Source: Gracilimonas sp.
GTDB lineage: Bacteria; Bacteroidota; Rhodothermia; Balneolales; Balneolaceae
Direction: 5' to 3'
NCBI RefSeq assembly: GCF_040218225.1
Contig: NZ_JAVJQO010000002.1
Span: 372,001 to 436,000 of the forward strand
Length of the DNA stretch: 64,000 bases
In this document: in pieces, positions 1-64,000 of the stretch
Layout: each line of letters begins with the position of its first letter
Position numbering within the stretch: the first letter of the stretch is position 1
Position numbers and translations under genes: made by a program
Notes under the pieces: model-generated
What the model was told of the DNA's origin: nothing
Database searches by the model: none
Seen by the model: the letters and a program-made list of their open reading frames with translations, nothing else

Positions 1-1570
1 TCTCAGAAATAACAGCTTCGGTGGTGAGCATCAATCCTGATACAGAAGCAGCATTTTGCAGTGCTGTTCTTGTTACTTTGGTAGGATCAATTACACCGGA
101 CTTAATGAGGTCTTCGTACACTTCGGTACGGGCATTGTAACCAAAAGCTCCTTTGCCATCCAGTACTTTCTGTACTACTATAGCTCCTTCAGCACCGGCA
201 TTATTTGCAATGGTGCGAAGCGGAGCTTCAAGCGCTCTTCGGATAATTTGGACACCAACATTTTCATCGTCATTGGCTCCTTTAATTTTGTCAAGAGCAG
301 CGATAGTTCTCAGCAACGCTACGCCACCGCCAGGTACAATACCTTCTTCAACAGCAGCACGTGTTGCATGTAAAGCATCCTCTACTCGTGCTTTCTTCTC
401 TTTCATTTCAACTTCAGAAGCAGCACCGATGTAAAGAACAGCAACACCGCCTGCTAATTTAGCAAGACGTTCCTGCAATTTCTCACGGTCGTAATCAGAA
501 GTAGTGTTCTCAATCTGAGTCTTAATCTGATTTACACGAGCCTGAATGTCGGTGTCTTTACCGTTACCATCAACAATAGTAGTATTGTCTTTATCGATAG
601 TGATACGGGAAGCTTTACCGAGGTAGTCAAGAGTAGCATTTTCCAGCTTGTAACCGCGTTCTTCAGAAATCACGGTACCGCCGGTAAGAATGGCGATATC
701 TTCAAGCATTTGCTTACGGCGGTCGCCAAATCCAGGAGCCTTAACGGCTGCAATCTTCAGAGAACCACGTAGCTTGTTAACTACCAAGGTAGCTAATGCT
801 TCGCCTTCAATATCTTCAGCGATGATAAGCAGTGGATTTCCGCCTTGTACTACTTTCTCAAGAATTGGAAGCAGATCTTTCATCGCAGAAATCTTCTTGT
901 CAAAGATCAGGATGTAAGGATCTTCCATTTCAGTGATCATCTTCTCAGAATCAGTCACGAAATAAGGAGAAAGGTATCCGCGGTCAAACTGCATACCTTC
1001 TACAGTCTCGAGATAGGTTTCAGTTCCTTTGGCTTCTTCAACAGTGATTACACCGTCTTTGCCAACTTTTTCCATTGCATCGGCAATCAAATTACCAATG
1101 GTTTCATCGTTGTTGGCAGAAATAGTACCAATCTGAGCAATCTCTTTACGGTCGTCAATATCACGACTCATTTTCTTGAGATCTTCAACAATGGCTTTAA
1201 CTGCTTTTTCAATTCCTGATTTCAGGTCCATTGGATTTGCACCAGCAGTTACATTTTTCAGACCTTCGCTTAGAATAGCTTGCGCAAGCACAGTTGCCGT
1301 TGTAGTGCCGTCACCAGCATTATCACTGGTACGAGAAGCAACTTCCTTCACCATTTGAGCGCCCATATTTTGAACTTTGTCGGACAGCTCGATTTCTTTT
1401 GCAACAGTAACACCATCTTTGGTTACCGTCGGTGAACCGAATGATTTTTCTATAACAACATTGCGTCCACGAGGGCCAAGCGTAACTTTAACAGCATTGG
1501 CAAGCTTGTCAACGCCTTTCTTTAGTGCGTCGCGAGCTTCTATATCGTAGTGAACTAACTTAGCAGACAT
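1..1570 (-). CDS. groEL: Chaperonin GroEL, 60 kDa subunit (C-terminus cut by window edge)
   Basis: This is the ATP-driven cytosolic folding chamber subunit, partner of GroES. Reading the minus strand from the ATG at 1570-1568 gives an uninterrupted frame of 523 codons to the left edge. Visible signatures are [10 protein letters not shown] (residues 31-40), the ATP-site loop GDGTTT (86-91), the stretch [11 protein letters not shown] containing the catalytic Asp, and the equatorial segment [11 protein letters not shown]. GroEL is usually about 545 residues, so only about 20 residues, with the Gly/Met-rich tail, should be missing. groES lies 48 bases upstream on the same strand, the usual groESL order. 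No odd residues seen; identification is essentially certain. Confidence 0.98.
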
Positions 1571-1618
1571 AATTATCTATAATTTTAAGTTTATGATTTA
1601 ATTCTTTAAAAAGGTGGG

Positions 1619-1906
1619 TTACTTAATAATTCCCATAATCTGAGATTCTGGCATAATCAAATAGTCTTCACCATCAAGTGTTACTTGATCCCCAGCATAT
1701 TTTCCGTATATGACTTTGTCGCCTTCTTTAACGGTCATTGCAATTTTATTGCCGTTTTCCACTTTCCCGGCACCAACCGCTTTCACAGTTCCTTGCTGCG
1801 GTTTTTCTTTAGCCGTATCTGGAATGATAATACCGGAGCTGGTTTTCTCTTCGGCAGGTTCTGCCTGTACCAACACGCGGTCGCCTAAAGGTTGAATCTT
1901 AGCCAT
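1619..1906 (-). CDS. groES: Co-chaperonin GroES
   Basis: This is the 10 kDa lid of the GroEL folding chamber. It has 95 residues, the normal family length, beginning [13 protein letters not shown]. It contains the mobile-loop region [19 protein letters not shown] (about residues 20-38), the GxVxAVGxG element and the C-terminal strand that ends with the MGI-type residues. An AGGAG ribosome site (1915-1919 on the plus strand as CTCCT) sits 8 bases before the ATG and supports this start. The gene is followed by groEL after 48 bases, and the pair should be one heat-shock operon. No CIRCE operator is visible upstream, so regulation may be through a sigma factor or another repressor. Confidence 0.98.
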
Positions 1907-2077
1907 TTTTATGACTCCTGTTAGTTTTTAGTTTATGGTTTAAAGTTTTTTTGCGGGCAATGCCCTTTCATTGTTTCGATAACGGGTATGCAAGTTCCGT
2001 ACCAAATCAATTTAAAAATGCAATAGCAGACTTAATTGACCACTTAAAGCACTTTTAGGGAAGGAAGGGTTCCGTAG

Positions 2078-2851
2078 TTAAGATAACTTGTCAGTCTGCT
2101 GGAGGTGCTCTGCCAACTTTGCATAAGTTTCGGGTGCCCAATGCTCGGCTCGGTCATCAAAATTGAACCCTTCGGGAAGGTAATCACCCAAAACAGGCTG
2201 AAGGGAATTACTGAGTTTTTTGCGGCGCTGGTTAAAAGCCGTACGTACTACTTCTTTTATTTTTTCATCCGAAACTGTAAGCGGCTCTTTATCAAATTTC
2301 AGTTTAACAACAGAGCTTGTGACTTTAGGCGGAGGAGTAAATGAATGAGCCGGTACATCAAATAATAATTCCGGGGAACAGAAAAGCTGTGTTTGTACAC
2401 TCAAAATTCCATATTGCTTGGAAGAAGGATCGGCTACCAATCGTTCGGCTACCTCTTTTTGCATCATTAATGTGGCTTCTGTGAAAAGCTGGCGATGTTC
2501 AAGTAAGTCAAACAGAATAGGTGATGTGATATAGTAAGGCAGGTTACCGACAACGATATTCTTCTTATCAGGATCAACAATATCATTCCACTTTATTTTC
2601 AAAATATCGTTTTGGTGAACTGTGAGATTCTCGAATTTCTCCTCCAATACTTTTACAGCCCGTTGGTCAATTTCAACCGCATGCACATCATCACACCCGG
2701 AAAGCAGCCACTTGGTTAACGCTCCGGTTCCGGGACCAATTTCAATAACCCGGTCGCTCTTCCCTGCAACAATGGCATCTATGATTTTGAAGATGATGGT
2801 GTTATCAGTTAAAAAATGCTGACCCAGACTTTTCTTGGTTCTAAAAGACAT
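2078..2851 (-). CDS. rsmA: 16S rRNA (adenine-N6,N6)-dimethyltransferase RsmA/KsgA
   Basis: This enzyme dimethylates two adjacent adenines near the 3' end of 16S rRNA late in 30S assembly, using S-adenosylmethionine. The 257 residues match the family length. Seen in the sequence: the N-terminal KKSLGQHFL (residues 6-14), the SAM-binding EIGPGTG (37-43), acidic VEID (59-62) and the catalytic NLPYYI (103-108). The C-terminal part holds the AFNQRRKKLSNSL element typical of KsgA. It lies upstream of groES on the same strand, separated by about 170 bases, so it is probably a separate transcript. The start is the ATG at 2851-2849, directly preceding the SLGQHF region. Confidence 0.97.
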   Translation of the reverse strand: MSFRTKKSLGQHFLTDNTIIFKIIDAIVAGKSDRVIEIGPGTGALTKWLLSGCDDVHAVEIDQRAVKVLEEKFENLTVHQNDILKIKWNDIVDPDKKNIVVGNLPYYITSPILFDLLEHRQLFTEATLMMQKEVAERLVADPSSKQYGILSVQTQLFCSPELLFDVPAHSFTPPPKVTSSVVKLKFDKEPLTVSDEKIKEVVRTAFNQRRKKLSNSLQPVLGDYLPEGFNFDDRAEHWAPETYAKLAEHLQQTDKLS

Positions 2852-2857
2852 TCAGTG

Positions 2858-2885
2858 GATTGACGATTGACGATTGACGATTGAC
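2858..2885. repeat. Four tandem copies of heptamer GATTGAC
   Basis: Four perfect head-to-tail copies of GATTGAC occupy 2858-2885, immediately upstream of the rsmA start (2851) in the intergenic gap shared with the divergent phosphodiesterase gene. The unit contains TTGAC, which resembles half of a -35 box on the plus strand. Copy number may vary between strains by slippage. No function can be assigned from sequence alone. Confidence 0.85.
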
Positions 2886-3041
2886 AGAAGGTTGGGCTTA
2901 CTATGGCTAAAGTCAAAATTTAAATCTGATCCAGTTACTGTTCACATTCAAAGAATATCTGGCCTCAGTAAACTGCAAAAAGATTTGTAAATTGTCGGAT
3001 GCTTGGTATACTTCTAAGTAAATCCTCATATAATCATATTA

Positions 3042-5453
3042 ATGAGCTTTCTTGAAAAAATCGGATTAGGCCAGAAGAAAAAAGAGCTTACCCCTCTTAT
3101 AGGCGAGAAAAAGAAAAAAGAACAGGAAAAATACTCGCTGAAACGCAATCCATATATCCGGATAGCGATTCTTATTTTTTTTATTGCCATAAGTGCCTTT
3201 TCACTTCCTCAAAACCCGGTTAACTCTGGGCTGAATTACACTCCCGGGCAGCCATGGAGAAATCCTGATTTAACAGCTCCTTTTACCTTCGCACTCAATA
3301 AAACAGCGAATGAACTTGAACAAGAACGGGAAGGAATCCGTGAAAAGACGGCCCCCATTTTCAGGGTAGATACAAGTGTTCCCATTACCATTCAGGCCCG
3401 GCTGGATTCTATTTACCGGGATGTGCAGCCCGTTCTGGAGGCCTATGCTGATTGGCAGATCGCCGAGGCTAATGAAATGCCTTCTGTTTACGATGACAGC
3501 GTGCGCTTTGCCCGCGAACTAAATATAACTGAGGTTGAGCTTACCGAACCTTCATGGCAAATTCTTTTTAACAGCTATGAACAGGTACAAAGCCAAAATC
3601 TCCCTCCCAATCGATTTGTAGGTGTTTCCATAAAACTACAGCTGGAACAATTGATCGATCAGCTCATGAATCAGGGAGTGATTAACAGGAATAAAAGTAA
3701 TCTTGATACTGATAAAATCACCGTGCGGAATACCCTTGAAAGCACGGAGCAATCTATTGATTTGGCCAGGGTTCGTGATCTAAGGGAAGCCAACGAATTT
3801 ATGCAATTTCAGCTGAATCGTGTTTTTGATGAACAACGGATGAGGCTGGCCATGGAGCTGTATAACAAAGTGATTATCCCAAATTATAAATACAGCGAAG
3901 AAGACACTCAGGCCCGGCTTGAAGAGGCGCTATCTACTATTTCGGAAACTAAAGGGGCCATTGCGCAAGGACAGGTAATCGTACGCCGCGGGGATCTGGT
4001 AACTCCCGAGCGAGCCAATATTCTCCGAAGTTTGGCGGAAGCCCGTTCCGAGAATGCAACCAATATTGAGAAATGGGTCCGTTTTGCCGGACAGCTAATT
4101 ATTATAATAGCGGTTACGTTCGTCTTCTTCATGTATATCTACTTATACAGAAGAAACATCACCTCTGATAACGCGCTCTTTCTATTGGTATTCCTCACTA
4201 TGGGGCTCGTTTCGTTTGGGTCTGGTCTCGTCAATTATCTCGATATAGCAGATCCTTATATCATTCCAATAGCGATAGCTCCAATCATATTGACCATTAT
4301 TTTTGACTCCAGGGTCGGTCTGGTTTCCTCTATCACCCTTGCCACTTTATTGGGATTGGTAAATGGAAACAGCTTTGAATTTGTCGTTGCCACTTTTGCT
4401 GCCTGTAGTTTAGGTGTTTTTTCGGTTCGGGATATTAAAGACCGATCTCAGTTTTTCTTTACCACTCCCGGAATCGTGTTTATAACCTATATCCTTGTTG
4501 TTGGCTCGTTCAACATTGCTACCCTCAGCGGCTGGGAAATGTTTGCTTCCGACCTTATGTACATTGCCATTAGCTCGGTATTCATTTTATTTACCTACCC
4601 GATTATCCTGCTTTTTGAAAAACTATTTGGTGTTACTACCGACTTTACTCTCATCGAACTTGGGGATACCAATCAACCGATCCTCAAGGAGCTAATGAAC
4701 AAAGCGCCGGGTACATTCCATCATAGTTTGCAGGTAGCTAACCTTTCAGAAGCAGCTGCTTCAGCTATTGGGGCAAATTCTTTGTTGTGCCGCGTAGGAG
4801 CCCTTTACCATGATATCGGAAAAATGGTGAAGCCAGAATATTTTGTTGAAAACCAGACAAAAGGCGCAAATGAACATGATAAATTAAAGCCTCAGATGAG
4901 CGCTATGGTCATTAAAGCCCATGTAAGTGAAGGCGTGAAAATGGCCGAAGAAGAAGACCTTCCTGAGATTATCATCGACTTTATCAAAACGCATCATGGA
5001 ACCTCAGTTATTCGCTACTTCTTCGAAAAAGCCAAAGAAGATGAAAGCATGAAAAGCATGTTGCAGGAAGAACAGTTCCGTTATGAAGGCCCTCTTCCCT
5101 CTTCCAAAGAAACCGGGATTTTGTTGCTGGCTGACGGGATTGAGGCCGCTTCACGAGCCATGAAAAACCCTACTTACAGCAAACTGGAAAATCTGGTAAA
5201 CCGCATGGTTGATGATCGTGTGGCAGAAGGTCAGCTCAGTCACTGTCCGCTTACATTCCGCCATCTTCAGGTGATTAAAGAAACCTTCCTGAATATTTTG
5301 GTTGGTGTTTACCATAGCCGTGTTGAATATCCCGAAGATAAAGAACGGGACAAGGAAGAAAAGGCCAAAGAAAAAGAAGCTGAAGCTCAACGGGCAGGTT
5401 CTGAAAACGGCTCAGAACAACCGGAAGAAGAACAAGAAAAAACCAGTGAATAA
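3042..5453 (+). CDS. 7TM-HD family membrane HDIG phosphodiesterase (YqfF/PgpH type)
   Basis: This membrane enzyme belongs to the 7TMR-HD family, whose Listeria member PgpH degrades cyclic di-AMP; the substrate here is inferred. Order of parts in 803 residues: a basic cytosolic start, one membrane helix (about 40-56), a large extracytoplasmic region (about 60-345), a seven-helix bundle (about 350-525), and a cytosolic HD domain (about 555-720) with APGTFHHS (555-562), ALYHDIGK (587-594), KAHVSEG and HHGTS metal ligands. The tail after about 755 is a highly charged Glu/Lys run, probably disordered. A recombinase gene starts 2 bases after the stop, so the two are co-transcribed. Confidence 0.92.
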   Translation: MSFLEKIGLGQKKKELTPLIGEKKKKEQEKYSLKRNPYIRIAILIFFIAISAFSLPQNPVNSGLNYTPGQPWRNPDLTAPFTFALNKTANELEQEREGIREKTAPIFRVDTSVPITIQARLDSIYRDVQPVLEAYADWQIAEANEMPSVYDDSVRFARELNITEVELTEPSWQILFNSYEQVQSQNLPPNRFVGVSIKLQLEQLIDQLMNQGVINRNKSNLDTDKITVRNTLESTEQSIDLARVRDLREANEFMQFQLNRVFDEQRMRLAMELYNKVIIPNYKYSEEDTQARLEEALSTISETKGAIAQGQVIVRRGDLVTPERANILRSLAEARSENATNIEKWVRFAGQLIIIIAVTFVFFMYIYLYRRNITSDNALFLLVFLTMGLVSFGSGLVNYLDIADPYIIPIAIAPIILTIIFDSRVGLVSSITLATLLGLVNGNSFEFVVATFAACSLGVFSVRDIKDRSQFFFTTPGIVFITYILVVGSFNIATLSGWEMFASDLMYIAISSVFILFTYPIILLFEKLFGVTTDFTLIELGDTNQPILKELMNKAPGTFHHSLQVANLSEAAASAIGANSLLCRVGALYHDIGKMVKPEYFVENQTKGANEHDKLKPQMSAMVIKAHVSEGVKMAEEEDLPEIIIDFIKTHHGTSVIRYFFEKAKEDESMKSMLQEEQFRYEGPLPSSKETGILLLADGIEAASRAMKNPTYSKLENLVNRMVDDRVAEGQLSHCPLTFRHLQVIKETFLNILVGVYHSRVEYPEDKERDKEEKAKEKEAEAQRAGSENGSEQPEEEQEKTSE

Positions 5454-5455
5454 CC

Positions 5456-6367
5456 GTGGCGTTCAAGCAGGAGCTGGATTTATATCTGCAGTTTGTAAAG
5501 CTTGAAAAAGGGTTAACTGAAAACTCCGTAGTCTCCTACAAGAACGATCTTGAGCGATATTTTCGATATCTCACCTCCGAGAAAAAAATCAATGATCTGG
5601 CCGGAGTAACTCTTTCTCATATCGAGGACTTTTTGAATTTCCTGGTGGATGAGGAGTTGCTCTCCGCCAGTTCTCTTGCCCGGAATATTTCCAGCATTCG
5701 CGGTTTTCATGAATTTGCTGTTGTAGAAGGAATTACCAAAGCTAACCCAGCCGAACTGGTTGAATTACCCAAAAAAGCATCTAAGCTTCCGGAAGTATTA
5801 GACCGGGATGAAATCGAGGCCATCCTCGAAACTCCCGACCTCACTACCCCGACCGGCATCCGGGATAAAGCCATTCTGGAGACTCTTTATGGAACCGGAA
5901 TGCGGGTAAGTGAACTCACCGGGCTCGAACAAGACCGGCTCATTTTCGAAATTGGATTTATCCGCGTGATTGGAAAAGGGAATAAGGAACGACTGGTTCC
6001 GGTAGGCGAAATTGCACAGGATGCTATTTCTCACTACACAGAGCATGTACGCAAGCAATTCTTCAATCCCGAAAAAGCTCATAAAGCCAAAAATAAAGTC
6101 TTTCTTAGTGTTCGGGGAAGTGCTCTCTCCCGAATGAGCATTTGGAATATCGTTCAAAAAGCAGCCAAAAAAGCTGAAATCAAAAAGAACGTATATCCGC
6201 ACATTTTTCGTCACTCATTTGCTACACACCTGCTGGAAGGCGGTGCCGATTTAAGAGCCGTGCAAGAAATGCTGGGACATTCCTCCATCCTCACCACTGA
6301 AATCTATACCCATATCGATCGATCATTTTTGCACCAGGTACATAAGGAATTTCACCCCAGGGCATGA
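5456..6367 (+). CDS. xerD: Tyrosine recombinase XerC/XerD
   Basis: This enzyme resolves chromosome dimers at the dif site by strand exchange. The 303 residues match Xer proteins. The N-terminal SAM-like domain covers about 1-100. The catalytic set is complete: R150 in GTGMRVSEL, K174, H249 and R252 in HIFRHSFATHLLEGG, H275 in LGHSS, and the nucleophile Y284 in IYTHI. The start is a GTG at 5456, two bases after the upstream stop, giving the usual N-terminus. XerD rather than XerC is my best guess from the GTGMRVSEL and HSFATHLLEGG wording. It is a housekeeping Xer by length and operon context, not a phage integrase. Confidence 0.9.
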   Translation: MAFKQELDLYLQFVKLEKGLTENSVVSYKNDLERYFRYLTSEKKINDLAGVTLSHIEDFLNFLVDEELLSASSLARNISSIRGFHEFAVVEGITKANPAELVELPKKASKLPEVLDRDEIEAILETPDLTTPTGIRDKAILETLYGTGMRVSELTGLEQDRLIFEIGFIRVIGKGNKERLVPVGEIAQDAISHYTEHVRKQFFNPEKAHKAKNKVFLSVRGSALSRMSIWNIVQKAAKKAEIKKNVYPHIFRHSFATHLLEGGADLRAVQEMLGHSSILTTEIYTHIDRSFLHQVHKEFHPRA

Positions 6368-6474
6368 TGTTTTTTTACTTGATAACAGAAAGAGAAACTT
6401 AGCACAATAACCTTTTTTTAATTATAGGTAATAAATTTCGGTCTGATTATATTTTTATTAGTTCTGATTACCTG

Positions 6475-6500
6475 ACTCACCCTTAATTAATCAAGTGAGT
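6475..6500 (+). promoter_or_regulatory. Small hairpin just upstream of the lipoprotein start
   Basis: ACTCAC (6475-6480) pairs with GTGAGT (6495-6500) around a 14-base loop, ending 5 bases before the first ATG (6506). No clear ribosome site lies between, so the hairpin could affect initiation at 6506, or translation may begin at the in-frame ATG at 6527. Short stem; weak support. Confidence 0.3.
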
Positions 6501-6505
6501 TATAA

Positions 6506-7621
6506 ATGGTGTTTTCAAGAAGTTTTATGGTATTTCTTTGCGGACTGTTCTTCTTTACAGGCTGCAAAAAAGATCCGGCCGGCCCCGGTACTGTAAAAGA
6601 ATTTGGGCTGGAATCTCCTTTCTACACTTTCCCGGTTTCTCACAACACCTATTACGGCACCCTTCTTTGGCCGGAAGATGGAACGGCTTTCTGGTATGGC
6701 GGTCATGGCCTGTATCGAATTTCCGTTCCGGATGGCAATGCAACTAATGCAGATAATCAGACCGGATATTATGCTGCTTATGAACCTGATTCTGAGACAA
6801 TTTATTACCTCCCGACGGAATGCCTGTCAGGTTGCTTAGCCCCTGTTTTCAAAGTCCACATTAACGGAGGAACCCCGGAAAGAGTCTCCGATCTTGAAAT
6901 TCAGGTTTCTGGCGGAAGTCCGGTCATTCCTGTATCGTCAAATCAATTTTTATTTGTTCAGTTACATCCACAATCTTCTGTTCTTTCTACCTATCTGTAT
7001 GACCAAGCCACCGGAGACAGTACACAGCTTGCTGAAGGCATTCCCGAAACTTTATCACCCAACCGTTCAGAAGTGTTGGTTTACCAGCTGGATGAAACGG
7101 TGCATACCGAAGAAGAGGATATTTACCAGCTTGCTTTTGTCTCTTTGGATGGAATGATCAATGATACCTGGCAGCTTTCCGGCAACCCGTTTACCCACCT
7201 GCCGCTCTATCCTCCCCTTTGGGATTTAAACGGAATCCGGATCCTCTACATGAAACGGGATTATGACAATAACGCCCGGATTTCGCTTTGGCTTAACCAC
7301 TATCCCGACTCCCAAGAAGAAAAGCTTTGGGAAACTTCAGGCGGACCCGAAAAAACCATTGAAGGACCTTTTCGCTGGTCGGATGATAATACCCGGCTTG
7401 CTTTTTGGGAACGTACCTGTCTCGAAGCAAGCCTTTATAGCTGCGACGGCGGTTATCAATGGACACTTTGGGTGTATGATATTATCAAGGGTGAAGCGAC
7501 AAAACAGGTTGTAGATAATTCCGATGAGACAAACATTGCCCGCGATCATAGGTTCTCTTCGGATGGTTCACAGCTGCTTTTCCTCTACAATCGATCGTTG
7601 TACCTTAAAGATGTAAAGTAA
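6506..7621 (+). CDS. Lipoprotein with WD40/TolB-like beta-propeller repeats
   Basis: I do not recognise a named function. The 371-residue protein opens with a hydrophobic leader ending FFFTGC-KKD, so Cys at about residue 20 is the likely lipidated residue and the protein would be anchored in the envelope. The body has several propeller-like blades with SP/S-DG or SDDNTRLAFW / SSDGSQLLFLY wording (about 175-190, 295-310, 350-365), as in TolB/PD40-type repeats. Start at 6506 is the first ATG; the ATG at 6527 (MVFLCGLF) would also leave a functional lipoprotein signal. It stands alone between xerD and the gamma-glutamyltransferase gene, about 140 bases from each. Confidence 0.8.
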   Translation: MVFSRSFMVFLCGLFFFTGCKKDPAGPGTVKEFGLESPFYTFPVSHNTYYGTLLWPEDGTAFWYGGHGLYRISVPDGNATNADNQTGYYAAYEPDSETIYYLPTECLSGCLAPVFKVHINGGTPERVSDLEIQVSGGSPVIPVSSNQFLFVQLHPQSSVLSTYLYDQATGDSTQLAEGIPETLSPNRSEVLVYQLDETVHTEEEDIYQLAFVSLDGMINDTWQLSGNPFTHLPLYPPLWDLNGIRILYMKRDYDNNARISLWLNHYPDSQEEKLWETSGGPEKTIEGPFRWSDDNTRLAFWERTCLEASLYSCDGGYQWTLWVYDIIKGEATKQVVDNSDETNIARDHRFSSDGSQLLFLYNRSLYLKDVK

Positions 7622-7761
7622 CCTTTCTCAATTTGGCATCAGCTTTACAATTAAATTTATCCCAGAGCATAAAGCCATTAATAAATTTACATTCTTTTCG
7701 TTCAGCTTTAAACCTGAGTTCTTTTATTTTAAGTAAAATTTCAAAAATAAAGATCTGATAC

Positions 7762-9459
7762 ATGACCAATATCATACGTTTGCTTCTCCTCACACTCACC
7801 TTCGTATTCACTTCTCAATCCTTATCGGCTCAGGTTCTCAATTCAAAGACCTATGAAAACGGCCTGGTCGTTACAGCTGACAAATATGCCTCAGAAATAG
7901 GAAAAGAGATATTACAGAAAGGAGGGAATGCAGTTGATGCTGCAGTTGCCGTTCAGTTTGCCTTGGCGGTAACCTTACCAAGAGCAGGTAATATTGGAGG
8001 TGGCGGGTTTATGGTTGTACATCTTGCAAATGGTGAAACAGCAGCCCTGGATTTCAGAGAAAAAGCCCCTCAACAAGCTACTCGCAATATGTATGTGCGA
8101 AATGGTGAATTTAAGTCTGATTTAAGCTGGGAAGGTATTTTGGCTGTGGGCGTCCCTGGAACCGTTGACGGAATGATTAAGGCTTTAGAGCGATATGGTC
8201 GCATGCCCCTGGATGTGGTTATTCAGCCAGCTATCAAACTTGCAAGAGAAGGATACCAACTCTCATATTCGCAAGCTCAGGATCTCAACAATCGCAAAGA
8301 GACATTTCTAAAATACCAGGCTTCAGCTAAATACTTCACAACCGGAGATTCTACTTTATTTGAGGAAGGGGATTTATTTATACAGAAAGATTTAGCTGAA
8401 ACACTGGAACGCATTTCCCGCTTTGGCAGAGAAGGTTTTTATTCTGGTCCGGTTGCCGATGCGATCGTAAACGAGATGGAGCGATATCGTGGCCTTATTA
8501 CGTACCGCGATCTCCGCAATTATGATAGCAAATGGAGGGAACCGATTGTAGCTGAGTACCTGGGATATAAACTACACATCATGCACCCACCCAGCAGCGG
8601 TAGCATAGCAATCGCCCAGATTCTGGAAATGATTGACGATTATCCTTTGGCAGAAATGGGACATAATTCCGCCGATTATGTACATGTACTTGCAGAAGCC
8701 ATGCGCCGGGCATTCGCCGATCGCTCCTATTATCTTGGAGATCCTGACTTTGTGGATATTCCCATAGAAGAAATGATCAGTGAAAGTTATAATAATGGGA
8801 GAATGAATAGCTTTACAATGGATTCCGTGACTCCTTCATCCTCTTTATCCCATGGAAGTATTCAAGGTTACGCAGAGTCTATGGAAACCACACACTTTTC
8901 TATTATGGATAAAGATGGAAATGCGGTGGCAGTAACTACTACTTTAAATGGCTCTTTTGGAAGCCACGTTTCCGTAAATGGAGCTGGGTTTTTGCTCAAT
9001 AATGAAATGGATGATTTTTCAGCCCAACCCGGGGAACCCAATGCGTATGGACTGATTGGTGCCGAAGCTAATGCGATAGAACCCGGCAAAAGGATGCTGA
9101 GTAGTATGTCACCCACTATCGTAACCAAAGATGGGAAAGTGAATATGATTTTAGGAGCAGCTGGTGGACCCAGAATCATCACAGCTACCTTACAAAGCTT
9201 TTTGAATCGTGCCGTATTCGGAATGAGAGCTCAACAGGCAACTTCAGCAGCTCGTTTTCACCATCAGTGGTTACCTGATGTATTGATGCCCGGACAGTTT
9301 GGATTGAGCCCTGATACTAAAAGGCTGCTTGAAGAAAAAGGTCATAAGATATTTGAAATCCCGAATGTGGGTCGTGCCCATAATATTTTTGTTGAGCAAA
9401 ACGGCAACTTAAGTGCCGGCGTAGATCCCCGTGGAGATGGCTGGGCCTCCGGGTATTAA
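7762..9459 (+). CDS. ggt: Gamma-glutamyltransferase (glutathione hydrolase), secreted
   Basis: This N-terminal nucleophile hydrolase cleaves the gamma-glutamyl bond of glutathione and similar peptides, transferring it to water or amino acids. The 565 residues begin with a signal peptide ending LSAQ (about residue 24), so the enzyme acts outside the cytoplasm. The autocleavage site and nucleophile are Thr376 in METTHFSIMDKDG, followed by the NGSFGSHV segment and the oxyanion-type glycine pair in GAAGGPRI. The substrate-side start GGNAVDAAVAVQFAL is classical. It carries a full set of expected residues and is of normal length. It appears monocistronic. Confidence 0.95.
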   Translation: MTNIIRLLLLTLTFVFTSQSLSAQVLNSKTYENGLVVTADKYASEIGKEILQKGGNAVDAAVAVQFALAVTLPRAGNIGGGGFMVVHLANGETAALDFREKAPQQATRNMYVRNGEFKSDLSWEGILAVGVPGTVDGMIKALERYGRMPLDVVIQPAIKLAREGYQLSYSQAQDLNNRKETFLKYQASAKYFTTGDSTLFEEGDLFIQKDLAETLERISRFGREGFYSGPVADAIVNEMERYRGLITYRDLRNYDSKWREPIVAEYLGYKLHIMHPPSSGSIAIAQILEMIDDYPLAEMGHNSADYVHVLAEAMRRAFADRSYYLGDPDFVDIPIEEMISESYNNGRMNSFTMDSVTPSSSLSHGSIQGYAESMETTHFSIMDKDGNAVAVTTTLNGSFGSHVSVNGAGFLLNNEMDDFSAQPGEPNAYGLIGAEANAIEPGKRMLSSMSPTIVTKDGKVNMILGAAGGPRIITATLQSFLNRAVFGMRAQQATSAARFHHQWLPDVLMPGQFGLSPDTKRLLEEKGHKIFEIPNVGRAHNIFVEQNGNLSAGVDPRGDGWASGY

Positions 9460-9468
9460 TTTTTTACG

Positions 9469-9505
9469 ATGGAACGCTGATAAAACAGATAAGGCAGAAT
9501 TTCAC
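9469..9505. repeat. Left inverted repeat flanking the GxxExxY gene
   Basis: ATGGAACGC at 9469-9477 is repeated in inverse as GCGTTCCAT at 10002-10010. Extending inward, the two 37-base arms (9469-9505 and 9974-10010) match at 25 of 37 positions by my hand alignment. They enclose just the GxxExxY gene, suggesting they are ends of one repeat unit. Confidence 0.6.
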
Positions 9506-9587
9506 GGATTTAAGTTAAATGCCTGAAATTTATGATGTGATGTTGGTGTTTTTATATATTCAGAAGTATTAATCACAGAATGCCTTT

Positions 9588-9959
9588 ATGCTTCATGAAG
9601 AATTAACTGAAAAAATTATTGAGTCTTTCTACCTGGTTTACAACAAACTGGGTTATGGTTTTTTGGAAAGTGTATATGAGAATGCTCTACTGATTGAGTT
9701 AAAAAGACAAGGGTTGAATGTAGTAAATCAAGTACCTATTGAAGTACAATATAGGAATCAAAAAGTTGGTACTTTCTTTGCTGATGTTTTAGTAGAAGAG
9801 AAGGTTATTTTAGAACTGAAAGTATCCAGAAAACTATTGCAAGAACATGAATTTCAGTTAATCAATTACCTAAGAGCGACTAATATTGAAGTCGGACTTC
9901 TTTTTAATTTTGGAAAGAAACCCGAATTCAAACGAAAAATATTTTCATACAAATCTTAA
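9588..9959 (+). CDS. GxxExxY protein (PDDEXK-like family)
   Basis: The 123-residue protein carries the family-defining G24-x-x-E27-x-x-Y30 in LGYGFLESVYENAL, followed by the nuclease-fold-like core ADVLVEEKVILELKVSRKL with Asp and Glu-x-Lys (about residues 63-85) and the HEFQLINYLRATNIEVGLLFNFG segment. Biological role is unknown; the fold is that of restriction-endonuclease-like proteins, but activity has not been established as far as I know. It sits between imperfect inverted repeats and a decayed relative lies at 41190-41604, so it may be part of a dispersed repeat-borne family. Confidence 0.88.
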   Translation: MLHEELTEKIIESFYLVYNKLGYGFLESVYENALLIELKRQGLNVVNQVPIEVQYRNQKVGTFFADVLVEEKVILELKVSRKLLQEHEFQLINYLRATNIEVGLLFNFGKKPEFKRKIFSYKS

Positions 9960-9973
9960 GTACAATTTGAACA

Positions 9974-10010
9974 GCGAAGATCAGCTCAATCGAGTTCATC
10001 CGCGTTCCAT
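9974..10010. repeat. Right inverted repeat flanking the GxxExxY gene
   Basis: This is the inverted partner of 9469-9505: the outermost nine bases GCGTTCCAT (10002-10010) are a perfect reverse complement of the left arm and the remaining positions match partly. It ends 20 bases before the mtnA start and so forms its upstream region. Confidence 0.6.
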
Positions 10011-10030
10011 TTAAAAAGCCAAGATAAGTA

Positions 10031-11077
10031 ATGCAACAAAACTACCAATCAATTACCTGGCAAGACGATCACTTAGTAATCTTAGATCAAACGCAGCTTC
10101 CTCTGCGAGAAATCTATTCTGATGTAAATACCATCGGGCAGGTTTGGGATGCCATCAAAAAGTTAAAAGTACGTGGAGCACCAGCCATTGGCATTGCCGG
10201 AGCTTATGGTTTATATCTTGGCGTGAGGGATTTGGAATCAAAGAACTTCACCAGTTTTAATGTAGAGCTTAACCGCTGGATTGAGTATTTGAAATCGTCC
10301 CGTCCAACAGCCGTTAACCTAAGCTGGGCACTGGAGCGGATCAATCAAACGGTATATGCCAACAAGAATAAAGACCTGGAGGAGATTAAAGAAATCATCC
10401 TTAAAACGGCCAAAACCATTCATGATGAGGATAAACGAGTGTGCCGGAAGATAGGTGAAAACGGAGCAAAATTAGTTAAGAAAGGCTGGAATATCCTCAC
10501 ACATTGCAACACCGGTGGTTTGGCAACCGGAGCCTATGGAACCGCCTTCTCTGTTATTCTGCATGCCGATGATGACGATAAGGATATTCATGTTTGGGTT
10601 GATGAAACCCGCCCCCTCTTGCAGGGAGCTAGACTTACCGCATGGGAGCTAAAGCAAGCGGAAATTCCCTTCCACATGATCACCGATTCTATGGCAGGTT
10701 CGCTGATGAGACAAGGTAAAGTGGATATGGTTATAGTTGGGGCTGACCGCGTGACCGCCAACGGTGATACCGCCAATAAAATCGGAACCTATCCCCTCGC
10801 TGTTTTGGCTAAAGAAAATGAAGTGCCATTCTATGTGGCCCTTCCGCTTTCAACATTTGACCTGGAAACCGAAACCGGAGACGAAATTGAGATTGAAGAA
10901 CGGGAACCGGAGGAGGTAACGCATTTAGCCAAAACTCCCATCACCCCGAAAAAAACGGATGCTTATAATCCGGCTTTCGACGTCACCCCAAATAAGTATA
11001 TTACCGGTTTCATAACCGAGAAAGGTATTGTTGAGCCTGATTTTGAGAAGAATATTAAGAAGCTGTTTTCTGATTAG
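10031..11077 (+). CDS. mtnA: S-methyl-5-thioribose-1-phosphate isomerase
   Basis: This enzyme converts 5-methylthioribose-1-phosphate to the ribulose form in the methionine salvage pathway. The 348 residues fit the family. Seen: KVRGAPAIGIAGAYG (about 43-57), the catalytic Cys159 in THCNTGGLATG, the ETRPLLQGARLTAWE block, and the catalytic Asp239 in VGADRVTANGDTANKIGTY. Related regulatory eIF2B-like proteins lack this Cys/Asp pair, so a true isomerase is favoured. The gene overlaps by 23 bases, tail to tail, with a small membrane-protein gene on the other strand. No other salvage gene is in the window. Confidence 0.95.
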   Translation: MQQNYQSITWQDDHLVILDQTQLPLREIYSDVNTIGQVWDAIKKLKVRGAPAIGIAGAYGLYLGVRDLESKNFTSFNVELNRWIEYLKSSRPTAVNLSWALERINQTVYANKNKDLEEIKEIILKTAKTIHDEDKRVCRKIGENGAKLVKKGWNILTHCNTGGLATGAYGTAFSVILHADDDDKDIHVWVDETRPLLQGARLTAWELKQAEIPFHMITDSMAGSLMRQGKVDMVIVGADRVTANGDTANKIGTYPLAVLAKENEVPFYVALPLSTFDLETETGDEIEIEEREPEEVTHLAKTPITPKKTDAYNPAFDVTPNKYITGFITEKGIVEPDFEKNIKKLFSD

Positions 11078-11312
11078 ATGATTGCCGGGATTTATTCTCG
11101 CCTGCAACATCAGCGATTTCTTGTGCCTCTAAATCGTCTAACAATTCATCATCTTCCTCACGGTGAATATTATAAGTGACTGCTAAGGTACTGCCTAAAA
11201 TGATACCTACCCCAACCCAAAAATATAAGCCCGAGGACTGTGTAAGTCCTACTCCATAGCCTGCCAGACCTCCTATTAGAATTCCACAAATCCAGATGAT
11301 TGTATTCTTCAT
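11055..11312 (-). CDS. Small two-helix membrane protein, function unknown
   Basis: The 85-residue protein has two hydrophobic helices (about 4-24 and 30-47) separated by a short loop, then an acidic cytosolic tail (REEDDELLDDLEAQE). It faintly resembles AtpZ/AtpI-type two-helix proteins, but no ATP synthase gene is nearby and I would not assign that. Its 3' end overlaps mtnA by 23 bases in convergent orientation. The coding potential is supported by the amphipathic organisation rather than by a recognised family. Confidence 0.6.
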   Translation of the reverse strand: MKNTIIWICGILIGGLAGYGVGLTQSSGLYFWVGVGIILGSTLAVTYNIHREEDDELLDDLEAQEIADVAGENKSRQSSNQKTAS

Positions 11313-11376
11313 ATTCTCTGGTTTCTTACAACAGCGCTTTTTTGCGCATAACTAAGTTTAAAAAATTACTTTTGTT

Positions 11377-11769
11377 TTATACTAACTCAGATACTGTATC
11401 CGCAATTATCTGGTTATGCGAGCCATGCCACGTCACTTTTCCTTCTTTTATCACAAATAACTGGGGAGATTCATGCCGGATTCCAAGCTCATCGGCTATA
11501 TGCATTGAAAGTGGCCGCTGGCCAATCACATCTACAATATAATAGTCCGCCTGGTTTTGCTTTTCAGTTGAAATAGATTCCACGTTTTTCTGAGCAAAGT
11601 AGCAGGTAGCACATCTTGAGCTGTGTTTATAGATCACCTGAGTTTTTCTATTTGAGGTCTGCAGAATACCTGACAGCTCTTCTTCAGAATTAAGTTCATT
11701 CCATTTAAAACCTGGCTTCTGTTGATCTTCAGAACCAAATAAATTGCCGATTAAACTAAAAATGCTCAT
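11377..11769 (-). CDS. ytxJ: Bacilliredoxin-like protein, YtxJ/BrxC family (DUF2847)
   Basis: YtxJ-type proteins have a thioredoxin fold and in Firmicutes remove bacillithiol from proteins. The 130-residue product has the characteristic YKHSSRCATCYFAQ block, with C53 and C56, followed by YYIVDVIGQRPLSMHIADELGIRHESPQ with the cis-Pro, then KEGKVTWHGSHNQI. This fits a cytosolic enzyme; no signal peptide is present. It implies that the organism uses bacillithiol, which is an inference. It is divergent from the UPF0173 hydrolase gene with inverted repeats in the shared upstream region. Confidence 0.85.
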   Translation of the reverse strand: MSIFSLIGNLFGSEDQQKPGFKWNELNSEEELSGILQTSNRKTQVIYKHSSRCATCYFAQKNVESISTEKQNQADYYIVDVIGQRPLSMHIADELGIRHESPQLFVIKEGKVTWHGSHNQIIADTVSELV

Positions 11770-11800
11770 CTGTCCTTTTTTTATTACACTAAATATACAA

Positions 11801-11833
11801 GTATTTCAGCATTGAAATTAGCTCATGAAATAC
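11801..11833. promoter_or_regulatory. Inverted repeat in divergent ytxJ/UPF0173 promoter region
   Basis: GTATTTCA (11801-11808) and TGAAATAC (11826-11833) form a perfect 8-base inverted repeat with a 17-base spacer; a nested TTTCA...TGAAA pair lies inside. It is 31 bases upstream of the ytxJ start and about 100 bases upstream of the hydrolase start, a sensible place for an operator. Inference from position only. Confidence 0.4.
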
Positions 11834-11934
11834 TGATTGAGATCAATTTGAGAAACAACGAATCATTTTTGTCTGGTTTTCATTTACCTAAGTAGTTTAC
11901 GATAACAGATTTAACTTAACTAAATAAGGAGATC

Positions 11935-12639
11935 ATGAATACACAAGTTAAAGCACACTGGCTGGGGCATTCTGCCTTTAAGCTGGAGAGCCAAAGTGGA
12001 AAGATTATTTATATCGATCCTTTTCTGAAGAATAATCCCTCCACCCCGGAAGAACTCAAAGAAGTAAAAGAAGCCGATTATATTTTACTTACGCATGGAC
12101 ACGAAGACCACGTAGGCGATACGGTTGAAATTGCCAAGAATACCGGAGCCAAAGTTGTGGGTATTCTGGAGCTGATGGGACTTTTACAGGAAGAAGGTTT
12201 GCCGGAAGATCAGGCCATTGGCTTTAATAAAGGCGGAACCGTAGACTTTGATGATTTTTCCGTGACACTGGTTTCTGCCAATCACAGTTCTTCCTACAAA
12301 GGAAAATATGCAGGTGACCCCGGCGGACTTGTACTTTCATTCGAAGATGACATCTGTATTTACCATATGGGTGATACCAATATTTTCGCTGATCTCGAAC
12401 TCTATGGACAGCTTTACCGGCCTCATGTAGTTCTGGCCCCAATTGGTGATCACTTCACAATGGGACCTGAAGAAGCAGCCTATGCTGTAGAATTGATCGA
12501 AGCCAAAATGGCGGTGCCTATCCACTACAATACCTGGCCTCCTATTGAAGCAGATCCGGAAGAATTCAAAGAAATACTGGAAGACATCACCGAAACGGAA
12601 GTAGTAGTGCCTGATATAGGAGCGAATTTCCTGGGATGA
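11935..12639 (+). CDS. UPF0173 metal-dependent hydrolase (metallo-beta-lactamase fold)
   Basis: The 234-residue cytosolic protein has the fold's metal-binding signature LTHGHEDHVGD with H54, H56, D58 and H59, further ligands in SANHSSS and MGDTNIF, and the terminal HYNTWPPIEADP segment typical of UPF0173. The physiological substrate of this family is not known to me. A strong AAGGAG ribosome site (11926-11931) lies three bases before the ATG and fixes the start. A clear terminator follows 22 bases after the stop, so the gene is probably monocistronic. Confidence 0.93.
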   Translation: MNTQVKAHWLGHSAFKLESQSGKIIYIDPFLKNNPSTPEELKEVKEADYILLTHGHEDHVGDTVEIAKNTGAKVVGILELMGLLQEEGLPEDQAIGFNKGGTVDFDDFSVTLVSANHSSSYKGKYAGDPGGLVLSFEDDICIYHMGDTNIFADLELYGQLYRPHVVLAPIGDHFTMGPEEAAYAVELIEAKMAVPIHYNTWPPIEADPEEFKEILEDITETEVVVPDIGANFLG

Positions 12640-12660
12640 TATACTGAGTTTCCCCTCCCT

Positions 12661-12697
12661 AAGCCACAAATCTGAAAGATGGTTTGTGGCTTTTTTT
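12661..12697 (+). terminator. Rho-independent terminator after the UPF0173 gene
   Basis: AAGCCACAAA (12661-12670) pairs perfectly with TTTGTGGCTT (12683-12692) around a 12-base loop, and the stem runs into a stretch of seven T (12691-12697). It lies 22 bases after the stop codon. Confidence 0.93.
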
Positions 12698-12841
12698 GTT
12701 TGATAAATGGAAGATCTTTCATTCCCCGAAAATTTATTTGCATTATAATTCATTTTAAAAGAGATTAAGAGAAATCAATTACATGGAGGAAAACATATAG
12801 TCAGATCATAGCTACCACATCTTTAATTTATAGCTAACAGC

Positions 12842-13504
12842 ATGCGATCTGTACTATTCTTAACATTTTTTCTTTTCAATTTGAACCTCCAGCAAAGTTT
12901 TGCTCAACAGCCTTTCAGTATTGCGTTATTTCCTGGTTATCACATCAGCAACTCTAACGATGTAATTTCTTTCGGGGCAGCATCTAAAATCACATACATT
13001 TTTGGAAGTACTATATCTACCAGAAGTAATATAATGGGACTTCCAATGGAAGTTTCGGTCGGATATTCCTGGGGTAACTCAATAGTTCGTCCTTATAACA
13101 CCAAACCCGGAGGCTATTATATTCCATATAAATTTAACCTCAGGTACCAAACTATACCTGTTGAAGCATTGTACATTCACCGCCTGAATGAAAGGGTTGA
13201 ATTGATGACTGGTTTGAATATTTCAGGTCAATATCGAAAGCTCTTTCTTCAAGATGGCACTACCAAAAAAAATGAACATCTGTTTAGATTTGGTATTGGA
13301 TTAACTAGTAAAATTCAATCTATGCTCAAAGAATTTGAAAATGGAAAGGGAGCTATCTTCGTAAATCTGACTGCCCGGTGGACAGAATACCTTATTGATG
13401 ATGCAGACGACAGGAGTTTAAATGATTATAGACTCCGGCATGTAACCTTAACTCCGCAAATTGGATTTAGCTGGAATTTAGCTCAACAAGCTTCCCGAAA
13501 TTAA
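12842..13504 (+). CDS. Secreted outer-membrane-type protein, unknown
   Basis: A signal peptide of about 21 residues ending SFAQQ precedes a body of alternating hydrophobic/polar strands (for example FSIALFPGYHIS, MEVSVGYSWGNS, YKFNLRYQTIPVEALYIHR), ending in a strand VTLTPQIGFSWNLA. This is the look of an 8-10 strand outer-membrane barrel of about 200 residues, but the family is not one I can name. It has its own upstream gap of 150 bases after the terminator and is followed 36 bases later by an SDR gene that could be co-transcribed. Confidence 0.75.
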   Translation: MRSVLFLTFFLFNLNLQQSFAQQPFSIALFPGYHISNSNDVISFGAASKITYIFGSTISTRSNIMGLPMEVSVGYSWGNSIVRPYNTKPGGYYIPYKFNLRYQTIPVEALYIHRLNERVELMTGLNISGQYRKLFLQDGTTKKNEHLFRFGIGLTSKIQSMLKEFENGKGAIFVNLTARWTEYLIDDADDRSLNDYRLRHVTLTPQIGFSWNLAQQASRN

Positions 13505-13540
13505 TTACTTTAGCGAAAATTACTTCAACAATTATAATCT

Positions 13541-14524
13541 ATGAAAATACTCTTCATCGGCGGAACCGGAAACATCAGCACTTCTGTAAGTAAACTAGCT
13601 TTATCGAAAGGCGTGGATTTGTATTTGCTGAACCGGGGAAAAACAGAAGGCGAAATTCCCGGAGCCAAAACCATCACGGCCGACATCTACAATTTTGCGG
13701 AAGCCAATAAAGCCCTGAAAGACCACAGCTGGGATGTCGTCGTAAACTGGATTGCTTTCTCTCCTGAGCACATCGAAAATGATTTGAAGCTATTAGCCGG
13801 CAAAACCAAGCAATACATCTTTATCAGTTCAGCCTCTGTGTACCAAAAGCCTCCTACTCTACCGGTTATTACAGAGTCTACTCCGATTGTGAATCCATTC
13901 TGGCAATATTCGCGCGATAAAATAGCTTGTGAAGATGTATTGAATGATGCCTACCGGAAAAACGGATTTCCAATCACCATCGTCCGCCCATCCCATACCT
14001 ATGATACCATTATCCCTGTCGCCATTGGCGGAAGCTCTGAGTACACCATCATTGACCGGATGAAAAAAGGAAAGAAAGTAATTATTCATGGGGATGGTAC
14101 CTCGCTTTGGACGTTAACCCACTCCCGTGATTTTGCGAAAGGATTTGTGGGACTTCTGGGAAACCAAAGAGCCCTTGGACAAGCGGTGCATATCACTTCG
14201 GATGAAGTGCTTACCTGGAACCAAATTTATCAAACCGTTGCTGATGCCGCTGGGGTCGAACTAAATGCTGTTCACATTTCGTCCGAGTTTATCGGTAAAA
14301 TTTATCACGAGAAAAAAGATGGCTTACTGGGCGATAAATCCCATTGTGCCATTTTTGATAACTCAAAAATCAAATCACTGGTGCCCGATTATAATGCCAC
14401 CATTCCTTTCAGTGAAGGTATCAGAGAAACACTCAATTGGTTTGAAGAAAAACCTGAACGAATGATTGTAAATCCCGAAACGAATGCCATAATGGATAAA
14501 GTGATTGCAGCTTACGAAAGCTGA
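13541..14524 (+). CDS. NAD-dependent epimerase/dehydratase, SDR family
   Basis: An extended short-chain dehydrogenase/reductase of 327 residues. The nucleotide-binding glycine motif IGGTGNIS is at residues 6-13, the segment ISSASVYQK supplies the catalytic Ser and a tyrosine region, and QYSRDKIACE gives the Tyr-x-x-x-Lys-type pair (YSRDK). The later part includes RPSHTYD and a GTSLWTLTHSRDFAKGF segment seen in sugar-nucleotide or isoflavone-reductase-like enzymes. The substrate cannot be told from the sequence. No sugar pathway genes are nearby. Confidence 0.88.
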   Translation: MKILFIGGTGNISTSVSKLALSKGVDLYLLNRGKTEGEIPGAKTITADIYNFAEANKALKDHSWDVVVNWIAFSPEHIENDLKLLAGKTKQYIFISSASVYQKPPTLPVITESTPIVNPFWQYSRDKIACEDVLNDAYRKNGFPITIVRPSHTYDTIIPVAIGGSSEYTIIDRMKKGKKVIIHGDGTSLWTLTHSRDFAKGFVGLLGNQRALGQAVHITSDEVLTWNQIYQTVADAAGVELNAVHISSEFIGKIYHEKKDGLLGDKSHCAIFDNSKIKSLVPDYNATIPFSEGIRETLNWFEEKPERMIVNPETNAIMDKVIAAYES

Positions 14525-14691
14525 CACACTCATGGTATGGGTTGGGTTTAGTGCTTTACTCTTCATAAGCTTAATTATTTCTTCCCGAGCTTGTTACCAT
14601 ACTCCTTAAAAACACCCGTTCAATAACTCAATAAATTAGTACCTTAGGCCTAAAGCTGAATTTTCATCGCAAAACAAACGGGTACATCACA

Positions 14692-15012
14692 ATGAAATAC
14701 ACGACTGTTCACCTTGGGGATAATAAGATCGAGCTCTTCAATTCATTCCTCGGGAAAGAAACAATAAAAGTGAATGGAGAAGTAGTCTCTTCCATCTATT
14801 CTCTATTAGGGGCCGAGCATAGGTTCTCTATCCGGGAAGATGGTAAAGATGTTGAATGTTCTATTCAATTTGGGTTTGGCATGAATGGTGTGGTATTTGA
14901 CCTTTATAAAGATAAAACCCCGATTATTGAATCTGAGAAAAAAGGTTGTATGGGCTTGTTCATTGTATTCATTATTGTATTCAGCGTGATTTTTGTGCTG
15001 TCTCAGATCTAA
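14692..15012 (+). CDS. Small protein with C-terminal membrane anchor, unknown
   Basis: The 106-residue protein has a soluble, beta-rich first part (YTTVHLGDNKIELFNSFLG, FSIREDGKDVECSIQFGF) and a single strongly hydrophobic C-terminal helix after KKGCMG (about 85-104). No signal peptide, so it may be tail-anchored with the first part in the cytoplasm. I know no family for it. The following PorV-like gene begins 22 bases downstream and the two may be co-transcribed. Confidence 0.65.
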   Translation: MKYTTVHLGDNKIELFNSFLGKETIKVNGEVVSSIYSLLGAEHRFSIREDGKDVECSIQFGFGMNGVVFDLYKDKTPIIESEKKGCMGLFIVFIIVFSVIFVLSQI

Positions 15013-15034
15013 TTATTAAGTCAGGAAAAACGGT

Positions 15035-16168
15035 ATGAAGTTTAGCCTATTTTTTATTTTACTTCTGTATTTCAGTCATTTTAATGTGTTAGCCCAGGTT
15101 GCTGTAACGGCTGTACCTTTTCTTCAAGTTAATAACGATGCCCGAAGCATCGGACTTGCAGGATCAAACGTAGCCATGAATAATTTCCGAAATGGCATTC
15201 ACCTGAATCCAGCCACTTTTGGCAAAGCCAATACCCTTGAATTTTCAAGTCAGTTCGGCTATGATGGCCTTGGAACCCAGTGGCTACCAGCCTTTAATGC
15301 CGATGATTTAAAATTTTACACACCCCAGTTGATTGCCGGATTTGATAAGCTATCTATCGGTTTTCAGTACACTTATTTTGATTTAGGCAATCAGTTTCAA
15401 ACGGATCAGACTGGAAATATTGAAGATGTATTTCAACCATATGAACGAGCACATACAATCTCTGTTTCATATGACATTACTCCCCACTTTTCCGCAGGGA
15501 CAGGCATTAATTTTATAAGAAGCAGTCTTGTTACAGGCACCACTGTCGGTGGTCAGGAGGTTGAAGCAGCTTCCCAAACAACATGGGATCTTGGTCTTTA
15601 TGGGGAGTATCCATTTCAAACCGACTTTGCAGAATTCACCCCTTCCATTGGGTGGTCAATTACAGATATCGGAAACCCAATCAGATATGTGCCCACATCC
15701 CGGGCCGATCCACTTCCTATCACCATGCGGGGCGGACTTGGGTTCAAAGTCGATTTCACAGACAAACCTAATACGATGACCATATTGAGCATGTCGGGAT
15801 ATCTGAGTTTGAGCAAAACGATGGCACGTATCAAAGAAGATGGAAGCCCGATGAAACCATTGGAAGCTATCTTCAATTCCTGGGATGAGTATACCCGTTT
15901 CAATGGAATGGAATTTGTGACCCTTTCTTTAAAAGATCAGCTTATGCGGCACAGTGGACTGGAAATCACCTTTCTTGAAATTATCAGTGCTCGCTTTGGC
16001 CATTTTTATGAGCATCCTATGAATGGAGACCGAAACTATAATACCATTGGAGTTGGACTCCATTACAAATATTTCACTTTTGATTATGCCAGGCTCATTA
16101 CAGATGAAACAGATCATCCATTACAGAACACCCAGCATTTTCAGTTTTCTGTCAGTGTTCCTTTCTAA
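15035..16168 (+). CDS. PorV/PorQ-like outer-membrane barrel (T9SS-associated family)
   Basis: The 377-residue protein has a signal peptide ending VLAQ (about residue 21), followed by the family start VPFLQVNNDARSIGLAGSNVAM and HLNPATFG, which is how PorV/PorQ FadL-like barrels begin. Repeated beta strands follow to a C-terminal ...FSVSVPF with a terminal Phe, as expected for insertion by the BAM complex. PorV in other Bacteroidota shuttles T9SS cargo to the attachment complex. Three proteins with T9SS sorting tails are in this window, which fits. Whether it is PorV itself or one of the several paralogues such genomes carry is uncertain. Confidence 0.75.
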   Translation: MKFSLFFILLLYFSHFNVLAQVAVTAVPFLQVNNDARSIGLAGSNVAMNNFRNGIHLNPATFGKANTLEFSSQFGYDGLGTQWLPAFNADDLKFYTPQLIAGFDKLSIGFQYTYFDLGNQFQTDQTGNIEDVFQPYERAHTISVSYDITPHFSAGTGINFIRSSLVTGTTVGGQEVEAASQTTWDLGLYGEYPFQTDFAEFTPSIGWSITDIGNPIRYVPTSRADPLPITMRGGLGFKVDFTDKPNTMTILSMSGYLSLSKTMARIKEDGSPMKPLEAIFNSWDEYTRFNGMEFVTLSLKDQLMRHSGLEITFLEIISARFGHFYEHPMNGDRNYNTIGVGLHYKYFTFDYARLITDETDHPLQNTQHFQFSVSVPF

Positions 16169-16266
16169 TATCTGAGACCACATTAATATTTCTATCCGAA
16201 ACAAACCTTTCATCTGGGCGTAAGCCACACCGTCGAAAATAATCAAAACGGTTTTAATACACTCAG

Positions 16267-17322
16267 ATGAAAAATTTACGCTACTCCCTCCCGCTTTTCT
16301 TGATGGTTACAGCTCTTGTTTTTACTACAGCCTGTAACAATGGAAACGAAGAAAATCAAAATGGTGAAGATGAGAAACTGGTTATCCCGGTTGAAGTCAG
16401 TAATGTGAGCCGGGGTAATATTTCCGCTTACTATGCCAACACCGCCACTCTCGAAGCAGAACAAGAAGCTACTATTGTATCAAAGGTTCGTGGAATTGTC
16501 CGGGAAATTTATGTGGAAGAAGGTGAAGAGGTTAAAGCGGGGCAGGTTATTGCCAAAATTGAGGATGATCAATACCGTATTGAGGCAGCCCGTGCCAAAG
16601 CCACTCTTGACCGGCTCAAAAATGATTTCGACAGAAATAAGGAGCTGTATGAGAAGAACCTGATTGCCGCTGAAGCCTATCAGAATTCTCAATATGAATA
16701 TGAGTCTCAGAAGGCCGCTTATGAGCTTGCTCAATTGAATCTTGAGCATACATCTATAAAATCTCCGATTGGTGGTGTGATTTCAGAACGTTTTGTGAAA
16801 GTCGGGAATATGATCGGCACCGACCAACAGGTATATCGGGTAACAGACTTTAATCCTCTCCAGGCTATTCTGCATGTGCCTGAACATGAGATGGCAAAAA
16901 TCAGAAAGAACCAGCGCGCTGAATTAAGAGTTGATGCCCTTCCAAACCAAACCTTTGCCGGACATGTAGAACGTATCAGCCCGGTAGTTGATGCTTCAAC
17001 AGGAACTTTTAAAGTCACTGTGTATGTGGATGAAACCAAAGGCATGTTGCGACCCGGGATGTTTGGCCGTGTTAAAATTGTATACGACACCCGCGAAAAC
17101 ACCCGTATGATTCCTAAATCAGCGGTTATGTCTGAAGACCTTGCTCAAAGTGTTTATGTAATCAGAGACTCGCTCGCCTTCAAGAAAGCCATCAAAACAG
17201 GATATACCAACGGGGTGAATGTAGAGGTTATTGAAGGACTGGAAGACGGCGAAATGGTGGTTACCATTGGACAAGGAAGTCTTCAGGACAGCACCAAAGT
17301 AAATGTTATCTCCAATCTGTAA
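16267..17322 (+). CDS. RND efflux periplasmic adaptor (membrane fusion protein)
   Basis: This lipoprotein links an inner-membrane RND pump to an outer-membrane channel. The 351 residues start with a lipoprotein signal ending VFTTAC (Cys23), followed by the barrel/lipoyl halves: ATIVSKVRGIVREIYVEEGEEVKAGQVIAKI (about 65-100), an alpha-hairpin (about 105-165), the second lipoyl half IKSPIGGVISERFVKVG, and a beta-barrel domain with LRPGMFGRV. It is the first gene of an operon with two RND permeases, with a 12-base gap to the next. No TolC-type channel gene follows, so the channel is encoded elsewhere. Confidence 0.93.
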   Translation: MKNLRYSLPLFLMVTALVFTTACNNGNEENQNGEDEKLVIPVEVSNVSRGNISAYYANTATLEAEQEATIVSKVRGIVREIYVEEGEEVKAGQVIAKIEDDQYRIEAARAKATLDRLKNDFDRNKELYEKNLIAAEAYQNSQYEYESQKAAYELAQLNLEHTSIKSPIGGVISERFVKVGNMIGTDQQVYRVTDFNPLQAILHVPEHEMAKIRKNQRAELRVDALPNQTFAGHVERISPVVDASTGTFKVTVYVDETKGMLRPGMFGRVKIVYDTRENTRMIPKSAVMSEDLAQSVYVIRDSLAFKKAIKTGYTNGVNVEVIEGLEDGEMVVTIGQGSLQDSTKVNVISNL

Positions 17323-17334
17323 ACGGGCATTTCT

Positions 17335-20300
17335 ATGAAGATCATTGACCTTTCTATACGCCGGAAAGTTACCATCGCTATGTTTACAGTGGGGATTCTG
17401 CTGTTCGGCATGGTGTCCCTTTCCCGGCTTAACGTAAACTTATTACCGGAGCTCAGCTACCCTACCCTTACCATTCGTACCGAGTTTGAGGGTGCTGCTC
17501 CTGTTGAAGTTGAAAACCTGATTACCAAACCTGTTGAAGAAGCCGTAGGTGTCGTAAAAGGCGTTCAACAAGTACGTTCTATTTCAAGAGCCGGTCAGTC
17601 TGATGTAGTGCTGGAGTTTGCCTGGGGAACCGATATGAACATCGCGAACCTGGATGTAATGGCTAAGCTCGATGCCGTTCAGCTTCCTCTGGACGCCGAC
17701 AAACCCGTTACATTACGCTTCGATCCAACGCTGGATCCAATAATGCGGTACGCTCTTTATTATAATGAAGGAGAAAGTGATCAACCCGCAGATGAAGAGG
17801 CCAATGTCGATTATGCTTCCTATCAGGATCTGGAAAGCCCGGACGCCATTGCCCGGTTAAAAGGGCTTCGTGTTTTGGCCGATGAACAACTTAAGAAGAA
17901 CCTGGAATCTGCGCTTGGGGTAGCCTCGGTAAAAATTAGTGGTGGACTTGAAGAGGAAATCCAGGTTAATATTGATCAGCAGCGCCTGTCTTATCTGAAT
18001 ATTCCCATTGAGAATGTGACTCAAATTCTAAGTGCGGAAAATGTAAATCTTTCCGGTGGACGATTGGAAGAAGGAACTCAGCAATATCTGGTTCGTACCT
18101 TAAATGAATTCAAGTCCGTTGACCAAATTCGAAATGTAGTAGTTGCCCGAAATCAGGATAATACCATTTACCTGAAAGATGTAGCCGACGTAACACAAGC
18201 CTACAAAGAACGGGAAGCCATCACCCGCCTTAATGGAGCTGAGGCCGTAGAAATTGCTATCTACAAAGAAGGCGATGCCAACACGGTTGCTGTAGCTGAA
18301 GCTGTTGGTGCCCGCATGGGTGATATTCAGCAAGCTCTGCCAGATAACATGAAGCTTGAAAAAGTTTACGATCAATCGGTCTTTATAGCTTCTGCGGTTA
18401 ATGAAGTAAAAAATGCAGGTATCATCGGAGGTATTCTTGCGGTACTTGTGCTTTATTTATTTCTGAGAAATTTCTGGACCACCGTCATCATTTCTGTTTC
18501 CATTCCCGTGTCTATTATTGCCACTTTTAACCTGATGTATGGCAATGACATTTCCCTCAATATTATGTCTTTGGGAGGTATTGCACTCGGTATTGGGATG
18601 CTGGTGGATAACTCCATTGTGGTGCTCGAAAACATAGCCCGGCATCGGGAAATGGGTAAAGGAATTTTAGAATCGGCCCGGGAAGGAGCCGGAGAAGTAG
18701 GGATGGCTGTAATTGCCTCTACCCTTACGACTATTGCTGTATTCTTCCCTCTCGTTTTTGTGCAGGGAATTGCCGGACAGTTATTCCGTGATCAGGCTTT
18801 GACGGTAACTTTCTCCTTGTTGGCTTCGCTGATTGTTGCCATCACACTTATTCCAATGCTTTCTTCTATTGGAGGAAAGAAAACCGAAACTCAGCCACTA
18901 GATCTGAAAGAGCCTAAAACCAAAGCCGGCCGTGGCTTGCGTTCTGTACGAATGTTTCTGTTCTATACCATCCCGACAGCAATTACCAAAGGTATTAAAT
19001 TTATTTTCCGGTGGATCGGTAAAATTACGAAGGCTTTATTCGCTCCCTTTGTTTGGGCATTTGATAAAGTCTATCAGGCCACGGAAAATGCTTATTCAGG
19101 GTTACTCCGCTGGTCACTGAATCACAAGTTTGTGGTACTTTCAGCTGCGCTGCTATCATTTGTAGGATCACTTGCTTTGGTTCCTCAGATTGGAATCGAA
19201 TTAATACCTCAGCTGTCACAAGGTGAGTTTGCTGTAGAATTTAAGCTTCCTCCCGGCACTCCTATCGAAGAGACCGACAAAGCTCTTCGTTCGGTTCAAA
19301 ATAATTCCAAAAACCTCGACAATGTACGGACAACGTTCGCAGTAGCCGGAACCGGTAACCAGATGGATGCCAATCCTGAACAAGGCGGCGAAAACTGGGG
19401 TGAACTAAGCGTTACGCTTGCTTCGGGTTCTTCTTCCATGGATGAAGAAGTGGCTATGAATCAGATGCGTTCTTCCCTCCAGCAGGTACCAGGATTACAA
19501 TATAAATTCTCCCGGCCTTCCCTTTTCTCTTTCAAAACGCCAATTGAAATTGAAATTTCAGGGTTTGATTTAGATAAACTGAAATTGGCCGGTGATGCCG
19601 TAGCCCGCAAGCTTTCTTCTAATGATCGCTTTGCCGATGTAAAAAGCACGATGGAAACGGGAAGTCCTGAAATCCAGATTTTATTCGACCGCGACCGTGC
19701 CGCAGCGCTTGGACTGCAGGTACACGAAGTAGCCGACCGCATTGTAAGTAACGTCCGTGGTGATGTAGCTACCCGATATTCGTGGAGAGACCGCAAGATT
19801 GATGTTTTGGTTCGTGCCCGTGAAGCCGACCGTGCCTCTATCGATGAAATCCAGCGCCTGATTGTAAATCCCGACAGCGAACGCCCTATTCCACTTAGTG
19901 CCATAGCTGACGTTCAGATTGCAAACGGTCCCGGAGAAATCCGGCGGGTATCTCAGCAACGCGTAGCCATCGTATCCGCCAACCTGAACTACGGTGACCT
20001 GGGTGAAGCAGCCGAAGAAGTAGAGCAAGCTCTTTCAGAAGTAACCCTTCCACCCGGAATTTTAGCCGAAATTGGCGGGCAAAATGAAGAAATGGCCGAT
20101 TCATTTCAGTCACTCATTTTTGCACTTTCGCTGGCTGTTTTCCTTGTTTACCTGGTGATGGCTTCCCAGTTTGAGTCACTGCTCCACCCTTTTATAATTC
20201 TTTTTACCATTCCGCTGGCTTTAGTTGGAGCAATTCTGGCTCTGTATATTACCAGCACCACTATTAGCGTGGTTGTATTTATAGGACTGATACTTCTGGC

Positions 20301-20625
20301 CGGTATTGTGGTAAATAACGCCATTGTACTCATCGACCTGATTAACCAGATGCGCATGAAAGGCGTTGAAAAGCTGGAAGCCATTAAAGAAGGCGGGAAA
20401 TCCCGATTGCGTCCGATTTTGATGACCACCATGACGACGACACTTGGCCTTTTACCACTGGCTATTGGTTTTGGAGATGGAGCCGAACTGCGTGCCCCAA
20501 TGGGTATCACCGTAATTGGCGGACTCTTATTCTCAACCCTGCTTACCCTGGTGGTTATTCCCGTGATGTACGACATCCTTGATCGTAAATCATATACTCC
20601 ACAACCTGAAACCGAAACGGCTTAA
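17335..20625 (+). CDS. RND efflux permease 1 (HAE1-like)
   Basis: Proton-driven inner-membrane exporter of the AcrB-like superfamily, 1096 residues. It has the canonical start (IDLSIRRKVTIAMF), two large periplasmic loops, the TM4 motif GIGMLVDNSIVVLENI with D425 but Asn at the next position where AcrB has a second Asp, and the second-half ASQFESLLHPFIILFTIPLAL. It is longer than usual: a segment at about 515-600 between the two halves adds basic and hydrophobic helices (GRGLRSVRMFLFYTIP..., IKFIFRWIGKITKALFAPFVW). Substrate is unknown. It is co-transcribed with the adaptor upstream and a second permease 9 bases downstream. Confidence 0.95.
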   Translation: MKIIDLSIRRKVTIAMFTVGILLFGMVSLSRLNVNLLPELSYPTLTIRTEFEGAAPVEVENLITKPVEEAVGVVKGVQQVRSISRAGQSDVVLEFAWGTDMNIANLDVMAKLDAVQLPLDADKPVTLRFDPTLDPIMRYALYYNEGESDQPADEEANVDYASYQDLESPDAIARLKGLRVLADEQLKKNLESALGVASVKISGGLEEEIQVNIDQQRLSYLNIPIENVTQILSAENVNLSGGRLEEGTQQYLVRTLNEFKSVDQIRNVVVARNQDNTIYLKDVADVTQAYKEREAITRLNGAEAVEIAIYKEGDANTVAVAEAVGARMGDIQQALPDNMKLEKVYDQSVFIASAVNEVKNAGIIGGILAVLVLYLFLRNFWTTVIISVSIPVSIIATFNLMYGNDISLNIMSLGGIALGIGMLVDNSIVVLENIARHREMGKGILESAREGAGEVGMAVIASTLTTIAVFFPLVFVQGIAGQLFRDQALTVTFSLLASLIVAITLIPMLSSIGGKKTETQPLDLKEPKTKAGRGLRSVRMFLFYTIPTAITKGIKFIFRWIGKITKALFAPFVWAFDKVYQATENAYSGLLRWSLNHKFVVLSAALLSFVGSLALVPQIGIELIPQLSQGEFAVEFKLPPGTPIEETDKALRSVQNNSKNLDNVRTTFAVAGTGNQMDANPEQGGENWGELSVTLASGSSSMDEEVAMNQMRSSLQQVPGLQYKFSRPSLFSFKTPIEIEISGFDLDKLKLAGDAVARKLSSNDRFADVKSTMETGSPEIQILFDRDRAAALGLQVHEVADRIVSNVRGDVATRYSWRDRKIDVLVRAREADRASIDEIQRLIVNPDSERPIPLSAIADVQIANGPGEIRRVSQQRVAIVSANLNYGDLGEAAEEVEQALSEVTLPPGILAEIGGQNEEMADSFQSLIFALSLAVFLVYLVMASQFESLLHPFIILFTIPLALVGAILALYITSTTISVVVFIGLILLAGIVVNNAIVLIDLINQMRMKGVEKLEAIKEGGKSRLRPILMTTMTTTLGLLPLAIGFGDGAELRAPMGITVIGGLLFSTLLTLVVIPVMYDILDRKSYTPQPETETA

Positions 20626-20634
20626 CAGACTGTC

Positions 20635-23600
20635 ATGCATATTACCGACTTATCCATACGACGCCCGGTAACTACACTCATGGTTTTTGTGAGCCTGTTG
20701 GTTGTAGGGTTGATTGCCACCCGGCTGGTACCGCTCGAGTTCATGCCAAATATTACTTTTCCTGGGGCTTTCGTACAGCTTCCCTATCCGAATTCGACCC
20801 CGGCTGAAGTAAATGAAAATATAGCACGACCTATCGAGGAAGTACTGGCTACCATCAGTGGTGTTGAGCGTATTAATTCCAACTCTGGTGAGGATAACGC
20901 CGGGGTGATTGTCACATTTAAGCAGGGAAATGAAATTGACCTGAAAGCCATCGAAATTAAGGAAAAGATCGAGAGTATCCGAAATCAGCTGCCAGACGAC
21001 TTCGAGTATTACCAGATTCACAAATTCCAGGATGGGGATGCACCTACCCTCCAGCTCCGGATTTCAAGTCAGCGGGATTTATCGGATGCCTATGACTTAC
21101 TGAACCGGAACCTGAAACAACGTATTGAACGCATTCCCGGAGTAGGTCAGGTTACCTTATACGGTGTGGAGAAAAAAGAAATACGGATAGAGCTGGATCC
21201 AGATCGCCTCACCCAATATAACATCAATCTGAACCGGCTCAGCAGTACCCTTCGCCAAGCCAATTTCTCTATTTCGGCCGGAAAGATTACCGATTCCGGC
21301 CTCCGCTACATGGTTCGTCCGGTTGGCAATCTGAATGGTGTGGAAGACATTGAAAACCTGATTATTGCCAACAACAATATCCGGGTTAAAGATATTGCTA
21401 CGGTTAAATACACCTCACCCGAACGAAATTATGCACGCCACCTTGACCGTAAATATGCGATTGGACTTGACATTACCAAAGAATCGACGGCCAACACCGT
21501 ACAGGTGGTAGATGAAGTTCTGGCTGAGATTGATAAGGTAAATGAACTCCCTGAAATGCAGGGAATCGAAATTTATGAAATGTTTAACCAGGCTGATGGA
21601 ATTCTCAGCTCACTGCGCGAACTGTTTAACTCTGGTATGATTGGTGCCCTCCTATCCGTAATTGTACTCTATATTTTCCTGCGACAGATGAGCACAACGT
21701 TGATTGTGGCAACGGCCGTCCCCTTTTCTTTGATTGTGACCCTTGGCTTTTTCTACTTCCTCGATATTTCCCTGAATATTCTTTCCATGATGGGATTGAT
21801 GCTCGCCATTGGTATGCTGGTTGATAATGCCGTTGTTGTTACGGAAAACATCCACCGGTACCAGCGCAAAGGAAGTGATGCCCAGAAATCAGCCATCTTT
21901 GGAGCCAAAGAAGTTTCGATTGCGGTTACCGCCGGTACGCTGACTTCCATCATTGTATTTCTCCCCAATGTAGTGAACGAGAGCTTTATCTCTCAGCATA
22001 TGTATTATATCGGTATGGCTATTATTATTGCCTTAGTAGCTTCACTGGTGATTTCTCTTACCGTAATTCCTCTGCTTGCCTCCAAAATTCAACCTCCGGA
22101 GAAATCCAGAAAGAAAACCATTATCGACAAGCTTTCTGTGAGGTATGCAGCTGTGCTTGAATGGCTGCTGGAAAGACGTACCATATCCGTAGTATTTATA
22201 ACACTGCTATTTCTAAGTGGCGGTATTCCCATGGCCTTCATGGATGTGGATATGTTCCCACGGGTTGAAGAACGACAGCTCAACCTTCAGTACAACCTGA
22301 ATGCCAGCTACACGCTCGATCATGTTAAAGAATCGGTAGATCGAGTGGAAGACTACTTGTACGAAAATCAGGATAAGTTCGAGATAGAATCCGTTTATAC
22401 CTACTATGAACCTGAATACGCACAATCTACCATCAACCTGATTGCTGATGATGAAGCCGAGAAGTCCGTCACACAAATCAAAGAAGAAATTGAAAAAGAA
22501 CTACCCAAAATTGCGATTGGTCAGCCCGCTTTTGAATACATAAGCCGGAACAGCGCCGAACAGGTACGCGTATTTGTTCAGGGCGAGTCGATGGATGTAC
22601 TTGAAGAATTAGCCGAACAGGTAGAATGGCGGCTTGGTCAGATCGAAGGCTTTGCAGATGTTCGCTCCGAAGCCGAGGCCGGAAGTGATGAAATCCGCCT
22701 GACCGTAAATCACGATCGTGCCCGTAACTTTGGCCTTACCTCTTCTGCTGTAGCCAATATGGTATCAGGTGCCCTGCGCGGACAAACCGTACAACGTATT
22801 CGGGGTGAAGACAGCGAAATTGATGTAATTCTGGCTTTCCAGGACGTAAACCGACAAACCCTGGATGATCTCAAAAATCTTCCTATTTCTATAAGTGAAG
22901 AACAATCGGTAAAACTCGCCACTCTTGCAGATTTTGAAGAGCGGGCCGGAGCCGGACGGATTTTCCGTGAAAACCGCCGAACCTCTCTGGGAATCGGGAT
23001 TAACCTGGAAGACATTACTTCTGATGAAGCTCGTGAAAAAATTTCCACGGTTATGGATCAGATTGTCTACCCCGCCGGATATGGCTGGAGTTACGGCCGG
23101 AGTTTTGGCAATGATATCGACGCAATGAATACCATGCTGTTTAATATTGGCATTGCCTTCTTCCTGATTTACCTGATTATGGCTTCACTTTTTGAGTCGC
23201 TCATTTATCCAACCAGCGTGATCTCCTGTATTTTTTATGGTGTGATTGGAATCTTCTGGTTCTTCTTCATCACCGGCACGAGCTTCGACCTTATGGCCTT
23301 CATCGGAATTCTCATTTTGATGGGGATTGTAGTAAACAACGGGATTGTACTTATTGACCACATCAACCACCTGCGCAGTGAAGGGTTATCCCGCCGGGAA
23401 GCTGTTATACAAGGCGGAAAAGACCGTATGCGCCCTATTCTTATGACGGCAGCAACCACCGTGCTTGGCTTGGTTCCCCTTTGTTTTGGAACCACGCAAA
23501 TTGGCGGCGAAGGACCTCCCTACTTCCCGATGGCCCGAGCCATTGTAGGCGGACTCACTTTCTCCACCATCGTGACGTTGCTCGTGCTTCCGTCTATTTA

Positions 23601-23658
23601 TGTAATCCTGGATGACATCAAGATCTGGAGCAACCGTATTTTACACGCGGCAAATTAA
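20635..23658 (+). CDS. RND efflux permease 2 (HAE1-like)
   Basis: A second, clearly different RND exporter of 1007 residues that follows permease 1 by 9 bases. It starts HITDLSIRRPVTTLMVF, has TM4 IGMLVDNAVVVTENI with D397, and second-half IMASLFESLIYPTSVISCIFYG and MGIVVNNGIVLIDHINHLRSEG. Lacking the long central insert, it has normal length. Two permeases sharing one adaptor recall MdtBC, in which two permeases form a mixed trimer; here a mixed pump or two pumps with a shared adaptor are both possible. The low similarity between the two argues against a recent duplication. Confidence 0.95.
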   Translation: MHITDLSIRRPVTTLMVFVSLLVVGLIATRLVPLEFMPNITFPGAFVQLPYPNSTPAEVNENIARPIEEVLATISGVERINSNSGEDNAGVIVTFKQGNEIDLKAIEIKEKIESIRNQLPDDFEYYQIHKFQDGDAPTLQLRISSQRDLSDAYDLLNRNLKQRIERIPGVGQVTLYGVEKKEIRIELDPDRLTQYNINLNRLSSTLRQANFSISAGKITDSGLRYMVRPVGNLNGVEDIENLIIANNNIRVKDIATVKYTSPERNYARHLDRKYAIGLDITKESTANTVQVVDEVLAEIDKVNELPEMQGIEIYEMFNQADGILSSLRELFNSGMIGALLSVIVLYIFLRQMSTTLIVATAVPFSLIVTLGFFYFLDISLNILSMMGLMLAIGMLVDNAVVVTENIHRYQRKGSDAQKSAIFGAKEVSIAVTAGTLTSIIVFLPNVVNESFISQHMYYIGMAIIIALVASLVISLTVIPLLASKIQPPEKSRKKTIIDKLSVRYAAVLEWLLERRTISVVFITLLFLSGGIPMAFMDVDMFPRVEERQLNLQYNLNASYTLDHVKESVDRVEDYLYENQDKFEIESVYTYYEPEYAQSTINLIADDEAEKSVTQIKEEIEKELPKIAIGQPAFEYISRNSAEQVRVFVQGESMDVLEELAEQVEWRLGQIEGFADVRSEAEAGSDEIRLTVNHDRARNFGLTSSAVANMVSGALRGQTVQRIRGEDSEIDVILAFQDVNRQTLDDLKNLPISISEEQSVKLATLADFEERAGAGRIFRENRRTSLGIGINLEDITSDEAREKISTVMDQIVYPAGYGWSYGRSFGNDIDAMNTMLFNIGIAFFLIYLIMASLFESLIYPTSVISCIFYGVIGIFWFFFITGTSFDLMAFIGILILMGIVVNNGIVLIDHINHLRSEGLSRREAVIQGGKDRMRPILMTAATTVLGLVPLCFGTTQIGGEGPPYFPMARAIVGGLTFSTIVTLLVLPSIYVILDDIKIWSNRILHAAN

Positions 23659-23698
23659 TTCAGGAGATCATTCTAACCTGATTTTATTTGGAAATACC

Positions 23699-23729
23699 AT
23701 CCGGAATTAATCGCTCAAAAATTCCGGAT
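23699..23729 (+). terminator. Hairpin after the RND operon
   Basis: ATCCGGAATT (23699-23708) pairs perfectly with AATTCCGGAT (23720-23729) around an 11-base loop, 41 bases after the permease 2 stop. No continuous T-run follows (TACATACTTTT), so intrinsic termination is plausible but not certain; mRNA 3'-end stabilisation is the alternative. Confidence 0.55.
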
Positions 23730-23909
23730 TACATACTTTTCTCCTCTTTCTCAACAAGGATGTTGACCTGTCGCTTGACAAGCTGTTCAACTCGCTACAG
23801 GGCTATCTTAATATCAGGAAATTGAATAATATATATGCTTCTCTCCAGGCATTTTAATCAACTTGTAGAATAAAAGAGTTGATTAGTAACAATCATAAGA
23901 ACAAGAACA

Positions 23910-24383
23910 ATGAACCATCAAAAAATTACTCCCTGCCTTTGGGTTGAAAAAGATGCACAAGCGGTTGCAGAATATTATCTATCCATTTTTAAAGACGGCA
24001 AGCTGAAGGATTATCGCAAGATGGAAAATCCACCAAATGAATTCAGTAGTGACGCCAGTACCTTTGAAACAGCGGTAATGGAAATAGCAGGAATGGAGTT
24101 TAGTATCCTTGCGGCAGGCCCCATGTTTAAATTCAATGAGGCGGTATCATTTGTAGTGAATTGCAAAGACCAGGCAGAAGTAGATTACTATTGGGATGCT
24201 CTTACCAAAAATGGAGGAGAAGAAGGTGTTTGCGGATGGTGCAAAGACAAATACGGTTTGTCATGGCAAGTTGTTCCCGTTGAATACTTTGAACTCATAC
24301 ACAGCGACAATACAGAGGTGAGAGAAAAAGCATTGCAGAACACATTTAAGCAGAAAAAACTAATACTTTCTGAGCTTAAGTAG
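23910..24383 (+). CDS. VOC family protein, PhnB/3-demethylubiquinone methyltransferase-like
   Basis: The 157-residue cytosolic protein opens KITPCLWVEKDAQAVAEYYLSIF, the hallmark of PhnB-like members of the vicinal oxygen chelate superfamily, and continues with MEIAGMEFSILAAGP, FKFNEAVSFVVNC and EGVCGWCKDKYGLSWQVVP. These proteins are often annotated 3-demethylubiquinone-9 3-methyltransferase, a name unlikely to reflect activity. The reaction is unknown. Single gene with its own upstream region and a hairpin repeat downstream. Confidence 0.88.
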   Translation: MNHQKITPCLWVEKDAQAVAEYYLSIFKDGKLKDYRKMENPPNEFSSDASTFETAVMEIAGMEFSILAAGPMFKFNEAVSFVVNCKDQAEVDYYWDALTKNGGEEGVCGWCKDKYGLSWQVVPVEYFELIHSDNTEVREKALQNTFKQKKLILSELK

Positions 24384-24438
24384 ATAATCATCTTGCTATA
24401 AAATCCTGTAACAAGGCGTTCTAAATCAGACCATCCAG

Positions 24439-24468
24439 CTCGTTCCTAACATCCTTATTGGGAACGAG
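24439..24468. repeat. Intergenic inverted repeat (CTCGTTCC...GGAACGAG)
   Basis: CTCGTTCC (24439-24446) and GGAACGAG (24461-24468) form an 8-base stem with a 14-base loop between the VOC gene and the thioesterase gene. No T-run follows on either strand, so it is more likely a dispersed palindromic repeat or a transcript-end stabiliser than a typical terminator. Confidence 0.5.
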
Positions 24469-24553
24469 GGCTAAAAAACTGTACAGTCAATAACTATCAC
24501 ATAAATCCTTTTTTTCGGTTATGTTTGAGGTGACTCGGAACTTCACATTTATA

Positions 24554-25282
24554 ATGACTGACGATATTACCAAGCACAGCGAAACGTTTACCATCCGGGC
24601 CAGTGAAGTTGGTTCCGGAGGTCAAATCACTCTTCCGGCTCTTTGTTCTCTCTTCCAGGAGGTAGCCGGAAACCATGCCCTCAAGCTCAACTTTGACATT
24701 ACTCAGCTCCACGAGCAAGATCTGACCTGGGTACTTCACCGCATGGATATCAAAATAGATCGCTACCCAAACTGGCGGGAAAAAATTACCGTTGAAACCT
24801 GGCCAGCTGCCGGCGACGCCTTACGCGCCTATCGCGATTACCGTATTCTGGATGAAGAAGGAAATCAAATCGGAGCCTGCCTCAGCTACTGGATGATGAT
24901 CAACTTAAAAACCCGCAAACCGACCCGGATGCCCAAAGAGGTGCTTGATCTCCGGTTATCAGAAATAGATCACGTACTTCCGGTAAAATCGGATCGGATC
25001 AGTTCTTTTGAAGAAGCGGATGTGACTAAGAAATTCGTTGTTCGCAAGTCAGATCTGGATATGAACGAGCATGTAAATAATGCTCGCTTTGTGGAATGGT
25101 TAATGGAGACGTATGATGATGATAAAGCCTACCTGATCAAAAACATCGACATCATGTTTATGCAGGAAAGTCATGCCGGTGATATGATCACTTCAGAACG
25201 AAAAATAGAAGAACATCAAAACTACAGGCATCAGCTTAAAAACCAGGATGGTGATGTTCTGGCCTTGGCTGCTTGTAGCTGA
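24554..25282 (+). CDS. Acyl-ACP thioesterase, FatA/TesA-like double hotdog
   Basis: This enzyme releases fatty acids from acyl carrier protein. Counting from the ATG at 24554, the catalytic set typical of plant FatA and bacterial relatives is DLDMNEHVNN, with Asp169, Asn173 and His175, and the second-hotdog start KKFVVRKSD. The first half holds LFQEVAGNHA and LTWVLHRMDIKI. Start: an in-frame ATG at 24521 would add 11 residues (MFEVTRNFTFI) that are not part of the family; neither ATG has a clear ribosome site. About 242 residues, normal. The product may feed membrane lipid turnover; context gives no partner. Confidence 0.88.
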   Translation: MTDDITKHSETFTIRASEVGSGGQITLPALCSLFQEVAGNHALKLNFDITQLHEQDLTWVLHRMDIKIDRYPNWREKITVETWPAAGDALRAYRDYRILDEEGNQIGACLSYWMMINLKTRKPTRMPKEVLDLRLSEIDHVLPVKSDRISSFEEADVTKKFVVRKSDLDMNEHVNNARFVEWLMETYDDDKAYLIKNIDIMFMQESHAGDMITSERKIEEHQNYRHQLKNQDGDVLALAACS

Positions 25283-25319
25283 GTTGTTTTTTCGTTGCCT
25301 AATTAAGCACCACCCTAAT

Positions 25320-25377
25320 CCTTCAAGGGTTTCGGTAATAATCCAAACTCAAGCTTGTGGGTTTTAACCCTTGAAGG
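25320..25377. repeat. 12-bp inverted repeat between convergent genes
   Basis: CCTTCAAGGGTT (25320-25331) is repeated in inverse as AACCCTTGAAGG (25366-25377) with a 34-base loop. It lies between the thioesterase gene and the aldo/keto reductase gene, which point at each other, so a bidirectional transcription end is a reasonable role. Each arm is itself almost a palindrome around CCTT-CAAGG / CCTTGAAGG. Confidence 0.6.
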
Positions 25378-25407
25378 GTTGGTTAATAGATTCCACTTTC
25401 CACTTCC

Positions 25408-26229
25408 TTACTTATCCCATTCGGGAGCAAAGTCAGGATCAACCAATCGGGTGTCTTTCTCGATGTCATCGATAGCATAGAAATCGTCATCTTCCAACAC
25501 AAAATCGAATACATCAATATTCTCTTTCAGGTGTTCTTCGGTAGACGCCTTCGGAATAGCCACTACCTGCTCCTGTTCTATGAGCCAGCGGAGTGCAATT
25601 TGGGCAGGTGACTTTCCGTATTTCTCTCCCAACTCCTGAAGAAGTGGGTTATCCATCACCTGAGCTTGTGCCAGTGGCGAATAAGAGGTAAAAAGGATGT
25701 CATGCTCAGCAGTATAATCGAGTAAGTCAAACTGACTTAAGAAGGGATGATACTCAACCTGACTGCAAAAGATAGGAGCGCCTAGCTCCTCATTCACTTC
25801 TTTCAATAACTTCAGAGGAAAGTTCGCCACTCCGATGTTTAACGCTTTACCCTGATCACGGAGAGAGAGAAAAGCTTCCATTGTCTTTTCGATATCCACA
25901 TCGGGATTGGGCCAGTGAATCATCAGAAGATCTACATAAGGAGTGTCTAACTCACGGAGAGAGTCCTCCGCTATTTTGAGAACATCCTCTTTTTCAAGAT
26001 GGGTATGCCAGATTTTTGTGGAGAGGAAAATTTCTTCCCGATCTACATGAGATCTTTTTATAGCCTCTCCAACTTCTCTTTCATTTTTATAGCTTTGGGC
26101 AGTGTCGATATGACGATAGCCAAGATTTAGTGCCAGCTTGATTGTGTTTTCGCCTTCTCTGCCAATTAATCGGTGTGTTCCTAGCCCTATTTCGGGCACT
26201 TCCACCCCTTGAATTGTTTTAAACTGCAT
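25408..26229 (-). CDS. Aldo/keto reductase (2,5-diketo-D-gluconate reductase-like)
   Basis: NADPH-dependent carbonyl reductase with a TIM barrel, 273 residues. The catalytic tetrad is visible: Asp and Tyr in RHIDTAQSYKNEREVG, Lys in LSTKIWH, and His in LLMIHWPNPD. Later segments VANFPLKLLKEV, CSQVEYHPFL and VAIPKASTEEHLKENI belong to the NADP-binding part. Aldehyde or ketone detoxification is likely, with no specific substrate evident. The gene stands alone, about 80 bases downstream of a large secreted protein gene on the same strand. Confidence 0.93.
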   Translation of the reverse strand: MQFKTIQGVEVPEIGLGTHRLIGREGENTIKLALNLGYRHIDTAQSYKNEREVGEAIKRSHVDREEIFLSTKIWHTHLEKEDVLKIAEDSLRELDTPYVDLLMIHWPNPDVDIEKTMEAFLSLRDQGKALNIGVANFPLKLLKEVNEELGAPIFCSQVEYHPFLSQFDLLDYTAEHDILFTSYSPLAQAQVMDNPLLQELGEKYGKSPAQIALRWLIEQEQVVAIPKASTEEHLKENIDVFDFVLEDDDFYAIDDIEKDTRLVDPDFAPEWDK

Positions 26230-26310
26230 GATAGGTAAAGAGTACTTGTCCTTTTTTGGTTTATTATGGTTTCTTGTTTGGAATAACTGTTATCACGCGA
26301 AATCTGTTCA

Positions 26311-29133
26311 TTATTTAACTAACGTCATTTTTCGGGTCATAACACTCTTTCCAACTTCCAGCTGATAAATATACATCCCGCTGGGTTTGTCGGTAGCGTC
26401 CCATTCAAACTGGTGCTCCCCCGCCGACATGGTTCCCTCTGCGATCACAGCTACAGGTTGCCCAACAATATTAAAAATTGACAGACGAACTTCTTCCGAT
26501 TCCGGTAAATAAAATGAAATGATTGTAGCCGGGTTAAATGGATTAGGAAAATTTTGGTGAAGTTCTACTTCCTGGGGAAGTGTATCATCCTGTTCATCAC
26601 CTTCTACTGATTGCCCCGGAGGATTTATATGAACTACAAACCGGTCTTTTACAGTATAGTCCTCTAGTGTAGTTTCCCGATCGGATTCACTCTCTCCGGT
26701 TAATACCGTGTGATCAAAAGTGATACTAAAATCTTCCCTTAAAGTGTATTCTTTTCCGGCTGTTTTATCTACTAGCTTAACTTCCCAGTCGGAAGGAACG
26801 GATTCCCATTCGCTTACGGAAAGTGTCAGCTTGCCCGAATTCGAAGAACTAAATTGCAATGGTAGTAACAGTGCCTGTTCAATTTTAGACGACAGCGTCA
26901 TTTCTTTAAAATAATCATCCCCTCCAGCAAAGGCCATGTTCAAAAAAGCTTGCTGATTGCCTAAAAACAACCCTGGATATGAATTCAGGTCTTTAACACT
27001 TTCGGTTCTACCCTCATTCACAAAATTCACCGACACCATCTCTTTCCGGTTTTGAGTGCTCAGAAGAAGCTTAATAGATGATGCCGCCTTCTCTGTTTCT
27101 TCCACTTCAACGGGATTAGCTAATTGAGCTATTTCCTGCAGATCAAAATTCAGTTCGATTTCAGGTTGAAAGTTATCAAGCAAAATCCAGAATGGTGCCT
27201 GTGCAGGAATCTGTTCATCTTTCTTCAGAGCCACAAAATCCAGCTCTCCGGTAGCCGTTCGGTGGAAATAATAAATATTTGGATTAAGAGCTATCTCAGG
27301 GTACTTCTCTTTGGCCAGTGTAATCAAATGACTTGCTTCGATGGGCACATTTAGCCTGTTATATGCTAGGTTCAAGCCTTCAATTCCATTTAAGATATCA
27401 TTCTCATCATGGTCGGTAGCTGAAACCGTAAATGTAAGGCTGCTTATACTTTTAGACTTCTGGTATGATAAGTCTTTCCACGCTGCAAGTTTTTCTTCTT
27501 CCTGAACTTCAAAAAATCCTATCAGTGTTTCATACTTTGAAAATGCATCAGAAGAAACTTCGTGAAAGCTTTGGTCGCTTTCATCCCAACCGTATAAAAT
27601 AGTTTCAGGGAAAGCTTCCGCTAAGCCGGTTGTATTTGAAATCGCCGTAAAGCCAGGCTGTATAGATTGGAGTATAGATGCCTGAGGATTTAAGTCATTA
27701 ATACCTCGCACCTGATTTTGATTGGTAATAATCTTATTGCCGGTTATTACCTCATTGCGGCCAGATGTTATTTCACTTTGCTTTTTGAGTTCTGTATAGC
27801 TGAACTGATGCAGACTTTCTCCATTATAGTCTTTCAGAATCAATTCGCCCCCTTTTCTGTGCAGTAAGGGCTTTGCATTATCTGTATAAATAATGGTTGA
27901 AGAGTCATCCTCACTCAAGTTTTCAGATCCATCTTTCACCCGGATGGTTTGCTGAGGGTACAATACTATATCTCCTGTAAAAGTGTATGATTGATCTTTT
28001 GTCGAAAGGCTCCACCCATTTAAAGCAACAACCCCATCTTCCATATTTTTGATTTCAATAAAACCGGCACCATCCGGGGCATTCATCACCTGAGAAATCA
28101 ATACTTCCGGCTTTTCATTATCCAGAATAATCTGGCTGTGGGTCAGGAAATCACCATAGTTTCCTTTTGATAAATTCTGCAGTGTGAAAATACCAGTTTC
28201 TCTTCCTTCATAATCAGCATCGTCATTAATGGGCACTTTTACTTCATAAACTCCATCCCCAATCAAACCGGTAAAATTAAGAGTCGCTGTCTGAAACTCT
28301 ACGTAGTCATCAGGTGAAGTAATACTCCTTAATGTATCAAACTTAACGTCTACAGATAATCTTGATCCATCGTGTTCATAAATTGCGACATTTAAAACAG
28401 CTACTGAATCCGATTCATTGACTGTGGAAATACTTTGATCAAAAAGGACAACGGGTGGAGTCAGCAAATTGAAAGACGTTCCAAAAGCAGGGTAAGGAGC
28501 CGAATCTTTGCCACGCCAGTGACTAGGGTTACCTACATACTGAAGCAGCAGATTTCGGGTTCCGCTGGCTCCGTTTCTGATATAATATTGATAATTGGAT
28601 GCCTCGCCAAGGGTTAAGAAAGTGTGCTTGTTTCCTTCAAGACTTTCAGGGATATCGGAACCAAGGGTTTCTTCTTCTGATGCATTCCATACAACACCCT
28701 TACCCCAACCGAGTGCAAAAATAAACCGGTATACCTCTTCCTTTTGGTAGGCAAAGAGTCGGTGAGTTCCACCTTCAAAATTGATTTCCCCGCTTACTTC
28801 CAGCCGTTCATCTGTCACATAATTTAAATGAATATTGGTGCCGGCCTGTACAGAGGTATTGAATAATACTTTCAGTTCGCTGCCAGAAAGTGTTTGAGCA
28901 GAACGATCCCACTTCCCATTCGAAAAATACAGTTCCGTACCTTTCTCGATATCGATAAGCGGTATAAAATCGATGGACTGAGTATCCGCATTGGCAGATA
29001 CTATAACTACATCACCCGGAAGTAATACAGACTGGGCTGTTGCCTTGATACCCAAGGAGGCAACCAGAAAGAAAAGGGCGATATGTAGAGTTTTTAAATG
29101 TTTACCAGATAGTAACTTTTGGGCCATAGGCAC
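26311..29133 (-). CDS. Large secreted protein with Calx-beta, lamin-tail and T9SS sorting domains
   Basis: The 940-residue protein begins with a signal peptide (GKHLKTLHIALFFLVASLGIKATAQ, cut in the ATAQ region near residue 34). Then a beta-sandwich region, a Calx-beta-like stretch (about 230-335, DDADYEGRETGIFTLQN), a lamin-tail-like domain (about 345-450, ISQVMNAPDGAGFIEIKNMEDG with LNGWSLS), a long central part with unknown fold, and a C-terminal T9SS type A sorting domain (about 860-940; LHQNFPNPFNPATIISFYLP ... SGMYIYQL ... MTLVK). It should be exported and fixed to, or released from, the cell surface. Function beyond that is not known; there is no catalytic motif that I recognise. Confidence 0.88.
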   Translation of the reverse strand: MPMAQKLLSGKHLKTLHIALFFLVASLGIKATAQSVLLPGDVVIVSANADTQSIDFIPLIDIEKGTELYFSNGKWDRSAQTLSGSELKVLFNTSVQAGTNIHLNYVTDERLEVSGEINFEGGTHRLFAYQKEEVYRFIFALGWGKGVVWNASEEETLGSDIPESLEGNKHTFLTLGEASNYQYYIRNGASGTRNLLLQYVGNPSHWRGKDSAPYPAFGTSFNLLTPPVVLFDQSISTVNESDSVAVLNVAIYEHDGSRLSVDVKFDTLRSITSPDDYVEFQTATLNFTGLIGDGVYEVKVPINDDADYEGRETGIFTLQNLSKGNYGDFLTHSQIILDNEKPEVLISQVMNAPDGAGFIEIKNMEDGVVALNGWSLSTKDQSYTFTGDIVLYPQQTIRVKDGSENLSEDDSSTIIYTDNAKPLLHRKGGELILKDYNGESLHQFSYTELKKQSEITSGRNEVITGNKIITNQNQVRGINDLNPQASILQSIQPGFTAISNTTGLAEAFPETILYGWDESDQSFHEVSSDAFSKYETLIGFFEVQEEEKLAAWKDLSYQKSKSISSLTFTVSATDHDENDILNGIEGLNLAYNRLNVPIEASHLITLAKEKYPEIALNPNIYYFHRTATGELDFVALKKDEQIPAQAPFWILLDNFQPEIELNFDLQEIAQLANPVEVEETEKAASSIKLLLSTQNRKEMVSVNFVNEGRTESVKDLNSYPGLFLGNQQAFLNMAFAGGDDYFKEMTLSSKIEQALLLPLQFSSSNSGKLTLSVSEWESVPSDWEVKLVDKTAGKEYTLREDFSITFDHTVLTGESESDRETTLEDYTVKDRFVVHINPPGQSVEGDEQDDTLPQEVELHQNFPNPFNPATIISFYLPESEEVRLSIFNIVGQPVAVIAEGTMSAGEHQFEWDATDKPSGMYIYQLEVGKSVMTRKMTLVK

Positions 29134-29215
29134 GAGCGTTACTCATTAGTTTTGTCATCTTAATTAACAGATTTTCAGGCATAAAGGCATATAAAATTTC
29201 CTCTTTTCTGAAATT

Positions 29216-30517
29216 CTAATCATCCAGATTGGGTGCTCCTAATCGTCCTTCTGAGGACGCTACAGCTACTGATACCGCAGCGTCACCTGTAATATTTACT
29301 GTGGTGCGACACATATCCAGAATACGGTCTACCCCGAGTATGAGAGCTATACCTGCCGTTGGTACCTGAATGGCTTCAAGAACGATAACCAACATCACGA
29401 TACCGGCCCCCGGAACCCCCGCTGCTCCAATAGAAGCTGCCGTTGCTGTCAATACAATCATCAGCTGCTGTGCAATAGTTAAGTCCATTCCCAGAGCCTG
29501 TGCAATAAACACGGCTGCAACTGCCTGATATAAACTGGTTCCATCCATATTAACAGTAGCACCAATTGGAAGTACAAAACTGGCTACCTCGTCTTCAACA
29601 CCCAGATTTTTTTCTACCCGTTCCATGGTAACCGGCAGCGTAGCTGAACTTGAACTGGTACTAAAGCCAAGCAACATGGCGGGTTGAATGGCCCGGAAGA
29701 ATGTTGACAGCTTCATATCACTGGTAATTTTAAACAAGCTGGCATAAACCACAAACACATGAACAATGAGTGCAATAATAACGGTCAAACAATACCAGCC
29801 CAATGCATACAACAACTCCATAGCCTGAGATAAGTCATCGCCGGCAAGGTCTATGATAAGCGAAGCCATCAGCGCAAAAACACCATACGGCGCGGTCAAC
29901 ATAATGAGCTCTACAATCCGTATGATTACATCATTAAAAGCATCGAAAACATCCACTAATGTCTGTGCCTTTTTACCTCCAATCTGGATAATCCCAATTC
30001 CAAGAAGGATTGCCACAAACACAACTTGCAGCATGCTTGAATTATTTGCAGCGGCGGCAAAAAAGTTTTCAGGTACAATATCTACAATGAAATCCAGCGG
30101 CCCGCGATTCTGAACCAACTCGGCGGTAGCACTACGGTCATCGACCGAAGAGCTGTAGCTTTCCTGCAGCGCTGCCGTGGTTTCTGCGGGCAGGGTTTTC
30201 CCGGGCTGAATTACATTCACCGCAATCAACCCTATAGTGATGGCAAAAACGGTGGTAACAGCATAAATAGATACCGTTTTAAATCCCATCCTTGAAAGCT
30301 TGGTCGTATCATTAAGGCTGGTTACACCTACCACCAGCGAAACCAAAACAAGAGGCATCGCAATTAACTTCAGCATGGCTATAAAAATGGTGCCAAACGG
30401 TTTGATATAATCAGTAGTAAAGTCATTCAAACCGGTTACACTGGCCATTAATCCCCAAAGGAGACCTAAAATCAAACCAATTATAATTTGCCAGTGTAGT
30501 TTTTTATACCATTTCAT
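29216..30517 (-). CDS. Dicarboxylate/amino acid:cation symporter (DAACS, GltP-like)
   Basis: Sodium- or proton-coupled transporter for glutamate, aspartate or C4-dicarboxylates. Signatures are the serine-rich hairpin FSTSSSSATLPVTM, the NMDGTSLYQA motif and the AAGVPGAGIVML and DRILDMCRTTVNITGD segments that form the substrate and cation sites. The frame is open from 30577, but the ATG at 30517 (MKWYKKLHWQ) overlaps the stop of the upstream gene as ATGA and gives the usual N-terminus, so I choose it (433 residues). It is the last gene of a DUF3098-DUF92-symporter run. Confidence 0.94.
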   Translation of the reverse strand: MKWYKKLHWQIIIGLILGLLWGLMASVTGLNDFTTDYIKPFGTIFIAMLKLIAMPLVLVSLVVGVTSLNDTTKLSRMGFKTVSIYAVTTVFAITIGLIAVNVIQPGKTLPAETTAALQESYSSSVDDRSATAELVQNRGPLDFIVDIVPENFFAAAANNSSMLQVVFVAILLGIGIIQIGGKKAQTLVDVFDAFNDVIIRIVELIMLTAPYGVFALMASLIIDLAGDDLSQAMELLYALGWYCLTVIIALIVHVFVVYASLFKITSDMKLSTFFRAIQPAMLLGFSTSSSSATLPVTMERVEKNLGVEDEVASFVLPIGATVNMDGTSLYQAVAAVFIAQALGMDLTIAQQLMIVLTATAASIGAAGVPGAGIVMLVIVLEAIQVPTAGIALILGVDRILDMCRTTVNITGDAAVSVAVASSEGRLGAPNLDD

Positions 30518-31341
30518 ACGCCAATGATTAAGATTAATATCAAACTGATTACTGAAGCCAGACCTGCAGAAATCCAATTCACAAAATTGTTGCTAACATA
30601 CATATTCTCCAAACCAATTGATGATAGTCCGGGAATTTTGTACTCCGCATTCTGAAACCGGGCGCCAATGTAAGAATCGATGAGTGAACCAAAAAATCCT
30701 GTTACAGCAATTATCAAAATGGTTGACAGAGCGGATTCAATAGCAAAAACCCAGAACACAGCGGCAATGAATCCTGCTCCACAGAGAGCGGCTATTGTCC
30801 CAAAAAAACTTATTCCACCATCCGTTCCCGGAGGCACTTTTTCTCCTGAAGTGATAAGTCTTGTTTTTCCCTTCAATCGGTTTGCCCCAATTTCGGTAGA
30901 CCAGGTATCAGAAGCGGCAGTGGCTATGGAAGTTACAGCCCCTATCAGAAAAGCATCCACATCGGTTAAGAACCATATTAAAACCCACAGAGCAAACCAA
31001 AATCCATTCGACCACACCTGCTTGCCATCGCGCCGGAATTTTTTTTCCAGAAAACCTTCTCTGGAGATTAAATCTTTTGACAGAACTGATCCGGAAATAA
31101 AAAATGCGAGTACTACTGCGGCTCCAGCCATTCCCCCCAAGCCATAAGCGAACCCCCCAAATATAGTTGCTGATGAGGCTCCGTCAATAGTTAACCAATT
31201 TAAAATGAAGGCAATAACCGATAATAATGCGGCAAGGAAAAGTCCCAGAAGAATCTGGTTGTGTTGTTGGGAATCTCCAAATAATATGAAGACAAAAACC
31301 AGAGCTAACGAAAAGAAGATATTTACCCAGCGATCGAGCAC
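30514..31341 (-). CDS. DUF92 integral membrane protein (VTE6-like)
   Basis: This 275-residue polytopic protein has about seven hydrophobic segments and the DUF92 signatures LTIDGASSATIFGGFAYGLGG, ATAASDTWSTEIG, RLKGKTRLITSGEKVPPGTDGGIS and GSLIDSYIGARFQ. In plants a DUF92 member (VTE6) acts as a phytyl-phosphate kinase, so isoprenoid-phosphate handling is possible here, but that is inference. Its stop overlaps the symporter start by four bases and its start lies 8 bases behind a DUF3098 gene, so all three are co-transcribed. Confidence 0.9.
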   Translation of the reverse strand: MLDRWVNIFFSLALVFVFILFGDSQQHNQILLGLFLAALLSVIAFILNWLTIDGASSATIFGGFAYGLGGMAGAAVVLAFFISGSVLSKDLISREGFLEKKFRRDGKQVWSNGFWFALWVLIWFLTDVDAFLIGAVTSIATAASDTWSTEIGANRLKGKTRLITSGEKVPPGTDGGISFFGTIAALCGAGFIAAVFWVFAIESALSTILIIAVTGFFGSLIDSYIGARFQNAEYKIPGLSSIGLENMYVSNNFVNWISAGLASVISLILILIIGV

Positions 31342-31349
31342 GTCTTTAA

Positions 31350-31598
31350 TTAGCTGGATGCTGCTTCAGGCTCTTCATCACGATCATGTTTCATGATGGC
31401 AAAAATCACTAAAATGTAGCCCGCCATGATCACAATTGGAGAAATGAATAGCGAAATAAAACCGTCAACCTCATTTTCCATATACATGGCCGTAAAACCA
31501 GCTACAATCAGGAAAATAGCAATCCCGATAAGTTTGTAGTTATATGCGGAAAAAAACATCGGTTGATTATCCGCTTGTTTACGTCCTCGTTTTGCCAT
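31350..31598 (-). CDS. DUF3098 small membrane protein
   Basis: An 82-residue protein with two membrane helices (about 22-42 and 50-70): FFSAYNYKLIGIAIFLIVAGF then FISLFISPIVIMAGYILVIFAIM, followed by a charged tail. This arrangement, with FS-x-x-NYKL at the first helix and the SP-x-VI-x-AGY second helix, is DUF3098, widespread in Bacteroidota and of unknown function. First gene of a three-gene minus-strand operon. Confidence 0.85.
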   Translation of the reverse strand: MAKRGRKQADNQPMFFSAYNYKLIGIAIFLIVAGFTAMYMENEVDGFISLFISPIVIMAGYILVIFAIMKHDRDEEPEAASS

Positions 31599-31609
31599 GT
31601 TCTTTTAGT

Positions 31610-31650
31610 TAACTTAGTTGAAATTTATGATCGAACGGTTGGCTAAGTTA
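31610..31650. promoter_or_regulatory. Inverted repeat in divergent DUF3098/maf promoter region
   Basis: TAACTTAG (31610-31617) and CTAAGTTA (31643-31650) form a perfect 8-base inverted repeat separated by 25 bases, in the 89-base gap between the divergent DUF3098 and maf genes. It could be an operator; positional inference only. Confidence 0.35.
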
Positions 31651-31687
31651 TTTAATTATCTGCTAAACCCAAAAGTACAAATACGGT

Positions 31688-32287
31688 ATGATGCGAATTG
31701 TTTTGGCTTCTCAGAGCCCGCGAAGAAAGAAACTTCTACAACAAATAGGTCTCGCTTTTGAGATTTGCCCAAGCAATGCTGAGGAAATCAGTTCCCACAC
31801 TGATCCTGAATTGCTGGTCGAAGACCTTGCCGCTTTAAAAGCCGAAGATGTAGCTTCCAAATTCAGTGAAAGTTTAATTATTGGTTCTGATACCATCGTG
31901 GTGCATAATGGGGAAGTACTGGGCAAACCCAAAAATGAAACTGAAGCAGCTGCTTTCTTACAACAACTGAGTGGAACCGATCACTTTGTGTATACTGGAG
32001 TCGCTTTTGTTAAAACTGATAAAAATGGCACGATTCAAGCTAAACATACCTTTAATGAACAAACAAAAGTAACCTTCAGTACGTTAGGTGAACACGAAAT
32101 TAAAGCATATATAAAAAGTGGTAATCCATTAGATAAAGCAGGAGCTTATGGAATACAGGATGATTTAGGTGCCTTGTTTGTAGAAAAAATCGTTGGCGAC
32201 TACTATAATGTAGTTGGTTTTCCGCTGAACCGTTTTTACCGGGAAATGCAGTCCTTCATTCCAGAATTTGATATCATGACTTCATGA
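31688..32287 (+). CDS. maf: Maf family nucleoside triphosphate pyrophosphatase
   Basis: House-cleaning pyrophosphatase that removes non-canonical nucleotides (dTTP/UTP-type Maf), 199 residues. Motifs: LASQSPRRKKLLQQ (about 5-18), IGSDTIVVHNGEVLGKPKNETEA (about 65-87), and KAGAYGIQDDLGALFVEKIVGDYYNVVGFPL near the end. Start at the first Met of MMR; the second ATG three bases on would also do. The stop overlaps the start of a TPR protein gene by ATGA, so it heads the maf-TPR-GATase-mazG run. Confidence 0.95.
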   Translation: MMRIVLASQSPRRKKLLQQIGLAFEICPSNAEEISSHTDPELLVEDLAALKAEDVASKFSESLIIGSDTIVVHNGEVLGKPKNETEAAAFLQQLSGTDHFVYTGVAFVKTDKNGTIQAKHTFNEQTKVTFSTLGEHEIKAYIKSGNPLDKAGAYGIQDDLGALFVEKIVGDYYNVVGFPLNRFYREMQSFIPEFDIMTS

Positions 32288-34188
32288 AGAAATTATTCAG
32301 AACTATTTTCTCTTTTTTTATTGTCGGGTTTTTGGCCTGTCCGGTCTTTGCTCAAAACAACAGCGATTTTCAGCTTGCTACCCGCCTTATGCAGCAACAG
32401 CAATATGCTGATGCCCTCCCTTTGCTTCAGGAATTGAACGAGGAGAATCCAGAAACTTATGTATATGCTGACCGGCTTATCGATTGCCTCATCCAGTTGA
32501 AGCAATATGATCGTGGTTTAGAGATAGCCAAAAAATATGAAGGAGAGCCCGAATTCGATGGACAGGTTCAGGTACGGATTGGAGAACTCTATCATTTCAA
32601 AGAAGAAATTGAAACCGCATTGGATATTTGGAATGCCAATCTTGAAACTCATTCCCGGCAATTGCAGCTCTATATAACCACAGCCAGAACCATGGTTAGT
32701 CGGCGTGAGTATATGGAAGCCGTAGATGTTTATAAACAAGCCCGTACCGTATTCCAAAATGACCGGTTGTTCTTTGGTGATATTGCCAACGCCTACATGA
32801 GAGCCGGTGAATACGAACTGGCTATTGAAGAATGGCTTAACTTATTGGAAGCTTCACCCAACCAAATTTCATTTATTCAGCGAAGCTTACTGAGATATAA
32901 TGATCCCATTCTCTACGACATTACCATAATTGAACTGAATGATCGACTGGACAACATTTCCATTTCTTCGCCAAATTATCAAACTTTTTACCAGCTCCAG
33001 ATCTGGTTGCTCCAGGAAAATAAACTCTACCGGCGGGCACTTGCAGCTGCCAAAGAATATGAAAGCCGATCTGACTCATATAATTATTCCCTATTCAATC
33101 TCGGCCGGCAGCTTACTGATAACAACGAATTTGAGTTGGCTCGAGAGGCATTCACCTTCTACACCGATAATGCCTACGGCGAAATAAAATGGAGAGGCAT
33201 GGAAGAACTTGCCGATACCTACTCCAAATGGGCTAAATACATTGATGATTACAATCTCGACTTCAGCAACAAACGAGATAGCCTGTACAAATTAGCCACA
33301 ACCATGCTGGATTCTATTGAAATAGAAACGAATAGTTACAGCGGTATGGGTAATGTGCAGCTAAAAAGAGCTGAACTGGCGCTTGATCATGTTTTCGATC
33401 TTGATAAAGCACAGGCAGCCCTCAGAAAACTAAAAAATCTTCCAGCCATGCGCGACTCTCCCGAAATCCCCTATTTAGAGGGTAGAATCCATCTTGCCAA
33501 AAAAGAATTTACCGAAGCGCGTATCAGCTTTACCCGGGCCAATAAACAAGCCGAGATTGGTGAACTCGCTGAAAAGACCCGATATTTTCTGGCTCTCACC
33601 GATTTTTATTCCGGAGATTATGAGTTTGCCGGTATTCAGTTAAAATCACTTGGGCGACAAAATACATCTTATTATGCCAATGACGCTCTGGAACTCCGTT
33701 TATGGCTGCAACAGGGAACAGCATCAGATACCACCGGTGAAAATTTATCCCGATTCGCAGATGCTGTTTTTAAAGAAAACAATGGTGCTTCAGAAGAAAG
33801 TGCCCAGGCATTTCTTAGTATGATTGATGATGAAGGCTTTACTGCTCTAAAAGATGACGCTCTGCTTTTCTTTGTGGAATCTCCCCATATCAAAAAAGAA
33901 ATTAAATATAATGAGCTCAGTGTTTACCTGGCTTCAAATGCAGCAACCCCCATTAAGGAGAAACTATTATGGGAACAGGCTAAGCTGGCAGAACAAACAA
34001 ATATCGAGTTGGTAAAAAATGCCTGTGGATCTGCTGAAGATTGCTTTTTCAATCTTGATTCGACAAATTCATTACAAGAAATTTCGCCGAAAGATATTTA
34101 CGAAAAGCTTATTCTGGAATATCCACAAGGCTTTTATGCACCTTATGCAAGAGAACGATTAACTGCTTTAACCAATCAAAATTCCTGA
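32284..34188 (+). CDS. Secreted tetratricopeptide-repeat protein
   Basis: A 634-residue protein with a signal peptide ending CPVFAQ (about residue 23) and many helical TPR-like repeats, for example QYADALPLLQELNEENPETY (about 40-60), AYMRAGEYELAIEEWLNLLEASPN and GRIHLAKKEFTEARISFTRA. It would lie in the periplasm or at the outer membrane and act as a protein-binding scaffold. The partner is unknown. Translation is coupled to maf upstream (ATGA) and only one base separates it from the next gene, a secreted GATase-like protein, which may be its functional partner. Confidence 0.88.
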   Translation: MKKLFRTIFSFFIVGFLACPVFAQNNSDFQLATRLMQQQQYADALPLLQELNEENPETYVYADRLIDCLIQLKQYDRGLEIAKKYEGEPEFDGQVQVRIGELYHFKEEIETALDIWNANLETHSRQLQLYITTARTMVSRREYMEAVDVYKQARTVFQNDRLFFGDIANAYMRAGEYELAIEEWLNLLEASPNQISFIQRSLLRYNDPILYDITIIELNDRLDNISISSPNYQTFYQLQIWLLQENKLYRRALAAAKEYESRSDSYNYSLFNLGRQLTDNNEFELAREAFTFYTDNAYGEIKWRGMEELADTYSKWAKYIDDYNLDFSNKRDSLYKLATTMLDSIEIETNSYSGMGNVQLKRAELALDHVFDLDKAQAALRKLKNLPAMRDSPEIPYLEGRIHLAKKEFTEARISFTRANKQAEIGELAEKTRYFLALTDFYSGDYEFAGIQLKSLGRQNTSYYANDALELRLWLQQGTASDTTGENLSRFADAVFKENNGASEESAQAFLSMIDDEGFTALKDDALLFFVESPHIKKEIKYNELSVYLASNAATPIKEKLLWEQAKLAEQTNIELVKNACGSAEDCFFNLDSTNSLQEISPKDIYEKLILEYPQGFYAPYARERLTALTNQNS

Positions 34189-34189
34189 T

Positions 34190-35458
34190 ATGATCAAGAG
34201 ATTTTTATCGCTACTAATTTTTGCGCTTGCACCACTATTTATGATCAGTGCTCAACAGCATGTTATTATTTCAATGGATGCTTCACAGACTAATCATTTG
34301 AAAGCATATGGTGTAGTATTTAATCATATCACTGATGGCTACACTGCTCAGTGGTTACTGAACTATAGAGGCGGCAGTTTTCTGGCCAAGGTTGAAAATG
34401 ATATCGTCAGAAAAAGCAGGCTTCGAAATGTATCACTCGAAACCATCAGTGCTTCCGAAGCCCAGCGTATTATTGCCGAAGTGGAAAGCAACAGTAGTAA
34501 TACCGCGGTTGTAAATCTCGAAAAAGCCCCAAAAATAGCGGTTTATACTCCTGATCAGGCTCTCCCCTGGGATGATGCGGTTACGCTTGCTCTTACCTAC
34601 GCCGAAGTAGAATATGATAAAATCTGGGATGTGGAAGTATTGGAAGGAAAGCTTGATGAATACGACTGGCTTCACCTGCATCATGAAGACTTCACCGGTC
34701 AGTATGGAAAATTCTGGGCCAGTTACCGAAATATGCCCTGGTATATTGCTCAGGTCAAACAAATGGAAGCCATGGCCAGTGAACTGGGCTACTCTTCGGT
34801 GAGTGAGCAGAAAAAAGAAGTCGCCCGCACTATCAAACGCTATGTAGGTAATGGTGGGTTTCTGTTTGCGATGTGCTCAGGTACCGATACCTTCGATATT
34901 GCCCTCGCTGCAGAAGGCGTGGATATCGCCCCCGAGCAATTTGATGGCGATCCGGCAGATCCAAATGCCCAGGAAAAGCTGGATTTCAACAAAACACTGG
35001 CCTTTGAGAATTTCGAAATAGTATTGAATCCGAGCGAATATGAGCATGCCGATATTGACGTCCCGGTAAGTATTAACCGGGTTGACCAATCGCTGGATTT
35101 CTTCACCCTGTTTGAGTTTTCGGCTAAATGGGATCCGGTTCCTACCATGCTAACCCAGAATCACGTTAGCAGTGTACGAGGTTTTTACGGACAAACCACT
35201 GCTTTCCAGAAAGACAAAGTGAAATCTTCTTCCGTTATTCTTGGAGAATCTCCGGGAAGGGAACAGGTCAAATATATTCACGGAAACTATGGCCGTGGAA
35301 CCTTCACCTTTTACGCCGGACATGATCCTGAAGACTACACACATCGAGTAAATGATCCTCCAACAGATTTAGCCCTTCACCCAAACAGTCCGGGCTATCG
35401 GCTCATCCTGAATAACATCCTCTTCCCCGCCGCTAAAAAGAAGAAGAAAAAAACTTAA
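34190..35458 (+). CDS. Secreted GATase1-like protein (Bacteroidota 'asparagine synthetase B')
   Basis: The 422-residue protein starts with a signal peptide ending ISAQ and the family sequence QQHVIISMDASQTNHLKAYG ... AQWLLNYRGGSFL. Later segments IAVYTPDQALPWDDAVTLALTYAEV, WLHLHHEDFTGQYGKFW and GGFLFAMCSGTDTFDIALAAEG resemble a class I glutamine-amidotransferase-like fold with a Cys in AMCSGTD at the nucleophile elbow. Databases often label this family asparagine synthetase B, but there is no such catalytic domain, and the protein is exported. Function unknown. The C-terminus is a run of Lys. It follows the TPR gene by one base. Confidence 0.8.
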   Translation: MIKRFLSLLIFALAPLFMISAQQHVIISMDASQTNHLKAYGVVFNHITDGYTAQWLLNYRGGSFLAKVENDIVRKSRLRNVSLETISASEAQRIIAEVESNSSNTAVVNLEKAPKIAVYTPDQALPWDDAVTLALTYAEVEYDKIWDVEVLEGKLDEYDWLHLHHEDFTGQYGKFWASYRNMPWYIAQVKQMEAMASELGYSSVSEQKKEVARTIKRYVGNGGFLFAMCSGTDTFDIALAAEGVDIAPEQFDGDPADPNAQEKLDFNKTLAFENFEIVLNPSEYEHADIDVPVSINRVDQSLDFFTLFEFSAKWDPVPTMLTQNHVSSVRGFYGQTTAFQKDKVKSSSVILGESPGREQVKYIHGNYGRGTFTFYAGHDPEDYTHRVNDPPTDLALHPNSPGYRLILNNILFPAAKKKKKKT

Positions 35459-35469
35459 GTGAATTAAAG

Positions 35470-35526
35470 ATTCAAAATTAAAAATGAAAGATTGGTACCT
35501 TCCATTTTTAATCTTGAATTTTGAAT
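35470..35526. repeat. A+T-rich inverted repeat with GAATTTT heptamers
   Basis: The arm at 35470-35486 (17 bases, ATTCAAAATT then AAAAATG) matches in inverse the arm at 35503-35526 except that the second arm has 7 extra bases, one heptamer unit. The hairpin ends in T5 and lies between the GATase-like gene and mazG, so termination is possible. The same GAATTTT unit occurs four times inside the LuxE-like gene (52153-52180). Confidence 0.6.
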
Positions 35527-35542
35527 TTTTCATTACATAAAC

Positions 35543-36307
35543 ATGAAGCCAAGCCGGAAGTTTGAGGACCTTGTAGAGCTAGTAGCTATTCTCAGGAGAG
35601 AATGTCCGTGGGATCGAAAACAAACCCATGAATCTATTAAGGATAACCTGATCGAAGAAGCCTACGAGGCAATTGAAGCTCTTGATAATCACGACTATGA
35701 TGAGTTTAAAAAAGAGCTCGGTGACCTGCTGCTTCATGTAGTTTTTCATTCCCGCATGGCAACTGAAACAAAAACTTTTGACATGGGAGACGTCATTCAC
35801 ACATTGATGGAAAAGCTTATCCGGCGACATCCACATGTTTTTGGTGATACTGAAGTTGATGGTGAAGGACAGGTTTCAGAGAACTGGGAAAACATCAAAC
35901 TCAAAGAAGGAAAGAAATCTACATTAGATGGACTACCTGCCCATCTTCCTGCTTTAATCAGGGCACAGCGCATGCAGGAGAAAGCAGCGAATGTAGGATT
36001 CGACTGGCCGGAGTGGAAACTAGCCTGGGAAAAACTGGATGAAGAGTTACAAGAATTCAGGCAAGCGCTGGAGGGAAATGATCCGGATGAACTTTCCAAT
36101 GAATTTGGGGATGTTTTATTTTCTCTGGTAAATGTTAGCCGGTATTTTGAACTTAATGCTGAAGACAGTCTCCGAAAAACAAACTCTAAGTTTGAAAAAC
36201 GGTTTCGCTACATCGAGAAAAAGCTAAAGGAACAGGATAAAGCACTTAAAGATGCCACACTGGAAGAAATGGATGTCTTCTGGAATGAGGCAAAGAAGCA
36301 GCGTTAG
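35543..36307 (+). CDS. mazG: Nucleoside triphosphate pyrophosphohydrolase MazG
   Basis: Hydrolyses NTPs to NMP and pyrophosphate; in E. coli it lowers ppGpp and cleans aberrant nucleotides. The 254 residues contain two MazG domains: first about 10-110 with CPWDRKQTHESIKDNLIEEAYEAIEAL and ELGDLLLHVVFHSRMA, second about 150-235 with EELQEFRQAL and EFGDVLFSLVNVSRYF; both have the paired ExxE...ExxD metal sites. Length is typical. It follows the secreted GATase-like gene by about 85 bases and overlaps the convergent DUF2306 gene by 4 bases. Confidence 0.95.
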   Translation: MKPSRKFEDLVELVAILRRECPWDRKQTHESIKDNLIEEAYEAIEALDNHDYDEFKKELGDLLLHVVFHSRMATETKTFDMGDVIHTLMEKLIRRHPHVFGDTEVDGEGQVSENWENIKLKEGKKSTLDGLPAHLPALIRAQRMQEKAANVGFDWPEWKLAWEKLDEELQEFRQALEGNDPDELSNEFGDVLFSLVNVSRYFELNAEDSLRKTNSKFEKRFRYIEKKLKEQDKALKDATLEEMDVFWNEAKKQR

Positions 36308-36816
36308 TCTACCGCCGTCCATTTCTTATTCCCAAACTTTTCAATAAAGTAATTTTTCTTCTTTTTAATCAGGTAAGCTCCAACTGCAACGGTGACCCCA
36401 GTTGCACTTCCAACCAGCATCCAAAAGCCACCCCAGTCTGCAAAGCTAAAAAATCGGGTAAAGGTTTCCGACCAAAATGCCGCATACAATCCAACTACCG
36501 ACCAGTTCATAAACTCATAATGATATTCCAGCCAGCTACCTTCAGGTTTCTTTAAAAAAGCTGGAACAAATCCGCCGATTACACTGCCCAAACTTATCAA
36601 AGCAAACACATGAAAAGGGCCAAAAAAACCAAAAAGCTTGTAAATCAACAAAGCAGATACATTCAGTCCAACCATTGATAGGCAATAAGCATATCCTAAC
36701 TTTTTATGTATCGATCCTCCTTTCTTTGTGAAAATGATGACCGCGCCTAAGATCATGGAAAGAATGGCGAAGCTGAAATGTATAAACCCGATCAGGTCAA
36801 ATTGATATGAATCCAT
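36304..36816 (-). CDS. DUF2306 multi-pass membrane protein
   Basis: The 170-residue protein has four to five membrane helices (about 8-28, 42-62, 66-86, 105-125, 130-150). It carries a heme-reductase-like wording, FIHFSFAILSMILGAVIIFTKKG and HKKLGYAYCLSM, with His in the first two helices, seen in DUF2306 proteins. Function is not known. Convergent with mazG (4-base overlap). Confidence 0.8.
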   Translation of the reverse strand: MDSYQFDLIGFIHFSFAILSMILGAVIIFTKKGGSIHKKLGYAYCLSMVGLNVSALLIYKLFGFFGPFHVFALISLGSVIGGFVPAFLKKPEGSWLEYHYEFMNWSVVGLYAAFWSETFTRFFSFADWGGFWMLVGSATGVTVAVGAYLIKKKKNYFIEKFGNKKWTAVD

Positions 36817-37113
36817 TATGAAGCTTTAGTTCAACATGAAAGTACGCTTCAATGGATTGCTTGTTACGTTTTATCCTGTTTTCCAATTCTTTAAGGCTTT
36901 CTTCACATTTTCTTCAAGTTCGATTGCTTTATTGGAATAGTTTAAAACATTTTGACTTAAAATTGTGCGGTCGTTTTACTATATTCGATGCTCTTCTCAA
37001 ATGAGAATCGGATTTTTTTACCAACATAAACGCTTGTTTATTTAAAAATGTTAACAGCGTAAAGTTGGCTCTTACCGAGCATATTATTCTTTTAACACAA
37101 ATTGGAGTACTAA
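36817..37113. other. Gene-free stretch upstream of gltA
   Basis: 297 bases without a supported gene. On the minus strand about 29 sense-like codons end at a stop near 36877 (KAIELEENVKKALKNWKTG), but a stop precedes them and there is no start, so at most this is a gene remnant. The right half presumably contains the gltA promoter; a TATATTCGAT stretch near 36980 is a possible -10 region, unproven. No tRNA seen. Confidence 0.4.
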
Positions 37114-38283
37114 ATGTCAGAAGGCATTCACACAGGCTTTGACGAGCAACAATATCCTTATATAAATAAAGGACTTGAAGGCATTGTAGCTTTTTCTACA
37201 ACCAAAAGTTTTATTGACGGACAAAAAGGCGAACTCATTTATTCCGGGTATTTGATTGATACCCTTGCAGAAAATGCAACCTTTGAAGAAGTTTGCTTTT
37301 TACTTTGGAACGATCGACTGCCAAATTCAGAAGAACTGGAAAGCTTAAAGAAGCTCTTGATTGAGCATCGTTCACTTCCACAGCCTGTGCTCGATTATAT
37401 CAAAACAACTGATAAGACTGCTGAGCCAATGTCGGTGTTAAGAACAGCAGTTTCCATGCTTGCTGATTTTGATGATACCCACGGCAAATTTGATGAGTCA
37501 TTGTTTGAAGGTCAGGCTATAGACATCACTGCAAAAATTCCAACAATTATTGCAGCCTTTGACCGTGCCCGTAAAGACAAAGATATCGTAGAGCCTCTTG
37601 AAGAAGGCAGTACAGCATTCAACTTTCTTTATATGTTGAATGGAGAGAAACCAGGTGCACAGGCAGAAAAAACTATGGACCTCTGTCTGATTCTACATGC
37701 TGAGCACGGCATGAATGCCTCTACTTTTACGGCCAGAACCATTTGTGCTACTCAGTCTGATATGTATTCAGCTGTTACCGGTGCTATTGGCGCTCTGAAA
37801 GGCCCTCTTCATGGTGGAGCAAACACAGCGGTTATGAATACGCTGTTAGAGCTCGACAAAGATCCCGATACAGCAGATGCAGTAGAATTCACCAAAAAGA
37901 AATTAGCTAACAAAGAGAAGATTTCTGGCTTTGGTCACCGTGTGTACAAAACTTTTGACCCTCGTGCCCGACTCCTTCAGCACATGTCTGAAGATCTTTC
38001 GGAAGAAACCGGACATCAGCAATTATATCAATGGTCAATGGATATGCTGAATACCATGAAAAGTGAGAAGAATATCGACCCCAACGTAGACTTCTTCTCG
38101 GCTACGGTTTATTATTCTATTGGAATTCAGCCCGACCTTTATACTTGTATTTTTACCATGAGCCGTATTTCTGGCTGGACCGGACACTTTATGGAGCAGG
38201 CCGCAAACAATCGCCTGATTCGTCCACGTGCTCTTTATGTTGGTGAAAAGGGCCTGGATTGGGTACCAGTAGAAGAGCGGTAA
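37114..38283 (+). CDS. gltA: Citrate synthase, short form
   Basis: Condenses oxaloacetate and acetyl-CoA to citrate as the entry step of the TCA cycle. The 389 residues belong to the shorter citrate/2-methylcitrate synthase type without the E. coli N-terminal extension. Active-site residues are present: H233 in GPLHGGAN, H275 in GFGHRVYKTFDPRA, and D326 in VDFFSATVYYSIGI. A 2-methylcitrate role cannot be excluded from sequence, but no prp genes are nearby, so citrate synthase is favoured. Monocistronic, with an own terminator at 38335-38365. Confidence 0.93.
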   Translation: MSEGIHTGFDEQQYPYINKGLEGIVAFSTTKSFIDGQKGELIYSGYLIDTLAENATFEEVCFLLWNDRLPNSEELESLKKLLIEHRSLPQPVLDYIKTTDKTAEPMSVLRTAVSMLADFDDTHGKFDESLFEGQAIDITAKIPTIIAAFDRARKDKDIVEPLEEGSTAFNFLYMLNGEKPGAQAEKTMDLCLILHAEHGMNASTFTARTICATQSDMYSAVTGAIGALKGPLHGGANTAVMNTLLELDKDPDTADAVEFTKKKLANKEKISGFGHRVYKTFDPRARLLQHMSEDLSEETGHQQLYQWSMDMLNTMKSEKNIDPNVDFFSATVYYSIGIQPDLYTCIFTMSRISGWTGHFMEQAANNRLIRPRALYVGEKGLDWVPVEER

Positions 38284-38334
38284 CAATTGCATTTTTATGA
38301 AATCATAGAATTTCGTAAACAAAGAAAAGAAATT

Positions 38335-38365
38335 GGCTCCGATGCTTTGCGTCGGAGCCTTTTTT
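38335..38365. terminator. Bidirectional terminator between gltA and leuS
   Basis: GGCTCCGATGC (38335-38345) pairs with GCGTCGGAGCC (38349-38359) with one T-G pair and a TTT loop, followed by six T. The opposite side is preceded by an A-rich stretch (AAAGAAAAGAAA), giving a T-rich tail on the minus strand as well, so it can end both gltA and the convergent leuS transcript. Confidence 0.93.
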
Positions 38366-38460
38366 ATGGAAGTAATAGTTACTTAATTAGTCGTCATACT
38401 GAACTTGATTCATCATCTGAAAAGGTTTAGTAATAGCCTAAAACAACTCAGAGAGCTGGT

Positions 38461-40992
38461 TTACTTCACAACCAGATTCACAATCTTCCCGGGCACAAAT
38501 ATTTCCTTCACCAAATTACCATCCGCTAAGTATTTGGCTACGTTTTCTTCTTCTTTTGCCAAGCCAAGCACGTAGTCTTTATCTTTCGCTTTATCGGCAT
38601 CTACTTCGATATCAGCCCGGACTTTCCCATTTACCTGAACCGGATAGGTAATAGAATCGGCCTTCAGGTATTCTTCATTGAATTGTGGCCAGTCTTCATA
38701 TGCAAGAGTATTTTCATGTCCTAACATTTTCCATAGCTCTTCTGTGATATGAGGAGCAAAAGGATTCAGAATCTGAATGAATTCTTCAGCCACAGACAAT
38801 GGAATTTCATCCCAGCCATTGGCTTCATTCACAAAAATCATGAGCGCTGAAATAGCCGTATTGAACCTCAGGCTTTCGATATCTTCACTGACTTTTTTGA
38901 TAGCTTCATGCAGCGGCTTCAAATGCTTTTTCTCTGCCTGAATATCTCTAACCTTTTCTGATATTTCTCCAGAATCTTCATCCACCAGCAAGCGCCAAAC
39001 ACGATTCAGGAATCGGTTCACCCCTTCCACGCCTTTCGTACTCCAGGGTTTTACCTGCTCCAGAGGTCCCATAAACATTTCATACAATCGAAGAGAATCG
39101 GCGCCGTACTGGGCAATGATATTATCCGGGTTGATCACATTGCCACGGCTTTTCGACATTTTATGGGCACGGGCTTCTACTTTGGTATCGGTACCTCTTA
39201 GAACAAAGCCCTCTCCCTTCTTCTCCACTTTGTCTTCGGCGATCTTTTTACCATCCGGACCGGTGAATTCCATCTCACCTAAAATCATCCCTTGATTTAC
39301 CAGTTTCTGAAATGGCTCCTTGGTTGAAACCACTCCAATATCGTACAGCACTTTATGCCAGAAACGGGCATACAACAAGTGCAGGACCGCATGTTCAGCT
39401 CCACCCACATACAGGTCAACAGGCATCCAGTACTTTTCGTAATCAGGATCTACCGGACCACCATCAAAATCAGGACTAATGTATCGCAGGTAATACCAGC
39501 AAGAACCAGCCCACTGAGGCATTGTGTTGGTTTCGCGAATTGCTGTTTTTCCGGTCTCAGGATCAGTGGTTTCCACCCAGTTTTTTGCATTGGCCAGTGG
39601 TGGCTCTCCATCACCTGTTGGCTGGTATTTATCAACCTCAGGAAGCTCTATGGGTAATTCAGATTCCGGAAGTGGTTTGGGTTTACCATCCACATGAATA
39701 ATCGGAAAGGGTTCACCCCAATAACGCTGACGTGAGAACAACCAGTCGCGCAGTTTATAATTCACCGACTTTGTTCCAGCCCCTTTATCCTCCAGCCAGG
39801 TAATAATCTTTTTCTTGGCTTCCTTGATGTTCAATCCATTCAGGAAATCACTATTGATAGCCGCGCCCTCACCCGTATAAGCTTTCCCTTCAAATCCTTC
39901 TTCAGGCTGAACCGTTCGTACAATTTCCAGATCAAATTTTTCTGCAAATTCCCAGTCCCGCTCGTCCTGCCCGGGAACCGCCATAATAGCACCGGTGCCG
40001 TAACTGTCCAGCACATAGTCGGCAATCCAGATGGGAATTTCTTTTCCATTGGCAGGATTGATGGCGTAAGCACCGGTAAAAGCTCCTGTTTTTTCCTTGT
40101 TCAGTTCCTGACGCTCCAGGTCTGATTTCTTGGCTGCTTTTTCTTTGTACTCAGCAATCGATTCTTGTTGTTCCTCAGTGGTAATTTTATCAACCAAATG
40201 GTGCTCGGGTGCCATTACCATATAAGTAGCTCCGAAAATCGTATCCGGGCGTGTTGTAAAAACTTTCAGCTTGTCTTCATACCCGGAAATCTCAAAGTCA
40301 ATTTCAGCACCCACCGACTTCCCGATCCAGTTTCGCTGCATTTCTTTCAGAGACTCCGGCCAGTCCAGTTCTTCGAGATCCTGTAATAACTCTTCTGCGT
40401 ATTCTGTGATCTTGAGTACCCATTGACGCATTGGCTTACGGATAACCGGAAATCCTCCAACTTCACTTTTTCCGTCAATCACTTCTTCGTTTGCCAGTAC
40501 CGTTCCCAATTCCGGGCACCAGTTTACAGCAACTTCATCTTCATACGCCAACCCTTTTTCATAGAGCTTCAGGAAAATCCACTGCGTCCACTTATAATAA
40601 TCCGGATCAGTTGTATTCACTTCCCGATCCCAATCATAGCTAAAACCAATTGCTTGCAGCTGTTCGCGAAATTTATTCACGTTTTTCTCTGTGGTAATCC
40701 GTGGATGAGTACCCGTCTTTACCGCATACTGCTCGGCCGGCAATCCAAATGCATCCCAGCCAATTGGATGAAGTACGTTAAAGCCTTTCATCCTTTTATA
40801 ACGGGCAATGATATCAGTGGCTGTATATCCTTCCGGGTGCCCCACGTGCAGCCCCGCCCCACTCGGATAAGGGAACATATCCAGTACATAATACTTGGGG
40901 TTGGATTTATCGGTGGGCGTTTCAAAGGTTTTATTTTCGAGCCAGTACTTTTGCCATTTGGACTCGATGTCGGCCGGATTGTAAGAGTGCAT
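38461..40992 (-). CDS. leuS: Leucyl-tRNA synthetase
   Basis: Class I synthetase charging tRNA-Leu; 843 residues. HIGH motif is present as HVGH (49-52) within [17 protein letters not shown], the CP1 editing domain follows ([19 protein letters not shown]), and KMSKS is at about 611-615 in [13 protein letters not shown]. The anticodon-binding helical region and C-terminal domain with [13 protein letters not shown] complete it. All expected parts are present. It stands alone and converges with gltA. Confidence 0.98.
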
Positions 40993-41096
40993 TTATGCTT
41001 TTTTGGATTTCAAAATTCTCAGAGCCCTAAAGATAAGACAATCCTGTTTAACCTTTGAAATGGATTTTGGGGTAAATTAGCAGTTATCAACTTTAA

Positions 41097-41152
41097 TCAA
41101 GGCCATCTCTAAATCCCATTAATCCGGGTTCAAAATATGACATGGTATATAC
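41097..41152. repeat. Direct repeat A next to the GxxExxY pseudogene
   Basis: This 56-base block starts TCAAGGCCATC and shares a broken alignment with 41637-41692: the first 11 bases are identical, then the TAAATCC...TTAATC...GGTTCAAAA pattern and GGTATA recur. The two copies are exactly 540 bases apart, in the same orientation, and flank the pseudogene. Confidence 0.6.
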
Positions 41153-41189
41153 TCTGAGTGTTTGAACCATGATTAGCAAGATTAACTGA

Positions 41190-41604
41190 TTACCTCGATT
41201 TTTTGGGATGCCTTGGGTTTCCTTTATGACCCTCATCCTTGAACTTATTATTATAAATTCTTTTGAATTCCAGGCTTCGGGCACCAAAATTTATCAGCAG
41301 ACCAACTTCTAAATTATATGCTTCAAGGTAATTCATAGCCTGTGATAAATGGACATCCTGTAATTCAATAACAGCTTTAAGCTCGACAGAAATCACATTG
41401 TTAATCAAAAAATCTACTCTTCGGCTCCCGATAATAATATCCCTGTAGAACATTTCGACTTCTCTGGCAAATTCTATTTTTTGCAGGTCCATTTCATATG
41501 TCATAGCACGCTGATATAAAAACTTCCTGAAAACCATTGCCTAGTTCAGAATGAACCTTCATGGCTCATCCAATTATTTGATGAGTTATTTCTCCATATT
41601 TCAT
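41190..41604 (-). pseudogene. Degraded GxxExxY gene (nonsense mutation plus frameshift)
   Basis: Reading the minus strand from the ATG at 41604, the expected family start appears (KYGEITHQIIG), then a TGA at 41568-41566 replaces what is normally a Cys codon in IIGCAMKVHSELG. The frame continues AMKVHSELGNGFQEV, then one extra base in the five-T run opposite 41518-41522 shifts the frame; the rest continues in the next frame as LYQRAMTYEMDL ... SVELKAV ... QAMNYLEAYNLEVGLLINFGA to a stop at 41190. Two independent lesions in a recognisable gene point to a pseudogene. An open part (41537-41190) could still be read but lacks the GxxExxY motif. The intact relative is at 9588-9959. Confidence 0.88.
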
Positions 41605-41636
41605 GAATCTCCCACTCTTTTAACCACGCAACTTAT

Positions 41637-41692
41637 TCAAGGCCATCCTAAAATCCAATAAATCAAGGTTCAAAAATCTACCGGTATAGACC
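41637..41692. repeat. Direct repeat B next to the GxxExxY pseudogene
   Basis: Partner of 41097-41152 (same orientation, 540 bases apart), starting TCAAGGCCATC and continuing with AAATCCAATAAATC, GGTTCAAAA and GGTATA. It lies 33 bases beyond the pseudogene start codon and forms part of the region upstream of the DUF885 gene. Confidence 0.6.
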
Positions 41693-41809
41693 CACGATTT
41701 TAAAGATTTGTCGATTACCCTGATTCTTCATTCTTAACAATTTACCCATAGCAGTTCTGCCAGTTTTTTCTTTTTATAGCTTTCATATTCTTCAACAAAG
41801 CGGGCATCT

Positions 41810-43531
41810 ATGCAAAAATCACTGCTGACCTTTTTAACCATTCTCTTGTTTTTTTCTTTTCAATATGAAATAGAAGCTCAACCTTCTTCCTCTCCTATTG
41901 AAGATGCTATAATTGTTTATCAGGAAGACCACGGGGCATTATCCAGGAAGTATTCTGTGGAGTCTTCCGAACAATATTTCATCCGCTTTGAGGAATTCTA
42001 CACCCAATGGTTGGGCTATCTTGATGATACAGACTTTCAGGGATTAACCCATTCCCAGCAAGTGGACTACCTGCTTTTCAAGAATGATGTGGAACGGTCT
42101 TTATATTTCCTGCAGGCCGATTTTAAGCGTTTTAATGACGTTTCAGAACGCATCCCTTCAAGAACAGAAATGATGGACTTTATCACCCAGCGCAGATCTG
42201 GTACTTCCATGGAAGGTAAAACAGTCGCTGCACGGTTCAATGAATGGAATTACAAAACTCAGAAGCTTCTCAAAGATCTCGAGCAAACACCTAAACTATC
42301 CAAGCAGAATGCAGGATTTGTAGCCGGGGTTATCAAAGAAAGACGGGAAGCTATAACCGAAGCTTATGAGTTTTATTACGGTTATGATCCCGATTTTAGC
42401 TGGTGGGTGGAAGAGCCTTTTAAAGCTCTCACTTCCTCTCTCGAAGAATATGGGCAAGCGATTGCTGAACACTACAATCAAAATCCGAAAGACGATGATG
42501 GTTCCGGGATCATTGGCAACCCCATTGGCGAAGATGAAATTAACCGCCGTTTAGGCTTTGAGATGATCTCCTACACTCCTCAGGAGCTTATTGATATTGC
42601 CAACGAGCAGTATGCGTGGACCTACAACGAAATGCTTAAAGCCTCCCGGGAACTCGGTTATGGCGATAACTGGAAAGCGGCTTTGGAATACGTAAAGACA
42701 ACTCATGTACCGGCCGGTGAGCAGCCACCGTTAGTTAAAGACTTAGCCGAAGAAGCTATCACCTTTCTGGAAGACCGGGACCTGGTCTCCATTCCGCCTT
42801 TAGCCAAAGAAACCTGGCGCATGGTTATGCTGAGTCCTGAGTGGCAAAAAATAGCCCCTTTCTTTTTAGGAGGAGAAACCGTCCGGATTGCCTATCCCAC
42901 CAACACCATGACTCAAGAAGAAAAGATGATGAGCATGCGGGGGAATAATCCACACTTTTCCAAGGCAGTAGTCCATCATGAACTTATTCCCGGTCATCAC
43001 CTGCAGCAGTTTATGAACCGGCGATATGAAACTCATCGCCAGATGTTCAGAACTCCTTTTTGGACCGAAGGCTGGGCATTGTATTGGGAATTTGTGCTAT
43101 GGGAAAAAGACTTCCCAAACAACCCCGAAGATAAAATCGGGATGCTCTACTGGAGAATGCACCGTGCCGCCCGAATTGTCTTTTCGTTGAATTACCACCT
43201 TGGAAACTGGTCGCCCCAGGAATGTATTGATTACCTGGTGGATAAAGTGGGCCACGAATACGCCAATGCCGAAGCCGAAGTCCGCCGTTCTTTTGAAGGC
43301 AACTATGGTCCGTTATACCAAATCGCATATATGGTTGGCGCCATGCAGTTTTATTCGCTGCGACTGGAACAGGTGGAATCCGGCCAAATGACGGAAAAGG
43401 AATTCCATGATGCGATCCTCCAAAACGGGAGCATTCCGGTTGCTATGGTGAAAGCGTTGCTCACCAATCAGGAATTAAGCAAAGACTTTACATCCAACTG
43501 GAAGTTCGGAGATTACATTGAGGGGATGTGA
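41810..43531 (+). CDS. DUF885 family secreted metallopeptidase-like protein
   Basis: The 573-residue protein has a signal peptide ending IEAQ (about residue 24) and an all-helical body, with the motif VHHELIPGHHLQQF (388-401): H390-E391 and H396 give an HE-L-I-P-G-H zinc site as in DUF885, related to M32-type helical metallopeptidases. The second acidic block FWTEGWALYWEFV supplies the further Glu ligand and the later YLVDKVGHEYANAEAEVRRS completes the family pattern. It probably degrades peptides in the periplasm; the substrate is unknown. Monocistronic; an inverted repeat follows the stop. Confidence 0.9.
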   Translation: MQKSLLTFLTILLFFSFQYEIEAQPSSSPIEDAIIVYQEDHGALSRKYSVESSEQYFIRFEEFYTQWLGYLDDTDFQGLTHSQQVDYLLFKNDVERSLYFLQADFKRFNDVSERIPSRTEMMDFITQRRSGTSMEGKTVAARFNEWNYKTQKLLKDLEQTPKLSKQNAGFVAGVIKERREAITEAYEFYYGYDPDFSWWVEEPFKALTSSLEEYGQAIAEHYNQNPKDDDGSGIIGNPIGEDEINRRLGFEMISYTPQELIDIANEQYAWTYNEMLKASRELGYGDNWKAALEYVKTTHVPAGEQPPLVKDLAEEAITFLEDRDLVSIPPLAKETWRMVMLSPEWQKIAPFFLGGETVRIAYPTNTMTQEEKMMSMRGNNPHFSKAVVHHELIPGHHLQQFMNRRYETHRQMFRTPFWTEGWALYWEFVLWEKDFPNNPEDKIGMLYWRMHRAARIVFSLNYHLGNWSPQECIDYLVDKVGHEYANAEAEVRRSFEGNYGPLYQIAYMVGAMQFYSLRLEQVESGQMTEKEFHDAILQNGSIPVAMVKALLTNQELSKDFTSNWKFGDYIEGM

Positions 43532-43541
43532 GTGCTTAAAC

Positions 43542-43615
43542 CGAAGTAATTAAAATTTCAGTTTTTAGTTTGACCTGAATTTGCTATTCTAACTGAAATT
43601 TCAAGAATTACTTCG
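43542..43615. repeat. Large imperfect inverted repeat upstream of module 1
   Basis: The left arm 43542-43563 (CGAAGTAATT, 3 bases, ATTTCAGTT) is the inverse of the right arm 43591-43615 (AACTGAAAT, 6 bases, AATTACTTCG): 19 pairs around an asymmetric internal loop, terminal loop 27 bases. The right arm is part of the conserved leader of modules 1 and 3, but the left arm is absent before module 3. Confidence 0.75.
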
Positions 43616-43629
43616 TCGAGAATGAACAG
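43577..43629 (+). promoter_or_regulatory. Conserved 53-bp leader, copy 1
   Basis: Identical at 49 of 53 positions to 48600-48652. It includes TATTCTAAC, the palindrome TGAAATTTCA (43594-43603), ACTTCGTCG and the first codons ATGAACAG. The palindrome ends 18 bases before the ATG. Such conservation outside coding sequence points to a regulatory site or a recent duplication. Confidence 0.75.
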
Positions 43630-44626
43630 CAGCTGTCAGGTTCATAGGTCTTTTTTAGTGCTCATTTTTATGTTTTTGCTTTGCTCAGAAAACTTAAGAG
43701 CGCAACAACCAATTTCTCTTTCTGCATGGGTCAAAGTAGTTGCAGATCTAGATGAGTATTATGTAGTTATAGATAAAGATTTTGAAAATGCTCATTTAGT
43801 AAACCGGGGTGATAGTTTACAAGTTGAACCAGGTGTTCGGCATATAACTGTTGTTTGGAAAACGATCCATGATCAATCATTTACCACCCGTGCCAAGACT
43901 GGTAAAACTAACGAAATACGGGTCTATCATACCTTTCCGTCTTACCCAAGAAGTTCCCACGAAACTATTGCCAGACAAACAAATTTATTCATAGCCACAG
44001 ATGAAAATTCCGACGTTTACATTAATGGTGAATACTCTGGTAAACACCTGGTTAAAACCTTACTCAACCCAGGAACACATCAGCTACGCATAGAGCATCC
44101 TGATTTTGGTGTATTGGAAAAAAGAGTAGAAGTAAACAGTCAAAATATTACGAAAGTAGCTAGATTTAACGAAAATCCATCCACCCTTCCGTTTGCCATG
44201 AAATTGTTACCCGGAGCTGAATATATCGCTTCAAGAAGGTATAAACGAGCCACTATTACCTACCTGGGTTTAGGTTTATTGACAGCTAATCTGATAAGAC
44301 AGGATATGGCCTACTCAAAAAAACTAAGCAAGTACAACGAACTGGAAGTATTATATCAAAATGCTCAAACAAGCGAGGAAGCAATAATTCACAGAAGAAA
44401 TGCCCTCTCAGCAAAGAATAAACTAGATCAGATAAGTAATAATTTCAATCTAACTTTACTGATTAGCGGAGGGCTTTATTTAATTTCAACTTTAGATGCT
44501 TTTCGAAAACCAAAAAGCGGATATAGGCACCCATCCAATTTTTTTGGTGCAGATATGACACTTACAACAAGTTCTGTGGCTTCAAAGACTTCCGCCTTGC
44601 TATCACTAAAAATCGAACTTGATTAG
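43622..44626 (+). CDS. PEGA-like secreted membrane protein, module 1 (unknown family)
   Basis: The 334-residue protein has a signal peptide ending LRAQQ (about residue 28), then a PEGA-like beta region with DVYINGEYSGKHLVKTLLNPGTHQLRIEHPDFG (about 137-170, broken into shorter pieces elsewhere), then a membrane part: LPGAEYIASRRYKRATITYLGLGLL, a helical hairpin linker with YQNAQTSEEAIIHRRNALSA, and a second helix LTLLISGGLYLISTLDAF. This architecture recurs at 45358 and 48645. It resembles DUF5683-like proteins with PGAxQ-FY-x-R-x-x-K, but I cannot name a function. First gene of the cluster, with the conserved leader upstream; the lipoprotein partner starts 4 bases after the stop. Confidence 0.8.
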   Translation: MNSSCQVHRSFLVLIFMFLLCSENLRAQQPISLSAWVKVVADLDEYYVVIDKDFENAHLVNRGDSLQVEPGVRHITVVWKTIHDQSFTTRAKTGKTNEIRVYHTFPSYPRSSHETIARQTNLFIATDENSDVYINGEYSGKHLVKTLLNPGTHQLRIEHPDFGVLEKRVEVNSQNITKVARFNENPSTLPFAMKLLPGAEYIASRRYKRATITYLGLGLLTANLIRQDMAYSKKLSKYNELEVLYQNAQTSEEAIIHRRNALSAKNKLDQISNNFNLTLLISGGLYLISTLDAFRKPKSGYRHPSNFFGADMTLTTSSVASKTSALLSLKIELD

Positions 44627-44630
44627 TTCT

Positions 44631-45353
44631 ATGCCAAAAATTTCATCTTCATATCTAACTATCATCCTATTAAGCTGTTTGCTCTTCTTTAATTTTGGCT
44701 GTAAAAATAGTCCCACTTTTAATCATGATAATGAAAGAGATCCTTTGAGCTCAAGTTTTGAAGTACCTGAGCTAAATAGTTTTACTATTGATCCAAATTA
44801 TGTAAATGATAATCGTCTTAATGGTTTCAATCTAGGCTGGTCTATGCAGGAAAATGTCTATTTTGATGGTTTTACCTTACAACTTTACGATCCAGAATCT
44901 CAAGAATTTATTGATTATCAAACTTTTCCACCTTCTTCAAATTCTTTTTATGATACAAACAGAAGTCTCCCTTTAGACATTGTTTATCGCATAAAGTCAT
45001 TTATCAAAATTGGAAAGGATTCTTATCTATTTTCTGGTCCCTCAGAAGTATCCTATAAACAAAATGTCACTGAGATAGAAGCTTATTTTATTAATATTCG
45101 TGCCATCGAAGTAGTCTGGAATCATGATATCCAGAGTAGTATGCGACTAAAAATTGAGCGACAGATAAATGATGGCGAGTTTACACTTATTAGAGAACCA
45201 AGATCTGGTGTATACAGAAGAAGCTTTATCGATCAACTTGATCCAAACTTAGAGGATAAAATACGATATCGGGCATATGCCAGAACAAATTTTTCCGAAA
45301 CTGATACAGTGTACTCGGATACTATTAGTTTAATAAACTATACAATGAATTAG
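44631..45353 (+). CDS. Lipoprotein, module 1 (F-x-x-x-N-x-x-D-P motif)
   Basis: A 240-residue lipoprotein from the ATG at 44631 (an upstream TTG at 44619 would overlap the preceding stop). The signal ends FFNFGC-KNS. After the Cys comes the motif TFNHDNERDPLSSSFEVPE, shared in form with the lipoproteins at 46338 and 49654. The remainder is a fibronectin-III-like beta sandwich: GFNLGWSMQENVYFDGFTLQLYD and AIEVVWNHDIQSSMRLKIERQ. Probably surface- or periplasm-exposed. No catalytic motif. It lies between two PEGA-like genes, with a 4-base gap to the next. Confidence 0.78.
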   Translation: MPKISSSYLTIILLSCLLFFNFGCKNSPTFNHDNERDPLSSSFEVPELNSFTIDPNYVNDNRLNGFNLGWSMQENVYFDGFTLQLYDPESQEFIDYQTFPPSSNSFYDTNRSLPLDIVYRIKSFIKIGKDSYLFSGPSEVSYKQNVTEIEAYFINIRAIEVVWNHDIQSSMRLKIERQINDGEFTLIREPRSGVYRRSFIDQLDPNLEDKIRYRAYARTNFSETDTVYSDTISLINYTMN

Positions 45354-45357
45354 GTTT

Positions 45358-46335
45358 ATGACAAAATATCTATTTCTATTTCTTACTTTATTTTCAACCA
45401 CTTTATATGCCCAGAATAAAACGGGCTTTATAAAATTCGAATTCAATACTGATTCGGCCTACGTAATACCTGGAAACGATTTATTTGAAGCTGTTAAACT
45501 TGCTTCCGGAGACTCTCTCAAATTTACTGAAGGTACCCGACTGCTATCTTTTCAGACCTATTTCGATAAAAGTAAAACTCAATTCATAAAGGTAATCGGG
45601 GACTCCACTGTTATTTATTCTCATACCTTTGAAAAAAATGGTTTAAGTATCGCTGCACTTTCTGATAATATAGCCGCACGGGATTATTACAATGCAAATG
45701 CCATGATTCTTACCGATGAAGACTCTGAAATTTTTTTTGAGGGTAATTATGTCGGAACCGGATTCGCAAAGTTTAATACTTTTGGAAATATTGGAAAGCT
45801 GACCATCAAAAACCCTGATTTTGGTATTTCAGAAAGTCGATTAAATATCCCTGAACAAAAATTGATTTTTATCACCGACAAACTGAGGCCGAGTAAATCT
45901 GCCGCAAGATTCTTTTCTGTTTTTCCGGGAGCCAGCCAATTTTATAAAAGGCAGCATGTTAAGGCTCTTCTATTAGGGGCTTCTGCTGTAACAATATTCG
46001 CTGCCGCTGCACTAAAGTCTGCGAATTATAAAGAAGAACTGAGCTTATTTAAAGAATATCAGAATAATTATGAAAATGCAGAAACTGAGCAAATAGCTCT
46101 CCGTTTCGGTGATCTAGCTGAAAGTCAGCAATCTAAAGTCAAGAAGTTAGATAATCAGCGCCGCGGGTTATTATTAGCTGGTATTCTTATTTATGGATAT
46201 AATATCTACGATGCTTTTACAAGCAAACCTGCTGGCGGATACCTGAAGAAAAAAAGAGATTTTCAGTTTTATTTGTCGGAGCTGCCAATTTCCGGGAATA
46301 TTGGAGCAGCCGGAACTTTAAAGTATAATTTTTGA
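45358..46335 (+). CDS. PEGA-like secreted membrane protein, module 2
   Basis: This 325-residue paralogue of 43622 has a signal peptide ending LYAQNK (about residue 20) and PEGA-like segments with EIFFEGNYVGTGFAKFNTFG and KLTIKNPDFGISESRLNI. The membrane part reads FFSVFPGASQFYKRQHVKALLLGASA, then the linker YQNNYENAETEQIALRFGDL, RRGLLLAGILIYGYNIYDAF, and a C-terminal strand ending AGTLKYNF. The Phe end and beta pattern allow an outer-membrane insertion signal, but two helices suggest the inner membrane, so location is open. It follows the module 1 lipoprotein by 4 bases and has no leader copy of its own, so modules 1 and 2 are one transcription unit. Confidence 0.8.
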   Translation: MTKYLFLFLTLFSTTLYAQNKTGFIKFEFNTDSAYVIPGNDLFEAVKLASGDSLKFTEGTRLLSFQTYFDKSKTQFIKVIGDSTVIYSHTFEKNGLSIAALSDNIAARDYYNANAMILTDEDSEIFFEGNYVGTGFAKFNTFGNIGKLTIKNPDFGISESRLNIPEQKLIFITDKLRPSKSAARFFSVFPGASQFYKRQHVKALLLGASAVTIFAAAALKSANYKEELSLFKEYQNNYENAETEQIALRFGDLAESQQSKVKKLDNQRRGLLLAGILIYGYNIYDAFTSKPAGGYLKKKRDFQFYLSELPISGNIGAAGTLKYNF

Positions 46336-46337
46336 AC

Positions 46338-48518
46338 ATGAAGAGATTACTGCCCATACTTCTGTTTTCTATTTCCGCTGGTTTACTTTTATCAACTTGC
46401 AGCACCGGGCCTGATTTTGAAAGGGATAATAAAAATGATCCTGAGTCAAATGAATTCCTACCTGATACACCTTCAGGTGCCAACTTCAGTTTTAGCGTCG
46501 ATACGATAATAACTATTTCATGGGAAGATCAAACCCAGTTCGAAACTGGCTATAGAATTCACAAGAAAATTGGAGAAGTGTATAATAAACTGTTAACAAC
46601 ATTATCTCCTAATGCTGAACAGTTTGCTGACAGTACAAAAGAATTTGGTTTTCCAACAACCTATTTAGTTACAGCAGAAAAGAATAGTTCAACTTCTGAC
46701 TCTTTAACAATTGAAATAGACTTTGGAAATATAGAAGACTTGAATTCTTCTTTAAAGATTCGAACAAATAATCAGTCTGAAATCAACTTAGAATGGATCG
46801 ATAACATTTATTTTGAAGATGGTTTTTTCCTTATGAAAGTTTTAAATCAAGGTAGTGCTGAAAAAACTCTTAAAGTACTTGATGCAAATCTCGAAAAAAC
46901 TTCAATTCCTCTTCCAAACGATAGCTTTATTCATGAATTTAAAATTGTACCATTTAAGATTTTCAAAAATGATACAACAATACTTGCTCTTGAAAACTCC
47001 ACGACTTTTTCTTTAGCACCAAAAAACCTCGATATGAAACTAATATCTGAGGATTCCCTACTATTCACATGGGATTTTGATGCAGATTTTCATGATGAAT
47101 TTTTATTAGAACTTGAAACTGAAGTTGAGACTAAAGAATTTAAAGTAAATAAAAACAAGACTGAACTGAAAATAAATCTGGATGTTAACCGTGACTTTGA
47201 GTACAAAGCAAATCTATCAGCTTCAATAGGAAATTTAAATAGTCCTAAGGTCTCTACTTCCAGAAGATTTGAATTACCATCTATTCGAATTGATAGTATT
47301 GGACATGTCTCTGAATCTGAAATACTCATACGCACTAGTAATCCATCAAGCACACACCTAGTTAAGCATGTTTACAGAAGCACTGGTTTGTCAAATAATT
47401 TTTCTAAAGTAGGTGAAATTCCCAAAGGCGAAAATGAATTTTATGATACCAACCTCAACAAAAATAATATCTATACTTATTACATATCTACGAAACTATC
47501 CGATGAGTCATCTCAAATTTCAGTTAGCAATAGAAAAGGACTCAGGGTCCTCAAGTCATTTACATTAGAAAAACAGGTTAAATTTTTATCTCAAAATAGA
47601 ATTAATAAAAAAAATCTTTCTCACTCTTTTTTAGCATCAGATTTTAACTCAAGAGAGCTTTTACAAATAGACTATTTGACCAATGAACAAGTACCAGTAT
47701 TTGACTATGACTTTTATGCTATAGAGTTTGCACTACACTCCGATCAAAATATAATTGCAACGCTGAGAGGTACTGAAACAGAAATAGGTTTGCACCTTTT
47801 CAACAATAATAAAAGCATATTAATCGATTCGGTAAGTTCAGGAAGTTCTACCATCCGCAACATAGATTTTGTGGACGATAGAATATTCTATTTAATCAGA
47901 AGAGAAAATTATCATTGGAGGTTAATGGCATCTTCTTTAAATGGAGTTCAAAAAGATACCTTACTAGTGTTTACTTCAGAAAATGAAGATCCATCATTTG
48001 TTGTTAGTCGCGATAAGAGTGAGCTTTATTTAATTAAAAACACAAGTTATAATGAATTCCAACTTTCAAATTATAGTGTTTCTGAATCTAGATCAAGGTT
48101 ACAAGAAACTACTACCATCAATACATATCCGATTGATTTCTCACCTACTTTGGATTCATTAATCATATCCAGGGCCCAATACAACGTAACTGTTATTGAT
48201 GTAAACACTAATAAATCATTGTTTTCTGAAGAATTTTCATTTTATAATAGTAATAGCCTGGGTCAATCTTTTTTCTTTGGGGATGGATTACTTTATGTCC
48301 CGGATCAGGCGAGTGCTTATATTATTGATTCACGAAATACATCAGATCCGATACTTCAAACCATAGGGTTTAAATGTTGTAGTATATCTTTTGCAGGTGC
48401 TTTTTGGAACTACAAAACTCAGCATCTTATAGATATGCGAAGGTCACATACTTCCGGCATTCCAGATTTTTATACGGTTTACAAATTGGAATCTTTCTGG
48501 AGAATATTAGAGGAATAA
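46338..48518 (+). CDS. Large lipoprotein, module 2, with C-terminal propeller-like region
   Basis: Counting from the ATG at 46338 (a TTG at 46332 overlaps the previous stop), the product is 726 residues. The lipoprotein signal ends LLLSTC-STG, followed by the shared motif DFERDNKNDPESNEFLPDTP. Residues up to about 330 contain three FN3-like repeats (TISWEDQTQFETGYRIHKK, INLEWIDNIYFEDGFF, LLFTWDFDADFHDEFLLEL). The rest, about 400 residues, is absent from the partner lipoproteins and looks like a beta-propeller (SFLASDFNSRELLQIDYL, LYLIKNTSYNEFQLSNY, LLYVPDQASAYIIDSR). Function is unknown. Confidence 0.75.
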   Translation: MKRLLPILLFSISAGLLLSTCSTGPDFERDNKNDPESNEFLPDTPSGANFSFSVDTIITISWEDQTQFETGYRIHKKIGEVYNKLLTTLSPNAEQFADSTKEFGFPTTYLVTAEKNSSTSDSLTIEIDFGNIEDLNSSLKIRTNNQSEINLEWIDNIYFEDGFFLMKVLNQGSAEKTLKVLDANLEKTSIPLPNDSFIHEFKIVPFKIFKNDTTILALENSTTFSLAPKNLDMKLISEDSLLFTWDFDADFHDEFLLELETEVETKEFKVNKNKTELKINLDVNRDFEYKANLSASIGNLNSPKVSTSRRFELPSIRIDSIGHVSESEILIRTSNPSSTHLVKHVYRSTGLSNNFSKVGEIPKGENEFYDTNLNKNNIYTYYISTKLSDESSQISVSNRKGLRVLKSFTLEKQVKFLSQNRINKKNLSHSFLASDFNSRELLQIDYLTNEQVPVFDYDFYAIEFALHSDQNIIATLRGTETEIGLHLFNNNKSILIDSVSSGSSTIRNIDFVDDRIFYLIRRENYHWRLMASSLNGVQKDTLLVFTSENEDPSFVVSRDKSELYLIKNTSYNEFQLSNYSVSESRSRLQETTTINTYPIDFSPTLDSLIISRAQYNVTVIDVNTNKSLFSEEFSFYNSNSLGQSFFFGDGLLYVPDQASAYIIDSRNTSDPILQTIGFKCCSISFAGAFWNYKTQHLIDMRRSHTSGIPDFYTVYKLESFWRILEE

Positions 48519-48599
48519 ACTTTGTGGTTTATCAGTTTTTCTGAACGTTGCTGAGATTAATTTTCCAACATTTTTATCAAGAAATTCAATTTATAAACC

Positions 48600-48652
48600 G
48601 AATTTACTATTCTAACTGAAACTTCAAGAATTACTTCGTCGCAAATGAACAG
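48600..48652 (+). promoter_or_regulatory. Conserved 53-bp leader, copy 2
   Basis: Second copy of the module leader (see 43577-43629): four mismatches in 53 bases. The palindrome here is TGAAACTTCA (48617-48626), conserved in the outer TGAA..TTCA, again 18 bases before the ATG of module 3. The left arm of the large inverted repeat seen in copy 1 is missing. Confidence 0.75.
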
Positions 48653-49643
48653 TCGTTTTTATGTTCAGATAACTTTTTTCTCTATTCTTCTTTTTTTGTG
48701 TTTGCCCCTCTCGTCCGTTTTTGCACAGACACAAGGTGGAAGCGGCAGTATTTATTTTTCATTTAATGTAGATACCGCTTTTGTCCAATTTGGGATAAAT
48801 AAAACTACCATACAAAAAGTAGCTAATAATGATACTCTCGTAGTAAAAAACGGATTTTATCACCTTCACCTGTCTTACCCAACCAATGAAGATGTATACC
48901 TCACATTAAATGTGTTGAAAGATTCTTTATACGAGGTTTCTCATGAGTTTGACCTGAATAAAAATAGTATCGACTTGAACAGTAAGAATGCTTCAATCCG
49001 ATACTTAATCGGTGGAGACCTTGTTGCTTTGAGTGATTCTAATACTAAAATCAAACTTGAAGATTCAACAATAGGCGAAGAATTTGCTATAATCGATTTA
49101 GAAAAAAATTCTGCACAAAAGCTTTCTTTTCAGAACCCAGAATATTTTTCCAAGCACTTTCAGGTTTCCCAAGACGAATCCGTCATATTTAAAGAACATT
49201 ACTTCCATTCTGAAAACCAGTCCGTCACCTTTCTTGAATTCATTCCAAGTATCTCTCAGTTCAAAAGAAAAGAATATGTCAAAACAGGTCTTATACTTGG
49301 TTCACTGATTGCTTCCACTTCTTTTTTCTTAAAGTTTCAAAATAAATTCAGTGATAAAAAAGCAGAGTATTTATCTATTCGCAAGCAGTACCTTAATGCT
49401 GATACCGAAAGCCAGGCACTGTTATTGGGGGATCTAATGACTGAAAAAGCTGAAAAACTAAAACCTCATAACTTGAGGCGTAATTTATCTCTGTTAGGAG
49501 TTTTAGCTGTTCTGGGATTTGATGTTTATGATAAAATAAGATACAAGCAGAAAGTTAGCCCTCCGGATCAGAAAAAATTTGAACTGCTACTCGAACCTAA
49601 TTTTGAGCAGTACATCTCAATCGGTGCTACTTTGAAACTTTGA
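48645..49643 (+). CDS. PEGA-like secreted membrane protein, module 3
   Basis: Third paralogue, 332 residues, signal peptide ending VFAQT (about residue 28). The PEGA-like region is more degenerate (KIKLEDSTIGEEFAIIDLE, KLSFQNPEYFSKHF). The membrane part is well kept: FIPSISQFKRKEYVKTGLILGSL, the linker RKQYLNADTESQALLLGDLMTEKAEKL, and RRNLSLLGVLAVLGFDVYDKI, with a C-terminal SIGATLKL strand. It has its own copy of the conserved leader and so probably its own promoter. The lipoprotein partner starts 10 bases after the stop. Confidence 0.8.
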   Translation: MNSRFYVQITFFSILLFLCLPLSSVFAQTQGGSGSIYFSFNVDTAFVQFGINKTTIQKVANNDTLVVKNGFYHLHLSYPTNEDVYLTLNVLKDSLYEVSHEFDLNKNSIDLNSKNASIRYLIGGDLVALSDSNTKIKLEDSTIGEEFAIIDLEKNSAQKLSFQNPEYFSKHFQVSQDESVIFKEHYFHSENQSVTFLEFIPSISQFKRKEYVKTGLILGSLIASTSFFLKFQNKFSDKKAEYLSIRKQYLNADTESQALLLGDLMTEKAEKLKPHNLRRNLSLLGVLAVLGFDVYDKIRYKQKVSPPDQKKFELLLEPNFEQYISIGATLKL

Positions 49644-49653
49644 AAGGCTCTAA

Positions 49654-50325
49654 ATGAAACATTCAACTTTCTTACTTATCATATTATTCCTTAATGGCTG
49701 CATTATAGGTTCAGAATATGAACGTACAAATTCTCTCGATCCTGATTCACCCAAATTTAAGGCTGATTTTTCTGACCCAGAAGCCATTTTAAAATTAGAT
49801 GACCGCGCCTTTCAAATTCAGTGGATAAGCAGGTCTAGCTTTGATGATGGGCACCTTATTGAAAAAAAGTTGAACAATAAATTTTTCACGCTGGACACTT
49901 TATTATCAGAAAGCTTCTATATGGATTCGTCAGGTGAGTACACAACTGATATGGAGTACAAAATCTCATCTTTTAGGTTTGATGAGAAAGGGAATATCAA
50001 AAACAAGTTTTCAAAAAAGATTAAAAAAATAAATTTCGGGAATGTTAGAAGTCTCACCGCTTTTAGAAATAATGACTCATTATCAATTCAATGGTTTAGG
50101 AATAGCTTTTTGGACGACCTCACAATTTTAGAGTTCAGAAGTGATAATGATGAAAATTGGAATGAACTTTATTCTGAAAATCAGCAAAGAGACACCTTCA
50201 GAAGAATAACTTTTGACCTTCCGCTTGATCAAAGCTACGAATTCCGAATCAGGCTTTTCATGGATAACTATAAGCATGAACAAGAAGAATTCTACAGCGA
50301 TACCATTTACTACGACAACATGTAA
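49654..50325 (+). CDS. Lipoprotein, module 3 (F-x-x-x-N-x-x-D-P-like motif)
   Basis: A 223-residue lipoprotein, signal ending LFLNGC-IIG, followed by the shared post-lipobox motif EYERTNSLDPDSPKFKADF. The rest gives two FN3-like repeats: AFQIQWISRSSFDDGHLIEKKL and SLSIQWFRNSFLDDLTILEFR. It is the shortest of the three lipoproteins and the last gene of the cluster. It converges with the LuxC-like gene after 9 bases. Function unknown. Confidence 0.78.
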   Translation: MKHSTFLLIILFLNGCIIGSEYERTNSLDPDSPKFKADFSDPEAILKLDDRAFQIQWISRSSFDDGHLIEKKLNNKFFTLDTLLSESFYMDSSGEYTTDMEYKISSFRFDEKGNIKNKFSKKIKKINFGNVRSLTAFRNNDSLSIQWFRNSFLDDLTILEFRSDNDENWNELYSENQQRDTFRRITFDLPLDQSYEFRIRLFMDNYKHEQEEFYSDTIYYDNM

Positions 50326-50334
50326 ATTTTACTA

Positions 50335-51390
50335 TTATTTGATTAGTCCATTAACCAAATCCATCCCATCCGGTTTCCACCACAGATTAGGTCGTTGGGC
50401 ATTGGCAAGCTTCTCTGTCTCGATCCCCTTAATCTCTCCACCAACAGTGTAAACCGATTGCACCTTCTTCCCGAACAGAGCTTTTAACTCCCTGACTTTT
50501 TCCTCTCCTCCATTTACCCAGTTCACCGTAAAATCAGTATCCGGGAGTTCATCTGTTTCCTGGATTAAAAAATCTCCCAGCCAAATCTGATTTCTCTGAA
50601 TAGCTTTGTTGTAGGCATATTGATATTCCAAAACTGGGGCCGGTTGCTGATATTGAGGGTTTTCTTTCCAGAATTCATGAATACCATCCATCAACTCTTC
50701 TTTGACCTGATTCAAGGTAAATTCAGCAACTACTACCGCTACTGATCGGCATCCTTTCCCGCCATATCTTAACGTGGCTTCAACCAAATCTCTTTTTACT
50801 TCTTCATTCCAGTCATTGAGGTAAGCAATGGAGAACTTGGCGGTGCGGATGATGTACTTCGCCTCTTCTCCTGAAGCATTCAGCTTCAGCACTTTTTCTT
50901 CTACTTCAGGAACCGATTCTTCTGACCCTGCAAAAACAACTTTATCTGCCTGCAGATTCTGGAAGTCATTCAATTCTGTGGAATATTGTACTTCCTGACC
51001 AAAACCTGCTTTTTTCATGATATCCAGAAAGGATTTCAGTAAGTAAGGATCTTTACGCGAGAGCTTGCCATGATAATCAGCGCCGGAAAGCAGGGTTCCC
51101 AAAGCAGTTTGAAATCCCACCAAGGGCAAATTTCCTGCATGAAGGCAGAGCACTTTTGTACCTTTGGCATTTTTCTGATCGTTCAACCCTGAACGCTCGG
51201 CCCATTCTTCAATTTCATTATTTCTGATGCTCTCTCTTAAAACTGAGAGCTGAAACTCAATGTCTTGTTTACTGAAGAGTCCTTCATCCACCGTTTTCCT
51301 AACTGCTTCCTGTAAAGATGTATTTACTGGATCCAGCCATTCCCCGGTCACTTTTCTGATTTGATCGATATGTTTATCAATCCAGCTCAA
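50335..51390 (-). CDS. LuxC-like acyl-CoA/acyl-protein reductase
   Basis: Fatty acid reductase of the LuxC family, an aldehyde-dehydrogenase-like protein that reduces an acyl group to the aldehyde with NADPH. The 351 residues are shorter than bioluminescent LuxC (about 480). The nucleophile is C214 in RYGGKGCRSV, and LCLHAGNLPLVGFQTALGTLLSG gives the cofactor-side loop. It is preceded by a LuxE-like gene whose stop overlaps its start (ATGA), so the two act together. No luxAB or luxD is nearby and light production is not implied. The aldehyde or alcohol could be for lipids or pigments; unknown. Confidence 0.85.
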   Translation of the reverse strand: MSWIDKHIDQIRKVTGEWLDPVNTSLQEAVRKTVDEGLFSKQDIEFQLSVLRESIRNNEIEEWAERSGLNDQKNAKGTKVLCLHAGNLPLVGFQTALGTLLSGADYHGKLSRKDPYLLKSFLDIMKKAGFGQEVQYSTELNDFQNLQADKVVFAGSEESVPEVEEKVLKLNASGEEAKYIIRTAKFSIAYLNDWNEEVKRDLVEATLRYGGKGCRSVAVVVAEFTLNQVKEELMDGIHEFWKENPQYQQPAPVLEYQYAYNKAIQRNQIWLGDFLIQETDELPDTDFTVNWVNGGEEKVRELKALFGKKVQSVYTVGGEIKGIETEKLANAQRPNLWWKPDGMDLVNGLIK

Positions 51391-52382
51391 TCCTGATCGA
51401 TTAAAAAGTTGCAGCCCCGCAGGTTTTCAGGGTTCCATCTCCCCAGCACCTTGAATTTCCCATCTTCCCGCTGAATGCCTTTATCTCCTGTCAAAATAAA
51501 AGAACACGAATACAAGTTTGTCAGATCTGTTATCCCAATCAATCCTTCTTCCCCATATTCAACTTCTCCCAGCGGGTTTTGGGGATTTCGGATACCCACT
51601 TTCATCCAGGGAACACATTCAAACCATTCTGCTTCTTTGCTGTATGCCTGACTTAACAGCTCTGCCATCCCGTATTCGGAGTGAACTTGCGACTTCGGCA
51701 AACCAAACCCAGTTGCTAATCTTTCATGCAATTCAGCTTTCGTTATTTCCCGCCGGTGGGTTTTCATCCCTCCTGTTTCAAGGATTACGGAGTCTTCAGG
51801 TAACTGAATGTTCTGCTTCTCCAACATATCAAGCAAACCAAACGCGGCTCCGAACAGCATCAATTTCTTACCGGACTTTCGGACCTTGTCCAACTTATTT
51901 TCATCCAAAGGCTGATCTAGTTCCAGAAACCGGCTCATTCCTGAATTCTCCTGTTCAATAAGCGCATTCAGCATCCAGATTAATGAAGAATTCGGATTTT
52001 CAATATAGCCCGGTGCGTATGCCCAGATCACATACTTATCCAGATCATAGAAATAATTCATTCCCCTAAGGATTGATTGCCGGTATAACTCAGGATCAGA
52101 AACAACATGCCTGCTTCGACTCATTCCAGACGTGCCGCTGCTATAAAATTCTAAATTTTGAATTTTGAATTTTGAATTTCCAACTGCAGTGAGCACTTCG
52201 GTGTCTTTAAAAGCCTGTATGGGCATCAATGGGATTTCAGAAAGGGAATTTACTTCACCGATTTCTAAAGCATCGCAAAAGCGTTGATAAACCGGATTAC
52301 TCGTTCGTTGAAATTCAAAAACCTGCAGAGCTTTTTCCCGGAAAGGAATATCAGCATCAAAGATCTGATGAGGAGTAATCAT
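51387..52382 (-). CDS. LuxE-like acyl-protein synthetase/ligase
   Basis: Member of the LuxE/PaaK-like adenylate-forming group, 331 residues, thought to activate a fatty acid and transfer it to the partner reductase. Motifs are FYSSGTSGMSRSRHV (about 80-94), the loop LILETGGMKTHRREITKAEL, SEYGMAELLSQAYS, and GITDLTNLYS in the C-terminal part. A short, repeat-derived stretch (KFKIQNLEF) directly precedes the SSGTSG motif (see 52153-52180). The start overlaps the stop of the NHL-propeller gene by four bases and its own stop overlaps the LuxC-like gene. The fatty-acid substrate is an inference from the LuxC partner. Confidence 0.85.
   Translation of the reverse strand: MITPHQIFDADIPFREKALQVFEFQRTSNPVYQRFCDALEIGEVNSLSEIPLMPIQAFKDTEVLTAVGNSKFKIQNLEFYSSGTSGMSRSRHVVSDPELYRQSILRGMNYFYDLDKYVIWAYAPGYIENPNSSLIWMLNALIEQENSGMSRFLELDQPLDENKLDKVRKSGKKLMLFGAAFGLLDMLEKQNIQLPEDSVILETGGMKTHRREITKAELHERLATGFGLPKSQVHSEYGMAELLSQAYSKEAEWFECVPWMKVGIRNPQNPLGEVEYGEEGLIGITDLTNLYSCSFILTGDKGIQREDGKFKVLGRWNPENLRGCNFLIDQD
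52153..52180. repeat. Four GAATTTT-type heptamers inside the LuxE-like gene
   Basis: Plus-strand units AAATTTT, GAATTTT, GAATTTT, GAATTTC lie end to end in the coding region, translating on the minus strand to NSKFKIQNLEF just before SSGTSG. The same unit forms an intergenic hairpin at 35470-35526. Confidence 0.8.
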
Positions 52383-53326
52383 TGCTCAAGGCCTGAAACT
52401 TTAAACAGTACTTCGGCAGTCAGTATAAAAGCTATGCCTTCTAAAACCTGGACATCAACGACGTTAACTTCAGAAGTTAATTGTATCGTCTTCTTTTGCT
52501 TAGAACGGTTTTCAAATTCAATACGATTTGAAAAAGATTTCCATAAACCCTGCTCAGTAGTAAATAAAGCCCTTACCCCATCAGCTGCATAAAAACCCTG
52601 GTAACTACCGTTCAGTGCTAACCGATGTATAGTGGCCGACTTCTTATCCAGGATCAAAATTTCTCTGGAGGTTACACCCATTTCATTCACAGATTCAATT
52701 TCCGAAGAAATTCTAAATTCATCCAAGAGATTGGAATCCAGGTCAAAACGACGGATATAGTTCTCTGCTTCATCCACGAAAAAGACTTCACCCAAACCAT
52801 TCACGGCTATTTGTGTTGGGTTATATGGACGATTGTCACCAAAGGTATCACTGGCAGAAATGCTGCTCAGATATTGTCCTCTTTTATCAAAAACCTGCAC
52901 CCGACGATTATTGTAATCTGTAACAAATATTTTGAGTCCGTTCGTGGCGTCTACATCAACCGGCTTACTGAACTGGTAATTTCCACTCCCTTTTCCACCG
53001 ATGGTTTCTAATAGCTTTCCTGAGTGATCCAGCTTTAACAAACGATTATTCCCTTGCTCTACCACATATATTGAATTCTGGGTTACATAAAGAGAAGTAG
53101 CATTATCTAACCCGGAATAGATTTTTTGAAGAGGTTGGGCTTTTAAGGATGGAAAACTAAAAAAGAGCAGCAGGAATATTAAACAAATCAAAGACCGTGA
53201 AGAGATTTTTACCCTCCTCTTAATCCCTTCACAAGAAGGGAAACTGAATGTTAAATAGTCAATGCTCAATGTTCTAATATTTGAGGCCTTTCGCCCCAAT
53301 ATCGCTCCGGTAGTAGGCTTTGTCAA
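52379..53326 (-). CDS. NHL-repeat six-bladed beta-propeller protein, secreted
   Basis: The open frame holds NHL-type blades: LDNATSLYVTQNSIYVVEQGNNRLLKLDHSGK, FSKPVDVDATNGLKIFVTDYNNRRVQVFDKRGQ and NPTQIAVNGLGEVFFVDEAENYIRRFDLDS, given here as short stretches. A clear signal peptide (SSRSLICLIFLLLFFSFPSLKAQ in the frame, cut near LKAQ) precedes them. Start is uncertain: the first in-frame ATG (53326) lies inside purD and puts 45 odd residues before the signal; an AGGAGG at 53218-53213 sits six bases before an ATC at 53206-53204 that would give a near-perfect signal peptide (about 275 residues). A ligand-binding or scaffold role is likely; unknown. Confidence 0.75.
   Translation of the reverse strand: MTKPTTGAILGRKASNIRTLSIDYLTFSFPSCEGIKRRVKISSRSLICLIFLLLFFSFPSLKAQPLQKIYSGLDNATSLYVTQNSIYVVEQGNNRLLKLDHSGKLLETIGGKGSGNYQFSKPVDVDATNGLKIFVTDYNNRRVQVFDKRGQYLSSISASDTFGDNRPYNPTQIAVNGLGEVFFVDEAENYIRRFDLDSNLLDEFRISSEIESVNEMGVTSREILILDKKSATIHRLALNGSYQGFYAADGVRALFTTEQGLWKSFSNRIEFENRSKQKKTIQLTSEVNVVDVQVLEGIAFILTAEVLFKVSGLEQ
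53204..53218 (-). promoter_or_regulatory. AGGAGG ribosome site facing an ATC codon
   Basis: Plus-strand CCTCCT (53213-53218) is AGGAGG on the coding strand, six bases before ATC (53206-53204), which begins a textbook signal peptide. No ATG, GTG or TTG stands at that place; the nearest others are TTG 53269 and ATG 53326. Confidence 0.6.
53225..53240 (-). other. Small hairpin between purD and the NHL gene
   Basis: CCCTTC (53225-53230) and GAAGGG (53235-53240) form a 6-base stem with a 4-base loop in the short region between the purD stop and the AGGAGG site. No T-run follows, so it is not a terminator; it might tune translation of the following gene. Weak. Confidence 0.4.
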
Positions 53327-54551
53327 AAGCTAATTTTTTGACTTCTGCATAAGTATTGTCAATGGCTGTCTGCAGGTCTTTTCCTGAACCGACTACATTC
53401 AGAACCCGGCCGCCATTGGTAAGAATTTGATCGCCTTCTGTTTTAGTGCCTGCATGAAAAAGAATGGCATTCTTAATGTCATCCAGTCCCGTAATCACCT
53501 TCCCTTTTTCATAGGATTCCGGATAGCCGCCTGATGCCAATACCACACAGCATTTCACTTCATCATCAAACTCAATATCAACGGTTCCTAATTTTGATTC
53601 TGTGCATGCCACAATGACTTCCAACATATCCGCTTTAAGCCTGGGAAGTATAACCTGGCACTCGGGATCTCCAAACCGGCAGTTATACTCTACTACTTTA
53701 GGGCCTTCTTTGGTGATCATCAGTCCACAGTAAAGAATTCCTGCATATGGATTTCCTTCTGCTTTCATTCCTGAAATTGTCGGTTCGATAATCTCTCTTT
53801 CTACGCGATCAAGTATTCCATCGGTGACCACAGGCGCCGGAGAATAAGCTCCCATTCCACCGGTATTCAGTCCGGTATCTCCCTCTCCAATACGCTTATG
53901 ATCCTGGGCATTTCCGATGACTTTATAGGACTCACCATCTGAGATAGCAAATACAGAGGCTTCTTCGCCAATCATATATTCTTCTATTACCAGTCGGCTT
54001 GCTGCATTCTTAAGGGAATCACTTGTTTTTAGTTCCTCAAGGACTTCCATCGCTTCGGCTTCGGTTTCAGGGATGAAAACGCCCTTTCCACCGGCCAAAC
54101 CATCCGCTTTTAACACTACAGGATATTTACCCTGTTTCTTGATGTAATCAGCGGCATCATCAAAATTGTCCTGATCAAAGACTTTATAGGCAGCCGTTGG
54201 AATATCGTGGCGCTGCATGAATTCCTTGGCAAATTCCTTACTCCCCTCCAGCATTGCGGCCTGAAGTTTCGGCCCAAAAACCGGGTGATTCTTCGTTTCC
54301 AGGAAATTGGCAATACCGTCCACCAGTGGCTGTTCTGGTCCCACTACGGTTAGGTTAATGTCGTTAGCCTGTATAAAGCTCCAAACCTCATCAAAGTCAG
54401 AGATAGATAAAGCGACGTTTTCTCCCAAAGATGCTGTCCCCGGGTTGCCGGGTGCGATGAAGAGTTTTTTTAACTTAGGAGATTGAGAAATAGCCCATGC
54501 CAGTGCATGTTCACGTCCACCGCTTCCCAGTAACAGAACGTTATATTTCAT
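53274..54551 (-). CDS. purD: Phosphoribosylamine-glycine ligase (GARS)
   Basis: Second step of purine synthesis: joins phosphoribosylamine and glycine using ATP. The 425 residues have the ATP-grasp layout: MKYNVLLLGSGGREHALAWAI, NPGTASLGENVAL, FGPKLQAAMLEGSKEFAKEFM, PVVLKADGLAGGKGVF, GMGAYSPAPVVTD and FGDPECQVILPRL. Normal length. It lies 3 bases after tpiA on the same strand in a long minus-strand operon. Confidence 0.98.
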   Translation of the reverse strand: MKYNVLLLGSGGREHALAWAISQSPKLKKLFIAPGNPGTASLGENVALSISDFDEVWSFIQANDINLTVVGPEQPLVDGIANFLETKNHPVFGPKLQAAMLEGSKEFAKEFMQRHDIPTAAYKVFDQDNFDDAADYIKKQGKYPVVLKADGLAGGKGVFIPETEAEAMEVLEELKTSDSLKNAASRLVIEEYMIGEEASVFAISDGESYKVIGNAQDHKRIGEGDTGLNTGGMGAYSPAPVVTDGILDRVEREIIEPTISGMKAEGNPYAGILYCGLMITKEGPKVVEYNCRFGDPECQVILPRLKADMLEVIVACTESKLGTVDIEFDDEVKCCVVLASGGYPESYEKGKVITGLDDIKNAILFHAGTKTEGDQILTNGGRVLNVVGSGKDLQTAIDNTYAEVKKLAFDKAYYRSDIGAKGLKY

Positions 54552-54554
54552 AAC

Positions 54555-55322
54555 TCAGGAAAGTTCTTCAGCAATAGTGATAATTTCAGAAAAGCTTTCG
54601 GCGTCGAGACTGGCACCCCCGATCAGTCCGCCATCCACATCAGGCTGACTCAACAGCTCTTTGGCATTGGCAGGCTTCATACTTCCGCCGTACAAAATAT
54701 TGATCTGATCGGCTGTATCCGGACTATACAACCCGGCAATTACTTTACGAATGTGCTCATGCATTTCCTGTGCCTGTTCCGTTGAAGCTGTTTCCCCGGT
54801 TCCGATCGCCCAAATGGGTTCGTAAGCGATAACTACATCCAAAACATCTTCATCAGAAATATCAAAAAGTGCTGCCGTTACCTGATTCTTAACCAGATCA
54901 TAGTGTTCATTGGACTTTCTCTGGTCCAGGCTTTCTCCCACACAAATAATTGGAGCTAATTTGTGCTCAAGCGCTTTATGAGATCTTTTGTTTACCGTAG
55001 TGTCGGTTTCTGCGAAATACTGGCGGCGTTCAGAGTGTCCGATGATCACATAATTGCACCCGCTTTCGGCGAGCATGCTTCCACTTATCTCTCCTGTATA
55101 AGCACCGTTTTCTTCAAAGTGAAGGGTTTGTGCTCCTACCTGGATATCGGTGTCGTGAAGGTAATTTACGGCCATCCCGATGGATACAAAAGGAGGACAA
55201 ACCAATACATCTACATTTTCGTCGACCTCTGCTTTCTTGTCTTTGAGTCCCTCCAGCAATTCAGCTGCGTCATAAGGACCGCAATTCATTTTCCAGTTAC
55301 CGGCTATCAAAAATCTTCGCAT
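54555..55322 (-). CDS. tpiA: Triosephosphate isomerase
   Basis: Interconverts dihydroxyacetone phosphate and glyceraldehyde 3-phosphate in glycolysis. 255 residues. Catalytic Lys11 in AGNWKMNCG, His and Glu in NYVIIGHSERRQYF and VVIAYEPIWAIGTG, and the phosphate loop NILYGGSMKPANA and DGGLIGGASLD near the end are all present. Between purD (3 bases) and a thioredoxin-fold lipoprotein gene (15 bases). Confidence 0.98.
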   Translation of the reverse strand: MRRFLIAGNWKMNCGPYDAAELLEGLKDKKAEVDENVDVLVCPPFVSIGMAVNYLHDTDIQVGAQTLHFEENGAYTGEISGSMLAESGCNYVIIGHSERRQYFAETDTTVNKRSHKALEHKLAPIICVGESLDQRKSNEHYDLVKNQVTAALFDISDEDVLDVVIAYEPIWAIGTGETASTEQAQEMHEHIRKVIAGLYSPDTADQINILYGGSMKPANAKELLSQPDVDGGLIGGASLDAESFSEIITIAEELS

Positions 55323-55337
55323 GATGTGAGTGTATTT

Positions 55338-56699
55338 TTAGCTTGGTGAGTTCCTGTTATCAAATGCTTTATTTAGTCCCTGTATTACTTCTTCAAATTC
55401 TCCACGTTCGTACTTACGGATCAAAACTCCGTTTTCATCAATCAAGAAGCGGGTGGGAACCTGAACAACGTTAAATTTCTGAATCATATCCTGAACATCA
55501 AATGAACCTAGTTCAGCAACTGACCAGGCTTTACGACGTTCCTCGAAAAACCCTTCTACTGTAAGCGGGCTTTCATCCAAGGGTACCGTGAATATCTTTA
55601 ACCCATAGTTTTTATATATCTCATTGATGATGAGGGTTCGGTCATAATCATTTTGATACTCAGGATTGGCAAAAGGTGAAATTTCCAGTATGTACACATC
55701 CCCTGCTAAAGAAGTATTACTTACCGTGTCTCCTTCCATGGTTATGAACGAAAAATCAGGGATTAAAACGCCTGGAGCCAGGTAATTCAAATCGTAACGA
55801 ATTCTTCGGGCCCATTTTTTTGATTCTGAACTTGAATACTGTTCCTCATACTTAGCAAGCAGCGTTTTAGCTTCTTTTACCCGGGAACTATCAAAATACA
55901 TCATGATTTTATCCCGCTTGATAGCTTCCTGTACCGATTCGTTTGCTGATATCTGCACTAACGAATCGAGATAATCAGAAGTGGCCTCAAAGCCACGGGA
56001 CTGAGCGATATAAGGTTTAGCAATATTCAATGCGACTGAAATCATATAATCTGCAGGCAGCGCAGCATCTATGCGATCCAACATTTTTTCCTGGTCAAAA
56101 CTACTAACAATTCCTGCTGACTTTTCCGCTGCGAGATAAGAAGCAATCGTGTTTGGGTTCTTTTCAAATACTTCCCAGTATAAATCAGACCATTTTTTTA
56201 CCTCGTCCAGCATTTGTGAATCAGGAATTGCTCCACTTCTTGCAAAAGCTCCAACTCTTTGAAATCCACGATCAACCCGCAGGAAAGTATTCATCGCATT
56301 GTGCTCCCGGGAACTTAGTGTCAAGGTTTGATCCAGACCCGGTAACTCTGCATTTAGGGTCACGGTATCGTTCTCGGCTAAAATTACTCCCAAGTTTCCA
56401 AGGTTCGTTCCATTTCGGCTGATGAACATTCGGAAATATCTTTTTTCAGGAAACTGGACAGTACCCATAAATGAACCGGACGCATCTGTCTGCTCATTAA
56501 ATAAAGTATCACTAAAAGCATCGGATGAATCGCGAACAATAATAGATATTTCTATACCAGAAAAATCACCACTGCTATCGATAGAATCTGCTACCGAGAT
56601 ATTCCCTTTTACCACCGTTTGTAACGGTTTCGGTTCATTAGAACAAGCTGCTATCAAAATTGATGCAGCAACTAACAAATATAGTGCGAATTGTCTCAT
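55338..56699 (-). CDS. Lipoprotein with thioredoxin-like domain lacking CxxC
   Basis: 453 residues. The lipoprotein signal ends ASILIAAC (Cys19). The N-terminal half (about 30-300) has a beta domain and helical region as in Bacteroidota DUF4369/TlpA-like proteins. The C-terminal domain (about 305-450) is a thioredoxin/AhpC-type fold: PDFSFITMEGDTVSNTSLAGDVYILEISPFANPEYQND... up to VVQVPTRFLIDENGV. Where TlpA has the WCxxC active site this has ISPFANPE, so no redox Cys pair; the cis-Pro region VPTRFLID is kept. Redox activity is thus unlikely; a binding role is possible. Operon between gatB and tpiA. Confidence 0.82.
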   Translation of the reverse strand: MRQFALYLLVAASILIAACSNEPKPLQTVVKGNISVADSIDSSGDFSGIEISIIVRDSSDAFSDTLFNEQTDASGSFMGTVQFPEKRYFRMFISRNGTNLGNLGVILAENDTVTLNAELPGLDQTLTLSSREHNAMNTFLRVDRGFQRVGAFARSGAIPDSQMLDEVKKWSDLYWEVFEKNPNTIASYLAAEKSAGIVSSFDQEKMLDRIDAALPADYMISVALNIAKPYIAQSRGFEATSDYLDSLVQISANESVQEAIKRDKIMMYFDSSRVKEAKTLLAKYEEQYSSSESKKWARRIRYDLNYLAPGVLIPDFSFITMEGDTVSNTSLAGDVYILEISPFANPEYQNDYDRTLIINEIYKNYGLKIFTVPLDESPLTVEGFFEERRKAWSVAELGSFDVQDMIQKFNVVQVPTRFLIDENGVLIRKYERGEFEEVIQGLNKAFDNRNSPS

Positions 56700-56721
56700 A
56701 TTTAACCTAAAGACTGTGTTT

Positions 56722-58170
56722 TCAGTCGTCTAATTTTTTTGAAATTAAATCTTTAACCAACTTTGGATTAGCTTTACCCTGGGATGCCTTCATTGCCTGC
56801 CCTACGAAGAACCCAATCAGCTGTTTCTTTCCTTCCTTATAACGTGTTACCTCATCCGGATTATTTTCTATTATTTCATCCACGATAGGCTCAAGAAAAC
56901 CGGAATCTGAAACCTGAATAAGGTTCATTTCTTTAGCCAACGCTTCCGGCTCTTTGTCTTCTTCCAGCATTGCATTAAAAATCTGCTGCATAGCTGAAGA
57001 ATTGATTTTGTCTTCATCTTTCAGTTTTACCAGATCTGAAACTTTTTTAGCTGAAATGGAGAACTCCCGAATGTCAATACTTTGCTCATTCAACACCCGA
57101 AGCACCTCACTGAGTACAATATTGGATGCTGACTTCGGGTTTCCAAGATGCTCAACTACTTCCTCGTAATAATCAGCCAGATAGCGACTGTCGGTGATGG
57201 TTACCGCATCATCTTCACTCATCCCGAATTCTTCCATAAAACGCTTGCGGCGTACATCAGCCAGCTCGGGTAGTTCTTTCCGAATCTCATCCAGCATCTT
57301 GTCGGTTACAATTATAGGAGGTAAATCCGGTTCAGGGAAATAGCGGTAATCATGCGCCTCTTCCTTCGAACGCATTGGACGTGTTTGCGATTTTGAGGTA
57401 TCCCAGAGCCGGGTTTGTTGCACGACTTCCCCGCCATCTTCAATCAGTTCAATCTGACGATAAATTTCATAATGGATGGCACGTTCCACATTCCGGAACG
57501 AGTTCATATTCTTAAGCTCAGTTCGGGTACCGAATTTTTCTTGTCCTCGCGGGCGAACCGATACGTTGGCGTCACAACGCAGACTTCCCTCTTCCATATT
57601 TCCGTCACAGATTTCCAGGTACTGAACAATCTGCTTGATCTTGGAAAGGTAGGCATAAGCTTCCTGCGGAGTTCTTAAATCCGGTTCGGAAACAATCTCG
57701 ATAAGCGGCGTTCCGGCCCGGTTTAAATCAACCAGCGTATTGTAGGGATCCTGATCGTGAATAGACTTCCCGGCATCTTCCTCCATGTGAATACGCGTAA
57801 GCCCGATTCGCTTGTCATATTCTTCCAGGCTGATGTCCACAAACCCGCCAAAACAAATAGGCGTATCGTATTGGGAAATCTGGTAACCCTTAGGCAAATC
57901 AGGGTAGAAGTAATTTTTGCGGGCGAAAATAGACTTTTCCGCTACATCACAATTCGTCGCCAACCCCATTTTGATGATATAGCGAACCAGGTTTTCATTC
58001 ACCACCGGCAGTGTTCCCGGATGTCCCAGACATAGCGGTGTAACCTGAGTGTTAGGAGCTCCGCCATATTCGGTAGTAACCGCGGCAAAAGCCTTGCTTT
58101 GCGTTAACAATTGGGCGTGAACTTCGAGGCCGATCACCGCCTCGTACTTCTCGTGGGCAATAGTGCTCAT
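56722..58170 (-). CDS. gatB: Asp/Glu-tRNA amidotransferase subunit B
   Basis: Kinase/amidotransferase subunit of GatCAB, which converts misacylated Glu-tRNA-Gln or Asp-tRNA-Asn to the amide. The 482 residues contain the family blocks VIGLEVHAQL (about 13-22), YFYPDLPKGYQISQYD, RIHMEEDAGKSIHD, NRAGTPLIEIVSEPDLRTP, and ANVSVRPRGQEKFGTRTELKN, with a C-terminal YqeY-like tail. The first gene of the 58.2-50.3 kb minus operon. gatA and gatC are not in the window. Confidence 0.97.
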   Translation of the reverse strand: MSTIAHEKYEAVIGLEVHAQLLTQSKAFAAVTTEYGGAPNTQVTPLCLGHPGTLPVVNENLVRYIIKMGLATNCDVAEKSIFARKNYFYPDLPKGYQISQYDTPICFGGFVDISLEEYDKRIGLTRIHMEEDAGKSIHDQDPYNTLVDLNRAGTPLIEIVSEPDLRTPQEAYAYLSKIKQIVQYLEICDGNMEEGSLRCDANVSVRPRGQEKFGTRTELKNMNSFRNVERAIHYEIYRQIELIEDGGEVVQQTRLWDTSKSQTRPMRSKEEAHDYRYFPEPDLPPIIVTDKMLDEIRKELPELADVRRKRFMEEFGMSEDDAVTITDSRYLADYYEEVVEHLGNPKSASNIVLSEVLRVLNEQSIDIREFSISAKKVSDLVKLKDEDKINSSAMQQIFNAMLEEDKEPEALAKEMNLIQVSDSGFLEPIVDEIIENNPDEVTRYKEGKKQLIGFFVGQAMKASQGKANPKLVKDLISKKLDD

Positions 58171-58333
58171 TAAAATTTTTGTGTATCAGGATTTTTCAGA
58201 GCCTGAAAGATATTAAAGTTGACGGTTAGTTTTGAATGTTTCTTACAGAAATGAAGGAAGCTTTGGACCCGGGCTTTAAAGATGAATAATTGCTACCTAT
58301 CTATTACATTAAATAAAGACATTCCTACTACTT

Positions 58334-60340
58334 ATGAAGAAGTGCCTACTCATACTTTCTTTGGCGTTATTTGGAAGCACGCTTTCCTTTGGGCAGACTC
58401 TGGATAAATCCTGGCAATTCACCCATCTATATACGGCCGATGATACAGCTGGTCAAACACATCTTTTTTACTATTTAGACGAAAGAAGAAAGTACATATG
58501 CTCAGATGTATGGGGTAGCAGACTTTATAACTCTTCAAATAGAGATTTTCGCCACATGAATCCAATTAACGATTCAGATTCCACATTTATGCATGCTGTT
58601 GGTATAGGTGGAATTGGTTGTAGCAGCTTTAATCCATGGATTAATATCATTGATTTTCATCCATTCGACGACAATCTTAAAAATTTCATTTTTGTTGGAA
58701 GCTCAGGTGATGGTTTTGAGCCTTACGGTTATTCCCAGATTGGGACCCGACAGTACTACTTAGCTCCTTTATTTGATTATTTTGAACGCGTTGAAGCAAA
58801 TCCTTATTTGGGAGAATATTTTTTCCTTCCCAGGGATAATCACACAGTCAGAGTTCCCATAACCACTAATAAAGATACAATAAGGTATATTAATAACAAT
58901 TGGTACGATATTGGTTATGGTGAAGAGATTATTTCAGACTCTATCTTAAAGGTTTTTGATTTCAGGCTTGAGAGTTTTTCTCCTTTTAATGACAGCTTGA
59001 CCTTTTTTACCAAGCATGGCTCGTTGATCCGTTCAGAAGATTTAGGTATTTCAGGAGATACTTTGGCAATTCCTGTTTCCTCCAGTTCTCAATTCCTATT
59101 TGACCAAGACTCTCTCCATGTTTACGCAACAAGTAATACCGGGAATCTTTTGGTTTCTGATAATTACGGGAAACCAGGAAGCTGGATAGAATTAACCTTG
59201 CAGGGCAGGTCGTCAACACTTCAAATTGATCCCAAAAAAACCGGGTTTTTATACGTAGCTGACTCAACTTCCATTTACAGATCAACAGATTTTGGGCAAA
59301 GCTTTCAAGAAGTGTATTCATCAAATCACTTTATTCTTGATTTCTATCCCAAACCAGCTTCGGGTGTTTACTACGTAATGCAAAAAGACCAAATTCTGAA
59401 AATAAATACTGATTCTGTTTCAATACTAAAATCAGCACCTGAAATTTCTGAACCCGAGATGAGTCTTGACAACTTTCCCTACCAGAATGGAAATGAGTTT
59501 GTTTTTACAGTAAGGCAAAAGGACCCCAATGATGATAGTGAATATTATGACGTGCTTACCCTTGAAGAATTTAAAACCACAACAACCCAGGAAGAAAACG
59601 GGAAGGGATCTGTTATCTATTTCGATGATGAGTCTCGGCACCCATTATTTAAGGAACTTAGGCTCGACTCCCTCTCCAATCTTATAGCTACAAATTGGGC
59701 CCGTGACAGCAGTTGGACTTTATTAGACATGACCAAACCCCGTTATAAAGCTTGGTATCCCATCGCAGAAACCGATTCCATTATTATTAAGGGTTTATTT
59801 AGTGAAGATGTTACAACTCGTATAAATGGCAAACCTTTCGATGAAGGCATTAGTCTGGCTTATTATTCTGAAAAAATAGTAGAATCAAAAACATACTTTA
59901 ATGGTGCGATTGCTACTGCAGTGTGGTCGCCTAAACTTGGCTTTACATACTTTAGATTTGGAGTAGATGGTTTAATTTACTCCCTTAAAGGTGCTTATAT
60001 AGATGGCACTGTATATGGTGATACAACTGCAATTAAATATGTTTCAAACGAGCCAAGCCCAACAGAAATACCCAAACAAGTAACGCTAAGCCAAAATTAC
60101 CCCAATCCCTTCAACCCTTCTACAGTGATTAGTTATCAACTGGCAGAAAACAGTTTGGTACAGCTAGAGGTCTTTGATGTGACCGGACGAAAAGTGGCTG
60201 TTTTGGTGGAGGGAGAAAGGAAAGCTGCCGGAACGCATGAGGTTAGCTTTGAGGCTGAAAACCTTGCGTCAGGAGTGTATTTCTACCGGCTGGAAACCGC
60301 CGGGCAAACCCTGACTCAGAAAATGCTGTTGGTAAAATGA
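58334..60340 (+). CDS. T9SS-sorted secreted protein with propeller (BNR-like) repeats
   Basis: 668 residues. A signal peptide ending LSFGQ (about residue 20) is followed by a beta-propeller-like body with BNR-type wording (NTGNLLVSDNYGKPGSWIEL, LYVADSTSIYRSTDFGQSFQEV), and a C-terminal T9SS type A sorting domain (about 585-668; LSQNYPNPFNPSTVISYQLA, DVTGRKVAVLV, GVYFYRL, KMLLVK). It should be exported and surface-displayed. Function unknown. A paralogue starts in its stop codon (ATGA overlap). Confidence 0.86.
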   Translation: MKKCLLILSLALFGSTLSFGQTLDKSWQFTHLYTADDTAGQTHLFYYLDERRKYICSDVWGSRLYNSSNRDFRHMNPINDSDSTFMHAVGIGGIGCSSFNPWINIIDFHPFDDNLKNFIFVGSSGDGFEPYGYSQIGTRQYYLAPLFDYFERVEANPYLGEYFFLPRDNHTVRVPITTNKDTIRYINNNWYDIGYGEEIISDSILKVFDFRLESFSPFNDSLTFFTKHGSLIRSEDLGISGDTLAIPVSSSSQFLFDQDSLHVYATSNTGNLLVSDNYGKPGSWIELTLQGRSSTLQIDPKKTGFLYVADSTSIYRSTDFGQSFQEVYSSNHFILDFYPKPASGVYYVMQKDQILKINTDSVSILKSAPEISEPEMSLDNFPYQNGNEFVFTVRQKDPNDDSEYYDVLTLEEFKTTTTQEENGKGSVIYFDDESRHPLFKELRLDSLSNLIATNWARDSSWTLLDMTKPRYKAWYPIAETDSIIIKGLFSEDVTTRINGKPFDEGISLAYYSEKIVESKTYFNGAIATAVWSPKLGFTYFRFGVDGLIYSLKGAYIDGTVYGDTTAIKYVSNEPSPTEIPKQVTLSQNYPNPFNPSTVISYQLAENSLVQLEVFDVTGRKVAVLVEGERKAAGTHEVSFEAENLASGVYFYRLETAGQTLTQKMLLVK

Positions 60341-61746
60341 AAAAACTATTATTCATACTGATTGGTGTGGCTTTTTCCACCAACATAAATGCTCAGAATA
60401 AAATTACTGATGCCTATTTCCATGAGTTAAAAGGGATGGAAGATTCCACTGATACTACGCATCTGTTTTACAGAAAATATGTGAAAGGTCAATACGAATG
60501 CACCGGCGATAATCCTGCAGGCTCTCCCAGTGAAAATCAGAATAATGTTTATCATTTTGATCTAAATTCTCAAAAAGACTCCGTTTTATTTGCAGATTAT
60601 TATTCTGAATGGTGTCTGGCAGGTTCCGTTGACAGCAAAACTGTATTCTCATACACTTTTTATGATAACAACCCAAAAAAGTGGATCATTTCTGGAGCAT
60701 ATGAATACGCAATCGGGATCTCCGATTATTCTGGAGCCACATTAGATTATAATGTGGCTATTGCTGTAAAAACGTTTAAAGAAGGCTCAAAAAGTAATTA
60801 CATCCCAAAAGAACTTATTCTCTCTCCTAGTGGCGACTCGCTTTACGTTAAAACCTTTTCAGATATTACTATTCCTTTTTCGGGAAACAATAAAGAATGG
60901 CCTGTAATTGATGAAGATTTTGAGTTCATGGCATATGCTGATTCCGTAGCCATAGACTGGAACATCATCAATATCCATCCTAAAATTGACTCCCTCTACT
61001 TCGCGACCAACTCCTCCGGTGATTTATATCGAAGCACTCACTATTCTTCAGATTTCACCTTTGCCGATTCGAGCATGTATTTCAGAAACTTATTTTTTGA
61101 TACCGATACTTCCCACGTTTATTCATTGACCTCATCCGGAGTACTTCTTTCTGATAATTTAGGAAACCAAGACTCCTGGGAAGTTTCTGAAATTGATTTT
61201 AAAACGAGTTCATCTAAATTTCTTACGGTTGACAAATCTGTTTCAGGAAATTTATTTGTATCTGATTCTACTGCTATCCTTTTTTCTCAAAATTATGGAG
61301 CTACTTTTACTTCCCTACTTTCAGTTGATGATGAAATCACCGGCCTCTACAAAAAACCGGATTCTGATATTCTATATGTACTTACGCGGAAAGAATTACT
61401 GGAAGTAAATACTGAAACCAAAGAAACTACTACACTTAAACAGTTACCGGTGAGCAGTGAACAGTTGACAGATGTTCCCACTCAAATCTCACTCAATCAA
61501 AACTACCCCAACCCCTTCAACCCAAGTACAGTGATCAGTTATCAGTTGGCAGGAAACAGTTTGGTGCGGCTGGAAGTGTTTGATGTGACCGGACGAAAAG
61601 TGGCTGTTTTGGTAAATGGAGTACGGAAAGCAGCGGGGACACATGAGGTTACTTTTGATGCAGAGAATCTGGCTTCAGGTGTTTATTTCTATCGTCTTGA
61701 AACGGCCGGGCAAACGCTAACTCAAAAAATGCTGCTGGTGAAATGA
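60337..61746 (+). CDS. T9SS-sorted secreted protein, paralogue of the preceding gene
   Basis: 469 residues, ATGA-coupled to the preceding gene. Signal peptide ending INAQN; a shorter propeller-like body with related phrases (DSTDTTHLFYRKYVKGQYEC, FATNSSGDLYRSTHYSSDF, LLSDNLGNQDSWEVSEI), and a T9SS tail (about 386-469) that differs from that of the upstream gene at only 7 of 84 positions, while the rest is much more divergent. It looks like a tandem duplicate. No enzymatic motif identified. Confidence 0.86.
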   Translation: MKKLLFILIGVAFSTNINAQNKITDAYFHELKGMEDSTDTTHLFYRKYVKGQYECTGDNPAGSPSENQNNVYHFDLNSQKDSVLFADYYSEWCLAGSVDSKTVFSYTFYDNNPKKWIISGAYEYAIGISDYSGATLDYNVAIAVKTFKEGSKSNYIPKELILSPSGDSLYVKTFSDITIPFSGNNKEWPVIDEDFEFMAYADSVAIDWNIINIHPKIDSLYFATNSSGDLYRSTHYSSDFTFADSSMYFRNLFFDTDTSHVYSLTSSGVLLSDNLGNQDSWEVSEIDFKTSSSKFLTVDKSVSGNLFVSDSTAILFSQNYGATFTSLLSVDDEITGLYKKPDSDILYVLTRKELLEVNTETKETTTLKQLPVSSEQLTDVPTQISLNQNYPNPFNPSTVISYQLAGNSLVRLEVFDVTGRKVAVLVNGVRKAAGTHEVTFDAENLASGVYFYRLETAGQTLTQKMLLVK

Positions 61747-61797
61747 TTTTCTGACTTCACAGGTTATTTCTATATTTATCAACCAATCCTTTTTCTT

Positions 61798-62604
61798 ATG
61801 AAAACTGCTCTTCTATCCATTTTTGCCCTGCTACTATCGGTTTCTTTGTTTGCACAAGATTATGCCATTCAGCAACTGGAAAATTCTCCCCGCCATCACG
61901 AATGGGTGACCATTGAATCCAACAATCGGACACTGCATAATTTTGTGGTTTATCCGGAGACTTCAGAACCTGCTCCTGTAGTGATCGTCATTCACGAAAA
62001 CCGCGGACTCAATGACTGGGCCCGGAGTTTTGCCGATCAGCTGGCCGGAGAAGGTTTTATAGCGGTTGCACCTGATTTAATTTCAAATACGGTGGAAGGG
62101 ATAGAGAAAACCAGCGATTTTGAGACTTCCGATGCTGCCCGACAAGCCATCTACAGTCTCAATCCGGATCAAGTAACCACCGACCTGCTGAACGTGCTCG
62201 AATATGCCAAAACCATCGAGTCTGGAAACGGATCATTTGCCGTAGCCGGCTTTTGCTGGGGTGGTTCTCAATCCTTTCGGTTTGCCACCAATGCCGGAGA
62301 TGCGATTGACGCTGCCCTGGTATTTTATGGGACCGGCCCCGAAGCTGAAGAAGCCTACCGTAACATTGAAGTTCCTGTTTATGGGTTCTATGGTGGCGAT
62401 GACCAACGCGTAAATTCAACCATCGAGCGGTCGGAAACTGCAATGAAGAAGTTTAGCAAGATTTATAAATACGAAATTTATGAAGGCGCAGGCCATGCTT
62501 TTATGAGGCGTGGAGATGATCCTGAGGCTACTTCTGAGGATCCAAATGTAATTGCACGAAATAAATCATGGGATCGTTTAGTTTCTATTTTAAGTGAGTT
62601 TTAG
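61798..62604 (+). CDS. Secreted dienelactone hydrolase family protein
   Basis: Alpha/beta hydrolase, 268 residues. A signal peptide ending LFAQD (about residue 20) is unusual for dienelactone hydrolases, which are mostly cytosolic. The nucleophile is Cys153 in AGFCWGGSQS; the Asp is in GFYGGDDQRV and the His in GAGHAFMRRGD, giving Cys-Asp-His, and VVIHENRGLN gives the oxyanion strand. The true substrate is unknown and probably an ester or lactone outside the cytoplasm. Separate from its neighbours by about 50-110 bases. Confidence 0.92.
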   Translation: MKTALLSIFALLLSVSLFAQDYAIQQLENSPRHHEWVTIESNNRTLHNFVVYPETSEPAPVVIVIHENRGLNDWARSFADQLAGEGFIAVAPDLISNTVEGIEKTSDFETSDAARQAIYSLNPDQVTTDLLNVLEYAKTIESGNGSFAVAGFCWGGSQSFRFATNAGDAIDAALVFYGTGPEAEEAYRNIEVPVYGFYGGDDQRVNSTIERSETAMKKFSKIYKYEIYEGAGHAFMRRGDDPEATSEDPNVIARNKSWDRLVSILSEF

Positions 62605-62713
62605 AACTCTGTTTTAGAGCCAATACAACTTAATTTTATTTTCGTATTCATTAATGAACTAAAACTATTAAATTCATCTATCACTAATTTAGTTGTAACT
62701 AAATCCTTTTGTT

Positions 62714-63124
62714 TTGAAAAGATACGCTACCATCATTTTAGCATTAACTTTGGGGATCGGGTGTTCATCCTCAGATAAAAAGAGTGCTTCATCAAATCAG
62801 GAAACATCAACATCTCAAACAGAAATAGAATCAGGTAAAGAGGATACGACTATAATTTCCCGTCTTTATACACCCGGAGCAGACACTTCAGGACTCATTC
62901 ACTTTACGGGCCAATTAAATTATACCGGGAACGAGCCATTCGCTGTTCCTGCCCTCTTCGTATCCGGAACTAAAACCGTGCGTTTAACAGGCGATTCCAC
63001 TTTCATACATCAAACTTATAAAACAATAAATGGTAAAAAAGCTACCATTTACGGGGAAATGAAAGATATGGGCATCGATTCGATGTTAGAAGTACATTAC
63101 TATGAACTAAGAGAATCTAACTGA
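62714..63124 (+). CDS. Small lipoprotein, unknown
   Basis: 136 residues from a TTG at 62714 (KRYATIILALTLGIGC), no closer ATG. The lipobox is LGIGC (Cys about 17), followed by a Ser/Thr/Gln-rich linker (SSSDKKSASSNQETSTS) and a small beta domain (IHFTGQLNYTGNEPFAVPALFVS, KATIYGEMKDMGIDSML) that resembles a short bulk-envelope domain. Function is unknown. The metallopeptidase gene follows after 2 bases. Confidence 0.72.
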   Translation: MKRYATIILALTLGIGCSSSDKKSASSNQETSTSQTEIESGKEDTTIISRLYTPGADTSGLIHFTGQLNYTGNEPFAVPALFVSGTKTVRLTGDSTFIHQTYKTINGKKATIYGEMKDMGIDSMLEVHYYELRESN

Positions 63125-63126
63125 CT

Positions 63127-64000
63127 ATGAAAAAACTATTATTAACAACCGTTCTAAGTATCATTTTTGCATCATCCACTGCTTTTGCTCAGAATGCAAA
63201 ATTCAAAGAAAATCAATCTTTGGATAAAGAGAGTTACCCGGTTCATGTAAGCGACCGGTTAAATAATAGCGAGGTAATGAAAAAACTAAAGGCTATTGAT
63301 TCTCAAACACCTACCCGTCAGAAATCTATGCTTGTAGTAGACGAAGTTGGTGACGAGCGTACTTTTTTCGTTAACAATTTTGAAACCAACGATTTTGACT
63401 CGTACAACTTCCGGCTTGTCAGAAAAGGCGAGCTCACTCAAATTTGGTTCGAAATAGGAGAAATCGAAAATGGACATCTCAATGATGCTGTAGCCGATAG
63501 TATCTTCAAATATCTTGAAGAAGAATCTAACCGATATTCTTTTAATCCTAACAAAGGAATTATAGAGCTGAGTAACGAATATCTTGGAACTCCTCCAAAC
63601 TACGACGGTGATAATCTGGTTGATTTTTTAATCACTGATGTCAGAGATGGCTGGTCTCCTGAAGAAGGTGGAGGTTATACCGCTGGTTTTTTCTATGGAG
63701 TTGACCAATTCACTGACCAGCAGGCACAAGCTTCCGGAGCGCGTTCAAATGAAAGAGATATTTTGTACATAGATTCATATCCCGGAATTTTCTCAAATGG
63801 TGAAGCCGATGCTACACGACCTTTGGGTACATTATCTCATGAATATCAGCATTTGATTCATTACAACTATGACAATAATGAACTGACATTTATTAATGAA
63901 GCACAATCCAACTTTGCTTCTCTGTTAAGTGGTTATGTTCCCTATTCTTTGTCTCAGTATTTGTCGAACACAAATGTACCTATCTTTCAGTGGGATAGAG
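63127..64000 (+). CDS. Secreted HExxH zinc metallopeptidase, N-terminal part (cut by window edge)
   Basis: From the ATG at 63127 the frame is open for 291 codons to the right edge. A signal peptide ends TAFAQN (about residue 21). Then a propeptide-like region and the peptidase domain: GGYTAGFFYGVDQF, DILYIDSYPG, and LGTLSHEYQHLIHYNYDNNELTFINEAQSNFASLL, with H238-E239-x-x-H242 and a downstream Glu as third ligand in NEAQS. It recalls M30 (hyicolysin-like) or M6 metalloproteases. A T9SS tail would be expected beyond the edge. The preceding lipoprotein stop is 2 bases upstream, so the two are probably co-transcribed. Confidence 0.85.
   Translation, partial: MKKLLLTTVLSIIFASSTAFAQNAKFKENQSLDKESYPVHVSDRLNNSEVMKKLKAIDSQTPTRQKSMLVVDEVGDERTFFVNNFETNDFDSYNFRLVRKGELTQIWFEIGEIENGHLNDAVADSIFKYLEEESNRYSFNPNKGIIELSNEYLGTPPNYDGDNLVDFLITDVRDGWSPEEGGGYTAGFFYGVDQFTDQQAQASGARSNERDILYIDSYPGIFSNGEADATRPLGTLSHEYQHLIHYNYDNNELTFINEAQSNFASLLSGYVPYSLSQYLSNTNVPIFQWDR

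Follow-up and report, generated by a model that had tools for sequence, protein, structure and literature searches.

A paired membrane protein and variable lipoprotein locus in Gracilimonas that looks like an undescribed recognition system of the cell envelope

Within a window of 64,000 nucleotides from Gracilimonas sp. (the whole stretch of DNA that was analysed), three consecutive gene pairs were found, each consisting of a gene for a membrane protein (M) followed by a gene for a lipoprotein (L) (Table 1). L is, unexpectedly, hypervariable, and the M-L pair has the look of a variable system for recognition at the cell envelope, so far undescribed. None of the titles and abstract starts listed in the literature searches describes the pair.

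Table 1. Genes of the pair locus and its flanks in the window
Feature	Position	Strand	Length	Description
Presumed leucyl-tRNA synthetase gene (named from the sequence)	38461-40992	-		Left flank of the pair site
DUF885 protein	41810-43531	+		Left flank in some genomes
M_a	43622-44626	+	334 aa	Signal peptide, two beta (PEGA-like) domains, DUF5683 helical hairpin, C-terminal strands
L_a	44619 (TTG) or 44631 (ATG) to 45353	+	244 aa	Lipoprotein, short body, motif CKNSPTFNHDNERDPLSSSF
M_b	45358-46335	+	325 aa	Architecture as M_a
L_b	46332 (TTG) or 46338 (ATG) to 48518	+	728 aa in total	Lipoprotein, long body, motif CSTGPDFERDNKNDPESNEF
M_c	48645-49643	+	332 aa	Diverged member of the M family
L_c	49654-50325	+	223 aa	Lipoprotein, short body, motif CIIGSEYERTNSLDPDSPKF
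LuxC-like acyl-CoA reductase	50335-51390	-		Right flank of the pair site

The membrane proteins and lipoproteins of the window

The initial annotation had described three M-L pairs in a row. This arrangement was confirmed; adjacency and motif linkage go beyond chance (see below). M_a and M_b are homologous (30% identity over 303 columns, E 1e-23), and M_b and M_c share 31% identity over 291 columns (E 4e-26). The domain limits of M_a were set by alignment to M_b. In Pfam, M_a matches PEGA (2.3e-8) and DUF5683 (1.1e-6), M_b passes the cut-off for DUF5683 (1.1e-6) and M_c stays below it (0.034); neither of the latter two matches PEGA. PEGA is thus a curated match in M_a alone, and M_b and M_c may be called PEGA-like by alignment, a label that for M_b is also backed by predicted beta domains. 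Of the other elements noted as shared, Y-x-N-A-x-T-x-x-x-A was recovered in all three, but the P-x-x-x-x-F block is present in M_b and M_c and not in M_a, which reads P-G-A-E-Y-I. DUF5683 (PF18935) was matched by all 17 M proteins of A3 (E up to 0.1; best 8.7e-12) and PEGA (PF08308) by five of them; the remote M-like proteins L091, L092 and L093 gave no Pfam DUF5683 match. The model of M_b predicts beta domains and helices at 200-239 (40 residues) and 244-288 (45 residues). The putative membrane helices of M are weakly hydrophobic. A sequence search for solved-structure relatives of M gave a single chance-level match (E 0.39), NCBIfam gave one match at chance level, and the fold search returned weak matches only, including transthyretin-like and carboxypeptidase-regulatory-like pieces. 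Known anti-phage defence systems were set aside, since none of the six window proteins matched a PADLOC-DB profile (0 families at E 0.01).

The motif F/Y-x-R/H-x-N-x-x-D-P-x-S-x-x-F, which had been noted in all three lipoproteins, was indeed found in L_a, L_b and L_c. L_b and L_c are homologous across 152 columns (E 3e-9), and L_a matches the other two weakly (E 0.044 and 0.006). FN3-like repeats, also ascribed to these proteins, were not scored by Pfam in any of the three, but FN3 was scored in 5 of the 16 L proteins of A4. FN3 together with a WD40-like propeller was scored in some relatives of L_b, L_b itself being without such a score, and in one lineage L carries a Fib_succ_major-like domain. 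The structure model of L_b is of low confidence, with a mean pLDDT of 45 (7 sequences).

Linkage and co-variation of the pair across genomes

A profile of the motif head (A6), built from M-adjacent lipoproteins and missing some of those, found exactly five lipoproteins in the own genome, each behind one of five M genes; the next match had an E of 0.35. A generic post-lipobox motif was rejected on this result. In the class, 43 motif matches are spread over 24 of 244 genomes, and 40 of them lie within M clusters (35 directly behind M and 5 elsewhere in the cluster). When genomes were counted as M-bearing at a best E below 1e-15 and the M and motif lists were compared by hand, a motif match was present in 23 of 27 genomes with M versus 1 of 217 others. 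L lies directly downstream of 46 of the 57 class M genes, and a scripted measurement of 42 distances from M to L put 31 of them at -4 to +17 bases. The genes are therefore linked elsewhere, in varying copy number; with the motif not being generic, both grounds for refutation named in the initial annotation fall away.

The pairing is not strictly one to one: runs of M precede one L, and L genes stand in tandem behind one M. Two M genes are without L nearby, and three motif lipoproteins are without adjacent M, one of them in a genome (G053) that has no M at E 1e-6. L families that follow more distant M genes can show N-x-x-D-like starts as well. Six M-L loci were found in other classes. Profile P0003 gave no locus in a first scan of the genome contigs and five in a second, one of which is a chance match (Cytobacillus). 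At one dispersed locus a TonB-receptor-like gene (named by eye) adjoins on the opposite strand.

The motif co-varies with M: the correlation (r 0.49) was reached in 0 of 2000 within-genome permutations, the maximum being 0.482. The C-terminus of L follows M as well, its r of 0.24 exceeding every one of 2000 permutations, but the motif tracks M more closely (bootstrap difference 0.04 to 0.45); the 123 residues after the motif showed no significant gain over the C-terminus (-0.14 to 0.31). Divided over M regions, which differ in length, the motif correlation was 0.39, 0.39 and 0.30 for the DUF5683 parts, 0.33 for the second beta domain, 0.14 for the first and 0.01 for the signal peptide.

Variability of the lipoproteins and origin of the pairs

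In a relative whose LeuS, PurD and TpiA are 93-96% identical, with the remaining flanking proteins at 69-85%, identity amounts to 66% for M_b and 28% for L_b, against 24% with shuffled L_b. M evolves fast as well. In another genus of the family the L genes are recombinant mosaics, with blocks of 80-98% identity next to blocks of about 25% within one gene, and mosaicism was found in all four L triplets tested (0 of 1000 permutations each). For the window, 121 sites place M_b with G001 (versus 16 and 24), while 138 place L_b with G013 (versus 63 and 60). Here the discordance lies between whole M and L genes; it is clear with G013, weaker with G006 (111 versus 77 and 67) and absent with G015 (86 versus 82 and 67). 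Within-gene recombination in window L_b was not significant with more distant relatives (235, 61 and 1809 of 2000 permutations). The earlier proposal of different partners or ligands per pair would fit such hypervariable bodies.

Amplification by local duplication, on the other hand, was not borne out. Each window M is nearer to an M of another genome than to its neighbours, with normalised scores of 0.61 for M_a (G004), 0.68 for M_b (G001) and 0.35 for M_c (G029), against 0.16 between M_c and M_b. In six relatives the same site is without the pair. A recent tandem duplication is therefore not supported, and the three pairs look like ancient lineages that came and went at a single site.

Possible roles of the pair

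The reading that we prefer, with a probability of about one half, is that the two genes encode the partners of an envelope complex in which a constant M platform docks a polymorphic, probably ligand-recognising L. M would carry its PEGA-like domains in the periplasm, mounted on a membrane hairpin of DUF5683, and the lipid-anchored L may dock on it through the first 20 or so residues that follow the lipid cysteine. Recognition would fall to the distal part of L, made up of FN3-like repeats plus a WD40-like propeller or, in one lineage, of a Fib_succ_major-like domain; replacement of alleles and recombination within the gene would diversify this part with retention of the docking motif. Several pairs per cell would then provide several specificities. 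L is presumably exposed at the cell surface, and its diversity may be driven by recognition of a ligand, a phage, a predator or a neighbour. More tentatively, the pair could stand for a whole class of polymorphic systems for envelope recognition, so far undescribed and spread across the phylum. In such a class, DUF5683 would dock lipoproteins with constant N-x-x-D-P heads, whose bodies would be shuffled among strains in the manner of allorecognition or phage-receptor loci. The hairpin would relay binding through the membrane, in some lineages to a caspase-like domain that forms part of M. The kept head and replaced body of L point to a diversifying pressure on the envelope of these little-studied bacteria, and offer a starting point for finding out what these recognise or evade.

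A doubtful alternative is that M serves specifically for the targeting or surface display of its client lipoprotein and that the motif is an export signal of this client, the diversity of L bodies being incidental to M. This agrees with the adjacency and with a conserved N-terminal signal beside a fast-changing body, and resembles Slam (DUF560), likewise a membrane partner whose gene adjoins that of the lipoprotein client it displays at the surface, as described in PMC5449769. However, M shows no barrel sign, the model of M_b predicting beta domains and two long helices as a hairpin; none of the window M proteins matches DUF560 in Pfam, and L persists without adjacent M in three places. Predicted Slam clients are further stated to share an eight-stranded barrel domain (PMC5449769), whereas L bodies are of the FN3/propeller type and are replaced. 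The Bacteroidetes lipoprotein export signal, as outlined in PMC5080379, is a polar or basic residue followed by acidic residues at +2 to +6. Like the L motif, it involves conserved residues close behind the lipid cysteine, but the motif lies at about +7 to +20, and 0 of 38 L heads carry a pair of neighbouring acidic residues within +2 to +6, so that they do not follow that rule.

It is rather improbable that the pair is a structural envelope linker, with PEGA facing the peptidoglycan and L seated in the outer membrane, L varying because its body is weakly constrained. The fast evolution of M would suit a linker, and PMC7159879 counts PEGA with the domains that associate with peptidoglycan. PG1058, a T9SS component and proposed scaffold, is reported to be a lipoprotein with a propeller at the periplasmic face of the outer membrane (PMC5053529). 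It also has a carboxypeptidase-regulatory-like domain, whose fold pieces of M weakly resemble, but it is one protein with TPR and OmpA_C, whereas M and L are two proteins without matches to either. Weak constraint leaves unexplained both the alternation of 80-98% and roughly 25% blocks in one gene and the long open frames, which are kept throughout.

A SusD-like role of L, as a nutrient-binding lipoprotein with a membrane partner, is very unlikely. Propeller and FN3 domains commonly bind ligands, as such a role would require, but no recurring transporter was seen beside the pair in gene tables read by eye. Chance adjacency with a generic post-lipobox motif, a worry of the initial annotation itself to which the N-x-x-D-like starts behind more distant M genes lend some weight, is hardly credible given the own-genome specificity of the profile, the 40 of 43 class matches in M clusters, the 46 of 57 M genes followed by L and the DUF5683-part-only genes described below.

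Lipoprotein targets of diversity-generating retroelements (Fib_succ_major; PMC4159848) resemble L in their variable bodies and in the Fib_succ_major-like domain of one L lineage; the diversity of L, unlike theirs, lies in recombined blocks. Reverse transcriptase (RVT_1, E 1e-5) was absent in five of six genomes searched (G000, G001, G027, G030 and G031), and the two in G033 are on contigs other than that of its M-L pair, so that diversity driven by a retroelement is not supported.

DUF5683 is widespread in genomes of the phylum and has no function given in Pfam; the literature match to its name seems, from the title, unrelated. A short specific partner motif would provide it with a testable function. 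Matches to the DUF5683 part only were found in 13 genes, 9 of them adjoining parA/parB (named by eye), and none is followed by a motif lipoprotein. This short parB-linked form differs from M in having no match to a PEGA-like part, but has in common with M the hairpin domain, the C-terminal strands and, often, a terminal aromatic residue.

Linkage of the membrane protein to the lipoprotein

The pair formed by the gene of a membrane protein with PEGA-like domains and a DUF5683 hairpin (M) and the lipoprotein gene behind it (L) is real. In the window all six gene positions of the pairs M_a/L_a, M_b/L_b and M_c/L_c were recovered as initially annotated, as were the kinship of the three membrane proteins, which are homologous, and the motif that the L proteins share right after the lipid cysteine (F/Y-x-R/H-x-N-x-x-D-P-x-S-x-x-F). 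All M matches listed at E <1e-15 among 244 genomes of the class were fetched with their loci, in which 54 ORFs scored at that threshold. L was found downstream by script in 42; with L083, assigned by eye, and the three in the window this amounts to 46 of 57. In the other 11 the next gene was another M (six), the contig ended (two), L was divergent (one) or there was no L (two). The gap between M and L was -4 to +17 bases in 31 of the 42 measured. Eight weaker M matches lie outside this count: a lipoprotein with a more or less motif-like head follows in L088, L089, L091 and L092, none such follows in L030 and L094, and L087 and L090 were undecided.

As a control, 13 genes that match the DUF5683 part only (L095-L100, L128-L134) were inspected, and a motif lipoprotein was behind none of them. 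Nine adjoin genes that we take, from their sequence, to be parA/parB; in L128 and L129 a 136-residue lipoprotein without the motif follows. Short DUF5683 genes stand right behind parB, as named by eye, in L096, L097, L099, L100, L130, L131, L133 and L134. The C-termini of L096-L100 are often strands whose last residue is aromatic, bearing some resemblance to an outer-membrane beta signal.

Outside the class, 18 of 29 match places were fetched. In six of these (L116-L119, L121, L122) an L whose head is motif-like comes after M. L115 and L120 had no L, L123-L125 continue with lipoproteins lacking the motif, and the remaining seven are the controls L128-L134.

The Gracilimonas genome itself has five full M genes, each followed by a motif lipoprotein, and a weak sixth M match (E 0.008). 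A profile built from 30 lipoprotein heads, all M-adjacent, retrieved from this whole genome the same five lipoproteins (E 4e-12 to 3e-7; next match E 0.35). Because of how the profile was built their recovery is partly built in, and it is the scarcity of other matches that is informative. Over the class it gave 43 matches at E 0.001 in 24 genomes; compared by hand, 35 lie directly behind M, five belong to an M cluster all the same (four as tandem L, one in G110, where M and L are divergent) and three, each behind a long ORF, have no adjacent M (G053, G027:C3, G054:C1). The profile also recovered heads outside its own set, L_a, L023 b and L076 among them, as well as the second L at both L027 and L061; it missed three M-adjacent heads from which it had not been built (the first of L027 and of L062, and L073 10409). 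At an apparently equivalent place, judged by neighbours, L021 of the Gracilimonas genome has, in this order, a lamin-tail protein that bears a type IX signal domain, an ORF of 207 residues, M and L. A long ORF precedes L in L107, L108 and L109 as in L021, where it contains the lamin-tail repeats and type IX signal domain; M is present in L021 and absent from the other three.

Domains of M and L

By Pfam, M_a, M_b and M_c belong to DUF5683, M_c alone scoring under the family cut-off, and PEGA was also scored in M_a. The fold of M_b was predicted from 8 sequences with a mean pLDDT of 70.6 and a pTM of 0.36. Stretches in the M helices are only modestly hydrophobic (means 1.27 and 1.37 in 56 proteins, from crude automatic picks). 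A membrane hairpin is likely. The N-terminus of M is variable: L116, outside the class, has two PEGA domains, and in L121 and L115 a caspase domain precedes PEGA and DUF5683 (Pfam). In L093 an M-like protein carries a caspase domain at its N-terminus and six PEGA stretches; it is matched by the M model but not by Pfam DUF5683. Directly behind these caspase-bearing proteins a lipoprotein with a motif-like head was seen in L121 and L093, not in L115. At L092, in the Gracilimonas genome, a remote M-like protein of 679 aa has three PEGA stretches and is not matched by Pfam DUF5683; behind it come a lipoprotein whose head is divergent and a very long ORF. The order is similar in L091, L126 and L127.

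Among 16 L proteins, FN3 was scored in five (Pfam, E 0.1) and WD40-like or Kelch propellers in several. One L matches the solved chains WRAP-T (E 6e-9), presumably designed propellers, and 'WD-40 repeat protein' (E 5e-5). In one lineage, behind a long M, the L-type lipoproteins of L028 (E 9e-5, under the family cut-off) and L029 (by eye) end instead in a Fib_succ_major-like domain, which indicates that the domain class of the body has been swapped.

Coordinates of features in M_b (residues, predicted fold), the window and fetched loci
Feature	Location	Coordinates
Beta regions	M_b	22-90, 115-173
Long helices	M_b	200-239, 244-288
C-terminal beta hairpin (low confidence)	M_b	
Caspase-PEGA-DUF5683 protein	L121	4611-6644
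Caspase-PEGA-DUF5683 protein	L115	4331-6532
M-like protein with caspase domain	L093	6601-9189
Remote M-like protein	L092	5013-8016
L-type lipoprotein	L028	7536-9302
L-type lipoprotein	L029	10397-13216
115-aa ORF	window	41190-41537
125-aa protein	L023	13925-14302

Hypervariability of L and co-variation of its motif with M

L is hypervariable. Identity to the genome G001 is 96% for LeuS, 93% for PurD and 95% for TpiA, 69-85% for four other flanking proteins and 81% for a thioredoxin-like lipoprotein (named by eye); it is 66% for M_b, 46% for M_a and 28% for both L_b and L_a, shuffled L_b giving 24.2% (standard deviation 1.9). L_b of G004 has only its first 31-49 residues in common with five other L_b, although its M_b shares 63-72% identity with the M_b of G000 and of G001. 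L bodies were not detectably related in 4 of 17 M pairs of at least 40% identity, and the window's M_b groups with G001, its L_b with G013. The L genes of a different genus in the family (G027, G030, G031, G033) are mosaics in which blocks of 80-98% identity stand beside blocks of ~25% and the closest partner differs from block to block. A nearby protein, compared in three of these genomes, shows 98-99% identity; M is 92% identical between G027 and G030 and 40-41% to G031. A single history was rejected in all four L triplets tested (0/1000 permutations each).

Motif similarity correlated with M similarity, both over the 33 of 38 pairs whose L has at least 330 residues (r 0.49; permuting within genomes gave a mean of 0.12 and a maximum of 0.482, with 0/2000 reaching 0.49) and over all 38 (r 0.42, 0/2000). 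For the 123 residues after the motif r was 0.33 (7/2000) and for the last 123 of L 0.24 (0/2000), both in the 33 pairs. The motif tracks M better than the L C-terminus does (bootstrap of the difference 0.04 to 0.45); the post-motif residues had no significant advantage over the C-terminus. By region of M, the descriptive r of the motif was 0.39, 0.39 and 0.30 for DUF5683 parts, 0.33 for the second beta domain, 0.24 for the C-terminus, 0.14 for the first beta domain and 0.01 for the signal peptide. Whole-protein nearest neighbours of M and L agree in 15 of 38 pairs (permuted mean 6.7, maximum 16, 2000 permutations). L would dock on M by its motif-bearing head, and surface exposure and recognition are predicted roles. 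The known parallels, Slam clients, lipoprotein export signals and retroelement targets, each match the pair in single features only.

The genomic site of the pairs

The initial annotation had the pairs amplified by duplication. The nearest M of each window M is, however, an M in another genome, and when 40 ORFs of at least 200 aa are ranked by GC, all six pair genes fall within the lowest seven. In nine genomes picked for lacking pairs at the site, LuxC lies beside LeuS in two (G002, G053). In four (G005, G007, G008, G034) nothing but DUF885, with one small ORF at most, stands between them, and in one (G028) a 1211-residue ORF does; for the remaining two (G003, G014) the 8 kb that were fetched do not contain LeuS. 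Taken together, site layouts, low GC and cross-genome neighbours fit a site at which pairs were gained and lost, rather than a recent duplication in place. By eye, a 115-aa ORF of the window looks like a truncated version of a protein of 125 aa in the corresponding position of L023.
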